A DNA stretch of 25,168 nucleotides from a virus, in the IMG/VR virus record IMGVR_UViG_3300046004_000811, positions 1-25,168 of that record. One strand, given 5' to 3'. Position numbers and translations under genes: made by a program. The notes under the pieces are model-generated. The model ran no database searches, had not been told where the DNA came from, and was given only the letters and a program-made list of their open reading frames with translations. Shown one piece after another: positions 1-25,168 of this stretch (the first letter of the stretch is position 1; every line of letters begins with the position of its first letter).

Positions 1-1644
1 TTCTAAATTTATTGCTTTAGCTGCTTCATCATAGTGTTTGACTACAATTCCCATCACATTCGGCATACTATCAAGAATAGACTTAAACTCTTGACCTCGC
101 ACAGTAACGCCACCTAACGCTTGTTCTAACTGCAATAAACCACCTCTAACAGCATTAGGACTTGTACCCATGATAGCAAGTGATTTCGTCACAGTGTCAA
201 TCATATTAACAGTATCACCCTGTGACATATTTAATGACTCAGCCGCACGCGACATTCTTAAATACAACGTAGTGATAGAATCTAATGGAGCGCGAGCATC
301 GACAGCAAGTTTAAACAATCTTTCTTGCATACCAGCCGCATTACCTGTCTTTTCAGTAGCGATACCGACTGCGTTGGTAAAATGTGTCCATTGGTCAGCA
401 TATTCCATAATCTGACGACCTGACATCGCCACACCGACCATCATTAAGGTTTGTTGGAGTTTGTTTAGACTGTTTGAGAGTTCGTTGATAACTGATGTTT
501 GATTGCTTGAACCTGTTTGGCGACTTTGTGCAATTAACTGTTGTTGGCGATAAGCTAGGTTATCTGCTTCTTGTCTACGAATTTCAGCTTCCATTCTAGC
601 TGAATCTGAAAATCTAGTTTGATTTTGAACATTAACACTTCCCATTTGAGAAGTCATTGGAGAATTAGGATTTAATCTCGGTGGAACGTAGGTAGATGAT
701 TGTGACATTGCAGCGGTCATAGCGTGCGTATGAGCAATTTTATCTGCTAAAATAGCGGCATCAATTTCTTTTAATGTTTGTCTTTGCGCTCTCCATGCCG
801 CTAATTCACGATTCATGTCAATCGAAATTGCTTCTTCATGTGCAGTATTATATGCCCTTTGGTCAGCAAGTTGTTTATCTTGTCTAGCTTTTTCTTCATT
901 CATGTATTTAACATGAATTTCGCCTAACTTATTGTAATGTTCTTTTACTTGTCTTTCAACGTCCAAATAACCTTGTAGTTGTTTTTGCCATTCTGCATAA
1001 TTAACACCATCAGACGCTCTTGTTGTCGCAACCATAGGTCTATCTGTAGCCATTTTATTCAACGATTGATTATTATGTCCAGCTTCAGCTATACCTTTTT
1101 GTAACTCTTTACTTATGTTTCTTGATAGCTCAATTATTTTATCTTCTGCTAATTTAGTATTGATATTCAAAGAAACCATAATTTCTTTTCTTGAAATATC
1201 TAACAAACTGCTTTTCATTCTCTCAGCAGCTTTTTCAACGATAGCGACTTGTTCATTACTAGCTTGTTGAATCACAGATGTTGCTTTTTTACTTCCTTCG
1301 GTCACGGAGTTAGAAAACGCTTTACCTAAACCATCAATCTTACCGCTTAGATTATTGATAGCTGTTTCAATACCTTTAAACGCTTCCATATCAACAGACA
1401 TCTTCATTGGTTTTTCAATCTGACCTCGTGCTTGCGCTAAGGTCTGTTGAATTTTACTCATTGAAGGGTCAATTGAGCTAGTATCAAATCTAACCGTGAT
1501 ATTTTCAACTCGTTTCAGCGTAGCATATAAGGTGTCTAATGCCGAAGCAGTTGTGGTCGCTTTCTTGCCTAAATTTTCAATGGTATTGGTTGCATTGTTA
1601 TCGGTAACTTTTAACTCAATACTAACGCTATTTTCTTCTGACAT
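1..1644 (-). CDS. Tape measure protein, N-terminal part (gene runs off the window)
   Basis: The reading frame is open from an ATG at 1644 to the window edge (548 codons, no stop), so the 3' end is missing. AAGGAATT sits just before the ATG. Tape measure proteins set tail length and fill the tail tube. Two things support the call. The first ~380 residues are helical, Gln/Lys/Glu-rich and coiled-coil-like. Around residues 400-545 there is a classic tape-measure N-terminal domain: helices with the pattern YADQWTHFTNAVG, then LYLRMSRAAESLNMS, then QLEQALGGVTVRGQEFKSIL, followed by a proline-containing turn (MPNVMG). This R/L-G-x-E-F segment is typical of the family. It lies directly after the two chaperone genes, the expected position. 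The identification is strong; total length cannot be judged. Confidence 0.9.
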   Translation of the reverse strand, partial: MSEENSVSIELKVTDNNATNTIENLGKKATTTASALDTLYATLKRVENITVRFDTSSIDPSMSKIQQTLAQARGQIEKPMKMSVDMEAFKGIETAINNLSGKIDGLGKAFSNSVTEGSKKATSVIQQASNEQVAIVEKAAERMKSSLLDISRKEIMVSLNINTKLAEDKIIELSRNISKELQKGIAEAGHNNQSLNKMATDRPMVATTRASDGVNYAEWQKQLQGYLDVERQVKEHYNKLGEIHVKYMNEEKARQDKQLADQRAYNTAHEEAISIDMNRELAAWRAQRQTLKEIDAAILADKIAHTHAMTAAMSQSSTYVPPRLNPNSPMTSQMGSVNVQNQTRFSDSARMEAEIRRQEADNLAYRQQQLIAQSRQTGSSNQTSVINELSNSLNKLQQTLMMVGVAMSGRQIMEYADQWTHFTNAVGIATEKTGNAAGMQERLFKLAVDARAPLDSITTLYLRMSRAAESLNMSQGDTVNMIDTVTKSLAIMGTSPNAVRGGLLQLEQALGGVTVRGQEFKSILDSMPNVMGIVVKHYDEAAKAINLE

Positions 1645-1653
1645 TTTAATTCC

Positions 1654-2370
1654 TTATTCTGATGTTTCGGTTTCTGATTGTTTATTGTAATGCTCTAAAA
1701 ATACCCTATCTAACATCTTAATAACTCGTGTTTCATAAGGTGATAATTTATTCCCTGTTAATGTACACCATGACACAATTTCTGTGTAACTAATCGCATT
1801 TACACCCATTCCTGATTGACGTGTTGAATTCAAATCTAATATGAATTCCCACAGATATGTAACACAATTAGACACAGTAACAGGTTCTAACATCGGGTCT
1901 TTGATATTGTGATTGGTAAGTAATGATTCTAACGACTCTCTAAGCGTAGAACCGTCTTTTTGTTTAGCTGACAGTTCTAACTCACGTTTAGCGAATTCTA
2001 TAAGCTCATTAATCATATCGTCTAGCTTCTGAGCTAACTCATTCGATACACGAAGTACCTGATGTCTAATGTAAGGATTAGTTGCACACAGAGTATTAGC
2101 GTTACCTTGAGTGCAGGGTTCTTCAATACCATCCCAATTGACAATTCGTGTTGTGGCGGCTAGTATTTCAAGTTCTGTTTCATTCAATGTAGAATAACCA
2201 TTCTGAAACTCAGCCATACGCTGTGATAAGATAAGTTTTGATTTTAATGCAGAAGATGTTTGTTCGGCATGAGCAGATGTCACAGTGATAAATAGACCTA
2301 TCCCTTTACCTGTTAATTCTGAGGTAACTTCAAACACATAAGGCGTTTCGTCAATAGGGAGTAATTTCAT
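1654..2370 (-). CDS. Tail assembly chaperone, long (GT-like) paralogue
   Basis: A 238-residue protein that looks like the long form of a tail assembly chaperone, which coats the tape measure during tail polymerisation. Residues 8-105 align with the short chaperone encoded at 2548-2943. Both have a D/ETPY start, and RIVNWDGIEE (75-84) matches RIVGWKGIEE, followed by a shared T..NA.TL..TNP.IR pattern. Residues ~106-238 form an extra helical C-terminal domain (YLWEFILDLNSTR, then SYTEIVSW, then a terminal LDRVFLEHY helix) resembling gpT-type extensions. In most long-tailed phages this form arises by ribosomal frameshifting from the short gene; here it is a separate gene with its own promoter at 2400-2428. 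There is no clear Shine-Dalgarno sequence before the ATG at 2370, which may keep its level low. It lies 9 bp before the tape measure start. Confidence 0.75.
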   Translation of the reverse strand: MKLLPIDETPYVFEVTSELTGKGIGLFITVTSAHAEQTSSALKSKLILSQRMAEFQNGYSTLNETELEILAATTRIVNWDGIEEPCTQGNANTLCATNPYIRHQVLRVSNELAQKLDDMINELIEFAKRELELSAKQKDGSTLRESLESLLTNHNIKDPMLEPVTVSNCVTYLWEFILDLNSTRQSGMGVNAISYTEIVSWCTLTGNKLSPYETRVIKMLDRVFLEHYNKQSETETSE

Positions 2371-2399
2371 AAATAATCGGACATGAATTTGGTTCGATT

Positions 2400-2428
2400 A
2401 TTATTTCATAAATACTTGTGAAAGTCAA
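2400..2428 (-). promoter_or_regulatory. Sigma70-type promoter for the long chaperone and tape measure genes
   Basis: On the minus strand TTGACT (2423-2428) is followed after 17 bp by AATAAT (2400-2405). An 8-bp inverted repeat AATAATCG / CGATTATT (2372-2379 and 2395-2402) overlaps the -10 box and reaches the start codon region. It could be an operator or an mRNA hairpin that limits initiation. Confidence 0.6.
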
Positions 2429-2447
2429 GTGTTATAAGAATAAATAA

Positions 2448-2472
2448 AAACCCGATGGTTTAGGTCGGGTTT
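2448..2472 (-). terminator. Intrinsic terminator, second of a tandem pair
   Basis: An 8-bp stem AAACCCGA / TCGGGTTT with a 9-nt loop, followed on the minus strand by TTATTTATT. It lies between the short chaperone gene and the promoter of the long one, so the two chaperones are largely separate transcription units. Confidence 0.8.
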
Positions 2473-2492
2473 AGGAATTTCTAAATAAAAGA

Positions 2493-2525
2493 AAACCCTG
2501 TCAACAATTAAATTCGACAGAGTTT
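2493..2525 (-). terminator. Intrinsic terminator after the short chaperone gene
   Basis: On the minus strand AAACTCTGTC pairs with GACAGGGTTT (one mismatch) around a 13-nt loop, followed by TCTTTTA. It sits 23 bp downstream of the stop codon of the short chaperone. Confidence 0.7.
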
Positions 2526-2547
2526 GCCTTTTTCTATGGAGATAGAA

Positions 2548-2943
2548 TTACTTTGTGAAGTTAGCTACATTTCCACTAGCCTGCATAATTTGTTCACGGA
2601 TAGTTGGATTAGTTCTAACTAACGTCAGTGCATTTTCAGGAGTGAAATCTTCTTCGATTCCTTTCCAACCAACGATACGTTTTGCAGCTAATTCAAAACC
2701 AAACAACAAATCATCTTCTACTTTATCAGCAGGAGCGTCTTTACCTTTTTTAGCAGCGATTCGAGCTGCTTCACGTTTACCATTTACCGCTTTCGCAATC
2801 AAATCAGCGATAACTTTACTGTGTTCACCGATAATATCAATTTCAATACCAGTCGCTTGACCAGATTGTTCGTCGATAATTGATAAAGTGTAAGGTGTGT
2901 CTGATGCTTTTTCTACGTTTAATGAACTTAATGAAATTGCCAT
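2548..2943 (-). CDS. Tail assembly chaperone, short (G-like) form
   Basis: A 131-residue acidic/basic helical protein at the position of gpG-type chaperones, between tail tube and tape measure. Chaperones of this class bind the tape measure and recruit tail tube subunits. The start ATG at 2943 (MAISLSS) is preserved after GTGGAGATATACAAT, giving a GGAG ribosome binding site; an in-frame GTG five codons upstream overlaps that site and is unlikely. Residues 89-119 (RIVGWKGIEEDFTPENA onward to NPTIREQ) are shared with the long paralogue at 1654-2370. It ends shortly after this motif, followed by two terminators, and I see no slippery heptamer at its 3' end. The family call rests on context plus the paralogy, so it is likely but not certain. 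Confidence 0.75.
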   Translation of the reverse strand: MAISLSSLNVEKASDTPYTLSIIDEQSGQATGIEIDIIGEHSKVIADLIAKAVNGKREAARIAAKKGKDAPADKVEDDLLFGFELAAKRIVGWKGIEEDFTPENALTLVRTNPTIREQIMQASGNVANFTK

Positions 2944-2999
2944 ATTGTATATCTCCACTATTTATGTTAAAATTTAATTGCACAATTGCAATACGCGCG

Positions 3000-3028
3000 A
3001 TACTATCATGATATGCGTCTGTTGTCAA
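3000..3028 (-). promoter_or_regulatory. Sigma70-type promoter for the short tail chaperone
   Basis: CTTGACAA with the -35 hexamer at 3023-3028, a 17-bp spacer and TAGTAT at 3000-3005. The upstream 16 nt including the -35 box are identical to those at the capsid promoter (12890-12895). Confidence 0.75.
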
Positions 3029-3036
3029 GTGTTTTG

Positions 3037-3067
3037 TTGACTTTATTTTAGGTGAATGTGATATATT
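3037..3067 (+). promoter_or_regulatory. Probable plus-strand promoter for the HNH/AP2 gene
   Basis: TTGACT (3037-3042) is followed by GATATA after 17 bp or TATATT after 19 bp (3062-3067). It lies back to back with the minus-strand chaperone promoter. The gene's ribosome binding site AGGAG follows at about 3080. Confidence 0.45.
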
Positions 3068-3093
3068 ACATTTTTTATTTAGGAGATTGAGAG

Positions 3094-3636
3094 ATGATTG
3101 AACCTACACCGTTGCCGTCGCATGAGATTTTACACAGTAGGCTGCATTATAATTCAGAAACAGGTGATTTAATTTGGAAAGACCGAGATGTTAGTTCGTG
3201 CAAACGAGAACAAGATGCTAGATGTTGGAATAAGAAGTATTCAGGCACTATCGCAGGTGTTGATAATCACGGACATTTACGATTACAGATTGATGGAATT
3301 AAGTATTTCAATCACAGAATAGTGTGGAAAATGGTCACTGGTAAAGACCCTGAATTTGAAATAGACCATATAAATTTAGACAGAAAAGACAACCGATTTG
3401 CTAATTTACGAGATACCGATTCAAGTCAAAATGCTAGAAATAAACAAACGAGCTGTAGAAACACAAGTGGTTTTAAAGGGGTTGATTTTAAGAAGAACAG
3501 TGGTAAATGGCGAGCTAGAATTAGAGTTAATGGTGTTCAGACTTGTTTAGGTATTTTTAATACCGCAGAAGAAGCAGCGCAAGCCTATATAAACGCTGTT
3601 GAACCATATCATGGTGAATTTGGTAGGATTAAGTGA
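3094..3636 (+). CDS. HNH/AP2 homing-type endonuclease, single module
   Basis: A 180-residue free-standing endonuclease of the HNH/AP2 group. HNH nucleases nick or cut DNA at one metal-bound active site, and the AP2 domain gives site binding. Visible parts: a leader LPSHEILHSRLHYNSETG (7-24) shared with the other AP2 nucleases in this window, an NHRIVWKM helix with the first His at 74, DHINLDRKDNRFANLR (91-106) with His92 and the Asn pair, and an AP2 domain at ~124-175 (SGFKGVDF, KWRARI, LGIFNTAEEAAQAY). It starts at an ATG with TAGGAG 9 bp upstream. It is the only plus-strand gene, wedged between tail tube and chaperone, with its own promoter and a shared terminator. This is how a recently inserted selfish gene would look. 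Confidence 0.88.
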   Translation: MIEPTPLPSHEILHSRLHYNSETGDLIWKDRDVSSCKREQDARCWNKKYSGTIAGVDNHGHLRLQIDGIKYFNHRIVWKMVTGKDPEFEIDHINLDRKDNRFANLRDTDSSQNARNKQTSCRNTSGFKGVDFKKNSGKWRARIRVNGVQTCLGIFNTAEEAAQAYINAVEPYHGEFGRIK

Positions 3637-3641
3637 ATAAT

Positions 3642-3671
3642 AAAAACCCGTCTAAAATTAGACGGGTTTTT
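3642..3671. terminator. Bidirectional terminator between convergent genes
   Basis: A 13-bp perfect stem AAAAACCCGTCTA / TAGACGGGTTTTT with a 4-nt loop and T-runs on both strands. It can end both the plus-strand HNH gene and the minus-strand tail tube operon. Confidence 0.9.
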
Positions 3672-3694
3672 ATTTACATTGAAATCAAATAATT

Positions 3695-5509
3695 CTACAG
3701 TGCAGAATCTTGAATTTGGATAGTCGTTTCTTCAAAATTTGTAACGCCTAGCGATTTCGAGTACAATAAAGCACTAAATGGCATAGTCATAATCAAACCG
3801 CGTTCGCCGTCGTCCTTTGATGCACCAGTGAATTTAACTTTAGGTAATACCACAGACATAAAGTTACCGTTTGCATCACTATCAGCACGGAATACAGCAA
3901 TGATAGATACTTCGTCTTGATTCAAGAATGAATCGCGGTATTTAGCATCAATGAAGTAAATAGAGCTGTTACCTGTTACGTCAACTGCACCAACAAAGAT
4001 GTCAGGTGATGTGTCAGAACCTACCACAGAAGCAGTAGAACCGTTACCGTTCACAGTTAAGTCAAAAGAAGTCAACAAACCTACTTTTTCAAGTACACTT
4101 GTTAAACCTTTTTTGTTTTTAATGTATAACGCGCCTGTCGTAGCAGAAATTACACTGTCAGTACCTGAAGCAGTCGGGTTAGCTAATTGCTGAACCTGTG
4201 TTGCCTTCATACCAGTTCCCATGAAAGTGAAATCTGATGTAGCCATTGCAGACGGACTTAATTTCAACGCCATTTGTGTTACACGACAACCACTGAATAC
4301 TTCAGATTCACCGATGTCACTGTACCAATGTTCAATTGAGTATGAATCTTTTGTGTGACCTGTTTTAGGCACATAGGTTTTCATACCTTTAACTGTGATG
4401 TTCGGCGTAATCGTCAAACCTGTTAAAGCGATGTTAGCTGTAAAGTTATCTTTCAATAAATCCAACACGATTTTAGTTGCGGTGTTTTCAATCAAGATAA
4501 AGTTATAGTTATTAAACGCATCCAATGTTCCAGGGTGTCCCCAGTTAGTCACAAATACCACATCGCCGACTTTCAATGTAGCGGTGGTATCAGTCGAAGT
4601 CGTTAATGTTAAACGAGCAGTATCTTTTGACGCGCCAGCGGCAGAAATAGATACGGTAGATGCAGTAGCGCCCGTTGTGAAATCTCTACGCAATGTAGAT
4701 TGGATGAAGTCCGCGTAGGTGCGATTGGACAACTCCCCGTTAATCGTACCATCTACCGTATTCGCTCCTACAGATACATCGGACCTTTGTTGGTCACTAC
4801 GAATCTCGTTAGATTTGAATGTTGATTTTTTCAAGTCTAAGTTACTGGTTACACGGCGTAAATACTTAGGTGTGATTGAAGTCACGAATGTGATTGCGGC
4901 TGTCGCAGGGCTTGTGACCAATACAGGATATACTGTCAAACCTGTAGTTGCAGTACCTGATGAAGTCGATGCTGTCACAATGTAAGAATAACCGCCGATT
5001 GTTAAGCGTTGACCAACAGGAATCAAACCTGTAGCAAAAGAACCTACTGTCACGGTAGCCGAACCAGCAGAACCTGTAGCAGTTGCTGTAGTAGCAGATG
5101 TCGGAGCTTGACCGATAGTAGGTGAAGCCGCTGTGCTAATTAAGAATTCTTCTGTACTGTTAAGCACAGTTACTTTTGCACCAGCTACATAGTTATTCAA
5201 CGCTTTCGCATCACCCGCAACTAACGATACGACCGTAGCAACAGTTGTGTTACCGCCCGAGTTAGTTGTAACAGCCGTGATTTTATATTTATCAGAACCA
5301 ATTTGGAATAATTGACCAACTGCCAATAAACCTGTTACAGTAACGTTTGTACCGATAACTAAATTACTACCTTGAGCAATTCCTGTTGATACCGCTAATG
5401 TTGCAGGAGAGGTTAAACCTTCACCCGCCAAATCTTGAACTTTTCCCAATTCAAACTCTTTAGCGTAGCTAAGTTGTTTGAAAATACCATTTGCAATTGA
5501 AATTGCCAT
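3695..5509 (-). CDS. Tail tube (major tail) protein with a large N-terminal insertion
   Basis: A 604-residue protein, twice the size of ordinary tail tube subunits, which polymerise into the channel around the tape measure. The family signature is clear: IANGIFKQLSYAKEFELG at the N-terminus, then KYLRRVTSNLDLKKSTFKSNEIR (215-237) and VDGTINGELSNRTYADFIQ (252-270), as in siphovirus tubes of the Phage_tube_2 type. In relatives the first two segments are nearly adjacent. Here ~190 residues (about 24-214, positions ~4868-5440) separate them. That insert is rich in Thr, Ala, Ser and Val and contains two related copies (55-82 and 152-182) of a pattern like VTV..L..VGQ...IG...Y.ITA, probably small beta-sandwich domains exposed on the tail. 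GAGGAATTAAATT precedes the ATG. It is the last gene of the operon starting at 8314. Confidence 0.85.
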   Translation of the reverse strand: MAISIANGIFKQLSYAKEFELGKVQDLAGEGLTSPATLAVSTGIAQGSNLVIGTNVTVTGLLAVGQLFQIGSDKYKITAVTTNSGGNTTVATVVSLVAGDAKALNNYVAGAKVTVLNSTEEFLISTAASPTIGQAPTSATTATATGSAGSATVTVGSFATGLIPVGQRLTIGGYSYIVTASTSSGTATTGLTVYPVLVTSPATAAITFVTSITPKYLRRVTSNLDLKKSTFKSNEIRSDQQRSDVSVGANTVDGTINGELSNRTYADFIQSTLRRDFTTGATASTVSISAAGASKDTARLTLTTSTDTTATLKVGDVVFVTNWGHPGTLDAFNNYNFILIENTATKIVLDLLKDNFTANIALTGLTITPNITVKGMKTYVPKTGHTKDSYSIEHWYSDIGESEVFSGCRVTQMALKLSPSAMATSDFTFMGTGMKATQVQQLANPTASGTDSVISATTGALYIKNKKGLTSVLEKVGLLTSFDLTVNGNGSTASVVGSDTSPDIFVGAVDVTGNSSIYFIDAKYRDSFLNQDEVSIIAVFRADSDANGNFMSVVLPKVKFTGASKDDGERGLIMTMPFSALLYSKSLGVTNFEETTIQIQDSAL

Positions 5510-5530
5510 AATTTAATTCCTCTTAATCGA

Positions 5531-5941
5531 TTAAGTAAAAATATCTGCTGTAAAGAAAATCCTTACAACTACTACAAATCGGTCTACCTCATTAGGTAAT
5601 ACTCGAATGTCTGGTGTTTTATCGCACAAAACTCTGCGATTATCTTTTGTTAAAATAGTTCCAATTTTAAACGCTGTGCGGATTTTCTCTGCTTGTGTCA
5701 TAATTGCAACCGTTCCGTTTCCTAATGGATAACGAAGTGTTATTTGAAAAATCCCTTTTTCTCGATACATTACTGAATCTGCAACGGTTGTATCTTCTGG
5801 TGAATTCATAAGTAAATACGCAGATTGATACGGTACATTTGTAACGGGTGTAAATGTCACGTTTTCAAATTGAGTTGACACTTTTGGTGTGAGGGTTGCG
5901 AGTTTAGTTTCTAATGCAGAACGAATTGATATTTGACTCAT
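5531..5941 (-). CDS. Tail terminator protein (minor tail, DUF4128-like)
   Basis: A 136-residue protein whose start overlaps the preceding gene by ATGA. It resembles tail terminator proteins, which cap the tail tube and join it to the head: N-terminal helix (IRSALETKLATL), then FTPVTNVPYQSAYLLMNSPEDTT (the proline-flanked strand typical of DUF4128 and gpU-like folds), YREKGIFQITLRYPLGNG (85-100), a helix with AEKIRTAFK, and C-terminal strands ending FVVVVRIFF. Position between an HK97 gp10-like gene and the tail tube fits exactly. The function is inferred from context and fold-level pattern, not from catalytic motifs. Confidence 0.7.
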   Translation of the reverse strand: MSQISIRSALETKLATLTPKVSTQFENVTFTPVTNVPYQSAYLLMNSPEDTTVADSVMYREKGIFQITLRYPLGNGTVAIMTQAEKIRTAFKIGTILTKDNRRVLCDKTPDIRVLPNEVDRFVVVVRIFFTADIFT

Positions 5942-6423
5942 TTTGACATCCGTTTTGCTTTAGTGAGTAATGAAGGTGTTTCTTGAGCAACTAATCCTGC
6001 CACTGCGTGTGGGATGTTAGTTGTTGATTGCTCATTGTGAATAGCACTACCGTATTCAATTGCTTTAGCGTATGGTGTACTATTAGTAAAATAATGTTTT
6101 GTGAATAATAATTTATTTCCAGCAATATTATTTTTTAGAAGTCTACCTGTCGGAGTATCTCGCTCTTGAAATGAATCATCTCTATCATCTTCGTGATTAA
6201 AGTATTCAAATACTGGAGAACCTATCGAATGTAACCAATTTGCTTTATATTTACCAGGTGTATAATCGTCCGTAGGCTCATACATTGTCCATTTTTCAGG
6301 TTGACCTACAGGTGAACGATACATCAATTCTTCTACCATCAAATTAAGCGTATTATCCACAATAACCTTAGCTCTATCGTGAACTTTCTTTGTAAAGTAT
6401 CCTTCGAGCTGATTCAAATTCAT
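5938..6423 (-). CDS. Neck / tail-completion protein, HK97 gp10-like
   Basis: A 161-residue protein that resembles the HK97 gp10 family of neck proteins. The N-terminal helix (RAKVIVDNTLNLMVEELMYRSP) is followed by VGQPEKW, TPGKYKANWLHSIGSP and the hallmark NSTPYAKAIEYGSA near 114-127, then HAVAGLVAQETPSLL. These proteins bridge connector and tail during head-tail joining. The ATG at 6423 overlaps the TAA of the upstream gene and its stop overlaps the next start by 4 bp, so the connector genes are translationally coupled. Confident on family type, less so on exact place in the neck. Confidence 0.75.
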   Translation of the reverse strand: MNLNQLEGYFTKKVHDRAKVIVDNTLNLMVEELMYRSPVGQPEKWTMYEPTDDYTPGKYKANWLHSIGSPVFEYFNHEDDRDDSFQERDTPTGRLLKNNIAGNKLLFTKHYFTNSTPYAKAIEYGSAIHNEQSTTNIPHAVAGLVAQETPSLLTKAKRMSK

Positions 6424-6782
6424 TACGAAATGCCTCGTACAGAAACTTCAAACAATAAGTTAGTTCCTGCTGGATTCGTTTCAATCACATTAACGACGGA
6501 ATAATCCTTACTGTTTACAGTGATAGTGTCTCCGATTTCGACGCTCAACAGACCTGTCGGCTTGATGAGCAATCGCTTATCACCTCTCAGAATTGTTGCT
6601 CCGTTAATATCTTTTTCACCGTAATCAAACATTGAGCCTTTAGTTAAAACAGTCGATGTAGTATTAGACACGGTACCAGTATCAACGTCATATTCACCGT
6701 ATATAGGATGGGTAACAGTAATTGATTGTCCGAATTCAATGATAATATCATCCACAGTTAAAGCTAATTCAGCCCAATTCAT
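6423..6782 (-). CDS. Head-tail stopper-like protein
   Basis: A 119-residue, mostly beta protein: N-terminal helix (WAELALTVDDIIIEFG), then ITVTHPIYGEYDVDTGT, GSMFDYGEKDINGATILRGDKRLLIKP, and LSVEIGDTITVNSKDYSVVNVIETNPAGT. This GD..., xVxGKxYxVVxVxxxxPA pattern is common in phage head-completion/stopper proteins that close the portal channel. The ATG overlaps the upstream TGA as ATGA and the TAA overlaps the next ATG. The assignment rests on pattern and on its place between adaptor and gp10-like gene. Confidence 0.65.
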   Translation of the reverse strand: MNWAELALTVDDIIIEFGQSITVTHPIYGEYDVDTGTVSNTTSTVLTKGSMFDYGEKDINGATILRGDKRLLIKPTGLLSVEIGDTITVNSKDYSVVNVIETNPAGTNLLFEVSVRGIS

Positions 6783-7285
6783 TGTCGTACCAAATACCCA
6801 GAGTTTGATTTAAGATATGGTTTCATCAGTAAGTCTGCTGTAGGATACGATGCAAACATATCGTTTCTTTGAGAGTTGGGCGCAAAGTTAGTTTCTTTTT
6901 CAATTGAACCCACTTTAATACGAGTGCTTACTGCCGCATCTGACGCTACGTCTTTAACTAATGTTCCCTGAATAGCACGATACGCATACTCACAAGTCGC
7001 TCTTTCGATACCTTGTGAGTTTATAGTTATGCCTGTAGATGAATCTTTACGAGGAAATGATAATGCTTGAGGAGTATCTGGGAATAATTTATCGCCAGAT
7101 ACTTTACTTGCGTAACGCATTTCGATATAATCTGTTGCAAGAATTAAAGCAGATTGTTTAGCGTCGTCAAAGTAGTTATCCCAGACAGTTAAACCTCGTT
7201 CTGCGAAATATAAATTTGCGTAAGCTACTGTCACATAGCTATTAGCGTCTATTTTACCTGTACCATCTTCAACTACGAATGCCAT
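6779..7285 (-). CDS. Head-tail adaptor protein, DnaT-like domain
   Basis: A 168-residue protein matching the phage 'DnaT-like' connector family: VVEDGTGKIDANSYVTVAYANLYFAERGLTVW at the N-terminus (G..DANSYV...A..Y...RG is the hallmark), then helices DDAKQSALILATDYIEMRY, the LSFPRKD strand-turn and a long helix ERATCEYAYRAIQGTLV. Proteins of this class bind under the portal as the first connector ring. AAAGGATTCTA precedes the ATG. First of four overlapping connector genes. A link to the primosomal protein DnaT is name only. Confidence 0.8.
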   Translation of the reverse strand: MAFVVEDGTGKIDANSYVTVAYANLYFAERGLTVWDNYFDDAKQSALILATDYIEMRYASKVSGDKLFPDTPQALSFPRKDSSTGITINSQGIERATCEYAYRAIQGTLVKDVASDAAVSTRIKVGSIEKETNFAPNSQRNDMFASYPTADLLMKPYLKSNSGYLVRQ

Positions 7286-7294
7286 TAGAATCCT

Positions 7295-7636
7295 TTAGAT
7301 AAATTGCAGCGATAAATCAATATCTCTAACTTCACCTAATGATGAAGTTACTTTACAATTAAGCGTTGTGTTCAGCTTGAGATTATTACCTGAAACTCTA
7401 GCAACAACTTTGTTCACGGATAACTTAGAACCTTTCAAGATTATATTGTCTACGGTGTATATTAAATAACTACTTACCGTGTCGAACTGATTAGAAAAGT
7501 CGAAAGTAACGTCAGTTACCCAATCTTTATCAATTTTTAATGTTGAATTGCTAGTCACATAATAGGTGGTATTATCTGCAAACGCAGTTATTATCGAACC
7601 TATACCAGAGCTTGTTTGAGCTTGAGAACTACTCAT
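7295..7636 (-). CDS. Uncharacterised virion-module protein, 113 residues
   Basis: I do not recognise this protein. It is 113 residues, beta-rich and low in charge, with alternating hydrophobic/Thr-Ser strands (FADNTTYYVTSNSTLKID, WVTDVTFDFSN, SYLIYTVDNIILKGSKL). No membrane helix or catalytic motif is visible. It lies 9 bp upstream of the adaptor gene and 3 bp after the preceding gene, so it belongs to the same connector/tail operon. A minor virion protein is the simplest reading. The ribosome binding site is weak (GGAT about 11 bp before the ATG). Confidence 0.6.
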   Translation of the reverse strand: MSSSQAQTSSGIGSIITAFADNTTYYVTSNSTLKIDKDWVTDVTFDFSNQFDTVSSYLIYTVDNIILKGSKLSVNKVVARVSGNNLKLNTTLNCKVTSSLGEVRDIDLSLQFI

Positions 7637-7639
7637 AAT

Positions 7640-8044
7640 CTACAATCCGCTAGATGTAGGTAAAACTGAATGTGTAAAACTTGTCAATGTAATAGTATCG
7701 CCAAGTGCAAACGCCGCTTGAGTGATGTTTTCAGTAATTGTACCAACTGACACATCCATTACAGCAATGCCATTCACAGTGAATCGTCCCCATGTTGGTG
7801 TAATAGCAGCGACAGCAACGCCTGATGTAATAGTATTTGCTGTAATAACGCCATTTACTGGAGAACCAAAAGCAACTGTCGATAATGTTAAATCTACACC
7901 TTTTGTTTGAGTTGTAACTGTTGTCTCTACAGTAGCTGGTTGTGTACCATCATAGTAACTAAGCGTTGCCCCGTTAAGTCTGGTCGCTAAGTCTGTAGCT
8001 TGAGCATTGATAACTACAACTGATATTTGTGTGTTTTTAGCCAT
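7640..8044 (-). CDS. Uncharacterised virion-module protein, 134 residues
   Basis: An unrecognised 134-residue protein, beta-rich and almost without charged residues after the first 45. It has an N-terminal MAKNTQISVVVINAQATDLATRLNG segment and a SYYDGTQPATVET element seen in small phage proteins placed next to capsid or fibre genes. CTGGAG sits before the ATG at 8044. Its neighbours are a DUF6496-like small basic protein upstream and another unknown beta protein downstream. Role unknown; likely a minor structural or decoration protein. Confidence 0.6.
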   Translation of the reverse strand: MAKNTQISVVVINAQATDLATRLNGATLSYYDGTQPATVETTVTTQTKGVDLTLSTVAFGSPVNGVITANTITSGVAVAAITPTWGRFTVNGIAVMDVSVGTITENITQAAFALGDTITLTSFTHSVLPTSSGL

Positions 8045-8089
8045 TTATAAACTCCAGCCTTCGGTAGTGGTATTTAGCGTCATAATTTA

Positions 8090-8242
8090 TTATTTCCGTT
8101 TCTTAGCTTTTGCTTTAGACTTAGCTTTACTTGCTGTAGATAATGCAATCGCCAGGCTTTGTTTATATGAACGCCCATGCGACATTTCTAAGGTGATATT
8201 CTTACCGATTGACTTTTTGCTGTAGCCTTTGGTGATTGGCAC
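8090..8242 (-). CDS. Small basic protein, DUF6496-like
   Basis: A 50-residue basic protein started by GTG at 8242, with AAGGAA six bases before it. Longer versions of the frame begin inside the promoter and cannot be transcribed. The core (SKKSIGKNITLEMSHGR, then SYKQSLAIALSTASKAK) matches the small phage family DUF6496, with its E.. .GR..KQ.AIALS.A pattern, followed by a Lys/Ala-rich tail ending AKKRK. Function of the family is not established; nucleic-acid binding is suggested by charge. First gene of the connector/tail operon, directly after its promoter. Confidence 0.7.
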   Translation of the reverse strand: MPITKGYSKKSIGKNITLEMSHGRSYKQSLAIALSTASKAKSKAKAKKRK

Positions 8243-8285
8243 GATAATTTCCTTGTAATTAAAAATCAAATGTGTTAATAAGTAA

Positions 8286-8314
8286 ATACTAGCACAATAA
8301 AGTATTTTTGTCAA
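8286..8314 (-). promoter_or_regulatory. Sigma70-type promoter for the connector and tail operon
   Basis: CTTGACAA with -35 at 8309-8314, a 17-bp spacer and TAGTAT at 8286-8291. It follows the terminator at 8336-8365, so the genes from 8242 to 3695 form a new unit. Confidence 0.8.
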
Positions 8315-8335
8315 GGTAAATACACAAGATACGAA

Positions 8336-8365
8336 AAAGCCCGTGTCGTTAATGATACGGGCTTT
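8336..8365 (-). terminator. Intrinsic terminator ending the capsid operon
   Basis: A 9-bp stem AAAGCCCGT / ACGGGCTTT with a 12-nt loop and a TT extension on the minus strand. A second small palindrome, CACCTAAAATTAGGTG, precedes it. Confidence 0.85.
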
Positions 8366-8407
8366 AAAATCACCTAATTTTAGGTGGTGGTAACTTGCGT
8401 TTTAGCT

Positions 8408-9079
8408 TTAACACGTTTCTAAGATAACCTCGAAAGTATGTGATTTAGAACTATCAGCCGCGCTTGAGTTTGTCACATATACAGCAAGAACTGTTGCTGT
8501 TGTTGTCACATTAGGCACAGTTACGGCTGTAGGGATAGCTGCAATTTGACCGTCAGTTCCAACAGAGTTTAATTTCTTAACAGTTGTTGCAGAAACAACG
8601 TTTAATTTAGCCCGACCAGATACAAATAAATTGGTACTGGTAATAGTATCGGCTGCTGCTCCTAGTGACGTATGTGCTTCTGCGCCTACTGCTGATAATG
8701 ACACAGTGGGGGCGGTTGTACCAGCAGTGCCTGTTTTTTCAATTGTTGTCTCAACGACTAAATTGTTACCTACTTGCAACAAGCCAATCGGCAATGTGAC
8801 TCCTGTTGTTTTTGTTGCCGCAGTTGTGCTAGTTACAGCAGTTCCCGCAGTAACTTGATTAGCTAAGATAACTCGTCCACCGACAGCTAAGTATTTCGTA
8901 CCATTGCTGTACCAATAAGAACCATTCACACCAACGTCTGTAATAAATACAGTATCCATAAACGGTACAATTTTAGTCACATCTGGGCGTTTAGCCCACG
9001 TTGAGGTATATTCAGTAACGTCAATGTCACGGCTGACACCTGTTGTATTATCTACGACTTTTAAACTTGCGTTTTTCAT
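8408..9079 (-). CDS. Probable virion fibre or decoration protein, 223 residues
   Basis: A 223-residue protein, Thr/Ala/Val-rich. Residues 1-75 contain a small module ending in GSYWYSNGTKYLAVGGRVIL, like the short W/Y-G repeats in phage fibre and decoration proteins. Residues ~90-223 hold a beta domain (LPIGLLQVGNNLVVET, KTGTAG, then FVSGRAKLNVVSATTV) of the kind found in fibre-like proteins of many phages. AAAAGGAAAAAC precedes the ATG. It is the last gene of the capsid operon, just before a terminator. I infer a surface-exposed head or tail fibre; no receptor-binding or enzymatic motif can be named. Confidence 0.6.
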   Translation of the reverse strand: MKNASLKVVDNTTGVSRDIDVTEYTSTWAKRPDVTKIVPFMDTVFITDVGVNGSYWYSNGTKYLAVGGRVILANQVTAGTAVTSTTAATKTTGVTLPIGLLQVGNNLVVETTIEKTGTAGTTAPTVSLSAVGAEAHTSLGAAADTITSTNLFVSGRAKLNVVSATTVKKLNSVGTDGQIAAIPTAVTVPNVTTTATVLAVYVTNSSAADSSKSHTFEVILETC

Positions 9080-9094
9080 GTTTTTCCTTTTAAA

Positions 9095-10273
9095 TTAAGA
9101 GAATGTTTTTACATTTATTGTCACAGCGATAGACTGGTTGGCTGTTAATGGTAAGTAAGCTACCACATATTCACTAAGAGAATTGTCTATTTTGTTTTGC
9201 AACCACATTAAATAATTAGCCGTTACCTCTTGTGATTGAGCCACGTTGGATACAGGAACTGAATATAAAACTCGCCCTGTGTTTGTCACGGTTTGAGTAG
9301 TCGCTGAACCTTCTTGCATTCTACCGATGTTTGCGTACGTTAAGGGCGCTGATAACGTAGGGTCTTTTAGCAACATCAAAATACCACAGTCTGATGTAAC
9401 GCCATTTACAGCTCCGATGCTTGTGATTATCGTCGCGTTATCCCTAAAAGCAACTTGTTTTTTAAGTCCTTTTAATGCGTAAACAGTACCAACTGTGTTA
9501 CAAGTTATCAACGCAGGGGTGTATAATGCTCGTGATTCCCCACTTTCATTACTACTCCCTTCCGTTGAAACTTGTGAGCAAATTGCTTTTAATGACCCAG
9601 CCCCAGTTGTAGAATTAATTTCATAACGAATGGGTTGATTTGGTGATTTAATAAACGTCCCGTTATTTGCTCCTGCGTGGTAGTAGGTATGTATCAATGC
9701 AAATTCATCATTGGGTAACTTTAAGAACAATCGTAATTCAGTCCCTCCTAACCATAAGAAATCAAACATTGCAACGGTAAACTTGCTCCAATCGTAATCT
9801 TTAATTCTAATGTAATTGTCCCATAAGGTACTCGGAATACTTGTCAACAATGAACCATTGTTATAAATAGATAAGTTAATTTCTGTCGGTGTCGATTCTA
9901 AAAAGAAACCGTCAAGCACAGTATTGTAAGGGGTTGTTGCACTAGAACTAAAGTAACCAACACGTTTAGTAATCCCTGCCTGAGATTGGAAGTTTTCAAA
10001 CGTCAATTCAACAAGTTGTGATTTACCACTAAAATATGGAATCGTCACATTAGATTGTCGAATGCTGTATTGCCCAGAGGTAACACTCATGTTGATTGTA
10101 TTATTACTAAACGCAACAGCCCCTGTACCAACAGAATGCCACAAATCTTCATTGTCAAAATTTAGAGACTTACCATCAAACAACGTAGTCAATTGAGATG
10201 TGCGTATTCGTCCGCCAGCGTCATGTGTAGCGGATGGAAATTCGACCATTTCTACATTACCGAGTTTACGCAT
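9095..10273 (-). CDS. Virion structural protein, 392 residues
   Basis: A 392-residue beta-rich protein. The N-terminus carries FPSATHDAGGRIRTSQLTTLFDGK (12-35), then W..GTGAVAFSNNTINMSV, SRQSNVTIPYFSGKSQLVELTF and KRVGYF, and later the segment WLGGTELRLFLKLPNDE ending with NQPIRYEI. The order F.GKSQ...KR.GYF...WLG...R..., RYEI recurs in virion proteins of diverse phages of unknown exact role (recalled family pattern, not checked). It sits between small beta proteins in the capsid operon. A head-associated or fibre-like structural protein is likely. The ATG at 10273 has GGAAT upstream. Confidence 0.65.
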   Translation of the reverse strand: MRKLGNVEMVEFPSATHDAGGRIRTSQLTTLFDGKSLNFDNEDLWHSVGTGAVAFSNNTINMSVTSGQYSIRQSNVTIPYFSGKSQLVELTFENFQSQAGITKRVGYFSSSATTPYNTVLDGFFLESTPTEINLSIYNNGSLLTSIPSTLWDNYIRIKDYDWSKFTVAMFDFLWLGGTELRLFLKLPNDEFALIHTYYHAGANNGTFIKSPNQPIRYEINSTTGAGSLKAICSQVSTEGSSNESGESRALYTPALITCNTVGTVYALKGLKKQVAFRDNATIITSIGAVNGVTSDCGILMLLKDPTLSAPLTYANIGRMQEGSATTQTVTNTGRVLYSVPVSNVAQSQEVTANYLMWLQNKIDNSLSEYVVAYLPLTANQSIAVTINVKTFS

Positions 10274-10289
10274 AATTTACGATTCCAAT

Positions 10290-10739
10290 TTAAAATCTTG
10301 GTGAAATGTAAGCATTTACTTCTAGGGGTTCATATCTAATGTAATGTCGCCACAATCCTGTAGAACTTCCACCAGTGACAGTAAGTTTTAAATAACCTCT
10401 AGGTACGCGAATACCGCGAGAATCCATATTTAAAGAAATCCCAGATACCGCTACATTAGGAGCTGACGATAAGGTTGTATTGTCACAGATTACAGTTGTA
10501 CCTACCGTAGCATTAGCCAATGTGGCAGATGCGCCTGTAATGTCGGTTGTGCCATCCAATGCAGATTGCATTGTGTATTTTACACGAGTTCCTGTACCAT
10601 CATTAGCAACATAACATTCAGAACATAAAGACAGTATTTGACAATCTCCATGCACATCAAAAATAATCAATCCGTCTGAAATAATACCTGTGTTTGTTGT
10701 CGCAATATGGTCGCTGGCGGATTGACCTAGCTGACGCAT
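10290..10739 (-). CDS. Uncharacterised capsid-operon protein, 149 residues
   Basis: A 149-residue unrecognised protein. The ATG at 10739 (MRQLGQSASDH) has GAGG upstream and follows the previous stop by one base; an upstream in-frame TTG is a poorer start. Beta-rich, with four cysteines in the N-terminal half (two of them in LSLCSECYVAND) and a C-terminal PRGYLKLTVTGGSSTGLWRHYIRYEP segment. Such layouts are seen in phage proteins lying just after the capsid gene, some of which decorate the head. Role is inferred from position only. Confidence 0.6.
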   Translation of the reverse strand: MRQLGQSASDHIATTNTGIISDGLIIFDVHGDCQILSLCSECYVANDGTGTRVKYTMQSALDGTTDITGASATLANATVGTTVICDNTTLSSAPNVAVSGISLNMDSRGIRVPRGYLKLTVTGGSSTGLWRHYIRYEPLEVNAYISPRF

Positions 10740-10740
10740 G

Positions 10741-11076
10741 TTATTCAACCTCGCCGTTAAATACCATCAATGCTGACACAGTTCCTGTTACAGCAGTCAC
10801 ATCTACAACGATTACTGCCGCGCTATCAACAACGTAGTTACCTGACACTGTGACTGTTGTAAGCACAGAGTCCATCGCATTAACGCCAAACGGATTACTG
10901 ATAATCTTAACTGTTGCTGTACCAGAGATATTGATGCAAACTGTACTTAATGCAGGACAATATGTTCCACCTGAGCGCGTCGCAGTGGTCACAGATAAGG
11001 TTTTAGTTTGTCTGTATGACGAAGTTGTACCAGCAACTAACACATCAACAGGTTGAAAAATATGTCCAATTTGCAT
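10741..11076 (-). CDS. Possible capsid decoration protein, 111 residues
   Basis: A 111-residue, almost uncharged Thr/Val/Ser-rich protein predicted to be all beta (VDVLVAGTTSSYRQTKTLSVTTA, ISGTATVKIISNP, VSGNYVVDSAAVIVVDVTAVTG). The ATG at 11076 overlaps the stop of the upstream gene and has GGAGAT 8 bases before it. The size, composition and place two genes after the major capsid gene suit a head decoration or stabilising protein. I do not recognise a named family. Confidence 0.6.
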   Translation of the reverse strand: MQIGHIFQPVDVLVAGTTSSYRQTKTLSVTTATRSGGTYCPALSTVCINISGTATVKIISNPFGVNAMDSVLTTVTVSGNYVVDSAAVIVVDVTAVTGTVSALMVFNGEVE

Positions 11077-11603
11077 TATCTGTATCTCCGACCATTCAAG
11101 TGTCTGCGTCTAATCATGTCAATTGGAGCAGGTTGATAAGTGCCGTTTGCAATAGCCGCTTCTTTATTTGCTTGCACTGAAGCCATATAATCAGCGTAGC
11201 CGATAGCGTAGTGATTAGGGTCTGCCTGATTAGGCAATTTAGCTTCGAGTGTTTTCAACTGAGCATCTGTCTCGTGCAACTGCAATGTCGCAAGATTGAT
11301 GTCACGTTGCAAAGATTCAGACTTATCGCGCAACGCTTGAATTTCAGCTTCTAATTCAGTAAGCGGTAATTCTGGTACGGCTGGAGCGACTGGCACGGCT
11401 TCTACTGCGGTTTCAGTCTTAGGCTCATTAGGAATCCATGTTTTCACATTCTCACGAGTTAAACCAAAAGCAACCTTGTTAATATCAGCACGGGTAATTG
11501 ATTCATCACCTGTAATAGCTTTTACTGCTGAAATAGCAGGTAAGCCGTCAGATGTCCATGATTTGTCGTCTAAGACGTTTAATTGTTTAATTTTTTCTAG
11601 CAT
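11076..11603 (-). CDS. Capsid-linked coiled-coil protein, 175 residues
   Basis: A 175-residue protein immediately downstream of the capsid gene. Three parts are visible. Residues 10-55 hold DDKSWTSDGLPAISAVKAITG, the W(T)xDGLP motif often found in small phage head proteins. Residues ~60-85 form a Pro/Ala/Val-rich linker. Residues ~85-130 form a heptad-like coiled coil (ELEAEIQALRDKSESLQRD and onward). The C-terminus is Arg-rich (MIRRRHLNGRRYR). AAGGAT precedes the ATG at 11603. Function unknown; the Arg tail may touch DNA or the capsid interior. Confidence 0.6.
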   Translation of the reverse strand: MLEKIKQLNVLDDKSWTSDGLPAISAVKAITGDESITRADINKVAFGLTRENVKTWIPNEPKTETAVEAVPVAPAVPELPLTELEAEIQALRDKSESLQRDINLATLQLHETDAQLKTLEAKLPNQADPNHYAIGYADYMASVQANKEAAIANGTYQPAPIDMIRRRHLNGRRYR

Positions 11604-11631
11604 TTATAATCCTTGTGATTAGTTATAAGGT

Positions 11632-11695
11632 AGGTTGACTTATCATTAGTTATCCGTAACTAACCAAACGAACATCTTGTCCGATAAGTCAACCT
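11632..11695 (-). promoter_or_regulatory. Branched RNA structure between the capsid gene and the next gene
   Basis: A 13-bp perfect inverted repeat, AGGTTGACTTATC (11632-11644) and its complement (11683-11695), encloses 38 nt. Inside is a second perfect 7-bp hairpin TTAGTTA / TAACTAA with a TCCG loop (11646-11663). There is no T-run on the minus strand, so it is not an ordinary terminator. It may set the ratio of capsid to downstream products by partial termination, processing or mRNA protection. Confidence 0.55.
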
Positions 11696-11703
11696 TATAT
11701 AAA

Positions 11704-12726
11704 TTACGCTTGGCGAGTAATCAAACGAGCAATTTTAATTTGCTTACGTTCTGCGAATACTCGTTTCCAGCTAGAAGCTGTCGCTAAAGTTGCATTCGAT
11801 GGACCGCCTTTTGTAGCAGTACCAACATAAGCAACACCGCTTGGAGCAATACACCATTCCCAACGTGAGAATAATTCTTCGCTACCACCACCGTTACCGC
11901 TGCGTGGGTCACGATATACTTCAGTTGGTGTTTTTGGATTACCGAAACCTAAACGCACTGCACCGTCACCAAAAATCCATGACTCAGCAACTTTGGTTGA
12001 AGTGTTGTACGGCATTTCGTCATCGACGATTACCCGCATATCTTGGAAGAACGGCATTTGCAATGTACCTGTAGAATCAGGAACAAAGTCAATTAAGTCG
12101 TTTTTACGCATACCTGCGAATACGATACTGTGTACGAAAAGTGTTTTCAATGAAGTGAAGCTATCTCCCATTGTAAACGCTGCGTCAATAAACGATTCGG
12201 TTGTGAAGTCTGTAATACCTTTTGAAAAACTCGAACCTGAAACATCCCATGTCATATCGTTAGCAACGTGTTCTGACGCATCTGGAGCAGCCGCGTTGTC
12301 AGCAAATACACCTTTCACAGTATTCACAAATGCAGATTGCAACATGCTTGCACGATAATCCGCTACGCGACTAGCAATAGCCATCAATGGGTCTTCACCT
12401 GCCAAATCACCTGCTAAATCCGCTGCACCCCAAGATTGGTTACGCGACAAACGTACTTGAATCTCAGTTGCGCTGCCAATTTTACCTGCTGACGCAACAG
12501 TATCTTGGTCATCAGACACACGGTCAGCGGTACGCGCAAGGTCTTTGAATGAAGGAATGTTAGTCGTGATGCCACCACCACCTAAGAATTGGTCTAACAA
12601 AGGGTCGCGAACTACCGCGCCTGATTTGATAAGATTTGATTTTTGTTCTGTTAATTGTTGAACGTATGGTGTAAAATGACTAGGTACTACGATGTCGGAA
12701 ATGATTGTACTTGATAAATCTGCCAT
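11704..12726 (-). CDS. Major capsid protein
   Basis: A 340-residue protein that forms the phage head shell. Evidence is the overall pattern of HK97-fold capsid proteins of the gp13-like/P22-like type: an N-terminal helical arm (ISDIVVPSHFTPYVQQLTEQKS), ITTNIPSFKDL, then QVRLSRNQSWGAADLAGDLAGEDPLMAIASRVADY with a W at the ring strand, a long spine helix region, LKTLFVHSIVFAGMRKNDLIDFVPDS, DMRVIVDDEMPYN, and a C-terminal strand set near GVAYVG and RWEWCIAPSGV. The phrase 'MRVIVDDxMP' is a hallmark. GAGGCT precedes the ATG. It has its own promoter and a ~134-nt hairpin-forming leader. Confidence 0.9.
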   Translation of the reverse strand: MADLSSTIISDIVVPSHFTPYVQQLTEQKSNLIKSGAVVRDPLLDQFLGGGGITTNIPSFKDLARTADRVSDDQDTVASAGKIGSATEIQVRLSRNQSWGAADLAGDLAGEDPLMAIASRVADYRASMLQSAFVNTVKGVFADNAAAPDASEHVANDMTWDVSGSSFSKGITDFTTESFIDAAFTMGDSFTSLKTLFVHSIVFAGMRKNDLIDFVPDSTGTLQMPFFQDMRVIVDDEMPYNTSTKVAESWIFGDGAVRLGFGNPKTPTEVYRDPRSGNGGGSEELFSRWEWCIAPSGVAYVGTATKGGPSNATLATASSWKRVFAERKQIKIARLITRQA

Positions 12727-12752
12727 GTTTTAAAGCCTCATATAGTTTTTGC

Positions 12753-12780
12753 TATGTGACTTTTAGGATGATGTCACATA
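12753..12780 (-). promoter_or_regulatory. Leader hairpin before the major capsid gene
   Basis: An 8-bp perfect stem TATGTGAC / GTCACATA with a 12-nt loop, ending 26 bases before the capsid ATG. It may stabilise the capsid mRNA or affect ribosome access. Confidence 0.5.
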
Positions 12781-12866
12781 ACTTGATTAAGTTAGATAAC
12801 ATATTCATCCCCCATGTTCAGAATAAGTTTTGGTAGCCGCATAGCCATCTATGGGCGAATGTTGGT

Positions 12867-12895
12867 AGCGTAGCATAGATGGGTTGATTTGTCAA
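12867..12895 (-). promoter_or_regulatory. Sigma70-type promoter for the capsid operon, with repeats
   Basis: CTTGACAA with -35 at 12890-12895, a 17-bp spacer ending in TGC (extended -10) and TACGCT at 12867-12872. An inverted repeat CCATCTATG / CATAGATGG (12845-12853, 12874-12882) has one arm in the spacer and one just after the expected start point. A broken direct repeat, GGTAGC then GCATAG, occurs at 12832-12844 and 12864-12878. Both fit an operator. Confidence 0.65.
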
Positions 12896-13072
12896 GTGTT
12901 TTGTGGTAGGTGTGGTAAATTATTTACTGGGATGGTGGAAAGCCATTCTCTAAGTTCCTCGCGCGTTAGGTTTGGAGGTACAACTGTACTTGGAGCTTCT
13001 ACGGCTTTACGCATTCTTTCTAGGTCGAAGGTGAAGGTTTCTTGATTCATATTGATTTGTTAAGTGTTTGTG
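12884..13072. repeat. Pair of near-identical 21-22-bp direct repeats around a small ORF
   Basis: TTGATTTGTCAAGTGTTT (12884-12901) recurs as TTGATTTGTTAAGTGTTT at 13052-13069, and the match continues through GTG with one base inserted. The first copy holds the capsid promoter's -35 box; the second holds TTAACA with no good -10 box. The copies flank the 52-residue ORF. Confidence 0.7.
12892..13050 (-). CDS. Small unrecognised protein, 52 residues
   Basis: An ATG at 13050 opens a 52-residue frame (MNQETFTFDLERMRKAVEAP, then TREELREWLSTIP, ending LPHLPQNT). Its stop TGA lies within the -35 box of the capsid promoter. The composition is protein-like: acidic/basic helices plus a conserved-looking EELREWL helix. 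The frame sits between an HNH gene and the capsid gene, flanked by direct repeats. No clear ribosome binding site is visible, so expression is uncertain. No function can be assigned. Confidence 0.45.
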   Translation of the reverse strand: MNQETFTFDLERMRKAVEAPSTVVPPNLTREELREWLSTIPVNNLPHLPQNT

Positions 13073-13102
13073 AAACCTAGAATAAGTTTTTAGACTAGGT
13101 TT
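13073..13102. terminator. Hairpin terminator after the HNH-recombinase gene
   Basis: An 8-bp stem AAACCTAG / CTAGGTTT with a 14-nt loop. The T-run is weak on the minus strand (GGTTTCAC) and better on the plus strand, so efficiency for the minus-strand gene is doubtful. Confidence 0.5.
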
Positions 13103-13117
13103 TTGTGATAGTGAGAG

Positions 13118-13600
13118 TTACTGTGATATTAGCTTAGGATTATACCTGATATAACCTTCTTGTTGTAAACCTTTACTTCTAAGTATTCTCAAAATTGCGT
13201 TTGTTGTAAAACCATGACCCTTTCGAGCCTTATACCCTAAACTTTCCAATTTTCTCTTAATAGTCTCCGAACCACAATGTAAGGAAACTTTTAATTCGCA
13301 TATTTTATTGATTACCTCTTGTTCGTCTGGATTATCAATAAGTGTTTTACCACCATCTACCCGCATTTTCCCGTAGGGAACTTGTCCGCCAGATAACTTT
13401 CCTTCTTTCCTTAATTCTTCCCTCTTAATAGCTCCTAATTTTATTAGCGAATTATCAACGTTGTGTATTTTTTCATGGCAATCTATACATAGGGTTATCA
13501 TATTAGACACCCTATTACTACCTCCGCGCGATTTTGGTACGAGATGGTGATGTTGTAAGTTTTCAGTAAGTCCACAAGCTACACAATACTTATGTTTCAT
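13118..13600 (-). CDS. HNH endonuclease fused to a serine-recombinase-type DNA-binding region
   Basis: A 160-residue two-part protein. Residues 1-50 are a compact zinc-binding HNH nuclease: CVAC (6-9), HHHLVPKSRGGSNRVSNM (17-34) and CIDCHEKIH (38-46). Residues ~64-145 match the 'Recombinase' linker domain that follows the catalytic part of large serine recombinases: KLSGGQVPYGKM, LIDNPDEQEVINKI, a G-S-x-x-x-I helix, LGYKARKGHGFTTNAILRIL. In recombinases this region binds the attachment site after GxxPYGY and wraps with W/F..x..I..IL. No serine recombinase catalytic domain is present. I infer a homing-type nuclease that borrowed a recombinase DNA reader. ATG at 13600; GAGAAA is a weak ribosome binding site. 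It follows a second, unrelated HNH gene. Confidence 0.78.
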   Translation of the reverse strand: MKHKYCVACGLTENLQHHHLVPKSRGGSNRVSNMITLCIDCHEKIHNVDNSLIKLGAIKREELRKEGKLSGGQVPYGKMRVDGGKTLIDNPDEQEVINKICELKVSLHCGSETIKRKLESLGYKARKGHGFTTNAILRILRSKGLQQEGYIRYNPKLISQ

Positions 13601-13626
13601 AATCGTTTCTCAGTTGTGTTTTAAAA

Positions 13627-13652
13627 CCCGCTAGAGGTTTAAGTCTAGCGGG
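13627..13652 (-). terminator. Intrinsic terminator after the second HNH gene
   Basis: A 9-bp stem CCCGCTAGA / TCTAGCGGG with an 8-nt loop, followed by TTTTAAAA on the minus strand. It separates the KilA-N/HNH unit from the HNH-recombinase gene. Confidence 0.8.
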
Positions 13653-13671
13653 AGATGGTTGGTTGATTAAC

Positions 13672-14103
13672 TTAAACAAAATCTGGAAATAATTTCTGAG
13701 ATGCAGCAACTCTTTCCAAATGAGTTTTAACGTCGCAAGTTTTTAAATTTAACATTGCGTATAAGTTTGCCCCAGACAAAATGAATCTTTGATATACAAC
13801 GTCCATAAAACTTCTTTCATAAAACCACTCCCAATAAGAATCTCCATAGAAATACTCAGACGCTTTATGGCAATAACTACACAAACAATGTAGATTACTA
13901 ACATCGTTACTACCGCCTTTGCACAGTGGTTGAATATGCGCCCTTTCTAGCTTGTGACCATAATCCATTCCGCAAGCGAAGCATACATTCATATCTAAAA
14001 ATTCACATTTACTATCAAAACCTTTAGCTACAATATCTAAATTATTCTGCCAGTAATTCCTAATCACACTCTCTGATGGCATATCAGCTCTATTATTACT
14101 CAT
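13672..14103 (-). CDS. HNH endonuclease, zinc-binding type
   Basis: A 143-residue HNH nuclease. The metal-binding CFAC (41-44) is followed by HIQPLCKGGSNDVSNLHCLCSYCHK (56-80), giving the catalytic His, the GGSNDVSNL loop with its Asn, and the second CxxCH. N-terminal 40 residues (ESVIRNYWQNNLDIVAKGFDSKCEFLD) and C-terminal ~60 residues (WEWFYERSFMDVVYQRF) are specific extensions with no family I can name. The ATG at 14103 has CTGGAG upstream. It shares a unit with the KilA-N gene. It may be a selfish nuclease or contribute to DNA handling; no packaging-type link to the terminase is evident. Confidence 0.85.
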   Translation of the reverse strand: MSNNRADMPSESVIRNYWQNNLDIVAKGFDSKCEFLDMNVCFACGMDYGHKLERAHIQPLCKGGSNDVSNLHCLCSYCHKASEYFYGDSYWEWFYERSFMDVVYQRFILSGANLYAMLNLKTCDVKTHLERVAASQKLFPDFV

Positions 14104-14160
14104 TCACACAATCTCCAGTAAAACCGAGACTAGGGAGTCTAATGTCGGATATAAGTTAGT

Positions 14161-14937
14161 TTATTTCAAATTAGGAATAGCGTCAACTACATCTTGGTAC
14201 CAACGTAGTTGTTTTACTGGTGTTCTGCCGTTAGCTTTGTCAACGTCTACCATTTCTGAATAAGGTTTACCTTTCTCAGTAGCTTCCCATTTACCTAAGA
14301 CGCTTTCTTGAAAGCCGTGCGTTTGCAATAACAAATTAAACGCGCGTGCTTTGATGCCTAAAGGTTCACCTAATTGTGTCACAGTGAATGTTTGTTTAGG
14401 TACATCACAAGTTAGCATTTTAATGTCCATGATAGCCATTGGAGATTCACCTAAGCGTCGAGTAATCGCCTTATCAGCAGACAATAATGCTTGATTGCCA
14501 GATAAGCCAAACAAATTTGCTAATTTAATAGCAGCTTCTGTTTCATTAACGATAACTGATAAGTCAGATTTTTTGATGATGATAGATTCACCTTTCAATA
14601 GAGAGTCGATTTGCATATCACACCAAACAGCAAAATCTGGATTTAACCATCTTGCAAATACAATTGCTAATTTTGGATGTAACCAAGTACCTTGTTCATC
14701 AATAACACCACCTTTTCTAACAAGTACCAAATCGGATTCTGTCGATGGGATAATACGCCCATCGGAATTTAAATGCTTAGTCAATGCGGTGATATATTCT
14801 TTTGATGAATCGGTTTTAAGAAAATCTTTTGGGACTTTACCAAACGCTTTAGCAATTTGCGTAGCATTGATATAAGCATCGTCAGATTGAAAGATTACTG
14901 GAATTTCGTTGTATTGGAGTGTTACTAATTTTGTCAT
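14161..14937 (-). CDS. KilA-N domain protein (antirepressor-like)
   Basis: A 258-residue protein with a KilA-N domain. The start MTKLV at 14937 is chosen because AAGGAATC lies just before it; an upstream ATG in frame lacks a site and sits in the leader. Residues 21-40 (AYINATQIAKAFGKVPKDFL) and 80-110 (DEQGTWLHPKLAIVFARWLNPDFAVWC) are the diagnostic KilA-N motifs. The C-terminal half has a helix-turn-helix-like region with TVTQLGEPLGIKARAFNLLLQTHGF, ending RWYQDVVDAI, as in phage antirepressors. KilA-N proteins bind DNA and regulate phage or host genes. Here it stands inside the head module with its own promoter, so it is probably an accessory gene. Target unknown. Confidence 0.88.
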   Translation of the reverse strand: MTKLVTLQYNEIPVIFQSDDAYINATQIAKAFGKVPKDFLKTDSSKEYITALTKHLNSDGRIIPSTESDLVLVRKGGVIDEQGTWLHPKLAIVFARWLNPDFAVWCDMQIDSLLKGESIIIKKSDLSVIVNETEAAIKLANLFGLSGNQALLSADKAITRRLGESPMAIMDIKMLTCDVPKQTFTVTQLGEPLGIKARAFNLLLQTHGFQESVLGKWEATEKGKPYSEMVDVDKANGRTPVKQLRWYQDVVDAIPNLK

Positions 14938-14954
14938 TTTGATTCCTTTATGGA

Positions 14955-14992
14955 GGCGGCTCTCAGAGCGTTGAAATATAAACGCAACCGCC
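14955..14992 (-). promoter_or_regulatory. Leader hairpin before the KilA-N gene
   Basis: The minus-strand RNA reads GGCGG, TT, GCGTT, loop, AACGC, then 8 nt and CCGCC. Two 5-bp stems with a bulge form a GC-rich hairpin just upstream of the ribosome binding site. A role in translation control is possible. Confidence 0.45.
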
Positions 14993-15044
14993 AAAACATA
15001 AGGTTTTTGATATTTCTATTCAGTGCTGAGACACTATGTTGATA

Positions 15045-15072
15045 ATTATACACAAATCAATCATAAAGTCAA
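15045..15072 (-). promoter_or_regulatory. Sigma70-type promoter for the KilA-N unit
   Basis: TTGACT (15067-15072), a 16-bp spacer and the perfect -10 box TATAAT (15045-15050). Confidence 0.75.
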
Positions 15073-15116
15073 GCTCTAAATAGTGTACTACAGTTTTAAA
15101 TCCATTGCAAATAAAA

Positions 15117-15146
15117 ACCTCCTACCACGAATCCGCAATAGGAGGT
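15117..15146 (-). terminator. Intrinsic terminator after the Tad2-like gene
   Basis: An 8-bp stem ACCTCCTA / TAGGAGGT with a 14-nt loop and TTTTATTT after it on the minus strand. It ends the scaffold/Tad2 unit. Confidence 0.88.
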
Positions 15147-15171
15147 CTCAACTTTTGGAGAAAGTTATTTG

Positions 15172-15549
15172 CTATTCGATGATTTGCCAGTCTTCTGATA
15201 AACAATCATTAACGCTAGGTACCCAAGTGCTAACCGTGTCATCAACGTTTTTAATCGCCATATAAGCGTTGTATGGTACCAAACTGTCTTCACCGAAGAA
15301 ACTTTTTGCTACATCGGTACGAGCTGGATATTGGTTTGCTGGTACAAGATAAACAAACATCCCTTTTCCATTCCAGCCAGCCCGCGCAACTTTTTTACCT
15401 TGCTTTAAGGCTTCAATTGCAAGCCCAAATGATAAATCTTGTTTTTGTAATCGAGTTAAATCGCTTAACAACGAATATACAAATTTAATTTCAACATCTT
15501 CATCATTCAATACTGCTTCAGCGACATCTTTTACATTTTCCATAATCAT
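15172..15549 (-). CDS. tad2: Tad2-like anti-Thoeris protein (DUF2829)
   Basis: A 125-residue protein of the DUF2829/Tad2 family. The signature is complete: SFGLAIEALKQGKKVARAGW (40-59), NGKGMFVYLV (60-69), PYNAYMAIK (92-100) and the C-terminal WVPSVNDCLSEDWQII (109-124). Tad2 proteins are small oligomeric sponges that bind the cyclic ADP-ribose signal made by Thoeris ThsB, so the NADase or other effector ThsA is not activated. The first ~38 residues are an N-terminal extension, EDVE-rich, of unknown use. The start at 15549 is favoured because its ATGA overlaps the scaffold stop and GCAGG sits upstream; MENV at 15543 is an alternative. It is co-transcribed with the scaffold gene and followed by a strong terminator. 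Family assignment is firm; ligand specificity is inferred. Confidence 0.85.
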   Translation of the reverse strand: MIMENVKDVAEAVLNDEDVEIKFVYSLLSDLTRLQKQDLSFGLAIEALKQGKKVARAGWNGKGMFVYLVPANQYPARTDVAKSFFGEDSLVPYNAYMAIKNVDDTVSTWVPSVNDCLSEDWQIIE

Positions 15550-16355
15550 TTACCTGCCGCTTGTTGCATACGTTCAGCCAATGCTGGGTTTTCTTTAATC
15601 ATTCGTGCTTGCGCTGTCACGTTGAAAGAAGCTCCTGCTTTGAATGGATTAGTTCCACCAGCAACAAAACCTGAGCCAGTTGCGCCACCACCTTGATGCG
15701 TACCAAACCAATGTGGGTAACGCGCTTGACATTCAGAAATCCATAAATCAGGATTTAAATAACCTGGTACACCGCGTAAACCGTCTTTAGTAACAGGATT
15801 TTGATTATCGTCCACTTCAAATTCGCGTTCAGCTACTAAATGAATATGCTCATGAAACTCAACTGGGATTTTGTGTTTAGTAATCGCTGATTGTACATTA
15901 TCGGTAATGATACGCGCACGGCGTTCTTGTTCAAACTGTTGTAGTTTAGTTGTTGCAGTTGAGTATTCAGCTTCTAACAATTGCAACTTAGCTTCTAATG
16001 GTCTTGTCACAGACTTAACCTTAGCGTCAGCTACGGAAGCTACCGCTTGGTCAAATTTACCATCGTCTAATTTAGCTTCTTTAGCCGCTTTTAGTTCTTC
16101 AACTAAGGATAATTGTTCCATAATCGCAGCAGGTTCTAAATTGATTTCTTTATAGGCTGATAACTCAGCTTTCGCAGCAGCTAAGTCACTTCGTTCTTTA
16201 CGCAAAGCCTCGCTAATTTTAGCGATGTCTTCAGATGTTTTTAAACCTTTTACGGCAGTTAGCTTGAATACTTCACCCTCTTGAGTGTATAATTCGTGTA
16301 AGTAGTCAGGGATAGCATCTAAGGTTGTTTCGATAGGATTTAATTCAATACTCAT
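15546..16355 (-). CDS. Capsid scaffolding protein
   Basis: A 269-residue protein between portal and capsid genes, where scaffolds lie. It is highly charged and helical, with a long coiled coil at ~50-175 (AKISEALRKERSDLAAAKAEL, EAKLQLLEAEYSTATTKLQQFEQERRA), and ends in a Gly-rich hinge (GGGATGSGFVAGGTNPF) followed by a short helix with ARMIKENPALAERMQQAAG, as in scaffolds whose C-terminus contacts the capsid subunit. The start at 16355 (MSIELN) is chosen because an upstream in-frame ATG at 16409 falls next to the -10 box and ahead of the transcription start. No protease domain is visible, so the scaffold is likely removed or processed without help from this protein. Confidence 0.8.
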   Translation of the reverse strand: MSIELNPIETTLDAIPDYLHELYTQEGEVFKLTAVKGLKTSEDIAKISEALRKERSDLAAAKAELSAYKEINLEPAAIMEQLSLVEELKAAKEAKLDDGKFDQAVASVADAKVKSVTRPLEAKLQLLEAEYSTATTKLQQFEQERRARIITDNVQSAITKHKIPVEFHEHIHLVAEREFEVDDNQNPVTKDGLRGVPGYLNPDLWISECQARYPHWFGTHQGGGATGSGFVAGGTNPFKAGASFNVTAQARMIKENPALAERMQQAAGK

Positions 16356-16399
16356 AGTTAGTTTTTTATTCGGTTGGTTAAAGGAATTATTCAATAATG

Positions 16400-16428
16400 A
16401 TACTAGCATACATTATAGCTATTGTCAA
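16400..16428 (-). promoter_or_regulatory. Sigma70-type promoter for scaffold and Tad2 genes
   Basis: CTTGACAA with -35 at 16423-16428, a 17-bp spacer ending in TGC (extended -10) and TAGTAT at 16400-16405. It decides the scaffold start: any ATG upstream of about 16393 is not transcribed. Confidence 0.8.
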
Positions 16429-16464
16429 GCCTTGATGCTGGAATGGCGGCTAGTATCTGTACAT

Positions 16465-18024
16465 TTAGGTAGACTTAACGCCTAATTTCAAAGTACGTTT
16501 GACATCTGGTACAGGTTTAGCTTCACCCATGATACCACCGTCTGCGTTTGTCACATTAGCCTTGGCAACAACTTCCCCGTCAGTAACATCACTATTAGAT
16601 TCAGCCTTCATAGCAGCCTCAGCAGCCAACTTAGCTTCACGTTCTTTCTTAGCCGCTTTAGATTCTTCAGCATAACTTCTCGTAGTTAGTTTCTGCGTGC
16701 GTAAAATATCGTGTACAGATTCTTCTTGCAAAGGCAATCCCATCGAAATTGCTTGCATCAATTGTACAAAATCTTGCCCGTGCATGGTAGTATTCACGAA
16801 GTCTAAGTTTGGAGTCACACTTACTAAATCGGGGTCACATTTCATCCACACAGCACACAATTTTAAGATTTTTTCTAAACCGTAAGATGCTGTAATGGCT
16901 AATTGCGTCATATTAGCCGTTTGAGCGACCATGCGTAAGCGTAACGCATCGCCAGATTCTTGTGTTGATTTTGAATTCAACATTTGTCCAGCTTTAGCTT
17001 GCGCTGAGCTACGGTCATTCTCAAGCGATTGACGCATTTCAGACAGTCCTGATGATGACACACCAATGAACTTAGCATCTCCTCCGACGTGAATGTCGAT
17101 TTTACTACCCGCTCCTACGCGAGTATCTTCGTCAGGGTTGTTGTTACCTCCAATTACAACTAGCGTTTCTTGCCCTTGCATATACAACGTGTGACGATAA
17201 TCAGCTTCAGCACGGTAGATTGATAAACAAGCACGAGCTAATCCTAATAATGGTGGTACATCAGGGACTGATAAAATGTCTTTTGTATTGATAAACACAA
17301 ACGGAATTTCTTGCAACGGAGTGCTGTACATCATCGGAATGACGATTTCTGAATCGTCTAATGATTGTGACTCAGAAACTGCTTGACGATAATACGAACC
17401 TGAGTTTTCATCTTCTAAGTTAAGAGTATTGCCTAATACTAAAATGCGATATTTATTTTGATAATACCATGTGAAGTCTGATGAACGATAATAATTCGAT
17501 TCGTCTAGTACAACTAGATTGAGTGCGTTTTTACCAGCAATCGTATCGCCATCATCCCAATTGATAATGTTTTCAGCATGATACATGGCTAGGTACGGCA
17601 TAGGCTTACCGACAGTAGCATTACTATCAATATCTAAAAGCAAGCCTACGCGCCCAGCAACAAGCTGTTGTGCATGAATTCGACGTAGTAAATTGTCTAA
17701 CGAATCACCCGTAATCGTTGCGTTCTCACGCATGAATTCCATTTCTGGTGGCAATGTGATTGCAGTGGGTTTGTTGTGCAATAAGCCGATATACGATTCC
17801 ACAGCGGTATTCACATAATCTGGATAAACAGCACGAGTTTTATATGATTGATAGTTAGCGTAGCCAACGTCATTAGAATTCATACCGTCTAATAATTGAC
17901 CGCCTGTTGGTGGTAGGTAGGCTACACCTTTGCGCTTAATTGCATCTTCACCTTTATAACTGTCGCGTAGTAACTGCCAGTCTGCAATTTGTTCTGTGTA
18001 AAGCGGGTGTACGGAGTTTATCAT
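16465..18024 (-). CDS. Portal protein (DUF4055-like)
   Basis: A 519-residue protein, the usual size for a portal, the dodecamer through which the terminase pumps DNA into the head. The N-terminal part has WQLLRDSYKGEDAIKRKGVAYLPP (17-40), then YKTRAVYPDYVNTAVESYIGLLHNKP (61-86), matching DUF4055-type phage portals. The middle contains LLRRIHAQQLVAGRVGLLLDID, ending with strand-rich crown domain segments, followed by helices LRMVAQTANMTQLAITASYGLEKILKLCAVW. The C-terminus is a charged Ala/Lys/Glu tail. AAGGGT sits 6 bases before the ATG. It is preceded by its own promoter and a ~185-nt leader. Confidence 0.85.
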   Translation of the reverse strand: MINSVHPLYTEQIADWQLLRDSYKGEDAIKRKGVAYLPPTGGQLLDGMNSNDVGYANYQSYKTRAVYPDYVNTAVESYIGLLHNKPTAITLPPEMEFMRENATITGDSLDNLLRRIHAQQLVAGRVGLLLDIDSNATVGKPMPYLAMYHAENIINWDDGDTIAGKNALNLVVLDESNYYRSSDFTWYYQNKYRILVLGNTLNLEDENSGSYYRQAVSESQSLDDSEIVIPMMYSTPLQEIPFVFINTKDILSVPDVPPLLGLARACLSIYRAEADYRHTLYMQGQETLVVIGGNNNPDEDTRVGAGSKIDIHVGGDAKFIGVSSSGLSEMRQSLENDRSSAQAKAGQMLNSKSTQESGDALRLRMVAQTANMTQLAITASYGLEKILKLCAVWMKCDPDLVSVTPNLDFVNTTMHGQDFVQLMQAISMGLPLQEESVHDILRTQKLTTRSYAEESKAAKKEREAKLAAEAAMKAESNSDVTDGEVVAKANVTNADGGIMGEAKPVPDVKRTLKLGVKST

Positions 18025-18060
18025 TTGTTACCCTTACGGTTAAGTTGCTGGTGTAGTAAA

Positions 18061-18213
18061 TTAGAAATCATGTGTCATCTCCCACATTGTAATAATCATG
18101 GGTACTTTGTGAGGCGTATTGTTGCGGATACAATTACGAAATTCGTGTAGTAGTTGTTTTTGATATAATTTAACCATTGACTTTTTGAAATGTTTGTGTT
18201 TATGTTTAGCCAT
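18061..18213 (-). CDS. Weak small ORF in the portal leader, 50 residues
   Basis: A frame beginning MAKHKHKHFKKSMVKLYQKQ and ending MTHDF lies between the portal promoter and the portal gene. The peptide is His/Lys-rich at its N-terminus. The first ATG lies only a few bases after the -10 box, so it may be absent from the transcript; the internal ATG at 18177 would give 38 residues. Neither has a clear ribosome binding site. It may be a true basic peptide, a leader peptide, or chance. Confidence 0.3.
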   Translation of the reverse strand: MAKHKHKHFKKSMVKLYQKQLLHEFRNCIRNNTPHKVPMIITMWEMTHDF

Positions 18214-18215
18214 AA

Positions 18216-18244
18216 CTTATACCATAATTAAGGTTGTTTGTCAA
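18216..18244 (-). promoter_or_regulatory. Sigma70-type promoter for the portal gene
   Basis: TTTGACAA with -35 at 18239-18244, a 17-bp spacer and TATAAG at 18216-18221. Confidence 0.75.
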
Positions 18245-18262
18245 ATTTGATAGGTAATAAAA

Positions 18263-18283
18263 AGCCAGATGGTTAGTCTGGCT
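18263..18283 (-). terminator. Intrinsic terminator after the terminase unit
   Basis: A 7-bp stem AGCCAGA / TCTGGCT with a 7-nt loop followed by TTTTATTA on the minus strand. It ends the terminase transcript just before the portal promoter. Confidence 0.85.
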
Positions 18284-18344
18284 AGGTTAGTTTAAATTTA
18301 CCTTTGTTTCCCCCCCTCACAGGTTTAGCTCGTTTGTCTTGTCG

Positions 18345-18476
18345 TTATGGCTTGTAATCTTTAAAGTTGTCCATGATGAGTAATAGTAGTTTAATGAAAG
18401 TTATGGGCAGGATGGTTAGTAGGGCTAGGATTAGGTTTGCTAATGGTTGTAAATTACCCTTTCTTTTTAGTTGCAT
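18345..18476 (-). CDS. Small one-pass membrane peptide, 43 residues
   Basis: An ATG at 18476 directly follows the terminase stop (one base between). The frame encodes 43 residues: a basic start (MQLKRKGNLQP), a hydrophobic stretch of about 24 residues (LANLILALLTILPITFIK then LLLLIM), and a hydrophilic end (DNFKDYKP). This is a typical single membrane-spanning peptide with a positive N-terminus. Translational coupling to the terminase is likely because no strong ribosome binding site is seen. A lysis role such as a holin-like function is possible but unproven. It is the last gene before the terminator at 18263-18283. Confidence 0.5.
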   Translation of the reverse strand: MQLKRKGNLQPLANLILALLTILPITFIKLLLLIMDNFKDYKP

Positions 18477-18477
18477 T

Positions 18478-20457
18478 TTATGACAAACCTACCGTTTTAC
18501 CAGAACGTGCGCCTGTGGCGGTGGAGAGGATTAGGTAGCGAATTTCATCTGCTGCGTGGTCATTTGAGTTGGTATCTAAATCATCAGGGTTTTTAGGACA
18601 TCTTGGTAATGATGGGAAAATTTCTATAAAATGTCTACAGTTGCTAAAAACAAACAGCCCTGCATATTCTCTAACTCCACCTAACGGCTTAACTGCGTTT
18701 GCTAAATGTCGCCTAATAGCTTCCCAGCCAGCAACCCTAGAACCAGATGCTTTATCTGACCTAGTCCATGTTATACCTGGAACAACTTTGTTATCGTCCA
18801 ATCGAATAGGTTTCATCATAGACGCGGCAATACTATTACCGTTGTCCATTGTCCAAATAGCATTATCTGCTGCACCAGGAACAACCCTGTGGTAAATACC
18901 CATTTCAATTTCACGTTCAACGATACCTTTTGCAATATCAGCAGCAAGCATTTTTAAACCGACATTATATTTACCTTCTTCACATCCTAACCATTCTGCT
19001 ATTCTGAAAATATCACCGCGCACAGTGCTTATCACTCTACCGTCATGTAATTCAACATCACTACCATCAGAAATAGCGTGCCACCCAACAGAGAATGGTT
19101 TGCTACTACCATAATCAAAATTTCTAGTAATTTTCCATGATGACGGGATTGAAAAAGGTTTTACCACATGGGCATCATATTGCCATAAATCATCAAACAT
19201 TCCACCTTCAGAATACCCATCCCAATCACCTAATAACCAAGCTCTGCGTTTAAAAGGGTCTGTGATAGCGTGAAGATCAGCCACATATTGCGGGTCGAGT
19301 TTTGAATTTTCTCGCCAAGATGAAAATATCCAACATTGCGTCTTAGTGATAATTTCATCTTTTTGGGTTCTTGGATTAAAAACTTTAATTTCAGTTTTTA
19401 AAATTTCACCAGGAGCAGACTTGTCAATGAAGCGGGACTTAACCCAATTTCGCCCGATCCCAGATGGATTTGTACTCGGCATGATAATGAGCGGTAATTG
19501 AGGCAATAAGCTACCGTCTGGTAGCGGATGGTCTTCGGGTACAAAACTACTTCGATTAAGACTCATTACAGCGTCAAATACGTCAGGTGTGGCGTGCTTT
19601 GTTAATTCGTTAGGTGAGATGAAGCAGTTTTTAGAAATTAGCCGAGTAGTAGGATTGATATAACAATTAACATCTTCCACCGTAATGTCAATTGTAGGAT
19701 GTATTCCACAGGGTAGAACCTGAATATAACCGTAATCAAATTTAAAGTCTGTGTGTACAGCATCCGATGTTTTATAAGGGTGTAAAAACCAATCGTTTCC
19801 AATAGTATCACTTATTAACGCAACTGTTTGTTTGTTTTTAGCCTTCTGAAAACCCCTGCTTCTATAAGTTAGAAGTTTGTGGTCGGTAGATTGAATTTGA
19901 TGCCCAATTATATTATTTTGCTTATCGAATACATAAATTGCGTTACATTCTTTTTCTTGTGTGGGAAAAATCTTAGTTATAGCCTTATATCCAACAGGTG
20001 TTAAAATTTTATCACCTAAAACGACATTTTGTATTTCAATTAAACCTTTATTTTCAATATCTACTAGACTATGACAAGCTACACAGAATTCACTACCATG
20101 TAGCTTATTGTAATCATCCATATTACTAATAGCTCTAAATAAAATTTCTTCTCCTCCAGGGAACTGCCATTTTAAATCGCCTTTCGAGCTGAGGAATTTT
20201 GCACCATCTTTAAATTGTGGAAAATATCGTTTAGATTTACTTATCAAATCCTCTAATGATGATGTTTGAGTATCGTAAAATAAGGCACGGAAATATCTTC
20301 CGTAGCCAATTCCAATAAATTTTCTTGCCGCCATCAGAGTAACGTCACTTTTACCTGACCCCCTGGAACCAGCCAAAAGCGTAATGTTAGCTGGGCAATT
20401 CATGGCGAGAGTTTGCGACCCTGGTTGGGGACTCCATACAATAGGTCTATTATCCAT
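18478..20457 (-). CDS. terL: Terminase large subunit with an in-frame mini-intein
   Basis: The DNA-packaging motor, 659 residues including a 153-residue intein (exteins 506, normal for the family). Walker A is GSRGSGKS at 30-37. KLHGSEF (118-124) would join CFISPNELT (278-286) after splicing, rebuilding the usual HGxEFxFIxxxEL segment with the probable Walker B carboxylate. A coupling motif STNPSGIGRNWVKSRF follows at ~328. The nuclease domain has NFDYGSSKPFSVGW (Asp448), an Asp at 507 and the NDHAADEIRYL end motif (Asp633, Asp637), which cuts concatemers at the end of filling. The ATG at 20457 overlaps the upstream nuclease gene's stop; a TTG at 20475 is an alternative start. Loss of splicing would abolish packaging, so the intein is presumably active. 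Confidence 0.92.
   Translation of the reverse strand: MDNRPIVWSPQPGSQTLAMNCPANITLLAGSRGSGKSDVTLMAARKFIGIGYGRYFRALFYDTQTSSLEDLISKSKRYFPQFKDGAKFLSSKGDLKWQFPGGEEILFRAISNMDDYNKLHGSEFCVACHSLVDIENKGLIEIQNVVLGDKILTPVGYKAITKIFPTQEKECNAIYVFDKQNNIIGHQIQSTDHKLLTYRSRGFQKAKNKQTVALISDTIGNDWFLHPYKTSDAVHTDFKFDYGYIQVLPCGIHPTIDITVEDVNCYINPTTRLISKNCFISPNELTKHATPDVFDAVMSLNRSSFVPEDHPLPDGSLLPQLPLIIMPSTNPSGIGRNWVKSRFIDKSAPGEILKTEIKVFNPRTQKDEIITKTQCWIFSSWRENSKLDPQYVADLHAITDPFKRRAWLLGDWDGYSEGGMFDDLWQYDAHVVKPFSIPSSWKITRNFDYGSSKPFSVGWHAISDGSDVELHDGRVISTVRGDIFRIAEWLGCEEGKYNVGLKMLAADIAKGIVEREIEMGIYHRVVPGAADNAIWTMDNGNSIAASMMKPIRLDDNKVVPGITWTRSDKASGSRVAGWEAIRRHLANAVKPLGGVREYAGLFVFSNCRHFIEIFPSLPRCPKNPDDLDTNSNDHAADEIRYLILSTATGARSGKTVGLS
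19627..20085 (-). other. Mini-intein within the terminase (residues 125-277)
   Basis: A 153-residue Hint-type insertion. Block A starts at the first Cys: CVACHSLVDIENKGLIEIQN then VVLGDKILTPVG. Block B is QSTDHKLLTY with the His. Block F is TIDITVEDVNCYI, and block G is LISKN followed by Cys as the first C-extein residue. All splice motifs are present, but the usual penultimate His is Lys. There is no homing endonuclease domain between blocks B and F. Boundaries were set by the joined extein GSEF + CFISPNEL, which restores the terminase motif exactly. Confidence 0.9.
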
Positions 20458-21535
20458 GATTAGCGTATTCACCAAAGTATTCGTTAGCGGCTTTACAATA
20501 GGCTTCGTGAGCTTCTTGTTCTGTTTTATATTGACCTAAACATTTACGTTTTCCATTTATAACTATACCAGCTCTCCACTTACCACGTTGTTTGTCAAAA
20601 GAGCAACCTTTTAATTTATCGGAATTGTTTTTACTATTCATTCCATTTTGACTTACACTTACCAATCTTAAATTACACCAACGATTATCATGGCGTACTC
20701 CGTTCATGTGGTCAACTTTTAAATGTAAAGGTATCTCCTCGCCCGTATGTAGCCAATAGATAACTCTCTGTAACACTTTTATTTTTCCTGAAACAGTGAC
20801 GTATAAATAACCGTCTTCTTTTTTAAATATTATTTCATTACCAGCGTATCTAGTATTCCATCTACGCATAATACCCACATCCTTAAAATGACTAATCGGA
20901 CGTTCTTTCCACTTAACAATTCCAGTTTCAGGGTTATAGTCGAAACATTCGTTTATGTTTTCAGATGTTAATTCAAATTCTGATTTTTTAACAATCTTAG
21001 TTTCTAAATGTGACCAATCTTTAGTTTCTGCTTCTTTACGGGCTTTTATTGCGTCTTCTTTGTTTTTAAATGTGCCTAGATAAACTCCGTTTCCTCTTAT
21101 GTTAAACATCGATTGCCAAGCGTCAGAATCTTTAACATACGAAACTCCTTTACAACCAGATTTATTATCACTTGGTATTTTTCTATTGTGTTGATTTTCA
21201 CTTTCAGTAACATCGCGCAAATTACTAAATTTATTATCAAACCCATCTCCATTTATGTGGTCAATCTGTCCAATAGGGTCTTCACCAGTCATTAGTTTCC
21301 ATATAACGCGATGTGTTGCAGTGGTAATTTCCCCTATAGTTGTTCTATAGTATTTACCGTTGGCTTGTTTAGCTGCCGATAAACCTTTTAACCGATTATT
21401 CCAAGTATCTGTATAAGACTGATTTTTAAAATGCTCTAATGGTCGCTCCTTCCATAGCAATTCACCTGTTTCTGGAAAGTATGAAAAACATTCATTAAGA
21501 TACTGTTGTGAAGGTAGTTGTTTTGGTTTTGTCAT
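20450..21535 (-). CDS. Double HNH/AP2 homing-type endonuclease overlapping the terminase
   Basis: A 361-residue protein made of two tandem copies of an HNH/AP2 module. Each copy has a leader of the type ECFxYxPETGxxxWKERP, an HNH core and an AP2 DNA-binding domain. Copy 1: His75 (HRVIWKLMTG), QIDHINGDGFDNKFSNLR at ~91-108, AP2 ~126-170. Copy 2: Gln256 replaces the first His (QRVIYWL), then VDHMNGVRHDNRWCNLR and AP2 ~307-351; its catalysis may be weak. The start at 21535 (MTKPKQLPS) has AGAGGTC upstream; an earlier ATG has none. Its stop codon overlaps the terminase start. Next to an endonuclease-free intein in that very gene, it is a candidate partner that drives the intein's spread. Confidence 0.85.
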   Translation of the reverse strand: MTKPKQLPSQQYLNECFSYFPETGELLWKERPLEHFKNQSYTDTWNNRLKGLSAAKQANGKYYRTTIGEITTATHRVIWKLMTGEDPIGQIDHINGDGFDNKFSNLRDVTESENQHNRKIPSDNKSGCKGVSYVKDSDAWQSMFNIRGNGVYLGTFKNKEDAIKARKEAETKDWSHLETKIVKKSEFELTSENINECFDYNPETGIVKWKERPISHFKDVGIMRRWNTRYAGNEIIFKKEDGYLYVTVSGKIKVLQRVIYWLHTGEEIPLHLKVDHMNGVRHDNRWCNLRLVSVSQNGMNSKNNSDKLKGCSFDKQRGKWRAGIVINGKRKCLGQYKTEQEAHEAYCKAANEYFGEYANHG

Positions 21536-21590
21536 GTTAGACCTCTGAGTTAGATATTTTTGAGTCATTAAAAGTTAATGATGGAACGCA

Positions 21591-21619
21591 TAGTTACTCA
21601 AGCTATACTTTGGTTGCAA
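21591..21619 (-). promoter_or_regulatory. Weak promoter candidate for the nuclease/terminase unit
   Basis: TTGCAA (21614-21619), a 17-bp spacer and TAACTA (21591-21596). It is poorer than the others in the window but lies after a terminator and before the nuclease gene, where a promoter is needed. Confidence 0.3.
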
Positions 21620-21693
21620 TCCATTCACCATCAATCAACAATCCTACCACACTCCACCAAAAAACGCAAGCAATAAAAACTTGATAATAAAAA

Positions 21694-21719
21694 AGCCCAA
21701 CTTATCGCTAAGTCAGGCT
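21694..21719 (-). terminator. Intrinsic terminator after the acidic 101-residue gene
   Basis: On the minus strand AGCCTGACTTA pairs with TAAGTTGGGCT (11 pairs, two of them G-T), loop GCGA, followed by TTTTTATT. Confidence 0.88.
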
Positions 21720-21748
21720 TCAACACTCTGGAGAAATGTTATTTTATT

Positions 21749-22054
21749 CTACAGTAAAGTAACCGCTTGAAACGGCAACATTGTTTCTTTGTATTCACCA
21801 TTCGTAACCATTGCAACTAACAGACTATCGTCTTCGTAGTCAATACCGATAACAGTCATAAGTAAACCCGCTTCTAAGTCTGACTGTAAGAACACTACGT
21901 CGCCGATGTCGAAGTCTAAGTCCATACCTGTGTCACAATCACATTCTGCACTGCAACCTACAGGTTCAATCGCATCAGGAAAAATGTCATGTAAGATACC
22001 TTGTTGTGTCGTGTTTAAATCCAATGCTTCGATTAACGCTGTTTGTAATGACAT
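21749..22054 (-). CDS. Acidic 101-residue protein, YodC/DUF2158-like end
   Basis: The start MSLQTALIEAL at 22054 has AAAGGAAAC six bases upstream; an earlier in-frame ATG lies in the leader. The protein is acidic, with a helical N-terminus (TALIEALDLNTTQQGILHDIF), a short Cys cluster (GCSAECDCD at ~33-41) and a C-terminal beta region FDIGDVVFLQSDLEAG then LLMTVIGIDYEDDSLLVAMV. That GDVV.L.S....MTV pattern resembles DUF2158/YodC-type small barrels, but the match is loose. It has its own promoter and terminator. Function unknown. Confidence 0.65.
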   Translation of the reverse strand: MSLQTALIEALDLNTTQQGILHDIFPDAIEPVGCSAECDCDTGMDLDFDIGDVVFLQSDLEAGLLMTVIGIDYEDDSLLVAMVTNGEYKETMLPFQAVTLL

Positions 22055-22159
22055 TTTGTTTCCTTTAAGGTTAGTTAAATTACTATCTTCACATAAACTG
22101 CCTGAATTGTTCACCGCTACAGGCTCGCGGGTTTTCTTACTGGAGGAGTTTAAGCGTTA

Positions 22160-22188
22160 ATTAAATCATAGTTATTGGTGTTTGTCAA
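22160..22188 (-). promoter_or_regulatory. Sigma70-type promoter for the acidic protein gene
   Basis: CTTGACAA with -35 at 22183-22188, a 17-bp spacer and TTTAAT at 22160-22165. The ~100-nt leader can form a GCCTG / CAGGC hairpin. Confidence 0.7.
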
Positions 22189-22242
22189 GTTCTTTCGTAT
22201 AATAAACCACCAATCATCACAGTGTCGTTTGTTGTGTCAATT

Positions 22243-23265
22243 TTATTTTCTAGCATATTCACCATGATAGAGTTCTTCGGCTGCTTTACGGGCGGAGATG
22301 GCTTCTTCCTTGGTGGAGAATGTGCCTAATCTAATTCGGTTTTTATTTACCGTTATTCTAGCTAACCAATTATCGTTCCTTTTAATATAATCAACTCCTC
22401 TTAATTCATTTGTACTTTTTACATTGTATCCATTCTCAACCCTAGTCACCAATCTTAAATTCTCATAACGATTATCAGATGGGTTGTTATTTATATGGTC
22501 AATTATATCACCTTTTAAAGGTTCTTCACCTGAATTAAACCAGTAAATCAATCGGTGTACTTGAAACGCCTTATTATTTATCTGACATGTTATATATTTG
22601 TCAGGACGCATTGTACCTACTTTTTTACCACTGTTTATTTTAAATAAATGTCCATTTTCATAATAATAATTTGATTTTAAATATTCGAATGTCATCACGA
22701 AAATAGAATTATTTTTTGATTTAGCTTCGGCGTAAACATCTTTATTATTTTGCAACCATTCCTCTCTAAGACAAATAGCTTCTTCTTTTGAATTACATTC
22801 ACCAGATGTTTTATTTCTGTTAATTGCCGCAGAATACTGCCATTTCTTTCTGTTAGTATCATATCGAATACCTTTAATACCACTCTTATTATTGGATTGA
22901 TTTTTCTTATTCATCATATTTTCAGAATGTGTAACATCTCTTAGATTTTCGATACAATTATTTGATTTATCATTATCAATATGGTCAATACTACCAATAG
23001 GTTCATTACCTGTCATCATTTTCCAAATCAGTCGATGTGAAAGGTATCTAGTATTGAGAACATATATTCGGGTATATCCGCTAATATGAATAGTACCAGC
23101 TACATTGCCAGCAGTTGTGCCATTGAAAATATTCATCCCAGTTGCATTTTTAAAATGATGAATAGGTCTTTCTTTCCATATTAAAATACCTGTTTCAGCA
23201 TCATAATCGAAACATTCTTTTAAATATTCTTGGGATGGTAGTAGTTTTGGTTTTTGGCTTGACAT
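22243..23265 (-). CDS. Double HNH/AP2 homing-type endonuclease
   Basis: A 340-residue protein with the same two-module plan as the nuclease at 20450-21535. Copy 1: leader LPSQEYLKECFDYDAETG, His77 (HRLIWKMMTG), SIDHIDNDKSNNCIENLR (92-109), AP2 ~126-175. Copy 2: a shortened leader, His237 (HRLIYWF), IIDHINNNPSDNRYENLR (254-271), AP2 ~286-335 (LRGVDYI, WLARI, RLGTFSTKEEAISARKAAE). Both HNH cores keep the key His and Asn residues, so both may be active. AAAAGGAATC lies before the ATG. It sits between a phosphoesterase and a small acidic gene with its own promoter, which suits a mobile insert. Its natural target site cannot be read from the window. Confidence 0.85.
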   Translation of the reverse strand: MSSQKPKLLPSQEYLKECFDYDAETGILIWKERPIHHFKNATGMNIFNGTTAGNVAGTIHISGYTRIYVLNTRYLSHRLIWKMMTGNEPIGSIDHIDNDKSNNCIENLRDVTHSENMMNKKNQSNNKSGIKGIRYDTNRKKWQYSAAINRNKTSGECNSKEEAICLREEWLQNNKDVYAEAKSKNNSIFVMTFEYLKSNYYYENGHLFKINSGKKVGTMRPDKYITCQINNKAFQVHRLIYWFNSGEEPLKGDIIDHINNNPSDNRYENLRLVTRVENGYNVKSTNELRGVDYIKRNDNWLARITVNKNRIRLGTFSTKEEAISARKAAEELYHGEYARK

Positions 23266-23305
23266 TTGATTCCTTTTTTAGCGTTAAGGTTAATTTGATT
23301 AGCTA

Positions 23306-23370
23306 TTCACTATGAAAGTGAACACGGAACTCTTGCTAAAGGAGGTTCAGGTGTACAGCCCTATCCGTGT
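23306..23370 (-). promoter_or_regulatory. Structured 5' leader of the HNH/AP2 gene
   Basis: ACACGGA / TCCGTGT (23322-23328, 23364-23370) pairs the very 5' end of the expected transcript with a site 42 nt downstream. A second hairpin, TTCAC / GTGAA (23306-23322), follows. A role in mRNA stability or translation is possible. Confidence 0.45.
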
Positions 23371-23377
23371 AAGTATC

Positions 23378-23406
23378 ATTATTTCATAAATTTATGATTT
23401 TGTCAA
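23378..23406 (-). promoter_or_regulatory. Sigma70-type promoter inside the end of the phosphoesterase gene
   Basis: CTTGACAA with -35 at 23401-23406, a 17-bp spacer and AATAAT at 23378-23383. The -35 box and spacer overlap the last codons of the phosphoesterase gene. Confidence 0.75.
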
Positions 23407-24433
23407 GTTGAATATCTCTATAATAATATGCTCCGCCAAACAAAGCAATGTCTCCTGTTGTATCACAGTAATCATGAATTACACGTTTCTTTTCCGAATC
23501 TACGACAGTATAGCAAAAGCCATTAGTCCAATGTTGATAATCTTCGGTGTAGCTCGCGTCAATTATGCACGCTGCACCCAATTGTACATGAAAAAATGAA
23601 CCGTAAGTATAATTGTAATCTGCTGTTGTCAAAAACCTGTGATGATGACCGTAAATGCTAGGTAACCCATGCTTCTTTACAGAAGGATAATGTCCTACTA
23701 ATAATGTATCGCTAATCACAATAAAATTCTTTTCGGAGTCTTTCTTAACGCGGGATTCTTTATAATTTGCAAAGTCGGCAGAACCTATGTAGTTTATTTG
23801 CAACTCATCGAGTTTAAATAATTTTGACGGTGTGATATTTGAAAACTTATCTAGTACATCTGCAAAGTACGGTGATTGTTCACATAAATGCTTAAATACG
23901 CGATAATCGTGATTGCCTTGTAATATTGTAATTTCAGCATTAAGATTATGTTTTCGCAGTGTAGTTAAAAAATCATGAACCCACAACAATTCATCTAATG
24001 CCGAATGACCTCTAGGGTCGTGGTTATATTTCGAGAAGTGTGAGAAGTCCCACAAATCACCAGCAATTACTATATGGGAAGGTTGCGTCCTAATCGAAGC
24101 CTGAATGAAAGTGTTAATGGTGAATACATCTGCAAGGGTAGAATGTATATCCGATATAGTAAGTACAGTTTTGAAGCGAGCGTTGTTTGTAATTTTAAAT
24201 TTATCAGCATATTCTTTTAAGTCGTTTTCAATAGTTAAGTTTATTTTGCTATTGTTTACAATGTGATTCGTGAATTGTTTTTGGCTCTGGTTAGGTAATA
24301 ACCCAGCCTGAATCTTGTAATTCGAAAATGTCCCGAATGCATTTACCCACTCCTTATCAGGCAACACCTTACGCAAGTTAGCACGGGTGGGTTTGTCTAG
24401 GCATTGTAATGTTTTGATTAGTTGTTCGCGCAT
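23384..24433 (-). CDS. Calcineurin-type metallophosphoesterase
   Basis: A 349-residue enzyme with all metal-binding motifs of the calcineurin-like superfamily: SDIHS (94-98), GDLWDF (125-130), GNHDYR (173-178), GHYPS (247-251) and GHHHR (262-266). These bind two metal ions and hydrolyse phosphoester bonds; the substrate cannot be told from sequence. The first ~50 residues (KPTRANLRKVLPDKEWVNAF, then GTFSNYKIQAGLLP) resemble the small F-G-x-W-x-x-x-x-x-AGL repeat modules attached to HNH and other DNA enzymes, hinting at DNA binding. In phages such enzymes may act on nucleic acid ends or nucleotides. It has its own promoter and ends inside the promoter of the next gene. Confidence 0.88.
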   Translation of the reverse strand: MREQLIKTLQCLDKPTRANLRKVLPDKEWVNAFGTFSNYKIQAGLLPNQSQKQFTNHIVNNSKINLTIENDLKEYADKFKITNNARFKTVLTISDIHSTLADVFTINTFIQASIRTQPSHIVIAGDLWDFSHFSKYNHDPRGHSALDELLWVHDFLTTLRKHNLNAEITILQGNHDYRVFKHLCEQSPYFADVLDKFSNITPSKLFKLDELQINYIGSADFANYKESRVKKDSEKNFIVISDTLLVGHYPSVKKHGLPSIYGHHHRFLTTADYNYTYGSFFHVQLGAACIIDASYTEDYQHWTNGFCYTVVDSEKKRVIHDYCDTTGDIALFGGAYYYRDIQLDKIINL

Positions 24434-24467
24434 ATATGTCTGCTTATAAGGTTAGTTATTAGCAGAC

Positions 24468-24496
24468 TATATATCACAGTGTTTGCTGGTTGTCAA
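24468..24496 (-). promoter_or_regulatory. Sigma70-type promoter for the phosphoesterase gene
   Basis: CTTGACAA with -35 at 24491-24496, a 17-bp spacer and TATATA at 24468-24473; the start codon is about 30 bases after the expected start point. Confidence 0.8.
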
Positions 24497-24501
24497 GCGG
24501 A

Positions 24502-24669
24502 TTAGTTACCTAGAGGTAGTTCGTCATCCTCTGAGTCGGTGTCTTCTTCTGGATCTACTAGCGTAGGTTTAAAAATCCTATCCCAGTTGTCAGCATATTG
24601 CTTTCTGTTCACAGTTCTATCAGAATCACCTTTACCGCCGTGAGATTGTCTTGCTTTCATGTTTTGCAT
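24502..24669 (-). CDS. Small acidic-tailed phage protein, 55 residues
   Basis: The ATG at 24669 follows AAAAGGAAATTAAA. The protein has a polar basic N-terminus (MQNMKARQSHGGKGDSDRTV), a YADNWDRIFK segment and an acidic tail (DPEEDTDSEDDE). The SHGGKGD, then Y.DN.DRIF order recurs in small proteins of many phages near replication or packaging genes (recalled, not checked). Function unknown. It has its own promoter. Too short for most gene finders but with a strong ribosome binding site. Confidence 0.7.
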   Translation of the reverse strand: MQNMKARQSHGGKGDSDRTVNRKQYADNWDRIFKPTLVDPEEDTDSEDDELPLGN

Positions 24670-24696
24670 TTTAATTTCCTTTTTTCTTAAATTTAC

Positions 24697-24725
24697 AATC
24701 TACCAGAAATCCAGTTTTTATGCAA
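24697..24725 (-). promoter_or_regulatory. Promoter for the 55-residue gene
   Basis: CTTGCATA with -35 TTGCAT at 24720-24725, a 17-bp spacer and TAGATT at 24697-24702. Confidence 0.55.
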
Positions 24726-24766
24726 GTTTTATGATAGGGTGGGTGACTCATATCTAGCTATTAGCT

Positions 24767-25165
24767 TCACATAAATTCCCAGACGCACTTAGCATTAAAG
24801 GCGTTACCATCAATCTTCTTACGCCACTTGCGATATTTATCAAATCTAGCATCTTGTCTTTCACATAATTCAATAGCGAGACTTCTTGGTAGTAAAGCGT
24901 GTGGTTTTCGTTGATTGAAGGTGTAAACGCTACCCGCTTTAAATTCTACCATTTCATAATAACCATTTGATTTATGCACGAATGCAGCATTAAGGTGAAC
25001 ATATTTTATCTTTATCACATACCAAGATTTGCTATTTATAGTATCGTGCGTATCACAATGTAAGTCCATCCACGCACAACTGATAATTAATTTATCAGGT
25101 GAATACTTAGCGAAGTTGCTATTGGCGTTAGGTGTAGTTGTGAATGAGAATGGCAAAGGCTTCAT
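24767..25165 (-). CDS. Unrecognised protein, 132 residues
   Basis: A 132-residue frame with ATG at 25165, three bases from the window edge, so the true start could lie outside. The protein is mixed alpha/beta and rich in aromatic and basic residues (WYVIKIKYVHLNAAFVHKSN, YEMVEFKAGSVYTFNQRKPHALLP) and ends with a basic helix RFDKYRKWRKKID. The F..G..Y.F....PHAL order recalls small phage proteins of unknown function. No catalytic motif is visible. The ribosome binding site is not in the window. Confidence 0.6.
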   Translation of the reverse strand: MKPLPFSFTTTPNANSNFAKYSPDKLIISCAWMDLHCDTHDTINSKSWYVIKIKYVHLNAAFVHKSNGYYEMVEFKAGSVYTFNQRKPHALLPRSLAIELCERQDARFDKYRKWRKKIDGNAFNAKCVWEFM

Positions 25166-25168
25166 TTT

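Follow-up and report, generated by a model that had tools for sequence, protein, structure and literature searches.

The window analysed here is the whole of a 25,168-base IMG/VR virus record, IMGVR_UViG_3300046004_000811, a fragment of an uncultured virus whose minus strand encodes the head and tail proteins of a long-tailed phage. In the direction of transcription, the tail terminator gene is followed by the tail tube gene, a short gene that we call G, a long gene that we call G'T and the tape measure gene. The features of this region, with their positions in the window, are the following.

5531-5941, minus strand: tail terminator gene (PF13554)
3695-5509, minus strand: tail tube protein gene, upstream of G (PF18906, 8e-20)
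3094-3636, plus strand: HNH/AP2 homing-type gene, antisense, between the tube gene and G (domain matches)
3000-3028, minus strand: promoter-like site upstream of G, TTGACA-17-TAGTAT with an extended -10 (promoter scan)
2953-2956, minus strand: Shine-Dalgarno sequence GGAG of G (-6.4 kcal/mol)
2548-2943, minus strand: G, short tail assembly chaperone of 131 amino acids, a stand-alone gene (PF08748, phrog_313)
2486-2525, minus strand: intrinsic terminator-like stem-loop after G, AAACTCTGTCGA..TTGACAGGGTTTTCTTTT (RNA folding)
2442-2472, minus strand: second terminator-like stem-loop, AAACCCGACCTAAACCATCGGGTTTTTATTT (RNA folding)
2400-2428, minus strand: sigma-70-like promoter of G'T, TTGACT-17-AATAAT with an extended -10 (TGA); expected transcription start at about 2393
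2372-2402, no strand assigned: inverted repeat AATAATCG (2402-2395) and CGATTATT (2379-2372) around the expected transcription start (sequence)
1654-2370, minus strand: G'T, long tail assembly chaperone of 238 amino acids, between the tail tube and tape measure genes, with a G-paralogous N-half (about residues 1-116) and an in-frame T domain (PF23812, phrog_313)
1-1644, minus strand: tape measure protein gene, next after G'T and cut by the window end (PF20155, 2.9e-29)

The HNH/AP2 gene upstream of G is one of five HNH endonuclease genes in these 25 kb (3094-3636 (+), 13118-13600, 13672-14103, 20450-21568 and 22243-23265 (-)), two of which are built as double units, each combining two HNH_3 domains with one AP2 domain. 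The large terminase frame (18478-20475, minus strand) seems to contain a mini-intein-like insert running from CHSLVDIENKGLIEIQNVVLGDKILT.. to ..LISKNC; terminase profiles match on both sides of this insert, and the match to a Hint domain is weak (Vint, E 0.14). A KilA-N gene lies at 14161-14994.

The short and long proteins are paralogous tail assembly chaperones

The profile comparison to chaperone families that the original prediction had suggested as a check gave matches for both proteins. G matches phrog_313 ('Tail assembly chaperone', 1.4e-12) and PF08748 (Phage_TAC_4) at 22.5 bits, above the curated cut-off of 21.1. In G'T, residues 11-118 match phrog_313 (2.5e-5) and residues 170-226 match PF23812 (Phage_TAC_18, the T domain) with an E value of 1.8e-13. 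With G as query against its own record, the long gene was found at E 3e-12 and 34% identity, and hhalign of G against G'T, using five sequences per side, gave a probability of 99.3% and an E value of 4e-20 over residues 6-116 of the long protein. The view that these are two separate paralogous genes on the minus strand thus holds, the homology being well beyond chance. In one of the relatives described below, L007, the long protein alone passes the Pfam cut-off for both PF08748 and the T family.

Predicted structures of G and of the N-half of G'T share the order of their structural elements. Among 379 chains in VIA, the one that best matched the G model was 2ob9, the HK97 tail assembly chaperone, with a modest Z score (5.0; rmsd 5.4, 99 residues aligned). 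Foldseek gave no significant match in the PDB for either the G or the G'T model; in BFVD the top matches of the G'T model were phage 'tape measure chaperone' and 'tail assembly chaperone' proteins. VIA matches of the T half of G'T to prion, Bcl-2 and similar chains (Z 3-5) were taken as chance helical matches.

Relatives encode G and T in different reading frames

Programmed frameshifting of tail chaperone genes belongs to the most conserved recoding events of phages, and its usual explanation is that a fixed ratio of the two products is needed. The production of tail chaperones in two forms through a frameshift is the classical arrangement (PMC5009743); in lambda, GT is made from one gene by a -1 frameshift, with a G:GT ratio of about 30:1 (Xu, Hendrix and Duda 2004; reviewed in PMC5009743). 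The window resembles lambda in that a short chaperone is accompanied by a longer form with the same N-domain plus a T domain, both encoded between the tail tube and tape measure genes. It differs in having two genes and no slippery site, in place of one gene and a frameshift.

To survey relatives we ran G-domain and T-domain HMMs over all fetched loci. The two-gene layout, in which one G stands by itself and another G domain shares its frame with T, was found in the window and 22 more IMG/VR contigs, all of them uncultured and some of the loci being repeats of one contig. These fall into eight two-gene lineages: the window, L005, L007, L008, L012, the L022-L039 group, L035 and L073. The possibility that the pair reflects chance resemblance or an artefact of assembly or annotation is extremely improbable: nothing speaks for it beyond the fragmentary nature of the contigs, and it is opposed by the 22 more contigs from many data sets, by the hhalign result and by the purifying selection that acts on both genes (dN/dS 0.03-0.24; 0.23 for G between the window and L005).

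Loci beyond the two-gene clade have a single G and a T in another frame. These number 37 distinct loci, among them all cultured phages in which both domains were found. The HMM runs show that the T domain of G'T is homologous to the separate-frame T of these relatives, which include L079 (IMGVR_UViG_3300042894_002769), Synechococcus phage Ssp-JY42, Limnohabitans phage DC31 (L001), Pasteurella phage Pm86 and Caulobacter phage DMCA. They share with the window homologous G and T domains and, where the locus shows it, the order tube-G-T-tape measure, but in these phages T directly follows G in the other frame and is reached via a frameshift (-1; +1 in DC31). In L079 the gene order is as in the window and the tube protein is 38% identical over 632 columns. 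Over the whole set the T frame is -1 in nearly all loci and +1 in DC31 and Curvibacter phage P26059A (L116); in one contig, L072, T is broken. The two +1 loci have no heptamer, and consequently a different shift mechanism is likely in that pair, where both G genes end near AAC TTT CGA. Of note, several GenBank phages (L001, L002, L004, L116 and others) carry a T domain that has no annotation or is covered in part by a hypothetical protein.

When the long proteins were compared by tblastn with 50,697 phage records, no one-piece match over most of the query was among the matches listed; the good matches came as two pieces, G and then T. No relative turned up when the alignment of the long proteins was used to scan GTDB genome contigs. 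Bacillus phage G gp181/gp182 was considered as a second two-gene case and set aside, gp182 being annotated as a join of two pieces.

The two-gene clade has lost the slippery site and keeps the register of the shift

An in-frame X XXY YYZ heptamer lies at the end of G in 31 of the 37 distinct frameshift-type loci, and 24 of the 31 have A AAT TTT at the codons of a conserved xNF motif. The heptamer is missing from that place in all two-gene lineages, and no T frame follows their G. Five of them keep NF, encoded by a T-ending codon, AAC or AAT, and TTC, so that no heptamer is formed. The window reads GCT AAC TTC at this place, its G gene ending ..GCT AAC TTC ACA AAG TAA, despite an overall codon use that favours AAT (181:109) and TTT (109:61). 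In agreement with the claim that the short gene has no slippery heptamer, no heptamer of the form X XXY YYZ lies in frame in window G, and neither of the shifted frames stays open as far as the G stop codon. Residual frameshifting in window G is ruled out on these two grounds. Although the G gene of L007 ends TTA AAA AAA TAG, reading on in the shifted frame meets a stop 35 nt beyond the gene's own stop codon, with no T domain in that stretch.

In the long gene, G' and T are fused in precisely the register of a -1 shift. When G'T and the frameshift product are aligned across the junction no gap is needed: L079 reads SDEIKNF followed by YSSLISDLFDFAEKELTLSEKQ and the window reads SNELAQK followed by LDDMINELIEFAKRELELSAKQ.

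Origin of the pair

A G-domain tree was built from 59 different sequences. The G proteins of the two-gene phages form one clade (97/90) and the G' domains another (99/100). Two-gene G has the frameshift-type L079 as its sister (98/91), and in the T tree L079 groups with two-gene T (95/91). Both trees thus place a frameshift phage as sister to the two-gene phages, which makes their arrangement the derived one; it apparently arose once in this sample. The original prediction proposed that duplication has replaced frameshifting and suggested a search for a frameshift version in relatives. Such relatives exist, one of them in this sister position, and together with the loss of the slippery site they support the proposal well.

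An alternative is that recombination brought in the long gene from another phage, one whose GT was already in a single frame, which would leave the present working of the pair unchanged. In its favour, the best G tree places G' just outside two-gene G plus L079, on a long stem (1.16 changes per column), and forcing two-gene G and G' together costs 6 log-likelihood units (p-AU 0.09; 0.33 with L079 included). At this p value, however, a clade of two-gene G and G' is not rejected, so that an origin of G' by duplication in place is compatible with the data. The T domain moreover groups with that of L079, the same sister as G has, and no single-frame G'T that could serve as a source was found outside the two-gene clade in the IMG/VR scans or among the matches listed from the 50,697 phage records. 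We consider acquisition unlikely.

In our preferred reading, the two genes very probably encode the short and long chaperones of a long-tailed phage that descends from a frameshift ancestor, underwent duplication of its G-T unit and now has two transcription units. In this ancestor, ribosomes would have slipped by -1 at an A AAT TTT close to the 3' end of G and so produced GT. The G-T unit would have been duplicated in the ancestor of the clade; one copy would have dropped T and the slippery site to become a plain G gene, and in the other the shift would have been fixed in the DNA, giving a single G'T reading frame.

Two predicted transcription units and a junction that holds accessory genes in relatives

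Two terminators and a new promoter had been proposed between the genes, and both kinds of element were recovered. The two stem-loops in 2442-2525 fold at -27.1 kcal/mol (z -3.8), and none of 200 shuffled sequences was as stable; our terminator pattern scan lists neither because its loop limit is 8. A stem-loop with a T run lies directly 3' of G in all lineages. The G'T promoter (2428-2400 in the window) is conserved as TTGACW-N17-[AC]ATAAT with TGN before the -10 in 10 of 10 loci, representing all eight lineages. Its spacer is 17 in every lineage, the bases between the hexamers vary, and the leader expected between promoter and long gene measures 21-29 nt throughout.

In five lineages (L005, L007, L008, L035 and L073), G and G'T are separated by accessory genes that span 1-2.4 kb (KilA-N, AntA and others without a name), apparently with promoters and terminators of their own. 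The second stem-loop element is found after these accessory genes, just before G'T, in L005 and L035. Since the second terminator of the window matches the one that ends the insert in these two lineages, the window may have lost an accessory gene. The unlinking of GT from G seems to have made the junction a place where accessory genes insert. Promoters with long inverted repeats around the -10, as expected of operators, were seen before G'T in L073 (repeat TTGACATTTAGGTCTAAGT..ACTTAGACCTAAATGTCAA) and after G in L008 and L035.

Under the duplication scenario the present state would comprise a first unit, promoter-G-terminator, in which G is translated from a strong Shine-Dalgarno sequence, and a second unit, promoter-G'T-tape measure, in which G'T starts without one.

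Translation starts and the ratio of the two proteins

The Shine-Dalgarno sequence of G is strong in all eight lineages (-5.3 to -6.4 kcal/mol). G'T is without one in seven of the eight (+0.3 to +2.1 kcal/mol), including the window (+0.3), where its absence had been noted at the outset. L007 has a Shine-Dalgarno sequence on G'T, so the absence is not universal. Among the listed genes of the window, the only ones that score about as badly are those starting at 16409 and 20475, both with doubtful start codons. In the seven lineages without a G'T Shine-Dalgarno sequence, a rough initiation energy favours G by 4.5-6.4 kcal/mol; this would leave much less long protein per mRNA, an effect to which we attach no number.

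The original prediction also invoked an inverted repeat over the start region of the long gene. The repeat is present, but its role as a translation block did not survive. The left arm of the repeat precedes the expected transcription start (about 2393) and would therefore be largely missing from the mRNA, and the RNA folds no better than shuffled sequences (z -0.35); a ribosome-blocking hairpin was rejected on these grounds. The repeat also varies between lineages, with related but changed arms in L005, L008 and L035 and none seen in L022 and L007. Near G'T, a change in one arm is matched by a change in the other from lineage to lineage (TTAGAC/GTCTAA, CTAGAC/GTCTAG). A DNA operator is as likely a role for this repeat as anything.

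Given the absence of a G'T Shine-Dalgarno sequence in seven of eight lineages and the strong one on G in all of them, it is plausible that a weak translation start on G'T sets the ratio; weak initiation would then keep G'T scarce. Promoter strength is another possible cause. We tentatively put forward the broader idea that this lineage swapped recoding for gene duplication, the ratio now being set by a purpose-weakened start, with selection for the absence of the Shine-Dalgarno sequence, and the long gene being separately transcribed.

It is somewhat unlikely that the ratio is instead set mainly by transcription, that is by promoters of unlike strength together with the terminator that ends G, and not by the missing Shine-Dalgarno sequence. 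All eight lineages do have a terminator after G and a separate G'T promoter, and the inverted repeat extends into this promoter, a placement that would suit an operator. Against this, the G'T promoter is near consensus with an extended -10 and hence not obviously weak, the tape measure gene lies directly downstream of G'T, and the Shine-Dalgarno contrast is consistent across lineages.

By analogy with lambda, G' and G would bind the tape measure protein and T would bring in the tube protein. The long protein might alternatively have diverged to a new role, for example that of an initiator which has ceased to intermingle with G on the tape measure protein, and would then not be equivalent to GT of lambda. 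Identity between G' and G is just 34%, about 10 residues at the N terminus of G have no counterpart in the long protein, and in most of the lineage pairs compared the long protein shows the faster evolution. However, its structural elements come in the same order as in G, the register of the frameshift product is exactly kept, the gene holds the same place before the tape measure gene and both of its parts are conserved, which makes a new role quite improbable.

Comparison with other two-gene chaperones and significance

Separate short and long chaperone genes have been described before. According to the account in PMC10885494, which cites Vladimirov, Gautam and Davidson 2022 (doi 10.1016/j.virol.2021.11.003), some T4-like phages have a short chaperone gene and a separate long fusion gene. 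As described there, this pair is like the one in the window in that the long gene is the short part fused with a downstream part and no frameshift is involved. The T4-likes are contractile-tailed myophages; the window clade, compared here with that description, belongs to another group, with PF08748/PF23812-type chaperones and a frameshift-type sister. In Microbacterium phages of EA subclusters other than EA3-EA6, two chaperone ORFs appear to be separately expressed (PMC7302621); unlike in the window, paralogy of the two ORFs is not mentioned in the passage that describes them. We found no report in the literature of separate paralogous G and GT genes in the phage group of the window. As short and long genes are already reported for T4-likes, the window clade represents a new and apparently independent variant. 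What is new is an independent-looking case in another phage group that combines a frameshift-type sister, an erased slippery site, a conserved promoter and a missing Shine-Dalgarno sequence.

For annotation, these results carry a warning: the T part goes unannotated or hypothetical in several frameshift relatives, and in the two-gene phages no frameshift should be predicted. The frameshift and two-gene clades are closely matched, so that one can ask whether the frameshift itself or just the ratio matters, and also how a virus escapes an obligatory recoding event. They form a natural before-and-after pair for how the short:long ratio is set. If the swap of recoding for gene duplication is real, it would have made the boundary between G and GT available to incoming accessory genes and freed G and G' to specialise.

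Follow-up and report, generated by a model that had tools for sequence, protein, structure and literature searches.

The tad2 gene and its neighbours

The window, meaning here the whole stretch of DNA analysed, comprises 25,168 nt (positions 1 to 25,168 of the IMG/VR record IMGVR_UViG_3300046004_000811). A tad2-like gene is found on its minus strand among genes for head proteins, the order in the sense of transcription being portal, scaffold, tad2, KilA-N, two HNH genes, and major capsid. The features of this region are the following:

16465-18024, minus strand: portal gene (PHROG 145, E 2.4e-105)
16400-16428, minus strand: candidate extended -10 promoter ahead of scaffold (pattern match)
15546-16409, minus strand: head scaffolding protein gene (PHROG 206, E 2.9e-31), the start being probably 16352 as judged from the starts of relatives
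15546-15549, minus strand: ATGA stop-start overlap of scaffold (stop) and tad2 (start, 15549)
15172-15549, minus strand: tad2-like gene, 125 aa (ORF call and PF11195)
15439-15549, minus strand: N-terminal extension, residues 1-37 (two helices predicted with low confidence; 28% G+C)
15175-15438, minus strand: Tad2 domain, residues 38-125 (PF11195, ModTad2 alignment, and model pLDDT)
15114-15149, minus strand: terminator-like hairpin 3' of tad2 (folding; absent from the consensus terminator scan)
14161-14994, minus strand: KilA-N domain gene, between tad2 and capsid (Pfam search)
13672-14103, minus strand: HNH endonuclease gene, likewise between tad2 and capsid (Pfam search)
13118-13600, minus strand: second HNH endonuclease gene between tad2 and capsid (Pfam search)
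12867-12895, minus strand: candidate extended -10 promoter ahead of capsid (pattern match; leader aligned with those of L082 and L006)
11704-12726, minus strand: major capsid protein gene (PHROG 247 major head protein, E 4.1e-97)

An earlier note, made from the sequence alone, had located the gene correctly at 15172-15549, and it is read on the minus strand (15549 to 15172), the plus strand frame over these positions being interrupted by stops. The placement with scaffold claimed there agrees with the PHROG 206 match of the preceding gene, and the ATGA overlap by which the two genes were said to be coupled is real (scaffold ORF 15546-16409, tad2 start 15549), the junction ATGATNATG recurring in L082, the closest relative phage found. 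A second in-frame ATG (M3) stands directly after M1, so that the start of tad2 may be either of the two. Regarding the terminator that the note had attributed to tad2 itself, the stretch 15155-15106 (minus strand) folds at -23.9 kcal/mol (z -6.4, equalled in none of 200 shuffles) and has a T-rich 3' flank, which bears out the hairpin although it is not among the sites of a consensus terminator scan of the window. A TAACTTTCTCC element just past the tad2 stop and ahead of the hairpin is common to the window, L082, and L006, a more distant relative. The Tad2 domain is subject to purifying selection, with a dN of 0.12 and a dS of 0.87 (dN/dS about 0.14) between the window and L006; in the comparisons with five other relatives, synonymous sites have reached saturation.

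Three further HNH/AP2 homing-endonuclease-like genes can be found in the window, at 3094-3636 on the plus strand and at 20450-21568 and 22243-23265 on the minus strand. The large terminase ORF (18478-20475) harbors an insertion of about 155 residues (19620-20088, minus strand) with no match in Pfam or NCBIfam, which terminase matches skip in L085-L088 and run through in L082 and L091; it looks like an intein without endonuclease. Rfam and tRNA searches gave no match. With regard to the host, a seven-member portal alignment compared with genome contigs matched 58 stretches, none of which was confirmed as a relative, and consequently no Thoeris system can be placed in the host.

Family, fold and putative ligand

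The window gene encodes a clear Tad2-family protein: PF11195 matches residues 40-124 with 88.5 bits (cut-off 25, E 4e-25) over profile positions 2-73 of 73, while an NCBIfam search gave no match. ModTad2 is the solved structure closest to it in sequence (111 bits vs 62.7 for SPO1 Tad2 and 60 for AcrIIA7). An AlphaFold2 monomer model has a mean pLDDT of 82.6 and a pTM of 0.63, with pLDDT values by blocks of 84-96 from residue 41 and of 59-69 in the extension. Foldseek matches this model best to 9eib, i.e., ModTad2 with hisADPR (E 3.8e-12, 57% identity). Comparison of a predicted structure with Tad2, proposed in the earlier note as a check on membership, thus comes out in favor of the family, since Tad2 entries rank on top in VIA-align (Z 10.8-12.1; ModTad2 12.1 and 11.9, SPO1 Tad2 11.7) and the best non-Tad2 chain reaches 5.8. 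That chain, the neck protein 8qkh_S of phage 812, is a weak fold match (66 aligned residues, 17% identity, Foldseek E 0.74) that may be a clue to how the Tad2 fold arose.

Since the fold scores tie ModTad2 and SPO1 Tad2, the ligand has to be chosen on sequence. An alignment of 44 relatives, themselves found by similarity to the window Tad2, has 20 invariant columns, of which 19 are present in ModTad2 and 12 in SPO1 Tad2 (counted by eye), and the integrity of the ligand pocket is assessed at the sequence level only. MoTad2 is a His-ADPR binder that blocks type II Thoeris, whereas SPO1 Tad2 binds gcADPR and blocks type I (PMC13299392, as excerpted); Tad2 is arranged as a homotetramer with two ligand pockets (PMC12043709, as excerpted). 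As ModTad2, crystallised with His-ADPR, is the closest solved relative, the window protein would more probably bind a signal of type II Thoeris, with His-ADPR as its most likely putative ligand. The earlier note had stated that Tad2 sequesters the Thoeris signal; we infer the same for the window Tad2, which stands nearer to ModTad2 with its hisADPR than to the gcADPR-binding SPO1 protein.

While it is possible that the protein is a sponge for another signal, such as a gcADPR isomer, another cyclic ADP-ribose or a CBASS cyclic dinucleotide, we consider this doubtful. Members of the same fold do bind gcADPR (8smf, 8smg) as well as 1',2'-cADPR and cGG (8kbj, 8kbk, 8wjd), and fold scores fail to separate these ligand types, but the window sequence is clearly nearest to ModTad2. 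Moreover, the mid-domain insert of AcrIIA7/HgmTad2, which the excerpted text of PMC12043709 links to cyclic dinucleotide binding, is missing from the window Tad2 (9kzr carries 16 extra residues there), which speaks against a cyclic dinucleotide in particular. An anti-CRISPR function of the AcrIIA7 type, suggested by the AcrIIA7 entries being Tad2 homologues, is hardly credible, considering that AcrIIA7 ranks no higher than fifth among the sequence matches (60 bits) and that its PDB entries have cADPR and cGG bound.

The N-terminal extension

The extension of about 38 residues that the earlier note had left unexplained is real and comprises about 37 residues; in related phages it is absent or replaced. 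The 35 codons that follow its third codon stay open in 2.5% of composition shuffles, and no PHROG match was obtained at E up to 5. Leaving out the Bacteroides phage match H44, which spans residues 4-124 of the window Tad2, no relative of the extension was found among the matches inspected. Several candidates were rejected, namely L008, L038, and L077, where the matches run across stop codons, L072, where the match is the other N-terminal domain described below, and Ochrobactrum phage ZX86, whose annotated gene starts after the region concerned. An origin as remnant of a related Tad2 N-terminal domain was likewise rejected, the profile score being negative and shuffles scoring as well in 683 of 1000 cases for DNA and in a fraction of 0.73 for protein.

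A separate N-terminal domain, with a start of the form M..YIG.K, is found ahead of Tad2 in 37 different sequences of the loci analysed, e.g., in L003, L004, L082, L084, and L127.

Candidate promoters and timing

A general sigma-70 scan of the window is uninformative, since its sites are no commoner than expected (28 vs 29.3). The pattern TTGACW-N12-16-TGNTANNNT occurs six times in the window, the sites ahead of scaffold and capsid among them, vs 0.34 expected (reached in none of 100 shuffles), and five times in L082, three in L127, and four in L087 vs 0.23 expected; the single match in L006 is at chance level, being reached by 46 of 200 shuffles. This extended -10 class is thus well above chance in the window, L082, L127, and L087, and is apparently reused across the phage group. 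Because the pattern was drawn from capsid leaders, the capsid sites of the window, L082, and L006 together with the window scaffold site are partly circular. It has no match in the capsid leaders of L127 and L087, nor at the place of the candidate scaffold promoter in L006, and in L082 a small ORF and a hairpin-like stretch, as seen by eye, lie between the candidate scaffold promoter and scaffold.

The likeliest transcription unit, as read from these elements, would run from the candidate promoter through scaffold and tad2 to the hairpin. The candidate promoters being host sigma-70-like, expression could be either early or late, which are the two alternatives that had been put forward for a counter-defence gene placed with scaffold. 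In other phages, sponge or signal-cleaving activity is reported to be early (PMC11722364, PMC13232231, both as excerpted).

The gap between scaffold and capsid in related phages

Cultured matches of the window portal, among the best 40 of 1297, are 46-51% identical and include Nipunavirus and Seuratvirus (Queuovirinae); NP1 and VogelGryff, the two such records viewed, have no gene between the one preceding capsid and capsid itself. Portal profile scans of viral contigs yielded 22 related loci and then three more, many of these records being fragments, and PF11195 was found in 3/22 and 1/3 of them, i.e., in 4/25. Seventeen loci (the window and 16 with matches to both the scaffold and the capsid gene) allow the gap to be compared. 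Tad2 is present between scaffold and capsid in four of these, window included, the others being L082, L083 (the contig of L006), and L127; the remaining 13, several of which are near-duplicates, lack it and display a gap of 374-388 nt. No ORF of at least 50 aa was found in the six of these 13 gaps that were inspected. The gap of L082 also carries KilA-N and HNH genes, Tad2 is the sole gene in that of L127, and in L084 Tad2 sits just upstream of portal instead. The scaffold-capsid gap is an optional, allele-swapping slot in this phage group.

Gaps of about 380 nt without long ORFs are found in L085 (7302-7699), L087 (10291-10686), L092 (10405-10785), and L093 (4545-4929), where promoter-like and hairpin-like stretches can be seen by eye; such a gap possibly holds a small RNA or a leader. 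A very small basic ORF (MAKAK...) lies between portal and scaffold in L082 and L006 and is absent there in the window.

Presence throughout the phage group, as for a virion structural protein, is not what is seen for Tad2, missing in 13 of 17 gaps. The location of tad2 in a head operon and the weak match to the phage 812 neck protein could suggest a head or neck part, or an assembly protein, with a Tad2 fold, but this is very improbable given that the gene is absent from most of the group, that ModTad2 is far closer, and that divergent alleles have been swapped in while scaffold and capsid stay conserved.

Exchange of tad2 alleles

The window and L082 are 80% identical in portal, 78% in scaffold, 82% in KilA-N, and 90% in capsid, whereas the C-terminal half of their Tad2, taken as the part that follows a conserved 21-residue block, matches at only 15 of 50 positions (30%) vs 209 of 267 in scaffold (p 7e-11), and the N-terminal parts of the two Tad2 proteins are unrelated. 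Conversely, L006 is only 42% identical to the window in scaffold and 43% in capsid, with 110 of 261 scaffold positions identical vs 49 of 64 (77%) in the C-terminal half of Tad2 (p 7e-7). As the two contrasts run in opposite ways, a uniformly faster or slower gene fails to account for them, and exchange does.

Four of five alleles agree fully over the block of 21 residues, and the fifth retains 19 of these. At the DNA level, the window and L082 align through scaffold to the tad2 start, over 75 bp of this block (88%), and at the end of the gene, and not in between. Identical-codon fractions in the block, compared with a view to a recent exchange through it, are 0.33-0.75, over only 18-20 codons, vs 0.40-0.55 in portal. 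Judging from these alignments, the slot alleles appear to differ chiefly in the half that binds the ligand and in what is added at the N-terminus, and to have been gained, lost, and exchanged.

Tad2 among head genes in other phages

Among 20 annotated Tad2-bearing phage records viewed, Tad2 lies among head genes in four, two of which were chosen for hinting labels. In these two, both from Klebsiella phages, Tad2 comes after capsid (PWKp9B) or between the large terminase gene and a DUF1073 gene, overlapping both (IME346). In Vibrio phage 1F273_PE002 it is found between portal and capsid, beside an endolysin, and in Pseudomonas phage phiAH14a between head morphogenesis and capsid genes. Two adjacent genes of the Vibrio phage record (L115, 2400-3264), located between portal and capsid, are annotated as Thoeris_anti-defense. 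The remaining 16 records have Tad2 near replication, lysis, terminase, or accessory genes. Furthermore, in the unrelated contig L003, the gene that follows a portal-like gene is overlapped by Tad2.

A neighbour tally was also made over 68 deduplicated viral Tad2 loci, using a crude longest-ORF rule that leaves many strands doubtful. Upstream (n=129), portal PHROGs with two to three members each and terminase with two are among the families listed; downstream (n=128, the one dropped being Tad2 itself), these are major head protein with three and one, portal with one, and terminase with one. The families considered are the first 25 of 160 and of 98, and may overlap. Head neighbours are a minority arrangement for Tad2. 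The literature search, which lacked the main Tad2 papers, returned no report of Tad2 at a scaffold/capsid placement.

It is an even question whether the position has any functional meaning, as the gap could be a tolerated insertion hotspot with Tad2 as one passenger among mobile cargo. The KilA-N and HNH genes that occupy the gap in the window and in L082, the 13 of 17 loci without Tad2 in the gap, and the 16 of 20 records with Tad2 outside the head genes are all in line with this; the L127 gap holding Tad2 alone and the recurrence of a placement among head genes in unrelated phages speak against it.

Proposed function

Our preferred reading, to which we assign a probability of about 0.72, is that the gene encodes a Tad2-family sponge, most likely for His-ADPR and hence putatively directed at Thoeris, as part of a probable scaffold-tad2 unit in an allele-swapping slot. 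Such a sponge would bind and retain the alarm signal, an ADP-ribose derivative that the TIR-domain defence Thoeris produces, and would thereby keep the killing effector switched off. Being the second gene of the presumed unit, with translation coupled to the scaffold stop and a terminator closing it, tad2 should be made whenever scaffold is. The gap would act as an optional slot where Tad2 alleles can be gained, lost, and exchanged, with a putative benefit to the phage.

It can further be hypothesized that the slot is a counter-immunity site, in which sponge and capsid trigger rise together and the ligand halves are swapped to follow host signals. Roberts et al. (PMC12578639, as excerpted) report that the major head protein sets off Thoeris systems of staphylococci and streptococci, and that this protein itself is needed rather than the procapsid or capsid; since some Thoeris sensors respond to this protein, a sponge carried on the head-protein transcript would then make sense. 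We regard this as unlikely. The systems in the excerpted text of PMC12578639 are gcADPR systems, whereas the window Tad2 is nearest to a His-ADPR sponge, and no trigger of type II Thoeris was found in the literature searched, as far as the excerpted sources go. Also against capsid coupling are the early sponge or signal-cleaving activity reported elsewhere (PMC11722364, PMC13232231, as excerpted) and the KilA-N/HNH cargo in the slot. Co-expression of sponge and trigger accounts for the position no better than a neutral insertion hotspot does.

If the placement among head genes were selected, expression of a counter-defence would be tied to the very phage product that triggers the defence, giving a testable rule for finding sponges against capsid-sensing immunity. 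In addition, as several natural alleles of Tad2 share this one position, they would lend themselves to studying the residues that tell His-ADPR from other signals.

Comparison with known Tad2 proteins

In phiAH14a, IME346, PWKp9B, and 1F273_PE002, Tad2 likewise lies between or beside terminase, portal, and capsid genes, but at other head positions, in other phage groups, and with 34-49% identity to the window Tad2. The L082 protein shares the slot, the scaffold junction, and the identical 21-residue block; it differs by its ligand half (30% identity) and by an N-terminal domain of about 75 residues, matching PHROG 872/9467, where the window protein has its extension. AcrIIA7/HgmTad2 and SptTad2 (8kbi-8kbm, 8wjc, 8wjd, 9kzr) have the Tad2 fold in common (Z about 11), but with their own mid-domain insert (16 residues in 9kzr). 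SPO1 Tad2 (gp34.65; 8sme, 8smf, 8smg), solved with gcADPR isomers, resembles the window protein in fold (Z 11.7) and in the R.GWNG and WVPS...L..DW blocks, while having only 12 of the 20 invariant columns. ModTad2/MoTad2 from a Myroides odoratus prophage (9eib with hisADPR, 8v3e apo) is 88-89 aa long, without N-terminal extension and two residues shorter after FGE, and aligns with the window Tad2 over the whole domain at 57% identity.
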